This document shows positions 1 to 53,866 of a stretch of 53,866 nt of DNA, piece by piece; the first letter of the stretch is position 1, and each line of letters starts with the position of its first letter. The notes below the pieces were generated by a model, which ran no database searches, was not told the DNA's origin, and saw only the letters and a program-made list of their open reading frames with translations. Origin of the DNA: a virus. Made by a program: the position numbers and the translations under genes. The DNA lies in IMG/VR virus record IMGVR_UViG_3300027709_000001, positions 1 to 53,866 of that record; one strand, written 5' to 3'.

Positions 1-56
1 CTCTCCCAAGCAATAGCTAAACAGGCTATCGTGTCTACCGTTTCCACCACCCCGGA
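1..56 (-). tRNA. partial tRNA gene, cut by the left window edge; anticodon reads GUU
   Basis: Read on the minus strand, a 7-nt acceptor strand (TCCGGGG) is followed by a D-arm of the form TGGTGGAAACGGTAGACAC, which is typical of class II (Leu-type) tRNAs. Next is a perfect 5-bp anticodon stem ATAGC/GCTAT closing the 7-nt loop CTGTTTA. With U33 in place, bases 34-36 are GTT (Asn). The bases that follow could start a long variable arm (CTT GGGA GAG). The T arm and 3' acceptor lie outside the window, so identity cannot be settled. The Leu-like body with an Asn-type anticodon is odd, and position 37 is a pyrimidine. Confidence 0.6.
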
Positions 57-62
57 TCGTCT

Positions 63-914
63 TTACATATTAGCTACAATACCTCTAACTTTATAATCTT
101 CAACTGCTCTTAGTAAGCGAGTTATTCCAATGCCTCCGCCTACTCTAGGTACAAAGTCGTAGCTTAAGAATTCATTTAGTTCCTTGTCTACACGTTCCTT
201 ACCAAATTGTCCATGTAATAGTTCTGCATACATACCATCACTTATAGTGTGAAACATATGACGCATCTCTTCAGGATCGCTACTGCGTTCTGCTGATCCT
301 ATAGTTTCTTGTCCAGATATAATAACATCTATCTTAGCCGCTGTTCCGTCACCGTTTTGTTTCATGTTCCAAAATGGACTAGTATAGTTTGGAAAGTTCT
401 TAATCATACAAACTCTACCTTGCCATTGTTTAGCCATAGCAGTTTCTTCTTTATGTGTTAGTTCTTCTACGCCAAATGAGTCAGCCCAGTCAACATAGTC
501 TTTAGCTACTACACTATGTTTAGGTCCAAAGCCCATATATTCTACTAGCTCCTTTTCCATGATCTCAAGCTCCGTAATTGTTCCTGGAAACTCAAATTCA
601 AACATTGGAAATATTAAATCATGTCGTCCTTCAATTGGGTTTGGTTCCTGTCTATAGGAAGTGGAGACACAAAAAAACCCCTTCGATGAGGGGCGTGTAA
701 GTAGTTCGTATTCTAGCCACATCTGGCCTGTTTGTGGTAACGGCCAAACATTGCCAGCGTAATTATAAGTGCTTACTGTGGTTGGATCTTCGCAAGCCGC
801 TAGTATGCTTAATCTGTTTTGGGTATGCACTTCATGGAAACCTTTCTCCATAAAAAAAGACCGTAAACGGCCGACAGTCTCAGTGAAGTGCTCGGGGTTA
901 ATAAGTTGGGTCAT
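63..914 (-). CDS. free-standing class II aminoacyl-tRNA synthetase-like catalytic domain (Asp/Asn/Lys subclass)
   Basis: 283 aa with the class II catalytic core of the AspRS/AsnRS/LysRS group. The motif 2 region is at about residues 86-108 (SYRQE, then FPMFEFE) and motif 3 GGGIGITR is at about 259-266, at the extreme C-terminus. There is no N-terminal OB-fold anticodon-binding domain. That size and architecture resemble the archaeal asparagine synthetase related to AsnRS (about 290 aa), so asparagine synthesis or another side reaction is as plausible as tRNA charging. The start codon shares a base with the stop of the upstream gene and has a GGAGG site. The partial tRNA with a GUU anticodon lies immediately downstream. 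Confidence 0.7.
   Translation of the reverse strand: MTQLINPEHFTETVGRLRSFFMEKGFHEVHTQNRLSILAACEDPTTVSTYNYAGNVWPLPQTGQMWLEYELLTRPSSKGFFCVSTSYRQEPNPIEGRHDLIFPMFEFEFPGTITELEIMEKELVEYMGFGPKHSVVAKDYVDWADSFGVEELTHKEETAMAKQWQGRVCMIKNFPNYTSPFWNMKQNGDGTAAKIDVIISGQETIGSAERSSDPEEMRHMFHTISDGMYAELLHGQFGKERVDKELNEFLSYDFVPRVGGGIGITRLLRAVEDYKVRGIVANM
671..693 (-). other. terminator-like hairpin inside the synthetase-like gene
   Basis: On the minus strand a 5-bp GC-rich stem (CCCCT/AGGGG, 6-nt loop) is followed directly by seven T residues, the form of an intrinsic terminator. It lies in the middle of the synthetase-like coding region (residues about 75-80). It may terminate some transcripts early or cause slippage on the T7 run, or may simply be coding sequence. 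Confidence 0.4.
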
Positions 915-1204
915 CAGTTGTTCCTCCTGTGTTTGAAAATAAATGCATCAGTCATTGAGTCATAATTAAAGTCTATTGTGTCCCAATGATTGATTTCTTT
1001 GATAGTTGATTCCCAATGCCGTTTGTACTCAGTACTCCACCCGTCCACACGAACGCTATACGTTTTAGTATCTGTTAATGCGTCGGTCATAAGTTTGACT
1101 AGTTCGACGTCTTTAAATTGTGAATTGGTGATGGTATGTGTTGGTGTTTTGAAGTTTTTAGTATTTAAGAGTTCTCTCGGCATACTAAAGTAATATTTAG
1201 CCAA
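914..1204 (-). CDS. hypothetical protein, uncertain start
   Basis: 96 aa from a TTG at 1204, or 89 aa from the ATG at 1183. Neither start has a clear ribosome-binding site. The product is a small soluble protein rich in Lys, Thr and Asp, with no family I recognise. The frame stays open upstream of 1204 for another 25 codons, back to the TAG stop of the 43-aa membrane ORF at 1280-1411, which is in the same frame. The ORF may therefore be the C-terminal part of one protein interrupted by an amber codon. Its stop overlaps the next gene by one base. Confidence 0.6.
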   Translation of the reverse strand: MAKYYFSMPRELLNTKNFKTPTHTITNSQFKDVELVKLMTDALTDTKTYSVRVDGWSTEYKRHWESTIKEINHWDTIDFNYDSMTDAFIFKHRRNN

Positions 1205-1256
1205 AGATGCAAAAAGCGGTGCCTTACTGGTTTGATTGTAATTTCGCGACCTCGTT

Positions 1257-1274
1257 CGAACAGTATCTTGTTCG
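1257..1274. other. short perfect inverted repeat
   Basis: CGAACA and TGTTCG form a 6-bp stem around a 6-nt loop. It lies just downstream (minus strand) of the amber stop at 1280-1282. There is no U-run next to it, so it is not a convincing terminator. It could matter if stop readthrough occurs here. Confidence 0.35.
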
Positions 1275-1279
1275 CCTTT

Positions 1280-1411
1280 CTACGAGAACAACTTAACCAA
1301 AATTACTACTTGTAGTCCTAATATTATTAAAGGAATAATAGTTCTAACAAGTTCCATAGTATGGTTAATGTTATCGAGCTTCTTTTCTAAATTTGTTTTA
1401 TTCTCTAACAT
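1280..1411 (-). CDS. small single-pass membrane protein (43 aa)
   Basis: A charged N-terminal half (residues 1-22, several Lys, Glu and Asn) precedes one hydrophobic helix (about 24-41, IIPLIILGLQVVILV). The ATG at 1411 sits 6 nt from a consensus sigma70 -10 box, so the mRNA would be leaderless. The ORF ends in TAG and the same frame continues into the 914-1204 gene. Function unknown. Confidence 0.6.
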   Translation of the reverse strand: MLENKTNLEKKLDNINHTMELVRTIIPLIILGLQVVILVKLFS

Positions 1412-1417
1412 AACAAT

Positions 1418-1446
1418 AGTATACAACCTTTAATGTATAAAGTCAA
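1418..1446 (-). promoter_or_regulatory. sigma70-type promoter, leaderless geometry
   Basis: On the minus strand there is TTGACT (1441-1446), a 17-bp spacer and TATACT (1418-1423), followed by 6 nt and the ATG at 1411. The expected start of transcription is on or next to the A of the ATG. Confidence 0.85.
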
Positions 1447-1460
1447 CCATTATTTTGTGT

Positions 1461-1853
1461 TTAACATTCTTTTGGACAGTTTCGCACTCCCATTGGATCG
1501 CAACAGGCTGTTTCCTCTTTGGGTTTGGGCAACATAGGATTTTCTATAGGTGTTAGTAATTGTTTACAGTATGGTATTTTCATAGGGTTCCAAGCACTGA
1601 TCTTACATTTTGTAGCTTTAAGGTATGCGAGTTCTTCCTCTTCATTCATACAAGCCTTTTCACCGTCTAGTAATCTGTACCACTGACAATCTTCACCAGT
1701 GGCGGCACTTAAGGCGTGTTCACTTATAGTCTTATTAGTCTGAGTTGCAGATATTAAATCAGCCCCATTCAATGCTACAGATAGTTGCCAGGGAATAAAG
1801 GCACATGATGTTAAGAACGTGAAAACCACGCTTATGAAAAGTATTCTATTCAA
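1461..1853 (-). CDS. putative lipoprotein
   Basis: 130 aa. A short basic N-terminus and hydrophobic stretch end in the lipobox LTSC (Cys17), giving a predicted signal peptidase II site. The mature part is Cys-rich, including a CC pair and a C-terminal CPKEC, which suggests disulfides in the periplasm. No family recognised. A phage-encoded envelope lipoprotein could act in superinfection exclusion or envelope modification, but that is inference. Confidence 0.75.
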   Translation of the reverse strand: MNRILFISVVFTFLTSCAFIPWQLSVALNGADLISATQTNKTISEHALSAATGEDCQWYRLLDGEKACMNEEEELAYLKATKCKISAWNPMKIPYCKQLLTPIENPMLPKPKEETACCDPMGVRNCPKEC

Positions 1854-1875
1854 TATATTCCCAATCAGATATTAT

Positions 1876-2355
1876 TTATCTGCGGGTAATAAGGCCTTCC
1901 CATTGAGCTTCATTTGAAACTGAAAACATCATCATGTAAAACGGATCTACGCCTAAGTTAATAGAGGCGTATGGAGCATTATGCTCAAACTCAAATAAGT
2001 CACCTTTATTATAAGGAGCAATCATTTGATCTTCGTATATAAAAATATGCCCTAATTGGTAAATTGTTAAAGGCATCCATAAACGTCTTGTTGTTTCTGA
2101 TAATGTTACTACAGGAAATCCTTTCCCCGGTAATAGTTTCTTAAACCACCATTGCCACTCGTGGGTACCAAAATCCATTGGTGGTGCAATATTAAAATCA
2201 GTATTATGACGATCAAACAATTCCCAGGTTAATCCACTGAAAGGAATGTTTGCTTTTGATTGATTTGGATCTTCTTGCCGGTGGCCGTCGTTTTTTGCGA
2301 GATAGTCGATCCAGCTTTGGCTAATCCAATTTTCAAAGTTGCCAATGCATCTCAT
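1876..2355 (-). CDS. hypothetical protein, possible cupin/oxygenase fold
   Basis: 159 aa, aromatic-rich. The C-terminal half (GHIFIYEDQ, then KGDLFEFEHNAPYASINLG) has the alternating strands and the Gly-Asp turn typical of double-stranded beta-helix proteins. The N-terminal half is not recognisable. The usual HxD iron motif is not clear, so a non-catalytic or divergent member is possible. It lies 7 nt downstream of the SGNH hydrolase stop, so the two are probably co-transcribed. Confidence 0.6.
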   Translation of the reverse strand: MRCIGNFENWISQSWIDYLAKNDGHRQEDPNQSKANIPFSGLTWELFDRHNTDFNIAPPMDFGTHEWQWWFKKLLPGKGFPVVTLSETTRRLWMPLTIYQLGHIFIYEDQMIAPYNKGDLFEFEHNAPYASINLGVDPFYMMMFSVSNEAQWEGLITRR

Positions 2356-2362
2356 AGTACTA

Positions 2363-3145
2363 TTACTTATCTAACCAACCAGGCGACTTACTAGTTCTAT
2401 TGGATTTCTTGCTTAATTGTTTAGCTTGTATAATTAACATTGGTCCAAGTTGCTTATGAGTATATCGATCAGTTGCTTTTAAAATCGATCTTTTAAATCC
2501 TACAGCTAGATCTAATGGCTCTTTAGTAAGTAAACTTTTTACACACTTGTCAGCTAGTATTTCGTGATTGTCTTTACATAAATGATTATAGCGAGTATCA
2601 ATACCTTGAGAATACCAATCCCAATAACAATCATTCATAAACTCTGCAGATGATACTGAGCTACTTAAATCACCTACTACTTCAATTAATCCTGTATAGT
2701 CGATATTCAACGGAAACCCAGGTATTACTAAAAGATCAAAGCCTGCGTTTTGTTGGATTTGTTTAATCCAAGCAACCTGATGTTCGAAGCGAAATAAATC
2801 TATGTCATCTCGTTGAATATTTAATACATAGTTTTTTATAGAAGCCGCTTCTTCTTTTGTAATTAGCTCGTCTAAGTTAGCAACTGAGTAATTACTATAC
2901 TCAGGATATTTTTCTATTAACCAACTTCTATTAGGAGCCGTTAGAATAACAACTACAACATCATCCTTTGTAATATTAACTAATTGTTTGCGTAATTGTA
3001 AAAGTATCCAGTCATTAGCAACACCAACAGATGATGCATTATATAAACTATCAACCTTTAATTTCGTTCCTAGTGCTCGAGTCCAAGACCATTCTTCGTC
3101 AAAGTTTTGTGAAAAGCTGTCCCCGAATATAAACAGTTTACGCAT
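2363..3145 (-). CDS. SGNH/GDSL-family hydrolase-like protein
   Basis: 260 aa. The N-terminal block I reads FIFGDSFSQ (nucleophile Ser at about residue 11). There is an Asn-containing block near residues 36-45, and a C-terminal block of the form NHLCKDNH supplies candidate Asp and His. These are the hallmarks of SGNH esterases/deacetylases, which in phages may trim acyl groups from surface glycans. The gene starts just downstream of the helicase gene with a GGAGATGGG site. A second, shorter SGNH protein is encoded at 10099-10758. Confidence 0.7.
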   Translation of the reverse strand: MRKLFIFGDSFSQNFDEEWSWTRALGTKLKVDSLYNASSVGVANDWILLQLRKQLVNITKDDVVVVILTAPNRSWLIEKYPEYSNYSVANLDELITKEEAASIKNYVLNIQRDDIDLFRFEHQVAWIKQIQQNAGFDLLVIPGFPLNIDYTGLIEVVGDLSSSVSSAEFMNDCYWDWYSQGIDTRYNHLCKDNHEILADKCVKSLLTKEPLDLAVGFKRSILKATDRYTHKQLGPMLIIQAKQLSKKSNRTSKSPGWLDK

Positions 3146-3153
3146 CCCATCTC

Positions 3154-4572
3154 CTAATCTGTATTAAGATTATTTAAAAATTGTCTTAACTTTGTTGAGT
3201 CTGTTTCTGCATGAACCTTAGGTACAGGCCTACCTTCATCTGGTTCTTTTATAGGTTTATCTTCTGTTACTGTACTTGTTTTCTTTAGTCCTGTTAATAT
3301 AGGAGATGTAGCAATATTAGATTGATACGCTTCGTCTTCGTCTAAATCTGAAATACGTAAACTATCAATATCAAATTCTAAATCAATTTTACTTCCTATA
3401 CCACTTGATGATCTAGTCTTCATTAACTGTATTTGATAACGTCCACGCTCACGCATAGCTCTACTTGTAAAGATACCTATAACATTATCTGCTGTTTGAA
3501 TCTTACTTAATCCACCTGCAATATGTGAGTGATCAAATTCTATTTCTTCAACACTTTGTCTGTTTAACTGTGATGCTGTTACAAAGATAATGCCTAATTC
3601 CATTGATAAATTTCTTAGTTCTTCTGATACAAATTTATCTTTAACATATAAATCACTAGGTGATACTTTTTTACTTAACGGCATTAATAAGTCTAAATAA
3701 TCTACCAGCAATACATCTATTCTACGCCCTGTTTTAATTTCATATTCTTTAACAAAACTTCTAATATCATTTGTATTTTTACCACTTGGCATATACTTAA
3801 TTTGAAATGCTCCAGCCTTCTTACCAACTAGTCTAACTTTCATTTCAACACCATCTAAGTCTTTAAATATTTCACGAGTTGGTACTTCAGTTAACATACT
3901 ATCAATACGCATAGCAACTAACTGTTCAGAAAGTTCTAATGTTAAGTATACAACATTAAGTCCTTTTAGTACCCAGTTGACACCTAAGTTAGCTAAGAAC
4001 ACAGATTTACCTGCACCTGATCCACCTGCAAATATATTAAGTTCGCCACTATTAAAACCACCAAATAGTTTTCTATCTAATGATTCCCATCCTGTGCTTA
4101 CTTGTCCGTTATTATTTTTTAAAGCTAATAATCTTTGTTTAGGTTCTTTAAAATAATCAGTTCCAAGATCTTTTTGTAAACCTATTTGTACTGCTTGTTT
4201 TACTAAATCTTCTACAGGTCCATAGTCACCTTTTTCTAATAAGTCAGCACTTTCAAGAATTGCTTTTTCTAAACTTTTATGTCTACAAAAAGTTTCAAAG
4301 TCAGTTAATAACCAATCATAGTGTTGTTCATTTAAGTCTTTAGATACTTCTAATTTTATATCACAAGAACTGTTTATAATTTCTTGTGTAGGAAGTGTAT
4401 TATGTTTACTAACAAAGTCTTGTAAGAATTGTGCAGTTGGTTGTAATTGACGATCAAATAAAGATGGATCAAATATACCTTGACAACGCACAAAAGTTTG
4501 TGCATCGCTTAACATTACTTCTAAATAAGTTTTTTGTATATTGTATCCGTAGTCTATATTTTGTTTAGTCAT
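3154..4572 (-). CDS. 41: replicative DNA helicase, T4 gp41/DnaB-like
   Basis: 472 aa. The N-terminal part (about 1-150) is the helical DnaB-type domain. The C-terminal RecA-like motor carries Walker A GGSGAGKS (about residues 183-190) and Walker B VLLVDYLDLL. It would unwind the replication fork 5'->3' and partner the primase at 7871-8854. The C-terminal 60 residues are charged and low in complexity. The gene has its own promoter embedded in the end of the upstream carbamoyltransferase gene, and TAATG overlaps the two genes. Confidence 0.93.
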   Translation of the reverse strand: MTKQNIDYGYNIQKTYLEVMLSDAQTFVRCQGIFDPSLFDRQLQPTAQFLQDFVSKHNTLPTQEIINSSCDIKLEVSKDLNEQHYDWLLTDFETFCRHKSLEKAILESADLLEKGDYGPVEDLVKQAVQIGLQKDLGTDYFKEPKQRLLALKNNNGQVSTGWESLDRKLFGGFNSGELNIFAGGSGAGKSVFLANLGVNWVLKGLNVVYLTLELSEQLVAMRIDSMLTEVPTREIFKDLDGVEMKVRLVGKKAGAFQIKYMPSGKNTNDIRSFVKEYEIKTGRRIDVLLVDYLDLLMPLSKKVSPSDLYVKDKFVSEELRNLSMELGIIFVTASQLNRQSVEEIEFDHSHIAGGLSKIQTADNVIGIFTSRAMRERGRYQIQLMKTRSSSGIGSKIDLEFDIDSLRISDLDEDEAYQSNIATSPILTGLKKTSTVTEDKPIKEPDEGRPVPKVHAETDSTKLRQFLNNLNTD

Positions 4573-5558
4573 TAGTTGTTATTATACCATATTTTAGGAT
4601 CAAAGTCAATATGTTGTTTGTTCATTGCTAGGACTCCGCCAATACATGAACCCGGATCCCCTGGGTTAGGTGGTACCCAAATATTATCCCACTCGCCTCT
4701 TATTACGTCCACTGCTTGTCTATTTAATGCACACCCGCCTGTAATAATAAGATTCCGGCTTGGTAAGTGTTTTGAACACCATTTACTATTTGATTGCATT
4801 ATTAATTGAAAAACAAATTGAGTTGCATTAGCAAGTCTTGCCATATCCATATCTGATTTTAATTCAGGCTTATACCAATCACAACCTTTATGCATATTAA
4901 TTTTAAAGTCTACACCTGGCACATCTCCATTTAGTTTAGGCTTAAGAAAAGTTTCTGTTACATCATTTATTAATTCTAAATTTTCAGAAGTAGCAATAGG
5001 TTCACCTAAAGGCGCAACTTTATATTCGTCTCTGTTTGCTTTAAAGCCAAGACGTTGTGTCATTGCTGAATAAAATAACCCAACACTATGTGGATAACTT
5101 TGTGAATAAATCTTTGAAAGATGGTCTGTACCACGCCATATAGTAAGACATTCAAACTCACCAATGCTGTCTAAAACTAATATAGTTGCATCTTCAAACC
5201 CGCTAGTGTACCATCCGTATGCGGCATGGCTATGATGATGTTTAGCATAGTGAATGGGACAAGTAATATCCCATTGTTTTAAATATTTTGTAATATTATT
5301 TTCAGCAAAGTTATGCCAACCTTGGCCTGCCCATACTTGTCTACAACTTTTAAGCCAGGGAATTTCGTACCATATAACTTTGTCTGGCATTCGCCAACCG
5401 CCGGCTTCTTTGGCGGCGTTAACAAGTTCAGGATTTAAATGGGGATCGTTGTCTACTTTCGAAAAGTCTTTAGCTAACGCGGCCCATAAAAGTTTTTCTC
5501 CTTCAAAAACTGCTATGCTGGCATCATGACTGTTTCCAACGATTCCCCAAGTTATCAC
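4572..5558 (-). CDS. NodU/CmcH-family carbamoyltransferase, short form
   Basis: 328 aa. The N-terminal [16 protein letters not shown] is the actin-like fold start of this family. HHHSHAAYG (about residues 107-115) holds the metal-binding histidines. GGCALN and [12 protein letters not shown] near the C-terminus are family motifs. Family enzymes move a carbamoyl group from carbamoyl phosphate to sugar or antibiotic hydroxyls. Full-length members are about 550 aa, so the usual C-terminal domain is missing. The start codon is GTG with a GAGGAG site lying in the end of clpP. Sugar decoration of a glycan is the most likely role. Confidence 0.82.
4581..4609 (-). promoter_or_regulatory. sigma70-type promoter for the helicase gene
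   Basis: TTGACT (4604-4609), a 17-bp spacer and TATAAT (4581-4586) on the minus strand, 8 nt before the ATG at 4572. The promoter lies wholly inside the last codons of the upstream gene and doubles as its C-terminal coding sequence. The predicted leader is 0-2 nt. Confidence 0.85.
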
Positions 5559-6142
5559 TTACGGTGCTCCTCAATTTTGTCCACAAGACCAAATTCAATT
5601 GCCTCCTCTGCAGTCATAAAGTTATCACGTTCCATTGCGTCTGTAATAGTGTCGAGTTTTTGTCCTGTATGTTTAGCATACAAGTTATTCAATCTGTTTT
5701 TTGTTTCCATCATATCTTTAACATGGATTTCCATATCAGTAGCTTGGCCTTTAAAGCCACCTGATGGTTGGTGTATCATTATTTTACTATTAGGTAAAGC
5801 AACACGTTTTCCTTTTGCTCCAGCCATTAATAACATAGACCCGGCTGATGCCGCCATGCCAACACAAACAGTTGATACGTCAGGTTTAATATATTGCATT
5901 GTATCATAAATTGCTAATCCAGAGTGAACGTATCCACCAGGCGATTGTATGTACATAAAAATATCTTTATCCTTACTAGCTGATTCTAAATATAGTAGTT
6001 GGGCACATACTGAAGCCGCCATGTCTTCTGCTATTGGGCCTGTTAAAAATATGATTCTATCTTTTAATAGTCTACTATAAATGTCATAAGCTCTTTCGCC
6101 TTTAGACGTTTTGTCAACTACCATTGGTATTAAATTTGACAT
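5555..6142 (-). CDS. clpP: ClpP serine protease
   Basis: 195 aa, the normal length for mature ClpP. The catalytic triad is visible: Ser99 in GMAASAGS, His124 in MIHQP, and an Asp near residue 173. The head-domain handle helix region (about 130-160) is present. ClpP forms a tetradecameric chamber fed by ClpX or ClpA. No Clp ATPase is encoded here, so it would have to use host unfoldases. It may replace or reprogram host proteolysis, or serve in virion maturation; the sequence does not decide. GGAGAA site 5 nt before the ATG. Confidence 0.92.
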
Positions 6143-6151
6143 TTGTTCTCC

Positions 6152-6496
6152 TTAATCATAACCTCTTCCGTGTTCATCATACCATGAATCCATACCTGGG
6201 TTCATGTTTGAGCAATCTATACGTACCTTTAATTCAACACGTTGTGGTTGCTCGAATTCTTTTTCTATATCTAATTTAGCATTACAGCCATCACAAATAA
6301 TAGGTTCTTTCCACGTCATTATCTTTGCAATTTCAAGTGGAATATTAATTGCTTGAAAATAATTTCCGTCAGCGTTCGGATGACTAATTGGAAATTCAAC
6401 TCTTTGTTGACATCTAGGACAGTATATCATTACAAAATCTTTTTGATTCATTTTGTCATACATATCTGCTGGGTCAATAAAATGTCCTTCTAACAT
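6152..6496 (-). CDS. zinc-ribbon-like hypothetical protein
   Basis: 114 aa with two CxxC knuckles (CPRC at about residues 26-29 and CDGC at about 69-72) separated by about 40 residues, the layout of a treble-clef or ribbon Zn site. The rest is not recognisable. It lies between an oxygenase gene and clpP with 9-nt gaps and is surely co-transcribed. One of at least eight small Cys-knuckle proteins in this window. Confidence 0.75.
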   Translation of the reverse strand: MLEGHFIDPADMYDKMNQKDFVMIYCPRCQQRVEFPISHPNADGNYFQAINIPLEIAKIMTWKEPIICDGCNAKLDIEKEFEQPQRVELKVRIDCSNMNPGMDSWYDEHGRGYD

Positions 6497-6505
6497 AGTA
6501 TCCTC

Positions 6506-7231
6506 CTAAGGATTAGGGTTTCCTGCTATTGGTATAGGGTTACTTGACTGAATGTTACCTATATTAAAACTCATACTAGTTCTTGTTACATCACTTTGAA
6601 ACGGCCATACACAATGCTTTAACTGTGCATGGAATAATAATATGTCACCTGTTTTAGGAATAATTTTATGTGTTCCATTTGATCCTAATGAGTCTGAACC
6701 AAACACAAATTCAATTTGTCCTGCACACGCCATATTACTTTTACTGTTTTTACCCTCCTCTGCAATACACTCAGGTACGTCTATATATAATACAGAACTC
6801 ATTAAGCCACCATGAGCATGAGTAGGATTAAACTCATTAGCTTTTTGGTAATTGAGCCACGGTTCAACGTTGAATTCGAATCTAAATTCTTCCTCCTCTG
6901 TGGAAGTATCTTGCTCATACTCATCCTTGTTAAGTAAATGTGAAGCATAACGTCGTCTGTCCCAGTCGACAAAGTTTTTTAAATGCGGAGTAAGTTCTTC
7001 TCTAAATATTTCTTTAACTGCTGACCCTGTGGCCCAAAGAACTTCCTTATCAATATTACCGGCAAGTTTGGTAGTAAAGTCTTCACCATCTCTGTAACTA
7101 TCCTCAGCAATTTGTTTAAGACAGTCCATCATATTTTCATTCATTGTTGAGTGATATATAGATGGCCCAAACGGTCTTATAATATTAAATCCTCCGGCTT
7201 GTATACCATCATGTACTACATCATTTTTCAT
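6506..7231 (-). CDS. 2-oxoglutarate/Fe(II)-dependent oxygenase-like protein
   Basis: 241 aa. The jelly-roll core is in the C-terminal half: THAHGGLMSSVLYI (candidate iron His pair), GDILLFHAQLKHCVWPF (distal His) and RTSMSFNIG (the Arg that binds 2-oxoglutarate). This matches the phage family of putative 2OG-Fe(II) oxygenases also seen at 52457-53086. The substrate is unknown; amino-acid side chains, lipids and modified bases are all possible. Confidence 0.8.
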   Translation of the reverse strand: MKNDVVHDGIQAGGFNIIRPFGPSIYHSTMNENMMDCLKQIAEDSYRDGEDFTTKLAGNIDKEVLWATGSAVKEIFREELTPHLKNFVDWDRRRYASHLLNKDEYEQDTSTEEEEFRFEFNVEPWLNYQKANEFNPTHAHGGLMSSVLYIDVPECIAEEGKNSKSNMACAGQIEFVFGSDSLGSNGTHKIIPKTGDILLFHAQLKHCVWPFQSDVTRTSMSFNIGNIQSSNPIPIAGNPNP

Positions 7232-7243
7232 AGCTTCTCCATA

Positions 7244-7477
7244 TTAGTTCAGAGTAGGTTTCTTAAATGGTGAGACTTCTGTTCTAGTATCTAAAATAGT
7301 TTCAACCATTCTATTAAATTCATCTTCTCTAAGTGCAGTTTTATAGATACGCATGGCTTGTGCCATCATAACTCCTGCAACTTCTAAGGGAGTATGTCCA
7401 TCATTTACGCATAGCTTTTCTACTAGTTTCTCAACTGTTCTGTATGCAACTTCTAACTCTGAATCTTTATCTAACAT
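7244..7477 (-). CDS. small conserved-looking phage protein
   Basis: 77 aa, predicted all-helical and acidic in its first half. No family recognised. It begins after a GGTAAAAG leader and stops 12 nt before the oxygenase gene, so it belongs to the same transcription unit. Confidence 0.6.
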   Translation of the reverse strand: MLDKDSELEVAYRTVEKLVEKLCVNDGHTPLEVAGVMMAQAMRIYKTALREDEFNRMVETILDTRTEVSPFKKPTLN

Positions 7478-7487
7478 CTTTTACCTT

Positions 7488-7643
7488 TCAATCAGTTGTG
7501 CTTTCTGGTTTAGGAGGTTTCCTCCATACATTATCTTTTAGTCTGGAAGGTAAATTACTTGTGTTCTTTCGTTTTGGAATTTTCCAGACTGATGGTTCCT
7601 TCTGTTTGAATCCTGCGGGTTTTCTATATCCACTTTTAGCCAT
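7488..7643 (-). CDS. small basic protein (51 aa)
   Basis: The ATG at 7643 (MAKSGYRKPAGF) is preferred over the upstream in-frame start because a strong AGGAGGG site lies just before it, inside the previous small gene. It is rich in Lys, Arg, Pro and Trp with no hydrophobic core, so it may be a nucleic-acid or protein-binding peptide. Function unknown. Confidence 0.6.
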   Translation of the reverse strand: MAKSGYRKPAGFKQKEPSVWKIPKRKNTSNLPSRLKDNVWRKPPKPESTTD

Positions 7644-7645
7644 TA

Positions 7646-7747
7646 TTATTTCCCTCCTAAAGAAACAGCAGTTAATATTTCTGCTACCCAATATCCTACG
7701 AAAACAATTGCTCCTAGAACTAATATTATTTTAACACATTTACTCAT
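7646..7747 (-). CDS. small membrane protein (33 aa)
   Basis: ATG at 7747 after AGGAGATGTAGT. The peptide MSKCVKIILVLGAIVFVGYW starts a single hydrophobic helix that continues to about residue 28, followed by a polar end. The stop lies 2 nt before the next ATG, and the next gene's ribosome site is inside this ORF. Probably an inner-membrane micro-protein of unknown function. Confidence 0.6.
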   Translation of the reverse strand: MSKCVKIILVLGAIVFVGYWVAEILTAVSLGGK

Positions 7748-7760
7748 ACTACATCTCCTT

Positions 7761-7883
7761 TTATTTGTATATAAATGGATCTTTAGCTTGTAGTTCTTTA
7801 AGACGCTTTTTAAATCTACGTCTTTCTTTCCACTTATAATACGGGGAACAAATTTTGTCCCATAGGTTCTTTAACCAAACCAT
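7761..7883 (-). CDS. small basic protein (40 aa)
   Basis: ATG at 7883 overlaps the 3' end of the primase gene by 13 nt and has an AAGGAG site inside it. The sequence begins MVWLKNLWDKICSPYYKW and continues as a Lys/Arg-rich helix, so it looks like a peripheral membrane or nucleic-acid-binding peptide. Confidence 0.6.
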   Translation of the reverse strand: MVWLKNLWDKICSPYYKWKERRRFKKRLKELQAKDPFIYK

Positions 7884-8854
7884 TTTTTACTCCTTAACTT
7901 AATCTTAAGTTCGTTTTCCTCTGCAGATGAAACAATAGTATGGAGTGTAAACATTCTTCCGTATTTTTTAATTGCATCATTAACATCTTTTACATCATTT
8001 TCCCATTCAGGCATACTAACGGACCAACCTAATTCCATTGCCGACTCTGACAAATGTTGTCCATTTTCGTCTCTGTCTGGAACAAGTATTACTTGCTTAT
8101 TTAAACTATTCAGCAGTAGTGCCTGTTGATCTCTGACTTCGCTACCCATTAATGCACACCCATCTATACCTATAGCATCAAGTGGCCCTTCTACAAGTAT
8201 TACAAAAATCCTATTATAGTGTTGTGCATCTAAATTAAAAACGTATCCAGGTTGTTGTTCAGACAGATATTTTGGATTACCTTTTGTAATTTTACGTGCA
8301 GTCCAACCAACAATATCTCCTTTATAATAAAACGGAATAATAAGTCTGTCCCTATACCCTAGATTAGGACTCCAATGAAAGTTATAATCTTCAACGTTTA
8401 GTTGACGTGATTTCATATACTCTAATATTTTTGTTAAATTATCATCAGGATTTTTATACCAAGTAATTGGTTTAGCATCTGCTGGTAATTCAACTGATTT
8501 AAATTCTGGAAGATTAACTATTGGCTCAATAAAGCCGCCAACTTTATTAAATTCTAAAACCTGTAATGCAAGTGAAGTAATAGTAGTATCTGATGCACCT
8601 AACCATTGTAACAAACTACGCATCTTCCTAGATAGTTTGCGACCTTTTTGGTAACTTGCTTTAAAGCCACAATTGAAACAATGGAAACTAACTCCACCAT
8701 CACCATTTGTAATTAAACCGCCACGTTGTCTTTTATCTTGCGTTGTTCCATTATGATGACAACATGGTGCATTAAAACTAGTCCAGCCACTCGGAGTAGT
8801 CTTCCGTTTTGCGGGTAGATGTGTCGTAAGTGTTTCTAGTACTAGATTACTCAT
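7871..8854 (-). CDS. 61: DNA primase (DnaG/gp61-type)
   Basis: 327 aa. The N-terminal zinc-binding region has CCHH at 31-34 and CFNC at 59-62. The TOPRIM core has EGPLDA (about 218-223) and DRDENG (about 255-260). It would make RNA primers for lagging-strand synthesis with the helicase at 3154-4572. The ATG at 8854 lies 6 nt after a consensus TATAAT, so the message should be leaderless. Confidence 0.9.
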   Translation of the reverse strand: MSNLVLETLTTHLPAKRKTTPSGWTSFNAPCCHHNGTTQDKRQRGGLITNGDGGVSFHCFNCGFKASYQKGRKLSRKMRSLLQWLGASDTTITSLALQVLEFNKVGGFIEPIVNLPEFKSVELPADAKPITWYKNPDDNLTKILEYMKSRQLNVEDYNFHWSPNLGYRDRLIIPFYYKGDIVGWTARKITKGNPKYLSEQQPGYVFNLDAQHYNRIFVILVEGPLDAIGIDGCALMGSEVRDQQALLLNSLNKQVILVPDRDENGQHLSESAMELGWSVSMPEWENDVKDVNDAIKKYGRMFTLHTIVSSAEENELKIKLRSKKWFG

Positions 8855-8860
8855 AGTTAT

Positions 8861-8889
8861 ATTATATAATACTATGAGAAGAAAGTCAA
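8861..8889 (-). promoter_or_regulatory. sigma70-type promoter for primase, leaderless geometry
   Basis: TTGACT (8884-8889), a 17-bp spacer and TATAAT (8861-8866) on the minus strand, then 6 nt and the ATG at 8854. The -35 box abuts the stop codon of the upstream gene (8890). Confidence 0.88.
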
Positions 8890-9678
8890 CTAGTTTTTAA
8901 TAAGAATTTTGTCGATTGTTCCGGAAACTTTATTTTGGTATTTTGCTCTTATGTGAGAAAATACGCCGTTAAAGTTTATAAATTGAGGTTGTGTAGGTGA
9001 CGTTAAAGTAGTTGAATAAATGTCTGTCCAGTTAGTAAAACTCTCAATACTATTATCTAATGTACCTTGAATTATAATTTCACCTTCAAAATCTGTAGTA
9101 TATACTGCCGCTGTATGTAATGCATCATTACCGTTTTTGGCAGGTTCGGCTGTTATTGATTCGCTGGCAAATATTCCAGAGCTGGCTTCAGTTTCAGTGA
9201 ATGTTGTTATTTCATATGTTGGAGCAGGTCCTGGAAATGCTTCAGTGTTTACGTGAATATTTCCACTTGAATGATAGTGAGTATCACCATATGTTAATAC
9301 TTTAGTAGCATCAGAAGTTTTAATTAGGAATACATTATAACTTAGATATTGCGATTTTAAGTCCAGTAAATCGTTCTCTCTAACTGTTATTGTAAACTGC
9401 CCTTTTCTACTTGGAGTAGACGTTTCTATAATTACGCCATCATGCTCTAGCACTTGTCTGTTTGTTTCATCAAACGCAACAAATTTAGGCGTATATGTGT
9501 TTAATATGCTTATAGGTTTCTGGTCTGGGTTCTTTATTTCAAAGGTTAGGACGTTGTCTATTCCTTTGTATACTTCTAATGTTCTACGATACACTGGTCT
9601 ATACTCCGTTATGTTATTAGCCAAATCTGCTACGAGTATGGCGTTATTGGTTGATAAATATCTAGGTATTAACTGCAT
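8890..9678 (-). CDS. phage virion structural protein (putative)
   Basis: 262 aa, beta-rich and without a signal peptide. The opening MQLIPRYLSTNNAILV and the Ig-like pattern that follows (strands and turns, many Thr/Ser) resemble virion proteins I associate with T4-like marine phages; I cannot assign a T4 number. It is first in its transcript behind a T4-type late promoter at 9711-9718, which supports a late structural role. Confidence 0.65.
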   Translation of the reverse strand: MQLIPRYLSTNNAILVADLANNITEYRPVYRRTLEVYKGIDNVLTFEIKNPDQKPISILNTYTPKFVAFDETNRQVLEHDGVIIETSTPSRKGQFTITVRENDLLDLKSQYLSYNVFLIKTSDATKVLTYGDTHYHSSGNIHVNTEAFPGPAPTYEITTFTETEASSGIFASESITAEPAKNGNDALHTAAVYTTDFEGEIIIQGTLDNSIESFTNWTDIYSTTLTSPTQPQFINFNGVFSHIRAKYQNKVSGTIDKILIKN

Positions 9679-9710
9679 AGCTTGTTTATACTCACTTTAC
9701 TTATATAAAG

Positions 9711-9718
9711 TATTTATT
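9711..9718 (-). promoter_or_regulatory. T4-type late promoter
   Basis: AATAAATA on the minus strand, 32 nt upstream of the structural gene starting at 9678. It lies in the 52-bp divergent gap between that gene and the plus-strand gene at 9731. Confidence 0.6.
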
Positions 9719-9730
9719 TAGATTAGAAAG

Positions 9731-10102
9731 ATGCTATTAAAAGATATAGAAACTAAATTCCCATTTTTAAGCGTTGTCCAGTACGGTGGACAAGAATATA
9801 TAGGCATAATCGCAAATCAAGACCAGCAAGTAACGTCGATGTACGTATATAATATGCTCCGTGAGGATGACGAAAAAGCCCACTTTATTAAGATGGGCGA
9901 AACCTGGTGGTTTGAAAGTAATAGGACTATACCTATAAGCATATTCCTTCCCAAGGAATTTGTTAGATTTAGACACGCATTAGTCACTATGAACACTAAA
10001 GATGTCAAAGTAACTCTAGGACCTGTAGTAAATTTAAACAATTTAACAATTAAAAGAGTTAAACGTAAGAGCGTTCAGCTAGTTAGGAAACCTAAATCAT
10101 GA
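9731..10102 (+). CDS. hypothetical protein
   Basis: 123 aa, beta-rich with a basic C-terminal tail (about 105-123, many Lys/Arg). No family recognised. It overlaps the next gene by 4 nt (ATGA) and forms a two-gene plus-strand island between minus-strand blocks. Confidence 0.7.
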   Translation: MLLKDIETKFPFLSVVQYGGQEYIGIIANQDQQVTSMYVYNMLREDDEKAHFIKMGETWWFESNRTIPISIFLPKEFVRFRHALVTMNTKDVKVTLGPVVNLNNLTIKRVKRKSVQLVRKPKS

Positions 10103-10758
10103 ATATTATTGTAGCAGGATGTAGCTTTTCAGATTATCTTGACGATAATAATTATGTTTACGGTGACCGTTTAGCCATGATGCTTGGAGCCAAGTATATC
10201 CATGAAGGTGCTGGAGCAGGATCGAATTGGCGTATTTGGCGTAGAATAACTAAAATGATTCTAGATGGAAAACTTATGCCTGATGACATTGTTATTATAC
10301 AATATACAGGACTTGAACGTAAAGAGTTTTGGTCATCCAATGAACAAACAAGCACTAGTAAACATAGAGAACCATATAATAATGATGGAAGTTTACTACG
10401 TTATAAAGCTAAAGCACACGAATGGCATAAAGATAAAGAAGCAAATTTTTTAAAAATGTATGAAGAGAATCATGTGTCAGCTGAGTTTTGTGAAGAACAA
10501 TTTTATACACAACATCATATGTTTCAGTATATGTTAAAAGCACATAACGTAAAAGCTATATTCTTTTATTCACGCCATAGACAACAGTATCCTCTAATAG
10601 ATCATTTTAAAATAACTGTGTTTGATGAAGGTGATGAGTTTAGACATAATAAAGATACTTGGTATTCTTCAGAAGATAATTCACATCTATGTGATAAAGG
10701 TCATTTACAGTTAGCTAAAAAAATGCTTACGCATTTAAAAGATATTAATTTTGTTTAA
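10099..10758 (+). CDS. SGNH-hydrolase-like protein
   Basis: 219 aa. The N-terminal block I variant is GCSFSDYLD (candidate nucleophile Ser at about residue 9), with Gly-rich GAGAGSNWR following and a C-terminal SHLCDKGH carrying the Asp/His pair of block V. It is a shorter relative of the protein at 2363-3145. Its 3' end overlaps, tail to tail, a minus-strand coding extension ending at 10745. Confidence 0.65.
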   Translation: MNIIVAGCSFSDYLDDNNYVYGDRLAMMLGAKYIHEGAGAGSNWRIWRRITKMILDGKLMPDDIVIIQYTGLERKEFWSSNEQTSTSKHREPYNNDGSLLRYKAKAHEWHKDKEANFLKMYEENHVSAEFCEEQFYTQHHMFQYMLKAHNVKAIFFYSRHRQQYPLIDHFKITVFDEGDEFRHNKDTWYSSEDNSHLCDKGHLQLAKKMLTHLKDINFV

Positions 10759-10882
10759 TACGTTTCTTAATTACATTGTAACATAATTCACAGTAATATA
10801 AACCTTTGAAACAGAAGAGTTTAGGTTCAGGCTCGTCTGGTAACCAGCCTAGCTTACAGATATAACAACTTGTTATTTGTAA
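10745..10882 (-). CDS. zinc-ribbon extension without a start codon, probable -1 frameshift product of the upstream gene
   Basis: A 45-codon open frame with CYIC (residues 6-9) and CELC (31-34) knuckles and a basic C-terminus (IKKRIKQN). No ATG, GTG or TTG is in frame, but the frame is joined to the end of the 10873-11604 gene at the heptamer A AAA AAT (10882-10888). Translation slipping by -1 there would replace the last residues of that protein with this ribbon. A stem-loop starts just after the heptamer. A sequencing or assembly indel is the other explanation. Confidence 0.5.
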   Translation of the reverse strand, partial: LQITSCYICKLGWLPDEPEPKLFCFKGLYYCELCYNVIKKRIKQN

Positions 10883-11604
10883 TTTTTTCGAGATAGCTTT
10901 TCTCGATAGTGTTGCGGTGCAAATACAGAATTATGAATCCATTGTGTAAGTCGATTAATTTTAGTTCTATGATCACCTACAGCAGTTTCCATTTGAAATT
11001 CTTCACGCTTATACGGAATTATTTGACATAGTGGCATTCCACGCTTGAACAATACTGTTTCATCCGGCTTCGCTTCAAAGAATGTATTAACGTGCATCTC
11101 ATGATAAGCATCAGTATCAACACTTCCTGTTAATACTTCTAAGTGTGGTTCTACATGATAGAACGGCCGAGTTATTAAACAGCTATAGCCTTTATCTGTT
11201 TTTACTTCCCAGGGCATTTGAAACTTAAATGCTCCAGGCCATTGATCTTCTCTAAAAGGATAGTTACCTATTTGTTCATGTGGATGGGTCGCGGCACTAA
11301 ACAATGGTCGCCCGTTTTGATTTAAGTTTGGCGGTATTTGATAACTTATTTCAAATTCTTTATTATCAACTGTTCTATTTTTAACAACTTCATAGTCACA
11401 CCATAGTGGAATAATATATCCCATACTAATTATGTCCATTATACCTGGACAACTTCTTACAGTATTCCAAGGAACATCTCCAACCTCTCTCTTAGGCTTT
11501 TGATCTTTAAACCACTTAGGCCAAAACTCATAAGCTGGAACAGGAGGCATAGTTTCTTCTAGTTCTTTATATTGTGTAAAAAATAATATATTAGTTGGTT
11601 TCAT
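10873..11604 (-). CDS. conserved-looking phage protein of unknown function
   Basis: 243 aa, rich in aromatic residues and Pro. Notable segments are SCPGIMDIISMGYIIPLW (about 51-68) and an RGMPLCQIIPYKRE region near 190. No catalytic motif is recognised. Its stop codon lies 7 nt after a slippery A AAA AAT, and the -1 frame encodes a two-knuckle zinc ribbon, so a longer form of about 285 aa is possible. It starts 2 nt after the 2OG oxygenase gene. Confidence 0.75.
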   Translation of the reverse strand: MKPTNILFFTQYKELEETMPPVPAYEFWPKWFKDQKPKREVGDVPWNTVRSCPGIMDIISMGYIIPLWCDYEVVKNRTVDNKEFEISYQIPPNLNQNGRPLFSAATHPHEQIGNYPFREDQWPGAFKFQMPWEVKTDKGYSCLITRPFYHVEPHLEVLTGSVDTDAYHEMHVNTFFEAKPDETVLFKRGMPLCQIIPYKREEFQMETAVGDHRTKINRLTQWIHNSVFAPQHYREKLSRKNYK

Positions 11605-11606
11605 AA

Positions 11607-12188
11607 TTATTCTTGAAAAAATTGTCCACCTGGTTCATCAAGACCTTGTCTAATTGTTTTAAAGACTAATGTTATTCTAGGTGTTGTTTTAAAATAAGAT
11701 CCGTAATGTTCAATTTCAGCTGGAAATATTAAAAGTCTATTTTGTTCATATTCAATTTTTGCTACATTTAAATCATCATCAGGATCTGGTCTATAAAAGA
11801 ATTCGCCGCCTTCACCTTTAGGAGTCATCATTAACATCACAGTATGTCCTGCGTCTCCCAGCCCTTTAGAATCTACATGAAATGCACCCGACATACCTGG
11901 ATGTTGTACATTAAAATATATTCTATTAAAGTTAATATCATATTCAAAAAGTTTTTTAATTTTTCTTGTCATATACTGCATCATATGATCAGTTGGATTA
12001 AAATCATGTGAGTACATCTTTCCAACTTCTTTACGAGAACGCTCAACAAAGTAGTGGGGATATTGATTTAAAAATGTGTCGCCTAGGTATGAAGTTAAGT
12101 CAGGATCTAACCAATTATCCAGTATCTTTACTTTTCCATCCGGTGTTGATTTCATGTTTACACTTACTGCATTTCCATTTGTACTCAT
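11607..12188 (-). CDS. 2OG-Fe(II) oxygenase, prolyl 4-hydroxylase-like
   Basis: 193 aa from 12188, or 182 aa from the internal ATG at 12155; neither has a strong ribosome site. The core shows the iron motif HVD in AFHVDSKG, the distal His in PAEIEHYGSYF, and Arg in PRITLVFK for 2-oxoglutarate. The family hydroxylates peptides or other substrates; the substrate here is unknown. Its 5' end overlaps a 45-aa zinc-ribbon gene in another frame. Confidence 0.82.
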   Translation of the reverse strand: MSTNGNAVSVNMKSTPDGKVKILDNWLDPDLTSYLGDTFLNQYPHYFVERSRKEVGKMYSHDFNPTDHMMQYMTRKIKKLFEYDINFNRIYFNVQHPGMSGAFHVDSKGLGDAGHTVMLMMTPKGEGGEFFYRPDPDDDLNVAKIEYEQNRLLIFPAEIEHYGSYFKTTPRITLVFKTIRQGLDEPGGQFFQE

Positions 12189-12252
12189 TAATATATACTA
12201 GACAGCCAGTTCTACAATTCGGACACTGGACTAACGTCTCCCCCTTTTGCAT
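12115..12252 (-). CDS. 45-aa zinc-ribbon protein overlapping both neighbours
   Basis: ATG at 12252 with a GAGGG site 8 nt upstream. It holds CPNC (residues 10-13) and CSKC (28-31), a textbook ribbon. It begins inside the 3' end of the DnaE-like gene (41-nt overlap) and runs into the 5' end of the oxygenase gene (41-74 nt overlap, depending on which start is used), each time in a different frame. Confidence 0.65.
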   Translation of the reverse strand: MQKGETLVQCPNCRTGCLVYINEYKWKCSKCKHEINTGWKSKDTG

Positions 12253-12808
12253 CTAATAAGCCCTCACATATCAAATTCATTTGTACCACAATTGCCATAG
12301 CATAGGCAATTGCGTGTGCTTTTTTGAAATAGTATTCATTATTCTTCGGCCTCGTCCATATCGTGTCTTTCATATCGTTCCAGGTCTTCCCTAGTAGGTG
12401 GCGTTTCCCCGGACGTATCATTGCTAGGACCATAGCGAGTTGTTCCACGCTTTGCGGCTTCATTTTTTCTAAAATTGAACCATGATCGCCTACGTGAAAG
12501 AGTTGTTCTACGAAATCGGTGTGTTCTAGAAGTGACCACATTGGCTCCTTTGCTATCAATGTATTTAGATGATCTTCATTTTTAATGTCTTTATAAAGGC
12601 TGACGTTCAAGAAGTCTAGTTTGAAATAGCCTCTGTCATCAGCAGTTTTATAATCAATTGTTGACATATTATCCACAGGATTGGTAGGAATTTCAGTAAA
12701 GTAAACTCCTGTGTTATGCTTCTTTTCTATATTTAATCTTGCAATTCGATGTTTAATTACTTTAAGTATATCATCTCTATCTGCAAAATCAATGTCAATG
12801 TCTGGCAT
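12212..12808 (-). CDS. miniature DNA polymerase III alpha-like (C-family palm) protein
   Basis: 198 aa against more than 1,100 for DnaE. In DnaE order it keeps PDIDIDF (residues 2-8, matching the two palm aspartates), FKLDF (62-66, matching the Lys/third catalytic Asp motif KFDF), MIRPG (130-134, like the YRPG motif) and KAHAIAYA (163-170, like KSHSAAYA). PHP, OB and beta-binding parts are absent. A tiny polymerase, a nucleotidyltransferase or a host-replisome decoy are all possible. It overlaps the upstream 52-aa gene by 14 nt. Confidence 0.7.
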   Translation of the reverse strand: MPDIDIDFADRDDILKVIKHRIARLNIEKKHNTGVYFTEIPTNPVDNMSTIDYKTADDRGYFKLDFLNVSLYKDIKNEDHLNTLIAKEPMWSLLEHTDFVEQLFHVGDHGSILEKMKPQSVEQLAMVLAMIRPGKRHLLGKTWNDMKDTIWTRPKNNEYYFKKAHAIAYAMAIVVQMNLICEGLLDAKGGDVSPVSEL

Positions 12809-12953
12809 TTATTCTATCCATGGCTTCTATTATTTCTTTTGTTGTATAATTATGTTTTGGTTCTGTGGATTCTTTTTTCTTAAAGATTCTATCATAGTTT
12901 TTATCATACTGCTTTTTATCTTTAATAGGTCTTTGTCTACTGCCCTTACTCAT
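12795..12953 (-). CDS. small basic phage protein (52 aa)
   Basis: ATG at 12953 overlaps the upstream stop (ATGA) and follows AAAGGAA. It begins MSKGSRQRPIKDKKQYDKNY, a pattern found in many short phage proteins, and is strongly basic up to residue 36 with a helical end. Function unknown. It overlaps the DnaE-like gene by 14 nt, suggesting translational coupling. Confidence 0.7.
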   Translation of the reverse strand: MSKGSRQRPIKDKKQYDKNYDRIFKKKESTEPKHNYTTKEIIEAMDRINARH

Positions 12954-13636
12954 AAATTACTTTCCTTTGCTATTTCTTTAACTAACTCAACATCAGCTAT
13001 ATGTCTTTTAAATCGCATAGCCCAATGTTTTGGATCCATGACATGATATACAATTTGTAATTGTTCATCACTAAATTTACTTAACATCTGTTTACCGCTA
13101 TTAGTATTAAGTATTAACCACGGACTTATTTTTCCATCTTTAATATCTTGTGTAGCACGATTTAAACTTGAATAAGAAAAATAGTGTTGCCAAGGCGCTT
13201 CTTTTTCAACGCCCCAATCCATCATTGTTTTAATACTTCTTTCAAGTGCAGTTTCAACACTTTCTTTAAGAATTAATTCTAACGCATACTTTTCATATAA
13301 TTCTTCTCTACACCAGTGGTCTAGTTTAACTCCACTAGTAACAACATAGTCTACATATTTGTCAGGATATAAAGGTCGTACGTTGCTGACAAAACTACCA
13401 AACTTAACAAAAGCATTATAATAAGGACTATCACAAAAGTCTTCATAGGTTTTATTTCCTTCAAATCTTTGGCATAACTGATAGAACCTATTAAACGTTA
13501 AGAATCCTAATTGTACGCTCTTTTCATCTTTCTGTAAATGACGTCGTTTCTTTTCGCACATATGAACTGCGAGAGTTTTTTCTCTTGTATAACTTGATCC
13601 ACAATATTTACAAGTATATGGTTTAGAATTTGACAT
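12950..13636 (-). CDS. C2H2 zinc-finger phage protein
   Basis: 228 aa from the ATG at 13636; the frame is open further upstream but that would overlap the previous gene for nearly 100 nt. Residues 5-31 form a zinc finger (YTCKYCGSSYTREKTLAVHM, then a further His/Cys). The rest is helical and aromatic-rich. No T4 counterpart could be assigned, but the location among replication genes suggests a DNA role. Confidence 0.75.
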   Translation of the reverse strand: MSNSKPYTCKYCGSSYTREKTLAVHMCEKKRRHLQKDEKSVQLGFLTFNRFYQLCQRFEGNKTYEDFCDSPYYNAFVKFGSFVSNVRPLYPDKYVDYVVTSGVKLDHWCREELYEKYALELILKESVETALERSIKTMMDWGVEKEAPWQHYFSYSSLNRATQDIKDGKISPWLILNTNSGKQMLSKFSDEQLQIVYHVMDPKHWAMRFKRHIADVELVKEIAKESNL

Positions 13637-14087
13637 CGTTTTTCTCGTGGCCCAAGTCTTGTGCAAGTTCTTTAAGTTCTGCTTTTGTAGATATCCTAGC
13701 AAGGAGTTCTGCATCATCTTCTTTCATATTTGGGTAGAGATTTAATAAAAACTTAGATGCTATATTTTTGCCACCCTTTTTCTTTAATGGTACCCAATCA
13801 TGTACACGTGATTGTCTTTTAACATTGTGCGTACAACATAACAGTTGCCATAACAACTTGTAGTGCTTACTAATAACATTCCAATTTTTATTATACAACT
13901 CATTAGTTGCAATAACGGCCCATTCCTGTGCATCACGCTTACCCTTAACAAGACTTATATACCTGTTTAAGAGCCAAAACTTTTCTTTAATAATTTGTGT
14001 GCGTTCTTCATCAGTATATTCGTTCCATACGGATTTACTATCAGTATCGATTGCATAAAAGATTTCTTTGTTGGATAGTCTACTCAT
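13623..14087 (-). CDS. hypothetical replication-region protein
   Basis: 154 aa, helical and basic, ending in an acidic/polar tail. I do not recognise a family with certainty; the position (own early-type promoter, followed by a zinc-finger protein and the DnaE-like gene) suggests a role in DNA metabolism. The last 14 nt overlap the start of the next gene. Confidence 0.7.
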   Translation of the reverse strand: MSRLSNKEIFYAIDTDSKSVWNEYTDEERTQIIKEKFWLLNRYISLVKGKRDAQEWAVIATNELYNKNWNVISKHYKLLWQLLCCTHNVKRQSRVHDWVPLKKKGGKNIASKFLLNLYPNMKEDDAELLARISTKAELKELAQDLGHEKNDVKF

Positions 14088-14094
14088 TAGTAAT

Positions 14095-14123
14095 AGTATA
14101 CTGTATTATTTGCTATTTGTCAA
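14095..14123 (-). promoter_or_regulatory. sigma70-type promoter
   Basis: TTGACA (14118-14123), a 17-bp spacer and TATACT (14095-14100) on the minus strand, 7 nt before the ATG at 14087. The -35 box and spacer lie in the final codons of the 48-aa upstream gene. Confidence 0.87.
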
Positions 14124-14252
14124 GTATTTCTTTTTATACCATTTTGCAAATTCAGGATCTTCTTCAAACTCTACAACTACTTGTCTAGCAGATAATTGAT
14201 CAGAACGAATGCAATCAGCTAACTCTTGATACTCGTCTTTACTTCTTTTCAT
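14106..14252 (-). CDS. small protein (48 aa)
   Basis: ATG at 14252 directly follows the stop of the upstream gene (TAAATG), with an AGAGGG site. The sequence begins MKRSKDEYQELADCIRSDQL and ends in a Lys-rich tail. Predicted helical, possibly an anti-restriction or DNA-binding micro-protein, but this is only a guess. Its 3' end carries the promoter for the next gene. Confidence 0.65.
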   Translation of the reverse strand: MKRSKDEYQELADCIRSDQLSARQVVVEFEEDPEFAKWYKKKYLTNSK

Positions 14253-14459
14253 TTAACTATCCCTCTTAGCGATCGAGTCCTTTGCACTTAATGGACCCTC
14301 CAAATTTTTGGCTTCTTCTTCAGATAGAATATTTCCATAATGCGGCCAGCCATAACTTTCTGGGTCTTCGCCAACGTACCTCCAACGAATTACACCTGTA
14401 TCAGGGTTACGCTCATATATTCTAGGGCGTGTTTCGTTTTCATTAAGTTCTTTTGACAT
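14253..14459 (-). CDS. small hypothetical protein (68 aa)
   Basis: The start at 14459 (MSKELNENE) is preferred; TAATG overlaps the upstream stop and GGAAAGGA lies before it. The product has a beta-hairpin-like stretch (RIYERNPDTGVIRWRYVG) and an acidic end. No family recognised. Confidence 0.65.
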   Translation of the reverse strand: MSKELNENETRPRIYERNPDTGVIRWRYVGEDPESYGWPHYGNILSEEEAKNLEGPLSAKDSIAKRDS

Positions 14460-14605
14460 TATATATTTCCTTTCCATTTTCCACCATAAGGATTAGATTT
14501 ACGCTTATACTTTTTCTTTTTCTTCTTAGGTTTTACCTCGTTTGTTAATATCAACGGCTTTTCCGGACATAACCAACGTACTACTTTTTTACATATTCCA
14601 AACAT
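14459..14605 (-). CDS. small very basic protein (48 aa)
   Basis: ATG at 14605 with a GAAAGGAA site. It begins MFGICKKVVRWLCPEKPLIL and continues with a run of Lys (about 27-36). Two Cys in the first 13 residues. Likely binds nucleic acid or membrane; function unknown. Confidence 0.6.
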   Translation of the reverse strand: MFGICKKVVRWLCPEKPLILTNEVKPKKKKKKYKRKSNPYGGKWKGNI

Positions 14606-14797
14606 TTATTCCTTTCTAATAGTTACTACACCATGTTTGTCTTTGTGCCATCCTTCGGGTTTTACTCGCCACGAGTTTCTATGTAACGAATTTTCCCGGC
14701 AAGAATCACACCATTGTTTTTCATCTCTATTTGCTACTTTTATATCAAGTGTTTCAGTCCAGCAACAACGCCAGCACTGATAACGATATAAAACCAT
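14606..14797 (-). CDS. zinc-ribbon micro-protein (63 aa)
   Basis: CWRCCW at residues 8-13 and CDSC at about 30-33 form two knuckles about 20 residues apart, then a Trp-rich segment. Such FmdB/rubredoxin-like ribbons are common in phage genomes. It sits between two small genes with no gaps. Confidence 0.7.
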   Translation of the reverse strand: MVLYRYQCWRCCWTETLDIKVANRDEKQWCDSCRENSLHRNSWRVKPEGWHKDKHGVVTIRKE

Positions 14798-15103
14798 TTA
14801 CATCATTACCTTCTCTTGACATATAAGCGTCACGTCACCAATCATACCTTCTTGGTACATTTGGGTTATGTGACCATTCTTAGCTACACAATCTTTATAC
14901 AACGGTTGCTCAGCTAAAAATTTTGTAAGTTCTTTTTCATCTGCAGGATATTCCATAAATCCCCATGACTGAGATCGCCATGTATGTTTGTGTCCATTAG
15001 CTACCCAACTTCCGGATTTAACTTCTTGTTTAGCAAACAATCCTGCACATCCCATAAACATAAAACTTAATAAAACTAATATTGCGTATTTCATGTATTT
15101 CAT
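14798..15103 (-). CDS. putative small lipoprotein
   Basis: 101 aa from the ATG at 15103, chosen because AGGGG lies 8 nt upstream; a longer in-frame start would overlap the cupin gene. The N-terminus KYAILVLLSFMFMGCAG is a signal with lipobox FMGC. The mature part (about 80 aa) is soluble, with two Cys. Probably an outer or inner membrane lipoprotein expressed in the infected cell. Confidence 0.75.
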   Translation of the reverse strand: MKYMKYAILVLLSFMFMGCAGLFAKQEVKSGSWVANGHKHTWRSQSWGFMEYPADEKELTKFLAEQPLYKDCVAKNGHITQMYQEGMIGDVTLICQEKVMM

Positions 15104-15122
15104 TACATACCCCTTGTTAAGG

Positions 15123-15479
15123 TTAAATTTTTGAGCCAACTGTTCTACGAACGATATCGTTATGATCAAATTCAGCCCAATAAAGTTCGAAGGCTACACC
15201 ATTTTCTACACCTTCGAATTGATGAACTTTACCTGGTTTAACTACAGTAAAGTCACCTGGTCCAAGGATAGTTTCATCAACTAATCCTTCTTGGTCTTCA
15301 GTTTGCCAAACACGTACAATCATCTTGCCACGCTCAACAAAGAAGCCGTTAAACTTATATTGATGTTCATGTTCTGAACATTTAAACCCTGCTTTAAATT
15401 CAATACGGTGAAATTCTAACACACCATTAGCGTGAATTAATTCTGTTTGTCCCCATACTTTTCCTGCTTTAACTGTCAT
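15123..15479 (-). CDS. cupin-domain protein
   Basis: 118 aa. Cupin motif 1 is seen at about 35-58 (CSEHEHQYKFNGFFVERG: two His in HEH, then Glu) and motif 2 at about 75-90 (GPGDFTVVKPGKVHQFEG, with the third His). This is a complete metal-binding small-molecule cupin. It may isomerise or bind a sugar. It follows a 2OG oxygenase gene by 2 nt. Confidence 0.85.
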   Translation of the reverse strand: MTVKAGKVWGQTELIHANGVLEFHRIEFKAGFKCSEHEHQYKFNGFFVERGKMIVRVWQTEDQEGLVDETILGPGDFTVVKPGKVHQFEGVENGVAFELYWAEFDHNDIVRRTVGSKI

Positions 15480-15481
15480 GT

Positions 15482-16231
15482 TTAATCTCCGAATCTAAAT
15501 AACTTGTCAGGCACATGACAATCGATATTAATATATCGTCTAATACTATTTGGATCTTGTCTCGGTGTTACACCGTGTATACTGTCAACAGTATTTAAAA
15601 AACCTATCATAGTATTACGTGCATATGGTATATGTCCAACAATTTCAATATCTTCCATTTCTGCTTCACGATTATTACCGGTTCTGCGCCACTGGCCTTT
15701 TGTTTTCTTTTTATAAAGATTTAAGCCGCCATCGTCTCCATTGTCATCAAACTTTTTAAAATAAAATAAAAATGCAAATAATTCACGTGCTTGATCAACG
15801 TGTGGAGTTCTAATTTGTATATTATCGATTGCATTAATAACAAATTGCATTTCCATTTTCATTGCATCTATTGGGCCTTTTTCGTATCTGCCTTTTACTT
15901 CTGCTCTAGCATACTTAATATATAACTGATTATAATGTTTCTTTATTGCTTCTTGGTACGCTGAAACTACTTCGTCCTTAAACCATTTGCTAGTATTATA
16001 ATCAGCAAACGCTTTCCATAAAGGTGTAATAACAGAATAATCAAAATCCTTTTGTTGGTAACGCATATCACCAAAACCTTTAGTTTTTCCTTTAAGCATA
16101 AGTTCTTCGGGATACTGTTCTTCTAGTTCCTTATATAAACTCCACGGTAATACTTCTGGTATATGAATATGTGGAAACGGGTCCATTTTAAAATGTTCAG
16201 GTTTAAAATTTTGTAATACACTTAAATTCAT
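15482..16231 (-). CDS. 2OG-Fe(II) oxygenase
   Basis: 249 aa. The core in the C-terminal half has PHVDQARE (iron His and Asp), FLNTVDSIHGV (distal His) and SIRRYINID (Arg). The N-terminal 60 residues begin with the PFPHIHIPEVLPWSLYKEL segment typical of this phage family. Substrate unknown. Overlaps the upstream methyltransferase gene by 4 nt. Confidence 0.82.
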   Translation of the reverse strand: MNLSVLQNFKPEHFKMDPFPHIHIPEVLPWSLYKELEEQYPEELMLKGKTKGFGDMRYQQKDFDYSVITPLWKAFADYNTSKWFKDEVVSAYQEAIKKHYNQLYIKYARAEVKGRYEKGPIDAMKMEMQFVINAIDNIQIRTPHVDQARELFAFLFYFKKFDDNGDDGGLNLYKKKTKGQWRRTGNNREAEMEDIEIVGHIPYARNTMIGFLNTVDSIHGVTPRQDPNSIRRYINIDCHVPDKLFRFGD

Positions 16232-16959
16232 TTATACCTCGATTGTATTTCTATAGCAGAAATATTATCATTATTATACAAATGTTGTTGTGGAGAACTA
16301 AATTCATTATCTTCGTTCTTTTGCATAATAGCAACAATCATAGGATCACGTTCCCAACTATCTAAATTATAATCATTTCTATATCCTTTATCACGAGATA
16401 GTTTACCACCTAACTTTTCAATACGTTGTCCATCACTCGACCCAATCCATAAACCATGTAATTTATAATTGTTTTGTAATGCTAAACAAGGAAATAAATT
16501 AGGTTGGAAATTATAAAATCCATGATCAACCCATCTATAAAAAGGTAAAACATGAATCATAAATCCTTTAACTTGACATAAGTTATGCACGTTTCTAAAT
16601 ACCATATACTGATTAAAAACGTGTTCTCCTGTACCATTATTAGTTACTAAATCAAACTTTTCGTCAAACCCGTAATGCTCAACTAAATCCATATTAAGAT
16701 CTAATGCAACTGCATTCATATCTGTGTTTACATCAATAGCAAGATATTTTCTAAATCCTATATCCATATAAAATTCTTTTGTTGTCGAAAGTCCTGGAGT
16801 ACCGTTAGTGTTTAATCTTTGATAAATTTTAGAACGTGACTTATTATTTTTTAATCGCTGGTTACCTAACTCAACTACAGTTGGAGTACATTTTCCGTTA
16901 CACGTAACTTCATCTAGTATAGAGTCAAGTGCTATAGTCATTAAGTTTGTATAAGACAT
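16228..16959 (-). CDS. class I SAM-dependent methyltransferase-like protein
   Basis: 243 aa. VVELGNQ (about 28-34) replaces the usual glycine-rich motif I. A downstream Asp in YLAIDVN (about 75) and FDLVTNNGTGEHVFNQ (about 100-116) fit motifs II to IV of the Rossmann fold. The glycine-poor motif I makes it divergent, so activity is uncertain. It is in an operon of oxygenases and methyltransferases that could modify one glycan or metabolite. Confidence 0.65.
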   Translation of the reverse strand: MSYTNLMTIALDSILDEVTCNGKCTPTVVELGNQRLKNNKSRSKIYQRLNTNGTPGLSTTKEFYMDIGFRKYLAIDVNTDMNAVALDLNMDLVEHYGFDEKFDLVTNNGTGEHVFNQYMVFRNVHNLCQVKGFMIHVLPFYRWVDHGFYNFQPNLFPCLALQNNYKLHGLWIGSSDGQRIEKLGGKLSRDKGYRNDYNLDSWERDPMIVAIMQKNEDNEFSSPQQHLYNNDNISAIEIQSRYK

Positions 16960-17453
16960 TAAATGTAATTAACTCCTATGTTTACTCTAACAGGTTGATC
17001 AGTACACGTTGTACTAGCGTGTTCTTCATTTCCCTTAAAAGTTAATAATCGATTTGCAACACTTTCTATTTTAGTTCCGTCTTTTAAAATAGTATGTCCA
17101 TTATTAGAATTAATATAAAATATTCCGGCTGTATGCTCAATCTCAAAATCTGCATGAAACTTGTGTTGGTGATAATGTCCTACGTTAGGATAAAGGTTAG
17201 CTTTAACCCGTAACAATGCAGTAGGGTTAATAGCATCTAAAAGTGGTTGAAATACAGGTCCATAATTTGTCCAATATTTATTTTCTCTATAATATCCGTG
17301 TGTGAAATAATAATAGTCACCGTCTCCAGATTCAAGACCAGTCACTCCAGCCATATAGTTCCAATCAAAATGATCACCCATAAGTTGATTAGATACAAAT
17401 TCAAAAACTTTGTCATCTAAAAAATTATCTTGTATTAAGTAATCACATTTCAT
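16959..17453 (-). CDS. 2OG-Fe(II) oxygenase, prolyl 4-hydroxylase-like
   Basis: 164 aa. The iron motif is HAD in KFHADFEIEH (about 112-122); a distal His follows in NEEHAST (about 145), and VRVNIGVNY carries the Arg. It starts with MKCDYLIQDNFL, the usual opening strand of this family. Overlaps the cupin gene by 4 nt. Confidence 0.78.
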   Translation of the reverse strand: MKCDYLIQDNFLDDKVFEFVSNQLMGDHFDWNYMAGVTGLESGDGDYYYFTHGYYRENKYWTNYGPVFQPLLDAINPTALLRVKANLYPNVGHYHQHKFHADFEIEHTAGIFYINSNNGHTILKDGTKIESVANRLLTFKGNEEHASTTCTDQPVRVNIGVNYI

Positions 17454-17935
17454 ACTTCAAAACTTAGAGTCGCTCTAGCTTCTTTAATAAATGCTTCGTG
17501 CTCTAATCCTTTAGGAATATATAAACCATCACCAGGTCTTAATGTAACAAGTTCATTTAATCCTTCTACTTTATAATCTACTTCACCTATCCCACCAACA
17601 AGTAAAACATCAAGTTGGTCGCGGTGCGGACCAAACGTTGGTGCATTCTCGCCAAACGATACGTAAAGATGCATTGCCTTTACTTGAAAAATTTCATTCA
17701 CTTCATTATATGCAGTTCCTACACTAAATGGATAATGATCTGTATGCATTATAAACGTAGGTAAATTTTGTTTCTTAAGATGTCCTTCTACTATTTCTGT
17801 ACCAAGATATTTGACAGTTTCTGGTTTGTTTGCATTTTCCCATTCTAGTTTAGCAAGTACATCAGCCCATTGTAATTGTTTACATTTAGGAAAATTATTA
17901 GGTATATGTTTAGCATTAAACATCTGTGGGATCAT
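17450..17935 (-). CDS. cupin/JmjC-like protein
   Basis: 161 aa. The C-terminal jelly-roll has FGPHRDQLDVLLVG (His and Asp, about 113-126) and LRPGDGLYIPKGLEHEA (about 136-152, the third His). The spacing fits a cupin that binds Fe or another metal. It overlaps both neighbours by 4 nt, so the five genes 15482-18495 are translationally coupled. Confidence 0.78.
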   Translation of the reverse strand: MIPQMFNAKHIPNNFPKCKQLQWADVLAKLEWENANKPETVKYLGTEIVEGHLKKQNLPTFIMHTDHYPFSVGTAYNEVNEIFQVKAMHLYVSFGENAPTFGPHRDQLDVLLVGGIGEVDYKVEGLNELVTLRPGDGLYIPKGLEHEAFIKEARATLSFEV

Positions 17936-18495
17936 TTTTCTACCACCACAATATATTTGTTATTAGGATGTACCTTACCCTGTTTATCTGGTTTTCTAAA
18001 TTTTTCTACAAATTCATGATGCACAATTGTACCACCAATATATTTTTCTATTAATGGTTTCCACCACCCTGGGTTTTCAACAATAAGATGTGCATTACGT
18101 CCGTCAGGTAAAAACTTTTTAGCAGGACTAGTTGCAATAATAAAGAATGCAACTCTTGTAAAAAGCTCGTTCATTTCGCGTAAAACATTTTCTAAAAATA
18201 CAGGTTCAATATGTTCTAGTACATCTGTAGACACAAGCATATCAAATGTTCCTTCAGGCTTGGTTTCGTATGTAGGATTGCCCGGATCATATCCTTGAAC
18301 TCTCATGTCTGGATAAGCTTCTTGTAGTGCCAACGTTACTCCGCCTTTACCACATCCGTAATCAATTACACTTTGAGGATTATATTTTCTAATCCATTTT
18401 TCTGTTTGCTTTAACCCTTTAGCATCACCGAATGATGCTTTCTTGTCGTGTAGTTGGGATAGTTGTAATATATATTCTTCGCTAATTGTTTTCAT
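17932..18495 (-). CDS. class I SAM-dependent methyltransferase
   Basis: 187 aa. Motif I is VIDYGCGKGG (about 38-47), a second-strand Asp is in VQGYDPGN (about 63-70) and VSTDVLEHIEP (about 87-97) is motif IV. This is the methyltransferase type 11/12 layout, acting on small molecules or sugars. The target cannot be read from sequence. Confidence 0.85.
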   Translation of the reverse strand: MKTISEEYILQLSQLHDKKASFGDAKGLKQTEKWIRKYNPQSVIDYGCGKGGVTLALQEAYPDMRVQGYDPGNPTYETKPEGTFDMLVSTDVLEHIEPVFLENVLREMNELFTRVAFFIIATSPAKKFLPDGRNAHLIVENPGWWKPLIEKYIGGTIVHHEFVEKFRKPDKQGKVHPNNKYIVVVEK

Positions 18496-18998
18496 ATTAA
18501 TAATCCATAATCTATCATTTCACTTTGTCTGCTAATATCTTTAACAAAATATGCACATAACGGGTTTTTACCTTCTGTTATCGGTGTCGCTAAAAGTTGC
18601 CCATTTTTCATTTTAGGAAAGTACCATTTAACATCGTTATAAAAATTAGTTATCTTAACCTCACCCCAATTTAATGTATAACTGGTTAATGGATTAAACA
18701 AGAATGCTTGAAACCCTCTATCATTTAAACTTGTTAAAGGTAGTATTTCAATGTCGCCTGCTCCTTCGCTATCACCTACAGCTAAACTCCAATCCACAGG
18801 CATTGTTATTTCTTTCCCACCAATTTCTAATACCATTGCTGGTGCATTAAAACTTTCTAAAAATATTAATGGTATAAAAAAGAAATCAGGTTCTTTTGGA
18901 TTTGAATTGTCTAGTACTGCAAATCGTACATCGTCTGTTAATTCTTCCGGTAAATTATTTAAAAGGAAGCAGTTGTTTTCCAGGGTTAATATCTTCAT
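18492..18998 (-). CDS. hypothetical phage protein
   Basis: 168 aa, beta-rich, beginning MKILTLENNCFLLNN. The segment MPVDWSLAVGDSEGAGDIEIL (split about 78-98) looks like a turn-rich core, but I do not recognise the family. It overlaps the methyltransferase gene by 4 nt and the KOW-like gene by 4 nt. Confidence 0.7.
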   Translation of the reverse strand: MKILTLENNCFLLNNLPEELTDDVRFAVLDNSNPKEPDFFFIPLIFLESFNAPAMVLEIGGKEITMPVDWSLAVGDSEGAGDIEILPLTSLNDRGFQAFLFNPLTSYTLNWGEVKITNFYNDVKWYFPKMKNGQLLATPITEGKNPLCAYFVKDISRQSEMIDYGLLI

Positions 18999-19225
18999 TT
19001 ATTTTTTTTCCTTCTAGCGTCGGCTAGTATTTCTTTAGGTGTTTTAGCGCCTGGATTTAATTTTGATAGTCTGCAACTTAAAAGTTTTTTCTTTCCTTTA
19101 TCAGTTACAACAACAGGTTGTCCGTGCTCATCAAACTCAATAGCTTTAATTTTTGTTAAAACGTTTCTGAACTTACCTACTTCAATTTCATCTCCAACCT
19201 TCACCTCTATTACAAATTTTTTCAT
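18995..19225 (-). CDS. small KOW/SH3-like basic protein
   Basis: 76 aa. VKVGDEIEVGKFRNVLTKI is a short beta-barrel-like start, followed by a Lys-rich C-terminus (ADARRKKNK). It starts 2 nt downstream of the uvsW stop, so co-expression with a recombination helicase is likely. Confidence 0.65.
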   Translation of the reverse strand: MKKFVIEVKVGDEIEVGKFRNVLTKIKAIEFDEHGQPVVVTDKGKKKLLSCRLSKLNPGAKTPKEILADARRKKNK

Positions 19226-19227
19226 AA

Positions 19228-20685
19228 TTAGGTCCAGTCTATTTTTTCAATACTAAAGGGATATTGTGCTTCTTTATAAAACTTCTTACGTTGTGTTAAG
19301 TGTCGCTTTGCAAACTTACACGTAGAAGTTATATCCCATATTTGTACAAAGTCTTTGTCGTCTGCCTTACGTACACCCCTGCCTATTGATTGTATTACTC
19401 TAACAAATGATTTGCCTGGTTCTATTAATATAAGATTAAAAATTCTAGGAATGTTAATGCCAACACTAGCAACGCCGTAAGTGGCAATAAGAACTTTATT
19501 GGTTGCTTCTTTAATTTCATCATACTGCTCCTTCCGATCGGCTAACTTTACGTCGCCTTTAATAAAAACTGAATTTGGTATTTCCGCTTGTAGTTTCTCG
19601 CCTGAAGATATTCTATCAATAAGAACAAGTGTGTTACCCGTATCTTTAATTGACTTAATCATTTTGCCTATATATTTTACTCTTTCTTTATTAGTAACAA
19701 GATACTTTAGTTCTTCTTGATAATTCTTATGTACTTGTGTATCAACTAATTGTACAACATTAACATGACAGTTAGATAATACGCCTTTATCTTGTAATTC
19801 TTTAGCACTTATTTTTCCTATTACTTGTCCTAGACTAGCAAGTATAGCCTGGAATTCAAAATCTTCTTTAGGTACAGTTCCAGTTAATCCCCATCTAATA
19901 GGTGCGTGTTTTAAATTTTGTGTTAATAATTTTTTTAATACTTCAGCTTTAGCCTGATGTACTTCGTCAACAATTAGTGTTTCAACACCATCTAAAAACT
20001 CTGCTAGTGTTAAAACATCATCATAATCTTTACTTTTCTTGTCAAGTATATTCAAACTTTGCCAAGTACAGATAGTATGTGTTTTACCAAGTTCTTTTCT
20101 ATCACCAAAGTATACACCAACATCAAGTCCGCAATTAATATAATCTTCTTCTGTTTGCGTAACTAAATTTTTATTAGGTACAATTACAAGTGTACGCCCA
20201 TACGGTTCACAAAGATGTGATAATGTTGCAGTAATAATTGTTTTACCTGCACCTGTGGCAACTTCTTGTAATGCTTGTGGATTTTCTAAAAAATTATTAA
20301 TAACTTCAACTTGATAATCTCTTAGTATTATTTTTTCGCCTTCAGCAATATGTCCTTTGGGCCATGTTTTATGAGCCCAATAATCTTTATTAATTTTATT
20401 AAATGTTAAATTATGTTTAACTCTGTGGTCTTTTATTTCAGCAACTTCAACACCTAAATCTACAAGAGTATTAACAATAGTATCAAGATGGTTAACATAA
20501 CCAGTCCCTCCAATTCCAAAAAAGTTAATTTTGCCGTCCCAACGCCCTAGTTTATATTGTGGTAGGTATCGTGCATACGGAACAGCAAACTTTAATTTAT
20601 TTGCAATTTTACGTCTATATTCTACTGGTAGGTTTTCTACCTTGACGTTGACTTCATCTTGTATTACTATTCTGCAACTTACCAT
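19228..20685 (-). CDS. uvsW: DNA/RNA helicase UvsW-like (superfamily 2)
   Basis: 485 aa. An N-terminal DNA-binding domain (about 1-110) is followed by the SF2 core: Walker A ATGAGKT (143-149), DEVH box (about 240), SAT-like LTGT (about 279) and C-terminal motif VI QSIGRGVRK (about 437-445). In T4 UvsW unwinds branched DNA and R-loops and switches origin-dependent to recombination-dependent replication. The length is close to T4 UvsW (about 500 aa). Confidence 0.92.
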   Translation of the reverse strand: MVSCRIVIQDEVNVKVENLPVEYRRKIANKLKFAVPYARYLPQYKLGRWDGKINFFGIGGTGYVNHLDTIVNTLVDLGVEVAEIKDHRVKHNLTFNKINKDYWAHKTWPKGHIAEGEKIILRDYQVEVINNFLENPQALQEVATGAGKTIITATLSHLCEPYGRTLVIVPNKNLVTQTEEDYINCGLDVGVYFGDRKELGKTHTICTWQSLNILDKKSKDYDDVLTLAEFLDGVETLIVDEVHQAKAEVLKKLLTQNLKHAPIRWGLTGTVPKEDFEFQAILASLGQVIGKISAKELQDKGVLSNCHVNVVQLVDTQVHKNYQEELKYLVTNKERVKYIGKMIKSIKDTGNTLVLIDRISSGEKLQAEIPNSVFIKGDVKLADRKEQYDEIKEATNKVLIATYGVASVGINIPRIFNLILIEPGKSFVRVIQSIGRGVRKADDKDFVQIWDITSTCKFAKRHLTQRKKFYKEAQYPFSIEKIDWT

Positions 20686-20688
20686 AAA

Positions 20689-21975
20689 TTAAATTATCTC
20701 TGTTTTCATTCCAGTGATTAACGCATTACCATGGTCGTGCCATTGTGATGTATCACTATCGTATTGTATGTATAAATCCGAATCCAAAATAAATCCGTCA
20801 ACTTTAGTGTAGTTCTTTTTACTGCCAATAGCAAATGAACATAACGGTCGCCAACCTGTTTTTATTAAGGGTTTAGGAACTTTACTACTATTAATATACA
20901 CTACTTTTGTATTTTTGTCAACTAAATTATTTAACCCCTTCTCTCGGACAAAATGGTTAAATTCGTTTCCTTTTGGTGCATTTAATCTAAACATAACTGC
21001 CATTTGTTTTACAGGAATATAATTTACTAACCGAGAATGAATTTCTACTAACTCGTCATAAGCAGTTTTTTGATCGCAAATAATTAGTAAAGGATATCTA
21101 TCTAGCTCATGTATACTTGCTAGTACTTGATCAAGAGTCCACTTCTTTTCATTTACACATATAGATGGTTGTTTACGTTGTGTAAGTTTAGATGTAAGAA
21201 TTGTACAGTTTTTATAACTTTCTTTAACTGCATTCATATCTATGCTTTCAAGACCATATAAGAATCTTCGATCATAAAATTTCCAAAGATTGTCTTTACT
21301 TGGGCCTTCACCAAGAGCATTTTCACAATGTTCTATTCCACTCTTAGGTATATTACATATCTTATAATCATAAATGCCGGGTATATAACTTTGTTTATTT
21401 GCTTCAAACTCTACAAGTTTATTATAAATTTCCATAATTGTTGGCTCTATATCAAACTTTCTATCAAACCTTTTAGCTATAGTAACAAGTTTCCAAACAT
21501 ATTTTTCTTCAAATGGAAAGTAATGTTTATGAGCTTCATAAAAATATTCTTTATCAACACTATTTTTTAAATCTTCAATATGCTTTAGAACCTTTTTATT
21601 AAAAGGAAATCTAATTACAAGCATTTGCATTGTCTTATATTCACGAAGTTTAATCCAATGTTCGTCATTAATTTTTCGTAAAGGATGCCTTAACCTTTTA
21701 AGACAATCTTTAAGATCAATTTCGTGTGCTGTGAATTGTTTTGTATAATATTCAACTAATAATTTTTGGACAAGAGTATATTGGCGTTCAGTTAATGCTG
21801 TTCCTTTAAAAACTTGTTTAGCAATACTAAACATTATTTTATGATTGTCTTCGTGTAATTTAAAATTTTGTAATTTGTTTAGGTCAGGGTTCTCGTGGAA
21901 CTTTAATTGGCTAATTCCTGCAACCAATTCCAGGCAGTCTTCTATCGTGAGAGCATCTTTAGGTGATCTAAACAT
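20689..21975 (-). CDS. hypothetical phage protein next to uvsW
   Basis: 428 aa, soluble, basic, mostly helical in the first half and mixed in the second. No nucleotide-binding or nuclease motif is clear. It is first in the unit, with its own consensus promoter 6 nt from the ATG, and is followed 3 nt later by uvsW. A partner in recombination or replication is plausible from context only. Confidence 0.7.
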   Translation of the reverse strand: MFRSPKDALTIEDCLELVAGISQLKFHENPDLNKLQNFKLHEDNHKIMFSIAKQVFKGTALTERQYTLVQKLLVEYYTKQFTAHEIDLKDCLKRLRHPLRKINDEHWIKLREYKTMQMLVIRFPFNKKVLKHIEDLKNSVDKEYFYEAHKHYFPFEEKYVWKLVTIAKRFDRKFDIEPTIMEIYNKLVEFEANKQSYIPGIYDYKICNIPKSGIEHCENALGEGPSKDNLWKFYDRRFLYGLESIDMNAVKESYKNCTILTSKLTQRKQPSICVNEKKWTLDQVLASIHELDRYPLLIICDQKTAYDELVEIHSRLVNYIPVKQMAVMFRLNAPKGNEFNHFVREKGLNNLVDKNTKVVYINSSKVPKPLIKTGWRPLCSFAIGSKKNYTKVDGFILDSDLYIQYDSDTSQWHDHGNALITGMKTEII

Positions 21976-21981
21976 AATACT

Positions 21982-22010
21982 ATTATACTAGATTATAGGT
22001 AAGAAGTCAA
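21982..22010 (-). promoter_or_regulatory. sigma70-type promoter, leaderless geometry
   Basis: TTGACT (22005-22010), a 17-bp spacer and TATAAT (21982-21987) on the minus strand, 6 nt before the ATG at 21975. The -35 box encodes Leu-Thr near the end of the upstream glycosyltransferase gene, whose stop lies in the spacer. Confidence 0.9.
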
Positions 22011-22835
22011 GCGTTTAAGGGGAAATCCGGTAGAAATTTCTTCAGTTGTCCATTCAGTGTATGCTAAATCATTTAGCCATTGTTGCCTATCAGGCATAAT
22101 TGGAGTATTAATATTTTCCAAATCTTTATTTCCAACATCTAATGCTAAACTTTCTGGACCTACAAATACAGGAACGCCACCAATAACTGCTTGAGTGGCA
22201 GGATTACTTGACCAATTAACTACTGCCCAAGCATTATGAAAATCAAAGTCAAAGTCATCATAGGTGTTATAAAGATGATGTGGTCGTTGTATTGTTACGT
22301 TATTAAATGAATGATTTAATTTTAATGTACATCTTGGATGAGGACGAACGATTATAGGTCTTGCTGTGTGTTTACGTATTATAGTAATAACATCGTAAAT
22401 CCAGTTAGACATCGGAGGCATATTACGCCATTGGTTACTTTTATCATGCTGGCCACAAATAATAATATCTCTACCATTAGAACGCCAGGGTTCTAATTTT
22501 AGATTTAATAGGTTTGCACGTTCTGGTCCGTTATCTTTAGGACCAAAGTTTGCTTCTCCATTAATTCCATTAATACCAACCTTCCAAGTAGTATTACGTT
22601 TAATGCCACCAACTTCTAATACTATAACCGATTTATTTTGTGAACGGTATAAGTCCCATATTTTTTTGTTTGGAGCCATTCGACCATTCCACAGAACACT
22701 CCAAATAACAGCAACGTCAGAGTTAATGTCATTATAAACAACAGTCCCGCCGGTAGCACGAACACCACTAGCAAAACTATCAAAAACAGGTCCGCTATTT
22801 TTTGCGCCATAACTTGTCCATAAGCTAAACTTCAT
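21993..22835 (-). CDS. capsule-type glycosyltransferase-like protein, paralogue 1
   Basis: 280 aa. Its C-terminal half has IIVRPHPRC and AVVNWSSNPATQAVIGGVPV, the HPxx and Ser-Ser-x-x-x-(A/S)-x-x-x-G-V-P signature of KpsC/KpsS-like capsule (Kdo) transferases. The same layout recurs in the proteins at 23927-24853 and 24850-25923. It ends in the block DRQQWLNDLAY plus a Trp motif shared with those two. Overlaps the neighbour by 11 nt. Confidence 0.72.
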   Translation of the reverse strand: MKFSLWTSYGAKNSGPVFDSFASGVRATGGTVVYNDINSDVAVIWSVLWNGRMAPNKKIWDLYRSQNKSVIVLEVGGIKRNTTWKVGINGINGEANFGPKDNGPERANLLNLKLEPWRSNGRDIIICGQHDKSNQWRNMPPMSNWIYDVITIIRKHTARPIIVRPHPRCTLKLNHSFNNVTIQRPHHLYNTYDDFDFDFHNAWAVVNWSSNPATQAVIGGVPVFVGPESLALDVGNKDLENINTPIMPDRQQWLNDLAYTEWTTEEISTGFPLKRLTSYL

Positions 22836-23667
22836 TCCAGTATTTCTCGTTCCGAGGAGTTAGTAGATCTTTCTTTCTACTACTTCCTTCTGTTTTACGA
22901 ACGCCTTTCATGTGATCCAACCACGTTCCTAAAACGGAATTAATTAAAGGGTGACCACCACCCCCGGTCTTTGCAGTTTGATTATAAATGTTTTCGCTAT
23001 AATCTAATACATTGGGATATTTATGTTTCATACCATTTAATATATGGCCGAACACAAAGGAATCGTGCCATTCTTCTAATGTAAAAATTCCTTTCTCTGC
23101 TTCTTCATAGTAACGTTCAAACTCTTCTAGAAATTGTTTGCACATTCTATCTCTTACATTTAATCCGTAAAAACCACACTCAGGCCATGTTTGAGTTCCA
23201 ACACCTCTACCTACATACGTTATCCATTTGTTTCTTGGTAATAAATTTTTAATTTGTTCATAACTCCAATCACTATGTACAAATGTATCTGCGTCAATCC
23301 ATACTAGCCAATTAATAACTGGATCTAATGCTTCTTGAAATACTGTATAAGTTTTATTAGCAAACCTTACGGCGTGCCATTTAAATTCTTTATGATGATC
23401 ACGTGGTCGTCTTTCAGGCCAAGGACATTTCCCATTTGCTTTAGGAACGTCTTTCCAACGTTCTTTAAATGCTATTAACTTTGGTACTTCTTTTTGATCT
23501 TTAATAGTAATTTGTAATGGATCTGGATTAGTTGGTTGACAATCTTCTGCATATACAACTAGATGGATATCTTTATCAACACGTTCAGCAAAGCTATTAA
23601 TAAAGCGTTGTCCGTATTCAACCATACCTGGTTCATGAAATGTAGTTACAAATTTAATGTCTGACAT
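22825..23667 (-). CDS. glycosyltransferase-like protein with DxD motif
   Basis: 280 aa. N-terminal FVTTFHEPGMVEYGQR opens a GT-A-like fold. NWLVWIDADTFV (about 118-129) carries the metal-binding DxD. A short acidic region and HDSFVFGHILNGM (about 200) follow. Donor and acceptor are unknown. It belongs to the glycan block 21993-28052. Confidence 0.75.
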   Translation of the reverse strand: MSDIKFVTTFHEPGMVEYGQRFINSFAERVDKDIHLVVYAEDCQPTNPDPLQITIKDQKEVPKLIAFKERWKDVPKANGKCPWPERRPRDHHKEFKWHAVRFANKTYTVFQEALDPVINWLVWIDADTFVHSDWSYEQIKNLLPRNKWITYVGRGVGTQTWPECGFYGLNVRDRMCKQFLEEFERYYEEAEKGIFTLEEWHDSFVFGHILNGMKHKYPNVLDYSENIYNQTAKTGGGGHPLINSVLGTWLDHMKGVRKTEGSSRKKDLLTPRNEKYWNEV

Positions 23668-23925
23668 TTACCATTTCCAAGGCAACATACTAAGGCCTAT
23701 TAAGTTTAATACAAATTCTGCTACAATAACAAATACTAAACCACCACCTATTTGCCATGCCCACCATTTCCATCCTGTAAGGCTACGCGACCATTGTGCA
23801 AGTTTACTGTTATGTGCTTTATCATATGCACCAGTTTTATTACCAATTTTTTCTGCCCAATAATTACCATCTAATATATTCTTTAACATTATAAATGGCC
23901 ACATTAGAATTTTTAATATTTTCAT
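23668..23925 (-). CDS. small membrane protein (85 aa)
   Basis: Starts with a hydrophobic segment (KILMWPFIMLKNIL), then an amphipathic middle with several Trp, then a strong transmembrane helix (about 59-78, GGGLVFVIVAEFVLNLIG). It lies between two glycosyltransferase genes with 1-nt gaps, so it may anchor or scaffold them at the membrane. Confidence 0.65.
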   Translation of the reverse strand: MKILKILMWPFIMLKNILDGNYWAEKIGNKTGAYDKAHNSKLAQWSRSLTGWKWWAWQIGGGLVFVIVAEFVLNLIGLSMLPWKW

Positions 23926-23926
23926 T

Positions 23927-24853
23927 TTACAAATAGCCTCTCATGTGTTGCCACGCTTCACCTGACATTAGATCTCTAAAACTCCAATGGCATTGTGCTA
24001 CATTTTTAATCCATTGTTCTCTATCTTTTTTCTTTAAATCATTTATGTCACTTAACTTGGTATGGCATACTTCAGATACTTGACTAGATGTTGGATCTTC
24101 AACTATTACTGGTACGCCTTCTATTACACTCGCTACTGCTGGGCTACTATTATAAACTATTGTACACATAGCTTGTGCTAAATCATGTTCTATGCGTGGC
24201 TGAAAACTTACACGTACATTTGGACCATGAATATTTTTTGTATATTCTGGTGCTTTTTTATCACCAGGGTGTGGTCTAACTACAATAGGTCGTTGACTAA
24301 ATGTTCTAATTTCTGCTATCTTTTGATTAGCCCACTTTACAACATCTTTACCTTTCATCGACCAGCCACCATTACGTTGTAAACATAATAAAATATTTTC
24401 TCTTTCATATAAAGACCAAGGCATTAAATTAACACCTAAGTCTCTTTGAATTTTACGCCATTGGATATCTGTTGAATTCTTATTACAATAATTTCCAGTA
24501 TCATTAAAAACGCCATTAATACTATATCGTAAGTAATGGTGTGGTTCATTAGTTACTGCTTTATATAAAAATAAATTACTGTCTGCTGTTATAAATGCTT
24601 TGTTTCTTATATTATCTGCTATTCCACGTCTAAGTTGAATGTGTGGTACATGAGCACTTCCGTCATGTATAAAGCCTTGCATAACTGCCACATCACATTG
24701 TAATAATTCAAAGCCATCATAAACAAGACCATTATCACCACATTCTCTAACACCGGCAACAAAGTTTCTAATAATTTGTTCCTTATGATTGTGCTTTAGT
24801 GGCTTGGTTCTAGTTCCTGGTGGAATAACTTTTGTATATCCTACTACCCTCAT
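23927..24853 (-). CDS. capsule-type glycosyltransferase-like protein, paralogue 2
   Basis: 308 aa. It shares RPIVVRPHPGDKK (about 188-200), TIVYNSSPAVASVIEGVPV (about 232-250) and a C-terminal DREQWIKNVAQCHWSFRDLM with its two relatives. The N-terminal half (GYTKVIPPGTRTKP) differs. KpsC/KpsS-like architecture. Overlaps the upstream gene by 4 nt. Confidence 0.72.
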   Translation of the reverse strand: MRVVGYTKVIPPGTRTKPLKHNHKEQIIRNFVAGVRECGDNGLVYDGFELLQCDVAVMQGFIHDGSAHVPHIQLRRGIADNIRNKAFITADSNLFLYKAVTNEPHHYLRYSINGVFNDTGNYCNKNSTDIQWRKIQRDLGVNLMPWSLYERENILLCLQRNGGWSMKGKDVVKWANQKIAEIRTFSQRPIVVRPHPGDKKAPEYTKNIHGPNVRVSFQPRIEHDLAQAMCTIVYNSSPAVASVIEGVPVIVEDPTSSQVSEVCHTKLSDINDLKKKDREQWIKNVAQCHWSFRDLMSGEAWQHMRGYL

Positions 24854-25923
24854 TTTACTCTACTCCATGCAAATCCGCTTAACATTTCGTCATATACAAA
24901 TTGGTTATTAGCCAAATAACGACAAAGCCAAGTAAGTTGTTTTCGTCCAGGGTGTTTTATAAATTCTATTCTTTCTAAATTTTTGTCGCAGAGGTCTTGA
25001 GCACAATTAGGACCTAATACTATTGCTGGCACACCGTAAACCATTGCTTCTAAAGCCGCAATACTATTAAATGTAACCATACAATGTACGTCATCAGCCA
25101 TAGCTTGTTCCATCGTATTAACAGAAACTCTATCTTCTCTACTAGGTTTTCTTCTAAGTTCAATTGGTCTTTGTGTATGCTTTCCAATTAGCATAATTGT
25201 ATTTTCAATCCATATATCTAAATCTAATTCAAAATACTTCATTACTTTTTGACTAGGTGGTACTACTAAAATTTTTCTGCCTGGCTTCCAATCTTTAAAT
25301 TGTATACCAAGACGTTTCCATCTTTCACCACTATAATGTTGAGGAGCCTTTATTAATAAATTAGCATCAAGTTTTCGTTGAGCAACATCAATTGAATCAC
25401 CTGGCTCTCTTAGAGGGTGTGAACTTGGTAATACATGATCTTCAATCCTATCTCTTGCTGGCATATGAATATTTTGTAAACCATTTTTTACAATTCTATG
25501 ATATGTTTTCTTACCATTAGGATTCATAGGACTAGGATTATTTCCTAAATATCCTGTGTCCATAAAATAAAAATCTCTTTTTTCTTCAATACATCTTTTA
25601 ATAATTTTAGTTTTACCTAAACCTCTTACTAGTATTGGTGTTTTATCATGCCAGGTTAAATCGTCTGCTCTAATATATTTTCCATTAGATCCTAATGCCA
25701 TTGCCATAACAAAAGAATCAACTAACCCAAATGGTGCTTTTTCTTTCTTCTCAACTTTTTTAATACCACTATCAACACAAATTAATTCAGGTGCTTTAAC
25801 AGTTTGAAATGCTTCTGATACTAAATTAACAGCATCTTTGGCTTTACCAGTTGCAACTGAGGCTAGGATATTATTAACTAAATCTTGTAATTCTGGTCTT
25901 AAGTTTCTATAATCCCATTGCAT
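24850..25923 (-). CDS. capsule-type glycosyltransferase-like protein, paralogue 3
   Basis: 357 aa from the ATG at 25923 (MQWDYRNLRP, AAGGGG upstream); a longer frame would overlap the preceding gene by 143 nt. RPIELRRKPS replaces the RPHP motif, so that His is missing, but VTFNSIAALEAMVYGVPAIV and the C-terminal Leu/Trp block are conserved. An extra N-terminal helical domain of about 60 residues is present. It may be a divergent or inactive copy. Confidence 0.7.
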   Translation of the reverse strand: MQWDYRNLRPELQDLVNNILASVATGKAKDAVNLVSEAFQTVKAPELICVDSGIKKVEKKEKAPFGLVDSFVMAMALGSNGKYIRADDLTWHDKTPILVRGLGKTKIIKRCIEEKRDFYFMDTGYLGNNPSPMNPNGKKTYHRIVKNGLQNIHMPARDRIEDHVLPSSHPLREPGDSIDVAQRKLDANLLIKAPQHYSGERWKRLGIQFKDWKPGRKILVVPPSQKVMKYFELDLDIWIENTIMLIGKHTQRPIELRRKPSREDRVSVNTMEQAMADDVHCMVTFNSIAALEAMVYGVPAIVLGPNCAQDLCDKNLERIEFIKHPGRKQLTWLCRYLANNQFVYDEMLSGFAWSRVK

Positions 25924-25924
25924 T

Positions 25925-26614
25925 TTAGTCCCCTTGCATTGTTTCTGTAAGTAAATCTTTCCAAACTTGATTATACTCGCAGTCTCGATAATTTTTAAAC
26001 CAAGGTCCACCTTCTGTGTAATGTAATGCTTTAGGTTTTCCGTCTTGTGGTTCTTTATACCAACCAACTAACCAGTTCCATTCATTTGAAAGTTTGCCTA
26101 TTTCTTCATCTTTAAGCCAAGCAAACCTATGTAAATATTTTCCTGTTGTTTCAGAATTGTTAATTAAATCAACTGTAATTTTTTGATTACTCGGATGCCC
26201 ACAGTTCCATAATACTACTGAACTCCAGTTTTTCCTTGGATATTGTGATTGTACCCGTCCATCCATTTTCATACCTGGTGGTGGATTATGATCGTGTTGT
26301 ACACACATAACAGCATACTTGTCATCAGCTAAATTAAATAAGTTTTGTACATCTTCTAAAAATATAACATCATCATCACAACATAATGCCCAACCGTTAT
26401 AATCCATTATATGCGGAACAAGAAAGCGTGTAAAAGTAAATTCAGTTGAACCAAGTTTATCAGATTCTCTCCAGTATAATTTGCGTTGTCGTAAATCTTG
26501 TTGTGCTAATGGTTCAATTTTAATATTATTATTAAATCGTTTAATACTATGTTCGCACACCTGCCAGGGAATATCACTTCTAATATCATATCCAATAAAG
26601 ACTTTTTTATTCAT
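25925..26614 (-). CDS. glycosyltransferase-like protein with DDD motif
   Basis: 229 aa, GT-A fold. VFIGYDIRSDIPWQVCEHSI starts the nucleotide-sugar domain, and WALCCDDDVIFLED (about 75-88) has the acidic DxD. KALHYTEGGPWF near the C-terminus supplies a typical His/Tyr acceptor region. Resembles GT8/GT32-like enzymes. Confidence 0.75.
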   Translation of the reverse strand: MNKKVFIGYDIRSDIPWQVCEHSIKRFNNNIKIEPLAQQDLRQRKLYWRESDKLGSTEFTFTRFLVPHIMDYNGWALCCDDDVIFLEDVQNLFNLADDKYAVMCVQHDHNPPPGMKMDGRVQSQYPRKNWSSVVLWNCGHPSNQKITVDLINNSETTGKYLHRFAWLKDEEIGKLSNEWNWLVGWYKEPQDGKPKALHYTEGGPWFKNYRDCEYNQVWKDLLTETMQGD

Positions 26615-26617
26615 GCA

Positions 26618-27304
26618 TTAATCCTTTTTAAACCAGACGGCAACCTGGTCAATAGTATGTATCTTTACTGAGGATCCAAAGGTGTCATGAAAGGCTTTTC
26701 TACTTCCTTGCCAGCTATTATAATCGTCTAATACAACTATTCCTCCAGGAACTACTTTTGGCCACAAATGACATAGTTCACTCATAGTACTTTCATACCA
26801 ATCAGTATCTAGTCTAAGAAATGCAATTTCTCCAGGAATATTTTCTGGATTTTCAAGTGTTTCGCATACATCACCTACAATATAATGTACTTGTTCTTGC
26901 GGTATAAATGGATTTAAATTGTTTACAACTTCGTGTAGTTCTGCTCTACACCATTGATCATAACCTTGTTTTGCTTTTGTACTTTCATGAGCAAATCCCA
27001 TTGACCCATCAGCATTCAATCTATAATCATGTATTGTTGGAGTAGTCATACCATCGAATGTATCGTATAACCAAAATCTTCTTCTAGTATTTTTATTTGC
27101 TAACCAGGCACTAATTATTTGTCCGCCCTTATAAACTCCGCATTCAACTATAGCACCTTTAATATTTTTTTCATCTAATTCTTTAATAGTATGAAATGTA
27201 TGTAAAAGCCTTTGACCACTTGTCATAGTATAAGGTTTACAAACTCCTAGCATATACCATTCGTCATCAGTAAACTCTTCTCTACGTTCTTCGTTCAATG
27301 TCAT
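26618..27304 (-). CDS. TylF/MycF-family O-methyltransferase
   Basis: 228 aa. AIVECGVYKGG (motif I), RRFWLYDTFDGMTTP (the second strand with its Asp), AFLRLDTDWYESTM (metal-binding DTDWYEST) and GGIVVLDDYNSWQG are diagnostic of this Mg-dependent, SAM-dependent sugar O-methyltransferase family. Overlaps the end of the upstream fusion gene by 23 nt. It fits a pathway that builds a methylated sugar. Confidence 0.9.
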   Translation of the reverse strand: MTLNEERREEFTDDEWYMLGVCKPYTMTSGQRLLHTFHTIKELDEKNIKGAIVECGVYKGGQIISAWLANKNTRRRFWLYDTFDGMTTPTIHDYRLNADGSMGFAHESTKAKQGYDQWCRAELHEVVNNLNPFIPQEQVHYIVGDVCETLENPENIPGEIAFLRLDTDWYESTMSELCHLWPKVVPGGIVVLDDYNSWQGSRKAFHDTFGSSVKIHTIDQVAVWFKKD

Positions 27305-28052
27305 CTTCTACACACCTTTTACCGTATTGTACTTCTAATATATGGCAAGGTTCGTTTGTATTATTACACGCCTGATGCCATTGTTTTTCATGAATTGTAA
27401 CTGTCTGATGTTCATTAAACTGTCCTAATTCTTCTAGATCAGATGAAACATTTATTGTATTAACTGAACACGTTCCTTTAAGAATATACCAATGTTCTGA
27501 TCTATCTTGATGACGTTGCATACTTAAACTTTTATTAGGTTCTATTATTAATTCTTTAACCTTATACCCTAGCTTGTCATCTAATACTCTATACCAACCC
27601 CAATTACGTATTGTTTTAGGATTTTTCCATTCTTCTAATATCCAACTACTAGAATTTTGTTTAGCGTCACCACCAACTTCAAAAATAAATTTTACATTCG
27701 GATTGTCGCTCCATTTATCCATTTCTGGAATATTTTCTTTAGTTCTATCTCCACCGTTTGCAAATATTATTTCTGAGCCTATTGATGTTGATGCAATTAA
27801 TTTAGAAATAGCATTGTTGGCTGTGTCGTCATCATCTTTAAAGTCCATGACCCAGTCAACATTTTTTAAATTTTTTACTATTGTAGTACGTTCTTTTAAA
27901 GGCATAAACGCCCGACCTTTTTTACGTATTAACCACGCATCAGAATTAATACCGACGACTAATTGGTCGCCTAGCTTCTTAGCCGCTTCGAAATAAGCTA
28001 TATGGCCTGAGTGAAGAGGATCGAATCCACCGGTTACTAATACAATTGTCAT
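27282..28052 (-). CDS. fused nucleotidyltransferase and cupin
   Basis: 256 aa. N-terminal cytidylyltransferase-like domain: VTGGFDPLHSGHIAYF (about 6-21, the HxGH motif), GINSDAWLIRKKG and the loop after it resemble HldE-C/RfaE2. From about residue 145 a cupin of the mannose-6-phosphate isomerase type II kind follows (SMQRHQDRSEHWYILKG, then QWHQACNN). This joins sugar-nucleotide synthesis to a sugar-binding or isomerase fold in one chain, an unusual fusion. Confidence 0.82.
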   Translation of the reverse strand: MTIVLVTGGFDPLHSGHIAYFEAAKKLGDQLVVGINSDAWLIRKKGRAFMPLKERTTIVKNLKNVDWVMDFKDDDDTANNAISKLIASTSIGSEIIFANGGDRTKENIPEMDKWSDNPNVKFIFEVGGDAKQNSSSWILEEWKNPKTIRNWGWYRVLDDKLGYKVKELIIEPNKSLSMQRHQDRSEHWYILKGTCSVNTINVSSDLEELGQFNEHQTVTIHEKQWHQACNNTNEPCHILEVQYGKRCVEDDIERRT

Positions 28053-28070
28053 TACAACTGTATTTAATAA

Positions 28071-28781
28071 CTATGCTAGTGTTGTGCGGATGTAATTGAT
28101 TATTGTTTCGGGATCGGTATTAGTGTAAGGATCGGCGTCACTACCGTCTTGATTAAATCCAGGTTCAATAAAGGCTTGATCTACAATACTGTTAATAACA
28201 TATATTGAATAACGCCATGAACGATTTGAAAATCCAAGGTGACGTTTATTAACAAGCATACCCATAGATTCAGTAAAATCTCCATTGCCGTCAGCAAGTA
28301 ATTTTACTTTTTTAATACCAAGATCGTCTGCCCAAGCATTCATAACAAAGCCATCATTTATTGAAACACAATATACTTCGTCAATGCCTAAGCCTTTAAA
28401 TCTATCATATGCTTCTTCGTAAGCAGGTAATTGTTTAGTTGAACACGTTGGTGTAAATGCACCAGGTAAACTAAACAGAACAATTTTTTTGTTTGCAAAT
28501 AAAGAAACAGATTCAATTTTTTGAAAATCTCCCATAACCCTATTAACAAATGTTGCATTTGGAATACGGTCGTATCTTTCTATTTTTTGTATAGAACCCG
28601 GAAGAGCAGGGTGTCCTGTTCTTTCAAATTTTTCTTTATATGCTTTTGCGTACTCATCTGGTGTTGGTACCGTTGTATGTGTATCTTTAATTTCTTTTTC
28701 AAATTTTTGATCAGTACTTCGATGGTTGCCACCGTATTGATCTTGTATTTGTTTACCTACCGGTGTATCTGATAGTTTCAT
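28071..28781 (-). CDS. peroxiredoxin, Prx5-like
   Basis: 236 aa. The catalytic motif PGAFTPTCS gives peroxidatic Cys113. DEVYCVSINDGFVMNAWA and RYSIYVIN fit the PRX5 fold. About 70 extra N-terminal residues (charged, with a GG-rich start) are not part of the usual domain of about 160 aa. It reduces H2O2 or alkyl peroxides with glutathione or thioredoxin, so it may protect the infected cell. Its start overlaps the CDGSH-like gene. Confidence 0.9.
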   Translation of the reverse strand: MKLSDTPVGKQIQDQYGGNHRSTDQKFEKEIKDTHTTVPTPDEYAKAYKEKFERTGHPALPGSIQKIERYDRIPNATFVNRVMGDFQKIESVSLFANKKIVLFSLPGAFTPTCSTKQLPAYEEAYDRFKGLGIDEVYCVSINDGFVMNAWADDLGIKKVKLLADGNGDFTESMGMLVNKRHLGFSNRSWRYSIYVINSIVDQAFIEPGFNQDGSDADPYTNTDPETIINYIRTTLA

Positions 28782-28930
28782 TTTTTCTCCTTGGCTTCTT
28801 GTAGTACTCTGGCTTTTTCTTCGTTTGTTTTTGCTTTATATTCTTCTTCGGTTAGATTATGCCAACCAATGCAATCACCAGTTGGAGATCTTCCACAACC
28901 ACAAGTTCCTTTTTTCTTAGAGTCTGGCAT
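28778..28930 (-). CDS. CDGSH-like Cys3-His mini protein (50 aa)
   Basis: ATG at 28930. Residues 10-24 read CGCGRSPTGDCIGWH, giving C-x-C-x7-C-x3-H, one residue shorter than the CDGSH [2Fe-2S] motif but with the same three-Cys, one-His ligand order. The tail is a charged helix. The stop overlaps the peroxiredoxin start (ATGA), so the two are translationally coupled. Iron-sulfur or zinc binding is inferred. Confidence 0.7.
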   Translation of the reverse strand: MPDSKKKGTCGCGRSPTGDCIGWHNLTEEEYKAKTNEEKARVLQEAKEKK

Positions 28931-29372
28931 CTTCCATTCCTGCAACACGAAGCTTTACAATATTAGTTAGTTGCCATTGCTTTTGGTCAAGTGCTTTTGT
29001 GACTCCTAACCATTTATTACGCATTAATGCGAATTCATTTATAATTTTTTCATAATCAACAACGTCTGCTTCACCGTCAACGTACTTTTCTACATCACGA
29101 CTACTTAATGCTCGTTGGTAATTTTCCAAATATTTTTTGAAGAAAGAACTTCTTAGTCGACGTAATTCAATGTTTAAATATTCCAATATTGCTTCGAGCT
29201 CTTGAAGTTGATTAAAGCGATGTTCAACCAAACCGGGCATCTCTGCCGCGGCTTTTTCAACACTACCTTTAATTCTAACTTCAGCTCTAGCATCTTCTAG
29301 TTCGTGTTCAAAATAGCCAATAGCCGCCGGTATTTTTCCAACGTCTTTAGCAATATCAGAATACCAGCCCAT
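28917..29372 (-). CDS. UvsY-like recombination mediator (putative)
   Basis: 151 aa, helical, with a central coiled-coil-like stretch (about 45-80) and a C-terminal segment ending NIVKLRVAGMEDARL. Length and layout fit T4 UvsY (137 aa), which loads UvsX onto gp32-coated ssDNA. Sequence identity to T4 is too low for certainty; the support is its place two genes downstream of uvsX. Overlaps the CDGSH-like gene by 14 nt. Confidence 0.5.
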   Translation of the reverse strand: MGWYSDIAKDVGKIPAAIGYFEHELEDARAEVRIKGSVEKAAAEMPGLVEHRFNQLQELEAILEYLNIELRRLRSSFFKKYLENYQRALSSRDVEKYVDGEADVVDYEKIINEFALMRNKWLGVTKALDQKQWQLTNIVKLRVAGMEDARL

Positions 29373-29605
29373 TAATAATCCTCGTCGTCAACATCTTCAT
29401 CATAGTCTTGGTCTTCTTCTAAGTAATAGGATATTGCTTTATCTAAATCATTATCCATACCTAATGCATCACGAAGTGCTTCATCTGGTGTGCCAAAATC
29501 AGCACACAGATCAACAAATCTTTCTGCTACAGTTTCTATGTGTTTTTTATCAATATACTCTTTAAAGCATTGCCAGATTTCACTGACTTGCGATCCCGTA
29601 TCCAT
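29372..29605 (-). CDS. small acidic protein downstream of uvsX (77 aa)
   Basis: The start at 29605 (MDTGSQVSEIW) is preferred because GAGGAG sits 9 nt upstream inside the end of uvsX; the frame itself is open further upstream. The C-terminal third is almost all Asp, Glu and Tyr (DQDYDEDVDDEDY). This may be a DNA mimic or a regulator of recombination. Confidence 0.65.
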   Translation of the reverse strand: MDTGSQVSEIWQCFKEYIDKKHIETVAERFVDLCADFGTPDEALRDALGMDNDLDKAISYYLEEDQDYDEDVDDEDY

Positions 29606-29612
29606 ATGTGTC

Positions 29613-30665
29613 TTACTCCTCAGTAACGTCATCCTCAACAACATCTCCCATCGGAAGGTTATCGAAGTCACTCATAATTATCTCTAACTCTTCGCCACCC
29701 CAGTCTTTCCGATAGTGTATATGTTCCTTGTTTGAAGAATCAACGTATTTAAGTCGATTGCCTTGTTGTTTCAACAGGCCTTTCTTCTCAAATAAGTCAA
29801 CTAGTCCTGAGTAAGGATCCATACCAGTTTCATATGGAATTTTAACTTGTACAGATTCAAAAGGTTTTGCGTAACGTGTTTTCATTATCTTACAAGCGGC
29901 TCTAATACCACGTACATCGGTAACCTTTTTACCGTCTTCATCTTCTTTAAGTTTTAGCTTTTTCATTGCTATAACTATTGAACTTGCATATATAAATCCT
30001 TGTCCACCACTAATTTTATCGTCGGGATCAAACATATCTTGTGATGCATAAGTGTGATTAGTACATACTAGTCCTACGTTATGTGCACCAATCATATTAA
30101 CTGTATTACGTACTAATGATGTAAGTGCTTTAGGTTTACGACCCATATCACCCTTCATATCACCTTTTGTAAATTGATCAACATCAGTAGGTGTTAATAA
30201 CATACCTAAACTGTCAATCACAAATAATATTTTTGGGCGTTCTTCTTCTGGCATTTCTCTGTAGTCTGCCATAAATGTGCTAATAGTTTTAGCAACATCA
30301 TCAACCATACTCATACTTAATTTGAGTAATTTTTTGTCGTCGGTGTCTACATCTAATGCTTGTAACCAGGCTTCATCTAATGCATTTTCTGAATCAATCA
30401 AAATAACATATATGCCTTGGTCTTGTGCGGCCTTTACTAAATTACCTGCCGCTATAAATGATTTGCCTGAACCTGATTCGCCTGCCAAAACTGTAACCTT
30501 ACCTAGTGGTACGCCTTTATGAAAGTCGCCACTAATAAGATAGTTAAGTGCAAAGTTTCCTGTGCTAATCCAATCAGTTGGATCATGGAAACCATGGCTC
30601 ATGCCGGTAATTGATTTAGTTAAGTTTTTACGAAACTTAGAAACGTCAAATGCTTTATTCGTCAT
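29613..30665 (-). CDS. uvsX: UvsX, RecA-like recombinase
   Basis: 350 aa. Walker A GESGSGKSF (62-70), Walker B ILFVIDSLGML (about 148-158), and the loop regions SGGQGFIYASS and a C-terminal acidic tail (VVEDDVTEE) are typical. It forms filaments on ssDNA and does strand exchange with gp32 and UvsY. GGAGAA precedes the ATG. It follows gp32 in the same transcript, separated by a hairpin. Confidence 0.93.
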   Translation of the reverse strand: MTNKAFDVSKFRKNLTKSITGMSHGFHDPTDWISTGNFALNYLISGDFHKGVPLGKVTVLAGESGSGKSFIAAGNLVKAAQDQGIYVILIDSENALDEAWLQALDVDTDDKKLLKLSMSMVDDVAKTISTFMADYREMPEEERPKILFVIDSLGMLLTPTDVDQFTKGDMKGDMGRKPKALTSLVRNTVNMIGAHNVGLVCTNHTYASQDMFDPDDKISGGQGFIYASSIVIAMKKLKLKEDEDGKKVTDVRGIRAACKIMKTRYAKPFESVQVKIPYETGMDPYSGLVDLFEKKGLLKQQGNRLKYVDSSNKEHIHYRKDWGGEELEIIMSDFDNLPMGDVVEDDVTEE

Positions 30666-30689
30666 AATTTCTCCTTATCCATAAACTGA

Positions 30690-30713
30690 TGGGGGTGACA
30701 AAAGCCACCCCCA
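30690..30713 (-). other. GC-rich hairpin between gp32 and uvsX
   Basis: An 8-bp stem (GGGGGTG/CACCCCC plus one A-T pair) with an 8-nt loop in the 62-nt gap. No U-run follows on the minus strand, so it is not a classical terminator. It could stabilise or limit readthrough of the abundant gp32 message. Confidence 0.6.
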
Positions 30714-30727
30714 AACAACATTTGTTA

Positions 30728-31675
30728 CTAACCTTGACGTGAGCGGATCATTTTTAAAATGTCTTCCGCTTTGTTATTGTCAGTACTTGGTGCTACTGTT
30801 TCTTCAGCAACTGGTTTAGTAGTCGTGTCTACTTTTGGAGTTGCCGGAGTTGGACTTGGAGTCGACGCTTTTACAGGATCTCCTGTACGAGCTGACATTC
30901 CCGCTGGACGGAAATAACTTCCAAATTTCTCCATATCGTATGCTTCACCATCAACAGATTTTTCAAACATCTCTTTGATAGCCTCAACTTCTACGTCACC
31001 TGGTTTCTTAGGTAAGTAGTCGCTAAGAGTAAACAGTCCGTTATTTTCAACAGCCTTATACTCATCTTCGCTCAATGCACGATCTTTACGTGACCAAGTT
31101 GAAGTTGAATAGTCTGCATAACCACCTTTAGAAGTTTTAGAAATTCTAAAGTCTACACCTGCGGTATAGTCTGTTGGTAGTTCATTCATGTCAGGATCCA
31201 TTAATGCACCCTTTATGATTTGAAAAATTTGCGGACCAATGATAAACCTACGAATTGGGTTTTCTGGTGTGTTGTCCTCTTTAAGAGGGTTATCAGTTAC
31301 AAAGCCTTGGAATACATAAGAACGTTTTTTCCAATATTTACGTCCCATGTCTTCTAAGTTTTTATCTTTGAACCAACCACGTACTTCACTTAATACGTTA
31401 CAAGTTTCGCCATACATTTCCATACATGGTACTTGAACTTGTACAGGTCGTGAGTCAGACTCACCTTTAATACCTGCAAAAGGTAGTTTGATCATCAAAC
31501 GTTCCTGCCAGAAGAAAGTGTTATTTTCATCTCCGTCTGGTAAGAAACGAACCGTTGCCGATTCTCCTTCTTTCAAATTCCAAAATGGGTAAATGGCGTT
31601 GTCGCCGCCGGAACCACCTGAAGAGCGGTTCTCTTGTTCTTTAAGTTTTGCACGAATTTCTGCTAATGTAGCCAT
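30728..31675 (-). CDS. 32: single-stranded DNA-binding protein gp32-like
   Basis: 315 aa. The N-terminal basic tip (MATLAEIRAKLKEQENR) matches the gp32 B-domain role in cooperativity. The OB-fold core has aromatic and basic residues (FLPDGDENNTFFWQERLMIK and CNVLSEVRGWFKDK). A flexible Thr/Pro-rich linker at about 268-295 leads to a short C-terminal tail (AEDILKMIRSRQG), less acidic than in T4. It has its own promoter and a leader with AAAGGAGG. Confidence 0.85.
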   Translation of the reverse strand: MATLAEIRAKLKEQENRSSGGSGGDNAIYPFWNLKEGESATVRFLPDGDENNTFFWQERLMIKLPFAGIKGESDSRPVQVQVPCMEMYGETCNVLSEVRGWFKDKNLEDMGRKYWKKRSYVFQGFVTDNPLKEDNTPENPIRRFIIGPQIFQIIKGALMDPDMNELPTDYTAGVDFRISKTSKGGYADYSTSTWSRKDRALSEDEYKAVENNGLFTLSDYLPKKPGDVEVEAIKEMFEKSVDGEAYDMEKFGSYFRPAGMSARTGDPVKASTPSPTPATPKVDTTTKPVAEETVAPSTDNNKAEDILKMIRSRQG

Positions 31676-31743
31676 AATTATAAGCCTCCTTTAATTGTTA
31701 AGCCTTTCGCTAGTGCCTTTAAACATAGTAGCACATAATGTAT

Positions 31744-31772
31744 ATACTACTATCTTTTATTTAGTAAGTCAA
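31744..31772 (-). promoter_or_regulatory. sigma70-type promoter for gp32, with a normal leader
   Basis: TTGACT (31767-31772), a 17-bp spacer and TAGTAT (31744-31749) on the minus strand. The predicted leader is about 60 nt and ends in a strong AAAGGAGG site before the gp32 ATG at 31675, in contrast to the leaderless promoters elsewhere. Confidence 0.75.
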
Positions 31773-31797
31773 GTTCTATGTTGCCGAAAAAGTGGTT

Positions 31798-33777
31798 TTA
31801 AACGCCTGCTAATTGTTTTACACGTTCCATTTCACGATCTTCACCTTGAAATAGTTTTTCAATCATCTTTTCTGCAAATGGTAAACTCTTCTCACCAAAT
31901 TCTTTTTCAACAGCCGTCATGACTGCTGTTTCGCCTTTTGGAAATCTATTAGTTGTATAATCATAATAACTTTTGATTAGCTCTTCTAATTTTTCCGATG
32001 GTCTTCTGTTGTCGCCTTTTTCTTTATCTCGTTCTGCGCCTTTTTGTTTTACAATTTTTTTAAGTATCTTAGGATCAAAATATCCTTTTTCTGGATGATC
32101 CAACGGTCGTGCTTCTGTTGGAACTTCTGCTGGTGCTTCTCCACCTTGCATATCACCTGTATCAATTTGTGAACTAACATCTGGTGCGTGTGCTTTAATC
32201 CATTTCATTACAAGTGGTCTTACACAAATATCGGAATCTTTTTGTCCAACTTTACGGAACATTTCTTGTAATTTTGGATCATCAATTATTCCAGCTAAAC
32301 TTGTAATTGCGTTTGTACCGTTTTGGCCTGCTGGAAAATGTTCACCCATTAGTCCATTAAGTTTTTCAATTGCTTGTGCTTTATCTTCATCTGATCCGTC
32401 TGTTAATGCGTTTTCGGCTTCACCAACAATATAAGAAAGAGCTTTTTCATAACTTGCAACTGGATCGAAATTCATTTCTTCACCTTGTGCATATTTGTTA
32501 TCTCTTTGGCTCCACGTGTCATCTGCATGGTCTTGAGCTATTTCAAGAAAGTGTTTCCAATCATCTTTTAGTTGCATATCAATTAAGTCTTGATCTACTT
32601 TGGCCGCATTCTGTTCTTGATCAACTGAACCTCTTAGTGACTTAGGATCAACTGTTACTGTATTATTTTCGCTATCAACTGTAGCATGGTAATATAACAT
32701 TCCACCTGTTACTTCACCATCATCTCCAGTCCATTCAACATCTACTTCATCGTCAAACTCTTCTGGATCGAATCCTTCTACTACTGAAGTGATGTCTTCA
32801 AGCTCGTCAATTTTTTTAGAATCATTAACAAGTTTATAAACGTATGGGAATACGCTTTTTAATTCTTCATTAAATGATCTAATAGTTAATTCATCAATCC
32901 AACTATTACTAACTTCTTCTGGTACTTCTGTTATTTCTGTAACAGTAAAGTTCTTTCTAGCTTCTAAATAATGTGCGGGTCTTTGTAGTTTTAAACATTC
33001 TTTTTTGACTGTTTCTAATCGTTCATTAACAACATCAAGATAACCTTTAAGGCCTTCTGCCATTACTGCTGAACGATTCATGTATGTTTTAAATTGTCTT
33101 AATTTTGCTAATTCTTCACTTAACCCAACAATGTGTTTACCAAAATCATCATAGAGATTACCACCTTCGGAGACGTGACGTGCTAATGCTCTTGCACCAT
33201 TTAAGTGCCTATATGGATATCTGTATCTTTCACCGTTGTCGCTTTCTATATAAATGCTATGAACGTGTTGTGTTCTTGCACCAGGTATTTCTAAATTAAC
33301 TGGCTTATTATGTTTTAGTACTAAACGAGCTTTATCGACATCTTCATAGCTTGTTCTACTCGTTCCGTACATTTTAGATTCACTCATTGTGTTGTCTCCG
33401 GAGCTCTTTTTAGTTAAGTGTGCATAATCTCGTTTATCTAGATTCGACTTTGTTATATCACGTGTATCAAAATTTAACATATTTTTCTTAGCAAATACTC
33501 TTAATTCCTTTAAAAAGTTGTACCAGTTATCTTTAACGTCCTCATTTTCTTCGCTAATAAAGTCGTTATTATATGTAACTACTACGCCATCTTCTTCAGT
33601 AAGTGTAATACTTACCTTTCCTAGTGTGTTTCCTTCATCTTGGAAATCAAAGTCAAAATAACGAGCTGTTGTTGGATCATCAGTTACTATGCCTTCTGCG
33701 TCGCCCAACGTAACTGAAGGGAAACGACCTCTAATTTTAGCAAATAAATTCTCTGATATTTTATCCATTGTGCTCAT
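31798..33777 (-). CDS. large phage protein, probably virion-associated
   Basis: 659 aa, acidic overall, mixed alpha/beta, without signal or membrane segments. Two regions are low in complexity (about 340-370 and 560-580), and the C-terminal 100 residues are helical and basic. No enzyme motif is recognised. A late promoter GATAAATA is placed 5 nt before the ATG and overlaps the terminase stop, which supports a late virion or packaging role. Confidence 0.65.
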   Translation of the reverse strand: MSTMDKISENLFAKIRGRFPSVTLGDAEGIVTDDPTTARYFDFDFQDEGNTLGKVSITLTEEDGVVVTYNNDFISEENEDVKDNWYNFLKELRVFAKKNMLNFDTRDITKSNLDKRDYAHLTKKSSGDNTMSESKMYGTSRTSYEDVDKARLVLKHNKPVNLEIPGARTQHVHSIYIESDNGERYRYPYRHLNGARALARHVSEGGNLYDDFGKHIVGLSEELAKLRQFKTYMNRSAVMAEGLKGYLDVVNERLETVKKECLKLQRPAHYLEARKNFTVTEITEVPEEVSNSWIDELTIRSFNEELKSVFPYVYKLVNDSKKIDELEDITSVVEGFDPEEFDDEVDVEWTGDDGEVTGGMLYYHATVDSENNTVTVDPKSLRGSVDQEQNAAKVDQDLIDMQLKDDWKHFLEIAQDHADDTWSQRDNKYAQGEEMNFDPVASYEKALSYIVGEAENALTDGSDEDKAQAIEKLNGLMGEHFPAGQNGTNAITSLAGIIDDPKLQEMFRKVGQKDSDICVRPLVMKWIKAHAPDVSSQIDTGDMQGGEAPAEVPTEARPLDHPEKGYFDPKILKKIVKQKGAERDKEKGDNRRPSEKLEELIKSYYDYTTNRFPKGETAVMTAVEKEFGEKSLPFAEKMIEKLFQGEDREMERVKQLAGV

Positions 33778-33782
33778 GTTAT

Positions 33783-33790
33783 TATTTATC
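33783..33790 (-). promoter_or_regulatory. T4-type late promoter, leaderless geometry
   Basis: GATAAATA on the minus strand, then 5 nt (ATAAC) and the ATG at 33777. It overlaps the stop codon of the terminase gene (33786-33788). Confidence 0.75.
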
Positions 33791-35381
33791 TGTATTGCGT
33801 ACTAACCATGATGGGCATAGGCGGTACAAAATCTTCGTCTAATTCCTCATCTGCTTGGTTAAATGTATCATATACTCTAGGATCCCACATTTTCATAACG
33901 CTAATCATACGCATAGCTAACAAGGCGGCACTAACTAGATCGTCAGTTTCACCGGGTTTTGCTTTAAAACTAGACCCTGATGCTACAAATCCTTTTAATT
34001 CAGTAATTAGAGGTTTACTGTTTACTTTCATTCTATCGTTTTCAACCATAGTTTTTAATTTAGCACAAGCACTTACTTTAGTCATATGAGTAGTATTAAA
34101 TCCTTTGCGGAATTTACGTATATGTCCTTTTTTAATAGGTTCATTAACAAACATTCCAGGTATATTTTCTTCACCGAAATCGTTAATAACAATAAGTGCG
34201 GCCTCACCTATAGCATTATTTTCTACACTAAAGTAAATATTTTGCCCGTCAGTTTCGCTTGTTTCTTTAATATAGTTACAAATATCTTTCATAATTCTAA
34301 CTTGGGTAGGTATAGGTGTAGTGTTATGACGCCATTCACCTACTTGTTTATATGTAGGAATTTCAAATATTTGGATAGCCGCATAATCGCCGCCAGTACC
34401 CATTGAAGGATCTAAAGCAACTACATACGTTTTATCGCCAGCTGGTTTACCGTACCAACGAGTTTGTCCCATATTAAGTATAGGATCTTTTCCTTCTAGT
34501 GTAGATAATTTAATTGCATTAATTAATGTTTCATCATAAACTAAAAATTCGCAACCATACTCACGTCTAAAACGTTCTTCACCAATACGCCCTACTTCTG
34601 CTTTCATCCATTTTTCATCTCTATCTGGGTGTTCGTCCCAGTTAGCTGTAAAACCATGAAAGCCATTAATACCTACTTCTTGTTCGTTTCCTGTTTCGTC
34701 AAATTTATTTTGTGATTCTTTCCATATAATTGCAAATGTATCTTCGTCTGAGTTTGGTGTTGAAGTAATAATTGCACGACCACCTGTTGCTAGTGTTGGT
34801 GACATTGAAGTCCAAAACTCATCTGCAATACTAGGATTAACAAATGCAAACTCATCACAGTATAATAAAGATATAGACATACCTCTACCAGTATTACCTG
34901 TAGTAGTAGCACTTACTAATCTACTACCGTTTTCAAATTCCATTGAACCTTTATTATAGTTTGTAACACCTGCACGAATATAGTCAGGACATAATTCATA
35001 TCCATAACGTATACGTTGCATAATTTCTTGAGCACCAGCAAATTTATGTGCGGCAATTAATATTGTTTGATCAGGATGAAACATAGCATACCATAAAAGA
35101 TATGCAGAAGCACAAGTTGTTTTACCACTTTGGCGTGGGAGCATATTAACATTAAATCTATGATTATGATATGCTTCCATAAGTTTTACTTGATAGTCAT
35201 AAGGTTTAAATAACATTTTTCCATCAACAGGGTGTTGAATATTATAAAAATGTTCTGCGAAATGTAAGAAGCCTGTAGTGTCGTCCATACAGAGTTTTAA
35301 ATTCTCTATTTCGGTTTCACCAAATTTTTCACGTAAATGGGGCTTTTTAGTTAATACGCCGTCTAAACTTTTTATGCTCAT
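33786..35381 (-). CDS. 17: terminase large subunit gp17
   Basis: 531 aa from the ATG at 35381; a TTG further upstream (35399) would lie inside the late promoter. N-terminal ATPase: Walker A LPRQSGKTT (81-89) and Walker B LLYCDEF (about 172-178). C-terminal RNase H-like nuclease: VALDPSMGTGGDYA (about 322-335) and a later Asp pair (GETDDLVSAALLAM). It packages DNA into the prohead with gp16 and the portal. Confidence 0.95.
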   Translation of the reverse strand: MSIKSLDGVLTKKPHLREKFGETEIENLKLCMDDTTGFLHFAEHFYNIQHPVDGKMLFKPYDYQVKLMEAYHNHRFNVNMLPRQSGKTTCASAYLLWYAMFHPDQTILIAAHKFAGAQEIMQRIRYGYELCPDYIRAGVTNYNKGSMEFENGSRLVSATTTGNTGRGMSISLLYCDEFAFVNPSIADEFWTSMSPTLATGGRAIITSTPNSDEDTFAIIWKESQNKFDETGNEQEVGINGFHGFTANWDEHPDRDEKWMKAEVGRIGEERFRREYGCEFLVYDETLINAIKLSTLEGKDPILNMGQTRWYGKPAGDKTYVVALDPSMGTGGDYAAIQIFEIPTYKQVGEWRHNTTPIPTQVRIMKDICNYIKETSETDGQNIYFSVENNAIGEAALIVINDFGEENIPGMFVNEPIKKGHIRKFRKGFNTTHMTKVSACAKLKTMVENDRMKVNSKPLITELKGFVASGSSFKAKPGETDDLVSAALLAMRMISVMKMWDPRVYDTFNQADEELDEDFVPPMPIMVSTQYR

Positions 35382-35386
35382 AGCAG

Positions 35387-35394
35387 TATTTATT
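35387..35394 (-). promoter_or_regulatory. T4-type late promoter for terminase, leaderless geometry
   Basis: AATAAATA on the minus strand, 5 nt before the ATG at 35381. It directly follows the terminator at 35396-35423. Confidence 0.75.
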
Positions 35395-35395
35395 G

Positions 35396-35423
35396 GCAAA
35401 AATAGGACCTTACGGTCCTATTT
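35396..35423 (-). terminator. intrinsic terminator
   Basis: On the minus strand a 10-bp stem (AAATAGGACC/GGTCCTATTT) with a GTAA (GNRA-type) loop runs into a T-rich tail. It ends the transcript from 35826 and is immediately followed by the terminase late promoter. Confidence 0.85.
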
Positions 35424-35472
35424 GAGTTTACAATATGGGGAGGAAATATTGTGTTTGTATTATAGTTTTTTA

Positions 35473-35826
35473 TTATGTTAGTGTAATGCCTGTTACAGCC
35501 GCTACAGTAGTACCAGTAACATCAATGTTGTTTGGACCAACTGTTGTTCCTAAGTCACGTACTCTTGTTTGAATATCAGTAGCTGATAATGCCGCATCTG
35601 TAATCATATAAACAATTCCGCTGTTAGCATCAACTAATTGATACATTAAAGGATTAATTTCTTTAATAATCATTTCGCCTGCTTCATCAACAGCATCATC
35701 TTCTGCTCTTAAATCAACAGCCGTTCCACCGTTGACTTTTACAGTCATTAACCATCCTTTGGCATTATGTTGATATAAAGTACCAACTGTTACACCTAGT
35801 CCGTTTGTTCTTGTAAATCCTACCAT
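35473..35826 (-). CDS. small structural-like protein (117 aa)
   Basis: Beta-rich, with Gly/Thr-rich ends (GFTRTNGLGVTVG and DVTGTTVAAVTGITLT). It has no enzyme motif. This shape and its place between packaging genes suggest a capsid or tail decoration protein; that is inference. It is the last gene before the terminator. Confidence 0.6.
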   Translation of the reverse strand: MVGFTRTNGLGVTVGTLYQHNAKGWLMTVKVNGGTAVDLRAEDDAVDEAGEMIIKEINPLMYQLVDANSGIVYMITDAALSATDIQTRVRDLGTTVGPNNIDVTGTTVAAVTGITLT

Positions 35827-35836
35827 GCTATTTTCC

Positions 35837-36592
35837 TTATTTCATTTTCCCTACGGTATCGCCAGCTTTATTCATCGCTTTACCAAATTGGTTAAAACCT
35901 TTTGATGTATTAGGTTCTGATGATTTTGCTTTTGCCGATGGGCCTGATTTTGACATAGGTGATTCTGTTACAGAATCACTTTTTTCTTTTAGTGCTTTCC
36001 AAAGCTCGTCTTTAATTGTATCTTCTAAACGAGTTAATTCAGCTCTAAGTGCCATTGGATTATCTCCACCAGCCGCAACTGGATGTGCTTTTTTAGGGCC
36101 ATTCAATCCGCCTGACAAATCCTTTGTCATAAGCTGTGTGTCGCCATATTTTTCATCTGGCTCGTTAGCATAATCTTTATCTTCTTCTGGTTCTTTGCCG
36201 TCGTCTTTATCGCCAATACCAGCAAGTTTTATAATATCCATTCCTTTGTCATCATCTGATGGACCGTCTGGTCCTTCTGGAGGACTAATACTTACACCAC
36301 CGTCATCTGGACCAATACTTGGACCATCTGGTGCACCACATGGTGAATCATCTGGACCTTTGTCGCCGTCGTCTCCGCCTGGCATATCAACCATGCTTCT
36401 AAATTTTTCAATATCCATTCTTGGATTTGGATCACTGATGTCGCTTGCCGGAGCCGCTTTTTCTAGTCCAGCATTTTGCATCATTTTTAAAAGTATTCCA
36501 ACATCATTAGCAGTATCGCCTGACATTGAAATATTCATTGATGCTGTTTCGTTTAAGTCATCAATCTTTTTATATATGTCTTGTAACTTCAT
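35837..36592 (-). CDS. acidic low-complexity phage protein
   Basis: 251 aa. Residues 1-45 form a structured helical start (MKLQDIYKKIDDLNE, NDVGILLKMMQNAGL). From about 70 to 165 it is a disordered Asp/Gly/Pro-rich region with repeated GPD/DGP units. A helical segment (about 180-205) and a basic Ser/Lys tail end it. Such charge-patterned proteins can act as scaffold or core proteins, but no T4 homologue can be named. Confidence 0.65.
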   Translation of the reverse strand: MKLQDIYKKIDDLNETASMNISMSGDTANDVGILLKMMQNAGLEKAAPASDISDPNPRMDIEKFRSMVDMPGGDDGDKGPDDSPCGAPDGPSIGPDDGGVSISPPEGPDGPSDDDKGMDIIKLAGIGDKDDGKEPEEDKDYANEPDEKYGDTQLMTKDLSGGLNGPKKAHPVAAGGDNPMALRAELTRLEDTIKDELWKALKEKSDSVTESPMSKSGPSAKAKSSEPNTSKGFNQFGKAMNKAGDTVGKMK

Positions 36593-37164
36593 TATTTGCT
36601 CCCTACAGGACTTGTTTTACCCGGCTCACCCATGTCGTGTTTTTGTTCCTTATCGGATACACCGTCTGGTACTTGTTTATTTTCACGTTCTGCTCGAACG
36701 CCTTCAAGTTCTTTTAATAATCCCATTATTCTTTCACCACCAACTTGTTTTTGTGCATCCGGATCTGCATCTGTTAAATCAGTACCTAATGCAGGTTCGT
36801 AAACTTTATCATAGTTTGATTTGTCTTGGTATTCTTCTTGGGGTGCACCTTCGCCTCTTACAATAACATGAGATTCTGGAATTTTACAGCTCATTGAAAT
36901 ATATTGTTGGAGTACTTGTGGTGTAGTGGGATAAGCTAGTTCAACGTCATAGTAGTGAACATGAACATTTTGTAATTGTGGAAAATCTAAAGGTCGCTCT
37001 GTAATAGGAGTACGTTTTCCAGCACTCATATTTTCAACTTTAAACTTCTGTAGTACGCCTTCTAAGTGATCAGCGTGACCTTCTGGTAAATCGCCAGCTA
37101 CGCCCACTTTAAAAGAGTACGTCTTTTTTGCTTCGTTTAGATGTTCAACAAATGTTTTACTCAT
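36592..37164 (-). CDS. phage protein of unknown function
   Basis: 190 aa. An alpha/beta domain (KTYSFKVGVAGDLPEGHADH, with a VHVHYYDVELAYP strand pair, about 15-115) has a ferredoxin-like pattern; the C-terminal third is polar and disordered. Its stop and the next start overlap by one base. A late promoter at 37189-37196 lies just upstream, inside the gp16 stop. Confidence 0.65.
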   Translation of the reverse strand: MSKTFVEHLNEAKKTYSFKVGVAGDLPEGHADHLEGVLQKFKVENMSAGKRTPITERPLDFPQLQNVHVHYYDVELAYPTTPQVLQQYISMSCKIPESHVIVRGEGAPQEEYQDKSNYDKVYEPALGTDLTDADPDAQKQVGGERIMGLLKELEGVRAERENKQVPDGVSDKEQKHDMGEPGKTSPVGSK

Positions 37165-37187
37165 GACTTTGTTTTCCCGTTATAGTA

Positions 37188-37676
37188 TTATTTATCTAAA
37201 GACTTGAGTTTTTCTAATAGGCTATTACGATCTGTAACAACAAATCCTTCACCATTTACTAGATTACCGTCGTCTATATGCCCGTCTCTATCCATTTTTT
37301 CTTTTTTCAGCTGTAATTCAACCATTTTGAGCTTCTTATCTAGCTTGGCGTTTTTAGCATCAAGATTGGTTTTAAGCATCTGTCCAGCTACTTCAAATAC
37401 TCGTCCTGAGTAGCGTGATTCAACATTCATACCTAAATCCATTAGGTCTTCATATGCCTGCATGGATTTTTCAGAAACTTCATTAAGTTCTTTATCACCT
37501 AACTCACCTAGTCCTTTTACTTGGGGTAAAGCGGCTGTAATTTTATCAAATTCAGCTATTTCGCGAAACGTTTCTTTTTGTTCTTGCTTTGCTTCAGCTT
37601 TTGCTTTATTTTTATCCGCGTCAATAATTTCTTGTGACTCAGGTAAATTTAATATCTCTTCTAACTTCTTTGTCAT
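37188..37676 (-). CDS. 16: terminase small subunit gp16
   Basis: 162 aa. It opens with LEEILNLPE, and a central region (YEDLMDLGMNVESRYSG RVFEVAGQMLKTNLDAKN) with a long coiled coil matches marine T4-like gp16 proteins that form the DNA-recognition ring. The charged stretch (about 20-45) is Lys/Glu-rich. It regulates gp17 and packaging initiation. GAAAAAG site; overlaps the iscU stop by 4 nt. Confidence 0.8.
   Translation of the reverse strand: MTKKLEEILNLPESQEIIDADKNKAKAEAKQEQKETFREIAEFDKITAALPQVKGLGELGDKELNEVSEKSMQAYEDLMDLGMNVESRYSGRVFEVAGQMLKTNLDAKNAKLDKKLKMVELQLKKEKMDRDGHIDDGNLVNGEGFVVTDRNSLLEKLKSLDK
37189..37196 (-). promoter_or_regulatory. T4-type late promoter
   Basis: GATAAATA on the minus strand overlaps the last codons and stop of gp16 and lies 24 nt before the ATG at 37164, so a short leader is expected. 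Confidence 0.65.
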
Positions 37677-38047
37677 CTTTTTCCTTGATAATCGGCAATT
37701 GCTGACCTAATCGCATCTTCGGCTAAAACTGAACAATGAATTTTAACTGGAGGCAATGCCAATTCCTCAACTATTTCTGTATTTTTTATTTCTTTTGCTT
37801 GTTCTAAAGTTTTACCTTTTACCCATTCAGTTACTAAACTTGAACTTGCAATAGCACTACCGCACCCATAAGTTTTAAATTTAGCATCGTCAATAACTCC
37901 ATCTTTAACTTTAATTTGTAGTTTCATAACATCACCACAAGCAGGAGCTCCAACCATTCCAGTTCCTACTGCTGGGTCAGTCATATCCATTTTACCCACG
38001 TTACGTGGATTTTCATAATGGTCTAATACTTTTTCACTATATGCCAT
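37673..38047 (-). CDS. iscU: IscU-type iron-sulfur cluster scaffold
   Basis: 124 aa, full length. All key residues are visible: Cys37 and Asp39 in GAPACGD, Cys62 in YGCGSAIASSS, His104 and Cys105 in KIHCS, plus the HscA-recognition motif LPPVK (98-102). It would assemble [2Fe-2S] clusters using host IscS and HscAB. It is embedded in the virion module with a late promoter of its own, an unusual place for a housekeeping gene. Confidence 0.93.
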   Translation of the reverse strand: MAYSEKVLDHYENPRNVGKMDMTDPAVGTGMVGAPACGDVMKLQIKVKDGVIDDAKFKTYGCGSAIASSSLVTEWVKGKTLEQAKEIKNTEIVEELALPPVKIHCSVLAEDAIRSAIADYQGKR

Positions 38048-38074
38048 TTTTAATCTCTATTGTTTAACTACGTA

Positions 38075-38082
38075 TATTTATC
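38075..38082 (-). promoter_or_regulatory. T4-type late promoter for iscU
   Basis: GATAAATA on the minus strand in the 36-bp gap between gp4 and iscU, 27 nt before the ATG at 38047. Confidence 0.7.
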
Positions 38083-38083
38083 G

Positions 38084-38527
38084 TTATTTGCGTCTGGCTT
38101 TTGGCTTATGGAATATGTCATTTTCGTTAATAACACGGAAATAGATTTTTCTTTGTTTACACCAATGTCTAGCGGCTTCCCATTTAGCCATGTTTCTTAT
38201 ATATTGGGCTTGTCTAAATTTGTCACGCCCAACACTTTCTTTCTTCATTTGGTTTTCGGGTTTAACTTCTATTAACTCAACATGACCTTTACCTCTAGCA
38301 TCAGTATATTGAATTAAAAAATCAGGAACATAAACTGTAAGTTTTCCTGTTAAAGGATCTTTGTATGGAATTTTAACTGACTCACTTGACCATTTAGATA
38401 CAGAAGTGCTTTCATCACAGAAACGCATAAAAGCTAATTCCCAACTTGATCTATATAGAGGAGTCTTGCGTCCTAGGTATTTGTTAGTGTTTTTAAGACT
38501 GTAACGGCCTTGTGCAAACTTTGCCAT
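38084..38527 (-). CDS. 4: head completion nuclease gp4
   Basis: 147 aa, matching T4 gp4 (150 aa). GRYSLKNTNKYLGRKTPLYRSSWE at the start (split over residues 7-30) and the PD-(D/E)xK-like core (PDFLIQYTD, then ELIEVKPE, about 70-92) are visible. It is needed to finish packaged heads before tail joining. It ends in a basic tail. Confidence 0.88.
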   Translation of the reverse strand: MAKFAQGRYSLKNTNKYLGRKTPLYRSSWELAFMRFCDESTSVSKWSSESVKIPYKDPLTGKLTVYVPDFLIQYTDARGKGHVELIEVKPENQMKKESVGRDKFRQAQYIRNMAKWEAARHWCKQRKIYFRVINENDIFHKPKARRK

Positions 38528-38529
38528 AG

Positions 38530-38922
38530 TTACACCAATACATTACGTTTTTCTAGTTTGTTGCCTGAATTGTCTATTTTATAACCTAGTGTACTAATTT
38601 TTGATCTATTATAATTTAAAATTTCTGTAACAATTGAACTGAGTTGTAATGAATCCAAACCTTTAAGTGTATCTAAAAGTTCAAATACATTAACGTTATC
38701 AAGTCTTGCTTGTTGCATAAGAATAGTGCCAATAGTTTGGGCACTAGTTTTATCAAAGTCTCTATTCTCAAAGAATCCAATAACTGCATCAACTTGGTTA
38801 GTAGGGAAACTTATTGACGCTGTAAAGTATTTGTCTAAAAAACTTTTTACTTGGTCTGCTGAATCTGTTGATTCAATACGGGGTATATTTATTAAATGAT
38901 CTTCTGTTGTTTGTGTTGGCAT
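38530..38922 (-). CDS. hypothetical virion-module protein (130 aa)
   Basis: Helical, beginning MPTQTTEDHLINIPRIESTD. No family motif. It sits between the tube-like protein and gp4 with gaps of 2-9 nt, and it is likely co-translated with them. A small neck, tail or chaperone role is possible. Confidence 0.65.
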   Translation of the reverse strand: MPTQTTEDHLINIPRIESTDSADQVKSFLDKYFTASISFPTNQVDAVIGFFENRDFDKTSAQTIGTILMQQARLDNVNVFELLDTLKGLDSLQLSSIVTEILNYNRSKISTLGYKIDNSGNKLEKRNVLV

Positions 38923-38931
38923 TTTATATTC

Positions 38932-40335
38932 CTATGTAAATATTAAATTTGGATTATTACGTGCCGTAGTTTGTGCCGCGGCTATTTCAATATCTCTAAA
39001 TTCATCTTGTGCAGTAGTTGATAATGAATCCCACTTATCTGAAATTGCATCAACAATTCCGCCTTGGGTAGATGCTACTGTTAACCCTTTACCTAATTGA
39101 TCTTTTAAGAAACTTCCTTGTTTTGCTAAATTATCTACCATCGCAGGATTACTAGCAAGAGTAGTTAAAATGTCTCCAGTTGATTGTGTTGCTAAAGATT
39201 TAACTATAGTTACTGCACCAGTTACACCAGCAACTGATTGTACAATACTACCTATCGAACCACCAGCGCCGGCACTCTTCGGAAAGAATGTATTAGCAAC
39301 TCCACCTACGTTACCTCCACTTATTCCACCAATGCCTCCAATGGCTCCTTTTAAAATATTAAAACCTTCTTGACGCAATCCACCTTTTGATAATGATTTT
39401 GCATTTTTAAATACGTTAGCGCCTTTAAGTACAGTTCCAAGTAATGCTGAAGGACTACTAAATGCTTGTCCACTAGTAATATCTCCAAGCACACCTAAGC
39501 CACTTTCTAGTACTCCGCCTTGACCAAATAAATTTGTAGTACCTCCACCAAGTGCTGTTATTGGACTTGGTGATGTATCGTAATGTCCTGATGCTGGACC
39601 AAATGATTTCGGTGCCGCATCTTTTGAAGTATCAATGCCTCCGCGTCCATACCATACAGTTTCATATAATACTTGCATAGTGCTTTGTACTGCATCACTT
39701 GAATTATTATCTAAACTATCATGTTGCCAACTTTGTATCATAGGATTAACTAATGTAAAAGAAGTATATCTTCGTCTTGACATTTGATAAATTTGTATAC
39801 TATCAAAAAAGTTATGGAAGCTATCATTGTCTAACCCGAATCTAAACTTATTATTAGTTTCGCCTGTATATGTATTTCCTCTATTGTATGCCGCGTGTTT
39901 TTGATTAGGAAATCCAGGAGTATCAAATGCCGCATACGTACCATCTTTAAAATAATATCTATAGTATGCTTCCCACATAGCAGTCGTTTGACCATAGTTA
40001 TCATCATGAAATGTGATCATAATAGGATCATAATCTAATCTTGTTTGTAAATTACGTTTTTTATTATATTGATGTTTTAAAGAAGTACTTACATTATACT
40101 TAGGTAAGTCAACTGCCTTAACTAGCATATTAACTTCTTGAGTTTTAATTTGTGGAATTACTTTTACTGCATCAGCATTTAAGTTAAAGGTAACATGATA
40201 TAAAAACTTATGTTTTGGTGCTAACCTAAAACTATCATTTGTATATAACGCTCTAGCGTGTTGCCAGTCACCAAGGTTACCCTTAGGGTTAGTTGCACCT
40301 TGCAATACTTGTTTAAAAAAGTCTGATATCGGCAT
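38932..40335 (-). CDS. tail-tube-fold baseplate protein (gp54/gp48-like)
   Basis: 467 aa. Residues about 40-235 (FLYHVTFNLN, VKAVDLPKYNV, YDPIMITFHDDN) follow the tail tube fold shared by gp19, gp48 and gp54. The second half is Gly/Ser-rich with hydrophobic helices (KGAIGGIGGISGGNVGG), as in tube initiator or cap proteins. It is not gp20, which would be expected here in T4 order. It lies downstream of the terminator that ends the gp19 unit. Confidence 0.65.
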   Translation of the reverse strand: MPISDFFKQVLQGATNPKGNLGDWQHARALYTNDSFRLAPKHKFLYHVTFNLNADAVKVIPQIKTQEVNMLVKAVDLPKYNVSTSLKHQYNKKRNLQTRLDYDPIMITFHDDNYGQTTAMWEAYYRYYFKDGTYAAFDTPGFPNQKHAAYNRGNTYTGETNNKFRFGLDNDSFHNFFDSIQIYQMSRRRYTSFTLVNPMIQSWQHDSLDNNSSDAVQSTMQVLYETVWYGRGGIDTSKDAAPKSFGPASGHYDTSPSPITALGGGTTNLFGQGGVLESGLGVLGDITSGQAFSSPSALLGTVLKGANVFKNAKSLSKGGLRQEGFNILKGAIGGIGGISGGNVGGVANTFFPKSAGAGGSIGSIVQSVAGVTGAVTIVKSLATQSTGDILTTLASNPAMVDNLAKQGSFLKDQLGKGLTVASTQGGIVDAISDKWDSLSTTAQDEFRDIEIAAAQTTARNNPNLIFT

Positions 40336-40343
40336 AGTACTAC

Positions 40344-40351
40344 TATTTATC
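40344..40351 (-). promoter_or_regulatory. T4-type late promoter, near-leaderless
   Basis: GATAAATA on the minus strand, 8 nt before the ATG at 40335, just downstream of the terminator at 40378-40404. Confidence 0.72.
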
Positions 40352-40377
40352 TTTTAAAATATGAGGGGATTTAGACG

Positions 40378-40404
40378 AAAAAAGGGGCCTATTGCTAGAC
40401 CCCT
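40378..40404 (-). terminator. intrinsic terminator after gp19
   Basis: A 9-bp stem with GCAA tetraloop (AGGGGTCTA/TAGGCCCCT, one U-G pair) followed by TTTTTT on the minus strand. On the plus strand the U-G pair becomes a C-A mismatch, so it is built for the minus strand. Confidence 0.92.
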
Positions 40405-40435
40405 AATCTCTTAGGAAATATTATAATCGCTTATA

Positions 40436-41065
40436 TTATTGCGATGCGCCGCCGGTTGCTAGTGAACCACCAGCTCTACCAACTGCTGTACCAATACCAG
40501 TACCTTGCGGTGTTTGTATCGCGTTATCATATCTAATTGATAATGCAATAGTTACTGGATCATTAGTACTATATGCTAATGTATTATAGTTAGCACTTTC
40601 TACATAACAACCGTAAAGTTCAAACGTTTCAAGTACACCAACTGCATTGGCACCATTACCACCGTCTAAAATTTCAATTTTAGTTACGAATTTGTAATCT
40701 TGCCCTGAAGCCGCACTTGATTGTTCAAAGAAATCAAATTGTCGTTGAATTTGCTCGCCTACTATTTTTTGTACGTTATTTGAAACATCTTCACGTAAGT
40801 TAAGTGTAATTGGTTCCCAAGTATGTTTCCCTGCTAGGAATACACGTGAGTTATACACATCAACAGTGATTTGTTCAAAAGACACGTTAGGTCTTGTAAC
40901 ATCAACAACCTGTTTAGTTAACTCAGTTGTTGGTGTTGATAATCCAAAATTTTCCAGGCTCACTCTAAAGCGATACTGGAGTTTTGGCATTAACAGTCCT
41001 TGGTTACTAGCTGAAGAACTAGTATCTAAAGGTACTGTAAGTTTTGATAATGTCGAAATGCTCAT
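40436..41065 (-). CDS. 19: tail tube protein gp19
   Basis: 209 aa against 163 in T4. It shows the tube fold (YRFRVSLENFG, RPNVSFEQITVDVYNSRVFLAG, WEPITLNLRED, then VLETFELYGCYVESANY and NDPVTIALSIRYDNA). The ends are Ser/Gly-rich (GRAGGSLATGGASQ), a likely surface extension. It polymerises inside the sheath. GAGGAG site and late promoter upstream. Confidence 0.9.
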   Translation of the reverse strand: MSISTLSKLTVPLDTSSSASNQGLLMPKLQYRFRVSLENFGLSTPTTELTKQVVDVTRPNVSFEQITVDVYNSRVFLAGKHTWEPITLNLREDVSNNVQKIVGEQIQRQFDFFEQSSAASGQDYKFVTKIEILDGGNGANAVGVLETFELYGCYVESANYNTLAYSTNDPVTIALSIRYDNAIQTPQGTGIGTAVGRAGGSLATGGASQ

Positions 41066-41087
41066 TATAATATCTCCTCGTTAGTAG

Positions 41088-41095
41088 TATTTATC
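41088..41095 (-). promoter_or_regulatory. T4-type late promoter for gp19
   Basis: GATAAATA on the minus strand, 22 nt before the ATG at 41065, with GAGGAG in the leader. Confidence 0.75.
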
Positions 41096-41098
41096 ATT

Positions 41099-44000
41099 TT
41101 AGAGCCCCGCAATTTCACCAGTATTTTTAAGCCTTAGCGGAATGTAAATAAACTCTACTGCTTTCACTGGTTCTATGGCTATATCTAAATAAAGCTCATT
41201 ACGATCAATTCTACTTGGTGTGTTGTTTGATTCATCACACACAACTAGGAAGTCATAAAGTGCTCTTTGACCAACTAACTCAAGTAACAAGCTATCTGCT
41301 TGTGCTTTGATTTCGTCTCGTGTAATCTTATCATTTGGTTCAAAGATATAAGGTTTAGCAAGTTTCTTAAGTTGTCCACGTAAGTAAATTACTAGTCTTG
41401 CAACGTTAATTCTATCTAAAGAACTAGCCCCTTTTGCTCTAGTTTTTTGTCCGTAGTTAACTAAACCTGCACCTGTTAAGAACGTTACTGGGTTAATGTT
41501 GTTACTATACAACGTGTCCCTTTGTCCTTCGTTAAGTGCAGTACTTACAAATTCGCCTTCGCTATCAATGTAACCTGCCGCACTAGCGTTTGTAATTCCA
41601 CCACGTCTTGTACCTGCTGGTGCAAACCATGGAAACGAAACGCTGTCGCTTAATGCTATAGTTCTAAGTATACCATGACTTGCTGGAACAACTACGTTGT
41701 TACCTGCGTTATCACTTGTGAATAAACTTGGATAAAATATACCTAAGTATTCATCACTAGTAACAAGTCCATCATCGTTATCTTCTGTTGCTAGAGCTAC
41801 GTTTTTACCCCAGTTATTAAGTGAAGTTGCATCTGGTGTTAATCTAAATGGACTATCTCCTACAATAAATGCACTTAGGCTTCTATCATAGTTTAATGTA
41901 ACCATTTCACCAATTAGCTCTGAGTATCCTGGGCAAGCCATTAAGTTAAAGATTCTTGATTCATCATCTCTAATTTTTTGGTTGCTGTTTACTAATGATT
42001 GTAATGCTTGTATAACAACTTTACGTTGAGCTTTACGTCCAAAGCTACCTGCACCATTTGTTTGGTTACCTGATTCAGTAACCCAACGGTGTGCATAGTA
42101 AGCCGATTGTGACTCGTCGCCAAATCTAATGTTGTCAGTTGCTGTGTTTACATAGTTACGAACAAATTTCTTAACATTAAATCCGCTTCTACGTAAGTTC
42201 CAAAGCAACATTCCTTTTGGATAAAGTGCTGGATCTGGAGCGTCAATATCAACAAAGTCACTTACTAATAGTGCCGCAATAGTTCCTTCTGTATCTGAAT
42301 TTGCACCTGCTGTGTTATAACGTGCATCTCCAAATAACACTCCGTCTTCTGTTGTTTGGTCACCGTTATCAAGTAAAGCAAATTTTAAAGTTGAACCATT
42401 GTATTTGTAAATCTTAGGATAGTTTTCAACATCTGCTGTTGAAATCCAAAGATCACCATTTTTAAGTGCAGTACCATCTGATTGTACAGTTGGTTCTGTT
42501 GCTGATACAATTGGTCCAGCTGGGTCAGTTTTATCTCCGTCAGCAACCGCATAAAACGGACTTGTTGCACTTTGATATCCTACCCATTTGCTACCATCAT
42601 GTATTAACATATCAACTTCGTCTACAATTGAACTGTACCAAATACGTCCATCTGTTGTTAAGGCAGTTGGAGCATCTGAACTTGCTGTAAATGTTAATAC
42701 TTGCCAGTTACTTGCTACCCAAGTATGAGTAGTGTCACCAGCCGGTACCGCATATAAATTAGGTGTTCCTGTTGTAGAATCTACATAAGAAACAAAGCCT
42801 GCTAATGTTAACAAGTTGTTAGTGTCTGCTATTCTAAAGTCACCACCATCATTATGTTCAATAACAATTCTGTTTGAAGCATCTACTGATGCAACAATGT
42901 TAGTGAATCCAGCAGTATTAATTGCACCTGCAACAACGTCTGCATCACTTGATGCGCCAGTTGTAACTATACCTGAAATTGTAACGTCAGCATTTAATGC
43001 CTCTTGTGCTACAATTCCTTCTTGTATATTAATTGCATAAGTTGCCGCTGTTAATTGTGTATCAATTATATTACTTACTATTCTAGTAGTACCTGTAGAA
43101 ACACGTCTGTGAATCTTAAAGTCTGCTACAATTGGTGTATCTTCTGCATTGTTATAATTAACATACAGCGTACCAACAGCTAGGTTAACACCTCCACCGG
43201 ATTTATCTAAATTATAAATCGCTGAATGATTTGTGCTATAAATTGGTGCTGTAATATCTTCCCAAAGTGCAGTTGTACCGTTAAATTTCTTAACTCTGTA
43301 ACGAGCGCCTACATTAGGTTCTGTAGTTTTAACCCAAATAGACCCAGTTGGTCTTGCAACTGTATCGCTAGATTTAAATGCTGGTACATCAGTGTGTGGA
43401 GTAATTTGTAGTATTGGTGAACCATAAGTTCCATCAGTTAACCCTACATCAGTAAACAAACTTTCAACGCCATTTTTAGCTATAGCAAGTTTACCGTCTG
43501 TAACTGAACCGTTACTTTGTGATGTACTATTAGAATAAATTTCTAATTTTCCATCAACTACTGCCGCACTTACACCTGTAACTGCCATTGTATTAATTGT
43601 TCCTGCAACATCTGATAAAGCTGTTCCACCAATTGCTGGTGAAAGCGTACCATTAATGCTTATCTTATGTGCCGCATCTAAAGTTGGGTTGCTTTCAGTT
43701 CCTCTAACAGTTGCGTGACTTGATGCCCATAAATCCGAACCTACTAGTTCCCAAGATCCTGAAGCGTTTTTGTAATATATTTTTTCTAATGTAGTTGTTG
43801 CAACAACGGCATAGTCACCTACTTTACCAACGGATGTTTTAGGTTTCCCTGCTGTTACTTTTGTTTCGTCTGTTATTACAGTTGGAATTTTATTTGTAAA
43901 GCTCTGTCCACCAGTAACAGTTGCCGCATTAGAATTCCATTCAAAAATACCCCATAGAGTATTTCCTGTGTCAAACCAATATGTTCCATCTGCAGGATTA

Positions 44001-44386
44001 GCCGCAGGAGCCGTAGCTGATGCAAGTAATTCTGTAGTATTTAAATCTGCTCTAGTTACATAAGCTCTGTTACTTACACCTAAGTATGAGTAAGCCGCTT
44101 GTAAGCCATATTCGTTTAATTCACTACCGTTAATCGGATTGTTATTAGTGTCTGTATAGAAACTTGGATCTCCAAATGTTTCTGTTAATTCTCTTTGAGA
44201 TGTTAGCAAGAATGGTGTTCCTGCTTGTGTTTTTGTTGTACCTGTTGCTGTTCCTGTTCCTGCACCGTTCGTCTTATCTTGTGCAGATACAAAGAATATC
44301 ATTGGTACTGTACCTGGTTCCGCCGGAGTATAAAAACTCTCGTCAATTACGGATACCTGTACGCCTGGTGATACTAAATTAGCCAT
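41099..44386 (-). CDS. 18: tail sheath protein gp18, oversized
   Basis: 1,095 aa against 659 in T4. Residues 1-115 are the N-terminal sheath domain (MANLVSPGVQVSVIDESF), and about 695-1095 are the conserved core and C-terminal handshake domain (DRINVARLVIYLRGQLKKLA, then a final IPLRLKNTGEIAGL). Between them lies an insert of about 570 residues with repeats of a Gly-Trp module, such as DGTYWFDT (133-140), GSIWVKTT (348-355), GRIWYSS (580-586) and GDLWIST (644-650), each followed by a Y/F-N-G-W hairpin. These should project from the contractile sheath and may bind glycans. Confidence 0.92.
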   Translation of the reverse strand: MANLVSPGVQVSVIDESFYTPAEPGTVPMIFFVSAQDKTNGAGTGTATGTTKTQAGTPFLLTSQRELTETFGDPSFYTDTNNNPINGSELNEYGLQAAYSYLGVSNRAYVTRADLNTTELLASATAPAANPADGTYWFDTGNTLWGIFEWNSNAATVTGGQSFTNKIPTVITDETKVTAGKPKTSVGKVGDYAVVATTTLEKIYYKNASGSWELVGSDLWASSHATVRGTESNPTLDAAHKISINGTLSPAIGGTALSDVAGTINTMAVTGVSAAVVDGKLEIYSNSTSQSNGSVTDGKLAIAKNGVESLFTDVGLTDGTYGSPILQITPHTDVPAFKSSDTVARPTGSIWVKTTEPNVGARYRVKKFNGTTALWEDITAPIYSTNHSAIYNLDKSGGGVNLAVGTLYVNYNNAEDTPIVADFKIHRRVSTGTTRIVSNIIDTQLTAATYAINIQEGIVAQEALNADVTISGIVTTGASSDADVVAGAINTAGFTNIVASVDASNRIVIEHNDGGDFRIADTNNLLTLAGFVSYVDSTTGTPNLYAVPAGDTTHTWVASNWQVLTFTASSDAPTALTTDGRIWYSSIVDEVDMLIHDGSKWVGYQSATSPFYAVADGDKTDPAGPIVSATEPTVQSDGTALKNGDLWISTADVENYPKIYKYNGSTLKFALLDNGDQTTEDGVLFGDARYNTAGANSDTEGTIAALLVSDFVDIDAPDPALYPKGMLLWNLRRSGFNVKKFVRNYVNTATDNIRFGDESQSAYYAHRWVTESGNQTNGAGSFGRKAQRKVVIQALQSLVNSNQKIRDDESRIFNLMACPGYSELIGEMVTLNYDRSLSAFIVGDSPFRLTPDATSLNNWGKNVALATEDNDDGLVTSDEYLGIFYPSLFTSDNAGNNVVVPASHGILRTIALSDSVSFPWFAPAGTRRGGITNASAAGYIDSEGEFVSTALNEGQRDTLYSNNINPVTFLTGAGLVNYGQKTRAKGASSLDRINVARLVIYLRGQLKKLAKPYIFEPNDKITRDEIKAQADSLLLELVGQRALYDFLVVCDESNNTPSRIDRNELYLDIAIEPVKAVEFIYIPLRLKNTGEIAGL

Positions 44387-44419
44387 TGTATGTTCTCCCG
44401 TTGGACATCATGTTACTAG

Positions 44420-44427
44420 TATTTATA
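44420..44427 (-). promoter_or_regulatory. T4-type late promoter for gp18, perfect match
   Basis: TATAAATA on the minus strand, 33 nt before the sheath ATG. The 123-bp gap 44387-44509 holds this and a divergent late promoter (44497-44504); nothing else was seen in it. Confidence 0.85.
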
Positions 44428-44496
44428 CAAACCGCCCAAAATCACCCCGGAATGATACGCTAATAAATCAAACAAAAGGGAAACGAAAAGGGGAGG

Positions 44497-44504
44497 TATA
44501 AATA
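44497..44504 (+). promoter_or_regulatory. T4-type late promoter, leaderless geometry
   Basis: Perfect TATAAATA on the plus strand, 5 nt before the ATG at 44510. A GGGGAGG sits just upstream of the promoter and would not be in a message starting at the usual site. Confidence 0.75.
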
Positions 44505-44509
44505 TTACT

Positions 44510-44848
44510 ATGAGACCTTTATGCAAATGCGGTAAAAAGCCGGTAGCACTTAATTATTATAAGGAAGGCGTCCCTTATTATAGGAGCCTTTGTGAAAGCT
44601 GTTCCAAGCGTGGAGGTAAAAAACCTGGATTACCTAAGTGGGCTCTTGCTGGATATAAACAAAAAAGTATTTGTGATAAGTGTGGATTTCGTAGTAAGCA
44701 TAAAGAACAATTTCATGTTTACTATGTAGATGGAAATCTTAATAATATTCGTACATCAAACTTAAAAACAGTTTGTGCTAATTGTAGTAAGATTTTATAT
44801 AAGGAAGGTATTAAATGGTCAACAGGAGATCTTGTACCTGATTTTTAA
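44510..44848 (+). CDS. HNH-like zinc protein with altered catalytic site
   Basis: 112 aa. N-terminal knuckles CKC (5-7) and CESC (about 28-31). C-terminal CDKC, then FHVYYVDGNLNNIRTSNLKT and CANC follow an HNH layout. The usual catalytic His pair before the DGN turn is replaced by Tyr-Tyr, so nuclease activity may be lost or changed. It may be a DNA-binding late protein. Its 3' end overlaps the dNMP kinase gene by 38 nt, tail to tail. Confidence 0.7.
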   Translation: MRPLCKCGKKPVALNYYKEGVPYYRSLCESCSKRGGKKPGLPKWALAGYKQKSICDKCGFRSKHKEQFHVYYVDGNLNNIRTSNLKTVCANCSKILYKEGIKWSTGDLVPDF

Positions 44849-45419
44849 GTTCAGGAACAGTACCATTATTGTTGATAATATGTTTGAATTTAGTTTGTGC
44901 CCAAGCCCATTCACTAGGGTGTACATCTTTAGGTTCAACGCCTAATACTTTATATTCTGTAAACCAAGCTGGATCTTCTCCACGTTTAACACGCCAAACT
45001 TCTCCGTTAATTTCATACAGCATTTTAGCTTCATTTGGAAAACGTGTATCTGGAATAACATAGTTAATACCTGGATTATCTAATATTTTCTTCTTAGTTA
45101 AACTAACCCATATACCGTCATAAAATCCGTTACGCATACACTCTGTACCAAATAATTGTAATACTAGTCTAGGTGTAATTTCACGGCCTATTTCATTAGT
45201 CCAGTAAGTATCTACTTTTTCACGCCATTCTCTACTTTCAGCAGTCTTACCATCAAGCAATTCGCGGTCCCAATCAAACATAGCTGATATACTATCTTTT
45301 AGTTTATCTGCAAATGAAATTTTTTGGAAATTATGCTCTTTAATTAAATAATCCGCTATTGTATCTTTACCTGAGCTAATAAGCCCACAGATTCCAATTA
45401 CCATTTGGTTATTCCTCAT
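44811..45419 (-). CDS. 1: deoxynucleoside monophosphate kinase gp1
   Basis: 202 aa. Walker A GLISSGKDT (12-20), WDRELLDGKTAESREWRE (about 49-66), and a lid region with PDTRFPNEA (about 123-131) match the T4 gp1 family. It phosphorylates dNMPs (in T4 dGMP, dTMP and hm-dCMP) for replication. It has its own promoter and an 11-nt gap to the -10 box. Confidence 0.9.
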   Translation of the reverse strand: MRNNQMVIGICGLISSGKDTIADYLIKEHNFQKISFADKLKDSISAMFDWDRELLDGKTAESREWREKVDTYWTNEIGREITPRLVLQLFGTECMRNGFYDGIWVSLTKKKILDNPGINYVIPDTRFPNEAKMLYEINGEVWRVKRGEDPAWFTEYKVLGVEPKDVHPSEWAWAQTKFKHIINNNGTVPELKNQVQDLLLTI

Positions 45420-45430
45420 ATTAAGTTTAT

Positions 45431-45459
45431 ATTATACGAGGAATTTAGTTAAATGTCAA
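45431..45459 (-). promoter_or_regulatory. sigma70-type promoter for dNMP kinase
   Basis: TTGACA (45454-45459), a 17-bp spacer and TATAAT (45431-45436) on the minus strand, 11 nt before the ATG at 45419. The leader would be about 5 nt. Confidence 0.87.
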
Positions 45460-45467
45460 GTGTAATT

Positions 45468-46226
45468 TTAACCAATTGAGAAGCCGTATCCTTGACCACC
45501 TGCAACTTGTGTTTTAAGTTCTTCGTCAAGTTTTTCCATTTCAGCAATAGCTTCGGCTTTTAGAGCATCACCATTAAGTGATGTACCACCTTGTGGACCA
45601 GCTACTGTGGCAAATTTGCTTCGTGCTTCACCAAGCATATATTTACAAGTAGCGAGTGTATAATCTTTTAACCATTGTTGGGCTAGATAATCTAGTAAAA
45701 GCTGACTATCTGGACGATAGTTATAAGCATATAATAGTAAATCTTCTTCAGCTCGTGGTCGTTGTAATATTACTAATTCTTTAGTAGTAGTATTCCATTT
45801 AAATTCAATAAAACTACCAAACATTCTTCCAACAAGTTCTTGGTATTGTGAGAACAATTCGTATGTAGCTAACCCACCCATATTTGTACTTGCTAATAGA
45901 TAGGTATTTGTATATGCTAAATTAAATGGTTCAAATAATGTACCACCATCTCCACCACCAGTACGTGATCCTATTGAACGTCTATGTATACGTCTAACTT
46001 CAACAACTTCTTGTGGTAGAATATAAGTATTCTGATCAATTATTGTAGGTAAAAACAAATACGATTCTTCAACAGAATTATCAGATCGTTGCCTAAATTT
46101 AGCAAGTGCTTTTTTAAGTGCTTCTTCATAATGAGCTGGATCCAGCTCAACATCGACCATACCCCCACCTAATGATAGGTTTACATAATCGTATACTTCT
46201 TGTTTTTGTGTTGCTAAATCGCTCAT
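45468..46226 (-). CDS. 13: neck protein gp13
   Basis: 252 aa from the ATG at 46226 (MSDLATQKQEV), which has GGAGAG 8 nt upstream; an earlier in-frame ATG overlaps the promoter's start region. LGGGMVDVELDPAHYEEALKKALAKFRQRSD and a C-terminal block with a Tyr-rich stretch (LLLYAYNYRPDSQLL) match marine T4-like gp13. It helps to close filled heads with gp14. It is divergent from gp14. Confidence 0.82.
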   Translation of the reverse strand: MSDLATQKQEVYDYVNLSLGGGMVDVELDPAHYEEALKKALAKFRQRSDNSVEESYLFLPTIIDQNTYILPQEVVEVRRIHRRSIGSRTGGGDGGTLFEPFNLAYTNTYLLASTNMGGLATYELFSQYQELVGRMFGSFIEFKWNTTTKELVILQRPRAEEDLLLYAYNYRPDSQLLLDYLAQQWLKDYTLATCKYMLGEARSKFATVAGPQGGTSLNGDALKAEAIAEMEKLDEELKTQVAGGQGYGFSIG

Positions 46227-46244
46227 ATGTATGCTCTCCATATG

Positions 46245-46252
46245 TATTTATC
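46245..46252 (-). promoter_or_regulatory. T4-type late promoter for gp13
   Basis: GATAAATA on the minus strand, 18 nt before the ATG at 46226. It forms a divergent late promoter pair with 46267-46274. Confidence 0.75.
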
Positions 46253-46266
46253 GGGAACCGACATCG

Positions 46267-46274
46267 AATAAATA
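46267..46274 (+). promoter_or_regulatory. T4-type late promoter for gp14 and the plus-strand operon
   Basis: AATAAATA on the plus strand, 8 nt before the ATG at 46283. As no other promoter is evident downstream, it may also drive the Nudix-to-oxygenase genes up to 53086. Confidence 0.72.
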
Positions 46275-46282
46275 CTGTTACG

Positions 46283-47440
46283 ATGCCTAAACTTACACTA
46301 TATAAACCCGAACGCGGTGACGATTATGTCTTTTTGGATAGACATATCAGTGAAATGTTCACTGTTGGTGGAACTGACGTATTTGTCCACAAATATTTAG
46401 GACCACAAAATCCTGATGAAGCTGATGCTACGGCTGATAAACCTCGTTATGATGCAGTAAAAGAAACAAATATACAGGATATGTTATTCCTAGAAAATAG
46501 GGATAGAAAGTATGATCCTGATATCTATCATCTCAGAGGCATTTACAATGTGCAAGATATTGACTTTGATATGAGTCAATTTGGATTATTCCTACAAAAT
46601 GACACATTGTTTATGACTATACATATTAATGATAGTGTTCAGACATTAGGAAGAAAAATAATGTCTGGTGATGTAATAGAATTACCACATTTAAAAGATC
46701 CTCACGCACTTAATGATTTTAATCTTGCATTAAAACGTTATTATGTAGTTGAAGATGTTAATAGAGCGGCAGAAGGATTTAGTCAAACTTGGTATCCGCA
46801 TTTATATCGTGTTAAATTAAAACAAATAGTTGATAGTCAAGAGTTTAAAGAAATACTTGACCTACCTGCAGAAGAAGGCTCAGCTAATACACTACGTGAT
46901 GTGTTGTCTACGTATGAACAAGAAATGCAAATTAATGAGGCAGTTGTTGCTCAAGCAGAAGCTGATGCACCTAAGTCAGGTTATGAAACACAACATTTAT
47001 ATACATTACAAGTTGATAAAGAAGGTAAACCTGAACTTGTTACAACAGACATTGATACATTAGATGCAAGTCAAGCCGGACTATTAGCAGATAGAGTTAA
47101 CCAAACACCTGAACGACTTGGTTATGATGGTTACTTATTAGGTGATGGAATAGCACCAAACGGAGAAGCATTCGGACATGGTATAGGATTTCCAACAACT
47201 CAAATTAAAGGTGATTATTTCTTAAGAACAGATTTCTTACCTAATAGATTATTTAGGTATGATGGGAACAGGTGGATTAAAATGGAAGACTCAGTACGTA
47301 TGACATTAACTAATACAGATACAAGAGCTACACAAAAAACTGGCTTTGTTAATAACGCAACAGAAAATGTAATAGGCGGCGAGACAGTTAAAGAACGTCA
47401 ACCTTTGTCTAAAGCAGTTAAACCAAAGGCAGATAACTAA
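46283..47440 (+). CDS. 14: neck protein gp14
   Basis: 385 aa from the ATG at 46283; the frame is open further upstream but that would run through both late promoters and into gp13. FLDRHISEMFTVGGTDVFVHKYLGP (about 16-40) is the hallmark of marine T4-like gp14. It is longer than T4 gp14 (256 aa) by a C-terminal extension. Overlaps gp15 by one base (TAATG). Confidence 0.85.
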   Translation: MPKLTLYKPERGDDYVFLDRHISEMFTVGGTDVFVHKYLGPQNPDEADATADKPRYDAVKETNIQDMLFLENRDRKYDPDIYHLRGIYNVQDIDFDMSQFGLFLQNDTLFMTIHINDSVQTLGRKIMSGDVIELPHLKDPHALNDFNLALKRYYVVEDVNRAAEGFSQTWYPHLYRVKLKQIVDSQEFKEILDLPAEEGSANTLRDVLSTYEQEMQINEAVVAQAEADAPKSGYETQHLYTLQVDKEGKPELVTTDIDTLDASQAGLLADRVNQTPERLGYDGYLLGDGIAPNGEAFGHGIGFPTTQIKGDYFLRTDFLPNRLFRYDGNRWIKMEDSVRMTLTNTDTRATQKTGFVNNATENVIGGETVKERQPLSKAVKPKADN

Positions 47441-48894
47441 TGCAACATTTTTATGACGGACAAATAAGACGTTACATTACTCAACTTATAAGGTTGTTTA
47501 GTAACTTTTCTTACAAAGATGGCAAAGGTAACTTAACACAAATACCTGTTATGTATGGTGATATTACTCGTCAGGTTGGTCATATTATACGTGATAATAG
47601 CGAAAATAAGATTCCTAGTGCTCCTAGAATATCTGTTTATATTACAGCATTGGCTATGGATAGACAAAGAACAGCTGATGCAACGTATGTAGGAAAAATA
47701 CATTTACGTGAAAGAACTTACGATGTTGATGGGAAAGAATATTTAAATACGCAAGGTCAAAACTATACAGTAGAACGTTTAATGCCTACTCCGTTTAATT
47801 TAGGAGTTAATGTAGATATTTGGTCAACAAATACAGAACAAAAATTACAAATAATAGAACAAATATTAACATTGTTTAATCCAAGTTTAGAAATTCAAAC
47901 AACTGACAATTACGTTGATTGGACAAGTTTAAGTGTAGTACACTTGGAAAACATTACATTTTCTACTAGAAGTATTCCTATGGGTACAGAAAGTGAAATT
48001 GATGTTGGACAATTAACGTTTGAAACACCTATTTGGTTATCACCTCCTGCTAAAGTTAAAAAGCTAGGGGTTATAACAAGTGTTGTAATGAGTATTTTTG
48101 ATGAAACTAAAGGAACAATTGATTTAGGTGCTTCACAACCTGAACTTAAACGTTATGATGATAGTGAATCACAAGATGTTAAAGGTGATGATGCTACAAG
48201 TACTAAACATAAAAAATCAGCTACAGCAACTAGAGCCGATGCTGTATCATTAGCAATTACTACATTTAAAGATTATGACTTAATAGTAACTAATAATATT
48301 GCTGTACTTGGTGACAAGGGTGTTGCAGGTGAACTTAATTGGCGTGTAGTTTTAGATTCGTTACCTGGACAATACCAAGCAGGATTAAGTAAAATTTATT
48401 TAAACAGATTAGACATCGGTAGTGTTATAGGAACTATTGCACATAACGAATTAGATGAAACACAACTTATTGTAAACTGGGATACAGATACTATTCCAAC
48501 TAATTCTGTGTTTGATGGACCAGCAGTTACTAAAGGAACTATTGATTATATAATTGATCCAACAAGAACTAATCCTACAAGTATTAAAACAAGTGGCACT
48601 AGAATTTTATTACTAGGTGATATTGGAGACCAGACTAATGTAGATGGTGCAGATGCTTGGAAAGATATCAGTGGCAATGATTTAATTGCATCAGAAAATG
48701 ATATAATTGAATGGGATAATAATGCTTGGACTATAGTATTCAATGCTAGTGATAATGATGGTTCTGATTCAACTGTAGATATAAAGTATACAACCAACCT
48801 TAATACCGGAATCCAATATAAATGGGACGGTACATCATGGACATTGAGCTTCGAAGGCGAATATCGAAAAGGCACCTGGAGGTTAGAATTATAG
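47440..48894 (+). CDS. 15: tail sheath stabiliser/terminator gp15
   Basis: 484 aa. The first 230 residues match gp15 (FYDGQIRRYITQLIRLFSNF, IPVMYGD, APRISVYITALAMD, IWSTNTEQKLQIIEQILTLF), which caps the tail and joins it to the neck. T4 gp15 is 272 aa; here about 220 extra residues follow, beta-rich, ending in a GIQYKWDGTSWTLSFEG module like those in the sheath insert. Confidence 0.85.
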   Translation: MQHFYDGQIRRYITQLIRLFSNFSYKDGKGNLTQIPVMYGDITRQVGHIIRDNSENKIPSAPRISVYITALAMDRQRTADATYVGKIHLRERTYDVDGKEYLNTQGQNYTVERLMPTPFNLGVNVDIWSTNTEQKLQIIEQILTLFNPSLEIQTTDNYVDWTSLSVVHLENITFSTRSIPMGTESEIDVGQLTFETPIWLSPPAKVKKLGVITSVVMSIFDETKGTIDLGASQPELKRYDDSESQDVKGDDATSTKHKKSATATRADAVSLAITTFKDYDLIVTNNIAVLGDKGVAGELNWRVVLDSLPGQYQAGLSKIYLNRLDIGSVIGTIAHNELDETQLIVNWDTDTIPTNSVFDGPAVTKGTIDYIIDPTRTNPTSIKTSGTRILLLGDIGDQTNVDGADAWKDISGNDLIASENDIIEWDNNAWTIVFNASDNDGSDSTVDIKYTTNLNTGIQYKWDGTSWTLSFEGEYRKGTWRLEL

Positions 48895-48907
48895 CATAAT
48901 TATTAGT

Positions 48908-49351
48908 ATGACTAATATTATATGTAGTGGTGCTCTCTTTTACACATTAGATACACAAAGATTTTTATTTTTACATAGAGTACAAAGCAAACAAAATAAC
49001 GTTTGGGGGCTTGTTGGTGGTACTAATGAAAGCGAAGAGATTCCATTTCAAGCATTACAACGTGAAATTAAAGAAGAAATTGGTTCTATACCAGATATAA
49101 TAAAGTCTATTCCCTTAGAAACATTCGTTAGTAGAGATGACAAATTCAATTTTCATACATATCTTTGCGTAATAAAAACAGAATTTATTCCAAAATTAAA
49201 TGAAGAACATAATGGATATGCTTGGGTTAGTTTTAATAACTGGCCTAAACCATTACATCAAGGGCTACGTAATACATTACAAAATAAAACAAATTTAACA
49301 AAATTAGAAACGGTATTTAAATTAGTATCATTAATGGAGAAGCATGATTAA
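48908..49351 (+). CDS. Nudix hydrolase
   Basis: 147 aa. The Nudix box is complete: GGTNESEEIPFQALQREIKEE (split about 39-59), G-x5-E-x7-R-E-x2-E-E. It cleaves a nucleoside diphosphate linked to another group. Next to HldE it may handle ADP-sugars or related intermediates. Overlaps hldE by 8 nt. Confidence 0.88.
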   Translation: MTNIICSGALFYTLDTQRFLFLHRVQSKQNNVWGLVGGTNESEEIPFQALQREIKEEIGSIPDIIKSIPLETFVSRDDKFNFHTYLCVIKTEFIPKLNEEHNGYAWVSFNNWPKPLHQGLRNTLQNKTNLTKLETVFKLVSLMEKHD

Positions 49352-50615
49352 AGTTTATGGCGATATAATGTTAGATCGTTGGATTATCGGTAAAGCTGAT
49401 AGAGTATCGCCTGAGGCCGATGTATTAATTTTAAATGAAAATAAGCAAACATTTAATTTAGGTGGAGCCGCCAATTTAGCAATTAATTTAAAAAGTATTG
49501 ATGTTGATGTAGAATTATATGGATCAATAGGGAAGGATAAGGAAGGACTTCGTGTTCTTAAGCTATTAGCATATACAGATATAAATGCTAACCTAACTAA
49601 TGATTCTGAAATTACAACAACTAAAACAAGACTAGTAGGAGATACAGGTCAACATTTGTTACGTTGGGATAGAGAAAAAGAGTATAATGGTAATGAAGCA
49701 ATTGAAAGATTAAAACAAAATTTAGAAGTAGATTTTCTAAAACAAAATAATAGCATTGTTGTCATTAGTGATTATAATAAAGGAACTGTTACTGAAGAAA
49801 CTGTTGAAGAATTATTAGGTATAGCAGATATAAAATTATTTGTTGATCCTAAACAAGATGCACGTTTTTATGATGGTGCATTTTTGGTAAAACCTAATAT
49901 GAAAGAATATGAAGAATGGAATGGAGCATATAATAAAACAAGTGCATTAGAATTTATGCGTGATCATGGATGGACTTGGTTAATTGTAACTGCTGGTGCA
50001 AACGGTATTCATGTTTTAAATAAAAATGGCGATTATAATTATTTTAAAGAAGATACAAAAGAAGTATCAGATGTTACAGGTGCAGGAGATATAGTCTTAG
50101 CAGTTATAGTTTACGCTTATAATAAAGGATTAAGCATTCCTTCTGCTTGTGAACTTGCTTCTTATGCCGCAACTCGTAGTGTAGAAAAACGAGGAGTTGT
50201 TCCAGTAACATTAGATGATTTGGATAAAGGTATTGTATGGACTAACGGTGTGTTTGATATACTGCATACTGGTCATTTAAAGCTTCTTAGACACGCACAC
50301 ACGCTAGGTAAACGTCTTGTGGTGGGCATTAATAGTGATGCAAGTGTTAGACGCCTTAAGGGCGAAAATAGACCTATTAATACTGACCTTAAAAGAAAAG
50401 AAACATTAGAGGAATTGGGTTTTATAGATGAAGTTATAATATTTGATGAAGACACTCCAATAGATACTATTAAAAAAATTAAGCCAAATATTATTGTAAA
50501 GGGTGCTGACTATACAGTAGAAACAACTGTAGGAAATGATATGGCAAAGGTTGTTATATTTCCTAAAGTAGAAGGTCATTCAACAACAGAATTAATAAAG
50601 AAGATTAAACAATGA
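49344..50615 (+). CDS. hldE: bifunctional heptose kinase/adenylyltransferase HldE
   Basis: 423 aa, close to the bacterial length (about 475). PfkB-type kinase at 1-290 with DVTGAGD (243-249), then a nucleotidyltransferase at about 297-423 with VWTNGVFDILHTGHLKLL (HTGH 308-311) and GINSDASVRRLKG. It phosphorylates heptose 7-phosphate at C1 and then makes ADP-heptose. A phage copy could alter host LPS core or supply a sugar for virion or DNA decoration. Confidence 0.92.
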   Translation: MIKVYGDIMLDRWIIGKADRVSPEADVLILNENKQTFNLGGAANLAINLKSIDVDVELYGSIGKDKEGLRVLKLLAYTDINANLTNDSEITTTKTRLVGDTGQHLLRWDREKEYNGNEAIERLKQNLEVDFLKQNNSIVVISDYNKGTVTEETVEELLGIADIKLFVDPKQDARFYDGAFLVKPNMKEYEEWNGAYNKTSALEFMRDHGWTWLIVTAGANGIHVLNKNGDYNYFKEDTKEVSDVTGAGDIVLAVIVYAYNKGLSIPSACELASYAATRSVEKRGVVPVTLDDLDKGIVWTNGVFDILHTGHLKLLRHAHTLGKRLVVGINSDASVRRLKGENRPINTDLKRKETLEELGFIDEVIIFDEDTPIDTIKKIKPNIIVKGADYTVETTVGNDMAKVVIFPKVEGHSTTELIKKIKQ

Positions 50616-51259
50616 ACCCAGACTTATTAACGTATATAAAACATAATGGAAGTGCATATAATACTGAAGCTAGTTCAATATTTTTTTACGCATTAACTAA
50701 AATGAAAAATTATAAAACTTTTGTAGAGTTTGGAACTGGGCTTGGTTGTACTGCATTTGCCGTTGCATCTGCAATGAAAGAAAATGGAGTAGGTAAGTGT
50801 ATAACTTTTGATAATGGTGGAGACTATGACGGAGCGAGCAATATGTCATATCAAGAGTACATTAATTCTATGGCGCATAAACTAGGAATACAAAATCATT
50901 TTATTTTATCAAACAAAGAAATAGACTTTACGTGGCGAGATAGTAATAAAGTTGATTGTGTCTTTTCCGATTTTGATAGGTCAGTTGAAGTTATTGAAAG
51001 ATTAATGTCATGGGCATTGTACAGTATGGATGATTATTCGTCTATTTTTATAGACGGATTATATAATTATAAAGAGGGATTTTATTATACAAAACTTTTA
51101 GTTAATAAGTTAAATGAAAACAAGATACCCAACTTTTTACTAATACATAAAAAGTTTATTGAAGAGCATAATTTTTCTTTAACAACTATAAGAAAACAAG
51201 ATAAAAATAATATGGGTCAAGATAGTATGTGTTGGATAAAAATAGAAGCGAACGTATGA
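50612..51259 (+). CDS. class I methyltransferase-like protein
   Basis: 215 aa. FVEFGTGLGCTAFA (about 38-51) is motif I, FDNGGDYDG (about 69-77) the second-strand site, and VDCVFSDFDRS (about 116-126) motif IV. The FDN replaces the usual FDAD. It may methylate a sugar or a lipid, or bind SAM without catalysis. It overlaps both neighbours by 4 nt. Confidence 0.65.
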   Translation: MNPDLLTYIKHNGSAYNTEASSIFFYALTKMKNYKTFVEFGTGLGCTAFAVASAMKENGVGKCITFDNGGDYDGASNMSYQEYINSMAHKLGIQNHFILSNKEIDFTWRDSNKVDCVFSDFDRSVEVIERLMSWALYSMDDYSSIFIDGLYNYKEGFYYTKLLVNKLNENKIPNFLLIHKKFIEEHNFSLTTIRKQDKNNMGQDSMCWIKIEANV

Positions 51260-52068
51260 GAATTTTAATTACAGGTGCAAACGGATTTATAGGTAAAAAT
51301 TTAGGACCGTATCTTGTCCATAAAGGACATACAGTAGAGGGTTATGAATATCTCGACGGTAGGTTTCCAGATCCAAAAGAATATGATAGAGTAATTCATT
51401 TAGGTGCTATTAGTGATACAACAGAAAAAGATGTTGATAAAATTTTAAAACAAAATTATGAATTTAGTATTAAAATGCTAGAATTATGTGATACATTTGG
51501 AACAACATTTATGTATGCTTCTAGTGCCAGTGTGTATGGTAATAATAAAGAGTTTAAAGAAAATTCACCTGTGGATCCACAGTCACCATATGCTTGGAGC
51601 AAATACTTATTTGATAGATTTGTTAAATCAGTAAATGAATATAAAGTTAATGTTCAAGGCTTTAGATTTTTTAATGTATACGGACCAGGTGAAGAAAATA
51701 AAGGTGATCAAAAAAGTGTATTTCATAAGTTTAAAGAACAAGCAATTGAAAATGGAGTTATAAACGTTTTTAAAGGTAGTGATGAGATTTATAGAGATTT
51801 TATTCATGTTGGTGACGTATGTCAAATTTTAGAAAAGTTTTTAACTGTTGATGCAACAGATATATGGAATATTGGTACTGGAAAAGCAAACTCATTTATG
51901 TATCTAGCACAATTAATGGCTAAAAAATGGAACGCTAAAGTTGTTGAAGTTCCATTACCTGATAATTTAAAAGGACAATATCAATATCATACACAAGCAA
52001 ACATAGAAAAGTTAAGTAATACTATAGGAGAATATAAATTTAGGACTGTAGAGGAATTTATCTTATGA
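51256..52068 (+). CDS. hldD: NAD-dependent sugar epimerase, HldD-like
   Basis: 270 aa from the ATG at 51256, chosen because it overlaps the previous stop (ATGA); an earlier in-frame ATG would overlap further. ITGANGFIGKNL (Rossmann GxxGxxG), SSASVYG (catalytic Ser), YAWSKYLFD (YxxxK) and RFFNVYGPGEE are the extended-SDR signature nearest ADP-glyceromanno-heptose 6-epimerase. It would follow HldE in the ADP-heptose route. Confidence 0.85.
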   Translation: MRILITGANGFIGKNLGPYLVHKGHTVEGYEYLDGRFPDPKEYDRVIHLGAISDTTEKDVDKILKQNYEFSIKMLELCDTFGTTFMYASSASVYGNNKEFKENSPVDPQSPYAWSKYLFDRFVKSVNEYKVNVQGFRFFNVYGPGEENKGDQKSVFHKFKEQAIENGVINVFKGSDEIYRDFIHVGDVCQILEKFLTVDATDIWNIGTGKANSFMYLAQLMAKKWNAKVVEVPLPDNLKGQYQYHTQANIEKLSNTIGEYKFRTVEEFIL

Positions 52069-52457
52069 CACAATTAAGTGGAACTGTAGAAAAAGGTTGG
52101 GGTTACGAAGTAATCTGGGCAACTAATGACAAGTATTGTGGTAAGATTATGGTCTTTAAAGAAAAAGGCTCTAAATGTTCTATGCATTTTCATAGAATAA
52201 AAGACGAAACCTGGTTTGTAAACAGTGGTAAGTTTATATTAAATTGGATTGATACTGGTACAGCTCAACTTTATAGCAAAGAATTAACCGAAGGTATGAC
52301 TTGGCATAATCCACCTTTACAACCGCACCAATTAGTAGCTATGGAACCAGGAAGCAGTATTACTGAAGTTAGTACAGCTGACTCAGTAGAAGACAATTAT
52401 CGACTTATGCCTGGTGATAGCCAACCAGTAGAAGATAAAAAAGACTCTAAAGAATAA
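52065..52457 (+). CDS. cupin protein, sugar isomerase-like
   Basis: 130 aa. Opens VEKGWGYEVIWATND, and motif 1 is CSMHFHRIKDETWFVNSGKF (His-x-His and Glu, about 43-62), then motif 2 MTWHNPPLQPHQLVAMEPG (about 82-100). This matches the mannose-6-phosphate isomerase type II cupin of sugar loci. The tail is charged and disordered. Overlaps hldD by 4 nt. Confidence 0.82.
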   Translation: MTQLSGTVEKGWGYEVIWATNDKYCGKIMVFKEKGSKCSMHFHRIKDETWFVNSGKFILNWIDTGTAQLYSKELTEGMTWHNPPLQPHQLVAMEPGSSITEVSTADSVEDNYRLMPGDSQPVEDKKDSKE

Positions 52458-53086
52458 TGCATATAGAAAAATTATTTCCTATTGGAATGTTAGTACATGA
52501 TGTTGAATCTGAATTAGCAGATCGTGTGGAAGATATAGTAGTAAAAAAAGTTAATGATATTCCACGACCTGCCGCTGACTCACCACACGCCACAGACTAT
52601 TTTCAAGACAAAAGAGTTGTAGATCTACCTAACGATCTTCCAGAACTTTTTAAAATAATTTGTAATTGTGTTGATCATTATCAAACACATAATAATATGA
52701 GAATAACAAAACGAAGGGAGTCAGGATTTCAACTTCCATATGATATGGGTCCAGGATTTTCAACACCGGCTTTTTACGAACTTGAATATTGGACACAAGA
52801 TTATAAAGAAGGCGATGTTCATAATGAACATGATCATGGTATAGGACGTATTTCAGGAATATACTGGGTTAGAGCAAATGAAAATGCTGGTGGATTACAA
52901 TTCAGAAATCCAAATCCTTTTGTACAATATCAATCACACCATGATGTAAATGCAGAGTTTTCATGGTCAGAATATGTATATGCACCTGTTAAAGGAAGAA
53001 TATTAATATACCCGTCTTATTTAAAACATGAAGTATTAAAAAGTGGAAAAGACACAATACGTACAACGATTGCGTTTAACACTTAG
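52457..53086 (+). CDS. 2OG-Fe(II) oxygenase-like protein
   Basis: 209 aa. VHNEHDHGIGRISGIYWV (about 120-137), the Gly-rich GGLQFRNPNP (about 144-153), GRILIYPSYLKHEVL (about 186-200) and IRTTIAFN give the HxD/H/R set of the phage 2OG oxygenase family also seen at 6506-7231. It may hydroxylate the product of the heptose operon. Ends 4 nt into the convergent structural gene. Confidence 0.8.
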   Translation: MHIEKLFPIGMLVHDVESELADRVEDIVVKKVNDIPRPAADSPHATDYFQDKRVVDLPNDLPELFKIICNCVDHYQTHNNMRITKRRESGFQLPYDMGPGFSTPAFYELEYWTQDYKEGDVHNEHDHGIGRISGIYWVRANENAGGLQFRNPNPFVQYQSHHDVNAEFSWSEYVYAPVKGRILIYPSYLKHEVLKSGKDTIRTTIAFNT

Positions 53087-53866
53087 GCTTGAGCTTCGCC
53101 CCATCTAAGAATAATATTTGCGTCAACAGCCGCACCAGACGTTTTATAAACATTAATTGCTAATACATCAGGACCGTTAGGATAAGTTCCTCGTCCACCT
53201 AATGTAGTATTCGTTAATTCTTTCAATCCTGTTAAGTCTAGATTTGCAAGTTCACCTGGGTTTGCAATAAACGAAAATACAGTTTCACCTGGCTGTGCAT
53301 ACGGTGGTTGTCCAAATAAGAATCCTACAGTTGCACCAGCAGATACAGTTGCAATTGACGTTTGTGAAAATGTTACTTTGTAATACTCTGTTCCACCAAA
53401 CTCTAACGGTCCTTGAACATTTGATACCGCAGTACCTGCCGGAAATTTTGCATCACTTACTTCTGTACCTGCAACTGCTTGGGTAGTTTCCCAACTTGCT
53501 TTTGTAAAGTACAAATAGTTAGTATAAGATAACTCACCACCAACACCAAATGTAATAGCTTCACCTGAACTAATGTATCCTGTGTTTCTTTGTGTAGTTC
53601 TAATACGTACCCTGTTATACCAAGTTTCTTCGTAAATATCTAAAACAGTTGTTCCTGCTGGAAAGTCTGAAGTTCCTGTACTTGGATTACCTGTTGCGAT
53701 AATTTCTGTACCGTTAGTAACGTTATCATTTAAACCATCCCATTCACTTGTTGAAAAGTAGTGATACGTTGTACTGTTTCTATTATACAATGAATCAGCT
53801 GACGCTGATAACTGTGCAGTTGTAGTTGCATTTCTAATAACCTGTGTAGCACCTGTACTCCATGTA
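53083..53866 (-). CDS. virion structural protein, N-terminus beyond the window
   Basis: The frame is open to the right edge, so at least 260 aa of a longer protein are present. The visible part has repeated beta modules (GTEIIATGNPSTGTSDFPAGTTV and GTEVSDAKFPAGTAVSNVQ, split), each followed by a Tyr/Phe-rich strand with FSQT or RTTQ. This looks like a tail fibre or a large baseplate/decor protein. The C-terminus ends in ANIILRWGEAQA. Confidence 0.75.
   Translation of the reverse strand, partial: TWSTGATQVIRNATTTAQLSASADSLYNRNSTTYHYFSTSEWDGLNDNVTNGTEIIATGNPSTGTSDFPAGTTVLDIYEETWYNRVRIRTTQRNTGYISSGEAITFGVGGELSYTNYLYFTKASWETTQAVAGTEVSDAKFPAGTAVSNVQGPLEFGGTEYYKVTFSQTSIATVSAGATVGFLFGQPPYAQPGETVFSFIANPGELANLDLTGLKELTNTTLGGRGTYPNGPDVLAINVYKTSGAAVDANIILRWGEAQA

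Follow-up and report, generated by a model that had tools for sequence, protein, structure and literature searches.

C-family polymerases are familiar as very large single chains. What, then, is encoded by a 198-codon gene of an uncultured marine T4-like phage whose product carries the signature motifs of that family? The gene lies in a 54-kb fragment (53,866 nucleotides), the whole of which we analyzed and refer to as the window. The original prediction took its product to be a miniature second polymerase core, serving either as a tiny polymerase or nucleotidyltransferase in its own right or as a decoy for the host replisome. Sequence comparisons point to a different answer: the 198-aa protein is probably one of two subunits, the C-terminal one, of a minimal C-family DNA polymerase resembling Pol III alpha.

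Catalytic motifs of the 198-residue protein and its kinship with DnaE

The ORF begins with ATG and is read from the minus strand, an orientation that the original prediction had left unstated. All of the motifs quoted there were located within it, and they follow one another (DxD...D, KHxxG, FKxDF, RPG, KxHAxxYA) as they do in bacterial DnaE:

12212..12808, minus strand: 198-aa product, probable C-terminal subunit of a split minimal Pol III alpha (assigned from PHROG 11778, IMG/VR loci and DnaE alignment)
12785..12805, minus strand: PDIDIDF (aa 2-8), with the two palm aspartates D3 and D5, aligned with E. coli D401 and D403; identical in 90/90 homologues
12704..12721, minus strand: KHNTGV (aa 30-35), aligned with E. 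coli KHAGGV 510-515 (K510-H511); H31 and G34 identical in 90/90
12605..12622, minus strand: KLDFLN (aa 63-68), with the third aspartate D65 and K63, aligned with E. coli D555 and K553; identical in 90/90
12404..12418, minus strand: IRPGK (aa 131-135), fingers motif aligned with E. coli R639-P640; R132 and P133 identical in 90/90
12299..12325, minus strand: KKAHAIAYA (aa 162-170), fingers motif aligned with E. coli NKSHSAAYA 757-765 (K758-H760); H165 and Y169 identical in 90/90

The chain starts at the DxD strand, with MPDIDIDF at its N-terminus. The full catalytic triad is kept, as predicted, and D3, D5, D7, H31, G34, K63, D65, R132, P133, H165 and Y169 are each identical in all 90 aligned homologues. 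The ordered motif series did not reappear once when the protein was shuffled 200,000 times, nor did any other of the window's 178 stop-to-stop frames of at least 60 aa contain it. Purifying selection acts on the gene, with a dN/dS of 0.13-0.16 relative to its nearest relatives, L001-L003.

What has been lost differs in part from the earlier description, in which the PHP, OB, fingers and clamp-binding regions were all gone or collapsed. The PHP, OB and clamp-binding regions are indeed missing, but the fingers are reduced rather than gone: RPG and KxHAxxYA are kept, while the segment that separates RPG from KxHA has shrunk from about 115 residues in DnaE to about 28. The HhH and C-terminal domains of DnaE are also absent from this chain of 198 aa in total, for which Pfam offers only a weak fingers match (PF17657, DNA_pol3_finger; E=0.015, under the Pfam cut-off), and the insertions that separate the motifs in DnaE have been cut out. 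Beyond these losses, the ORF also lacks the GRGS half of the palm.

The closest family match is PHROG 11778, 'DNA polymerase' (E=5e-69, covering 181/198 aa), and the large DNA polymerases of phrog_405 match at 8e-4; NCBIfam contains no usable family for this protein. A single-sequence search of the PDB was uninformative, its one match being non-significant and to a designed protein, so a profile was needed. The profile, built from 14 diverse members, matched nothing but chains of Pol III alpha, the best of them at E=0.0065; the matches fall in separate stretches, namely the DxD, FKxDF...RPG and KSHA regions. Aligned by hhalign with a DnaE profile (gammaproteobacterial only), the C-half family scored 46.2 over residues 28-135, compared with a maximum of 24.8 for 40 column-shuffled DnaE profiles, and its scores against ten other window proteins were noise (≤17.1). 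Judged by the PHROG 11778 E-value, the PDB profile result and the hhalign score relative to shuffled controls, the resemblance of the 198-aa protein to DnaE is homology, not chance.

An AlphaFold model of the protein (mean pLDDT 77.5) places strands at residues 3-7 and 62-67; its confidence drops in residues 1-60, the part expected to pack on the N-terminal half described below. The seven best PDB fold matches (Foldseek) are all Pol III alpha, with probabilities of up to 0.95 and E-values of 0.055 or worse, and the eight best viral fold matches comprise four named DnaE or DNA polymerase and four that are nameless. Given the low confidence in the palm half and the modest E-values, this modeled fold supports a DnaE palm/fingers assignment without proving it.

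The separately encoded GRGS half

The GRGS segment of DnaE directly precedes the DxD strand. Searching related genomes with PF07733 recovered separate proteins of about 170-190 aa whose C-terminal end reads GVGRGSSVASYVLYLIGVHRINSIQYGLDWREFLR. Relatives of this N half occupy at least 456 loci in IMG/VR; searched against the PDB, its profile matches Pol III alpha at 8e-5, and the N half also matches phrog_11127, 'DNA polymerase', at 6e-39. In E. coli DnaE numbering, the N half stops at residue 393 and the 198-aa protein starts at 399. When the 12 available N+C pairs were joined in silico, hhalign placed them on DnaE 271-642 in a single collinear stretch (Prob 96%, score 79.4; null maximum 25.2). 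The structural model of the N half reached a pLDDT of 57, and its fold search was uninformative.

Searches of the 54-kb window with PF07733 and with the N-half alignment did not find this partner. A basic 52-aa ORF containing KGSRQR (12795-12953, minus strand) was considered as a source of the GS motif in trans and rejected, as tblastn found no homologue in any relative. It shares 14 bases with the start of the polymerase half, and in RaK2, GAP32 and Phosso a small gene likewise directly precedes theirs.

Longer relatives of the window carry both genes. All four marine contigs over 235 kb contain the two halves: the long contigs found via the C half (G001, G002) have the N half, and the longest two found via the N half (G023, G024) have the C half. 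The original prediction had placed a C-family core beside a family B polymerase. This holds for the relatives, with gp43 present in 4/4 long marine contigs and in 4/4 jumbo phages tested; within the window itself, gp43 was not found. The order C - N - gp43 is consistent across the four long contigs, which suggests genomes of roughly 350 kb. The halves lie about 120 kb apart in G001 (N half at 183130-183681, C half at about 61204) and in G023, and the N half is 28-31 kb from the family B polymerase (arithmetic from the coordinates of the four long contigs). Shorter contigs contain one half only, as would be expected if the genes are far apart. One 167-kb contig (G003) was examined as a possible N-less case and set aside: gp43 is missing from it too, so it is probably a fragment without that region. 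A GroES family search aimed at locating the N region came back mostly empty.

Among cultured phages, 59 of 60 listed C-half records are also among the listed N matches (lists compared by eye), the sole exception being PP728206, a 109-kb record. Because the window contains neither the N half nor gp43, we infer the pair in the window's own phage by analogy with these relatives.

Distribution, gene neighborhood and a one-piece relative

The C half was identified by tblastn in 63 phage records, including RaK2-like and PA5oct-like phages, Atu_ph07, Phosso, SCTP-2 and XacN1. Cultured jumbo-phage members are 38-53% identical to the 198-aa protein and retain the DxD and K-x-D motif. IMG/VR contains at least 548 confirmed C-half loci; among uncultured marine phages the split form is frequent and shows strong conservation. 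In Atu_ph07 (NC_042013.1; L095:5902-6471), the annotated 'DNA polymerase' start (5977 in the locus) omits the DxD, while the open frame runs further upstream, through IPDIDIDF.

The genes around the C half are conserved at IMG/VR loci with enough flanking sequence, where the following four lie on the same strand throughout:

13623..14087, minus strand: upstream neighbor, phrog_11758-like, function not known; 79/79 loci
12950..13717, minus strand: upstream neighbor, phrog_11058, function not known, with a C2H2-like zinc finger; 79/79 loci
7871..8854, minus strand: downstream neighbor, DnaG-type primase, gp61-like (phrog_47, E=6e-39); 53/53 loci
3154..4572, minus strand: downstream neighbor, gp41-like DnaB replicative helicase, matching the annotated RaK2 gp41; 52/53 loci

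The primase, helicase and phrog_11058 are common to 7/8 cultured jumbo-phage loci, XacN1 being the exception. The N half, for its part, is close to the gene for the clamp loader in RaK2, Atu_ph07, SCTP-2, GAP32 and XacN1. Thus both halves are embedded among replication genes. The occurrence of phrog_11058 and the phrog_11758-like gene immediately upstream of the polymerase half at 79/79 loci suggests that they too have a replication role, so far unrecognized. Between the polymerase half and the primase, the window encodes a 2OG-Fe(II) oxygenase-like protein (11607-12188), a DUF6065 protein (10873-11604) and a DUF6071 protein (10099-10758); this spacing is shorter in many relatives. A DnaQ-like exonuclease was considered as an obligate partner and dismissed, having a match in just 4/9 records. 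Nor did we find a PHP or clamp-binding part, or a proofreading part that is regularly associated.

Many marine T4-like phages encode a further C-family polymerase in one piece:

L188:1429-3063, plus strand: one-piece C-family polymerase (also in L087, L190-L193 and L283-L362)

This enzyme, about 545 aa where complete and without a PHP domain, occurs in 6 of the 22 C-half contigs searched and at no fewer than 232 loci in IMG/VR. It adjoins gp41 in the contigs read, matches PF07733 at 1e-41 and PF17657 at 8e-16, and has its nearest phage-collection match, at 36% identity, in LR756508, a 484-kb uncultured phage. It shares the C-family core with the split pair and is found on the same contigs as the C half, which is retained in 15/15 tested contigs that encode it. 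Unlike the pair, it joins a GRGS-type motif (TRGSAGSS) and the DxD in a single chain, with longer fingers and an extra C-terminal part, and its resemblance to DnaE is far stronger than that of the pair (hhalign score 186). It is absent from the window and from all four long marine contigs, and none of the contigs that contain it extends to the gp43 region.

Predicted role of the split polymerase

A split minimal Pol III alpha was first described in 2021, in group 2.2 jumbo phages, where one-strand synthesis or repair was proposed as its role (Viruses 13:63, PMC7824862). Before that, genome papers had mentioned, for CBB, a truncated Pol III alpha (PMC5259590) and, for Atu_ph07, a Pol III alpha subunit (PMC6102473). 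The split enzyme is not mentioned in those portions of a 2024 phage polymerase survey (PMC11348598) that we considered, and we found no biochemical or other laboratory work on it in the open-access literature, to which our search extended (subscription papers lay outside it). The 198-aa protein belongs to this already described kind, split minimal Pol III of PHROG 11778. It has the same size, DxD start, Mg- and template-binding part and motifs as the jumbo-phage C half (PHROG 11778), sits in the same gene block and, in its relatives, is accompanied by the same partner (the PHROG 11127 N half) and by a family B polymerase; it differs in coming from an uncultured marine fragment that contains neither partner nor gp43. 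The original prediction was therefore a correct observation of something that the 2021 paper and the earlier genome reports had already described in kind. Added here are at least 548 IMG/VR loci, an invariant primase/helicase gene block and a coexisting one-piece, PHP-less DnaE.

We consider it likely, from the sequence relationships set out above, that the N and C subunits assemble and are catalytic. The C subunit would supply the DxD and the third aspartate, which bind two metals, together with shortened fingers bearing the RPG and KxH residues; the N subunit, from its separate gene, would supply the GRGS helix for the triphosphate, and the two together would form one Pol-beta-like nucleotidyltransferase active site. 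Unlike in bacterial DnaE, the GRGS portion of the palm would come from a protein of its own, as it does in the relatives.

This division of labor bears directly on whether the 198-aa protein could transfer nucleotides alone, as the original prediction had envisaged. Its single chain does hold all three catalytic aspartates and the fingers residues. The triphosphate-holding GRGS (GS) motif, however, is missing from that chain and encoded in relatives as a separate protein, and AlphaFold confidence falls in just those residues, 1-60, where contact with the N half is expected; self-sufficiency is very unlikely. Small host-takeover proteins do occur in phages, and a protein that resembles DnaE yet is without most of its domains invites the other early suggestion, that of a catalytically dead decoy or inhibitor that mimics DnaE in the host replisome. 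We regard this as highly improbable. No catalytic residue varies among 90 homologues from many hosts, the partner half is conserved in parallel, and the gene holds an invariant place in the phage replication cluster, by the primase and helicase; moreover, the clamp- and tau-binding regions that a decoy would be expected to keep are among the missing parts.

An active split pair might instead do a non-replicative job, such as end tailing or the synthesis of a nucleotide second messenger. Enzymes with the Pol-beta-type fold carry out many reactions other than polymerization (PMC11646218), and the severe shortening of the stretch between RPG and KxHA could fit such a change of use. Set against this, the RPG and KxHAxxYA fingers residues that are kept are specific to DnaE, and the neighbors are replication genes, so we judge a role of this kind unlikely.

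Within a T4-like replisome, the two-subunit polymerase would be a low-processivity auxiliary enzyme beside the family B replicase: gp43 would carry out bulk synthesis, while the split enzyme would act distributively near gp61 and gp41. With no PHP domain, clamp motif or proofreading part, it would be suited to primers or gaps, and a primer-extension or gap-filling role near the primase-helicase is a possibility that we raise with some reserve. More tentatively still, marine T4-like jumbo phages might run a mixed replisome, in which a Pol III core assembled in trans takes primers from the primase ahead of gp43, and to which one branch adds the one-piece C-family polymerase.

In marine phages the split form is abundant and occupies an invariant position next to the primase and helicase genes, which suggests that it is a core replication part. 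If the two-subunit reading is true, these phages would encode a C-family polymerase that is split by nature and little larger than a minimal catalytic core; with about 185 + 190 residues and all catalytic residues retained, it would approach the smallest working core of the bacterial replicase.
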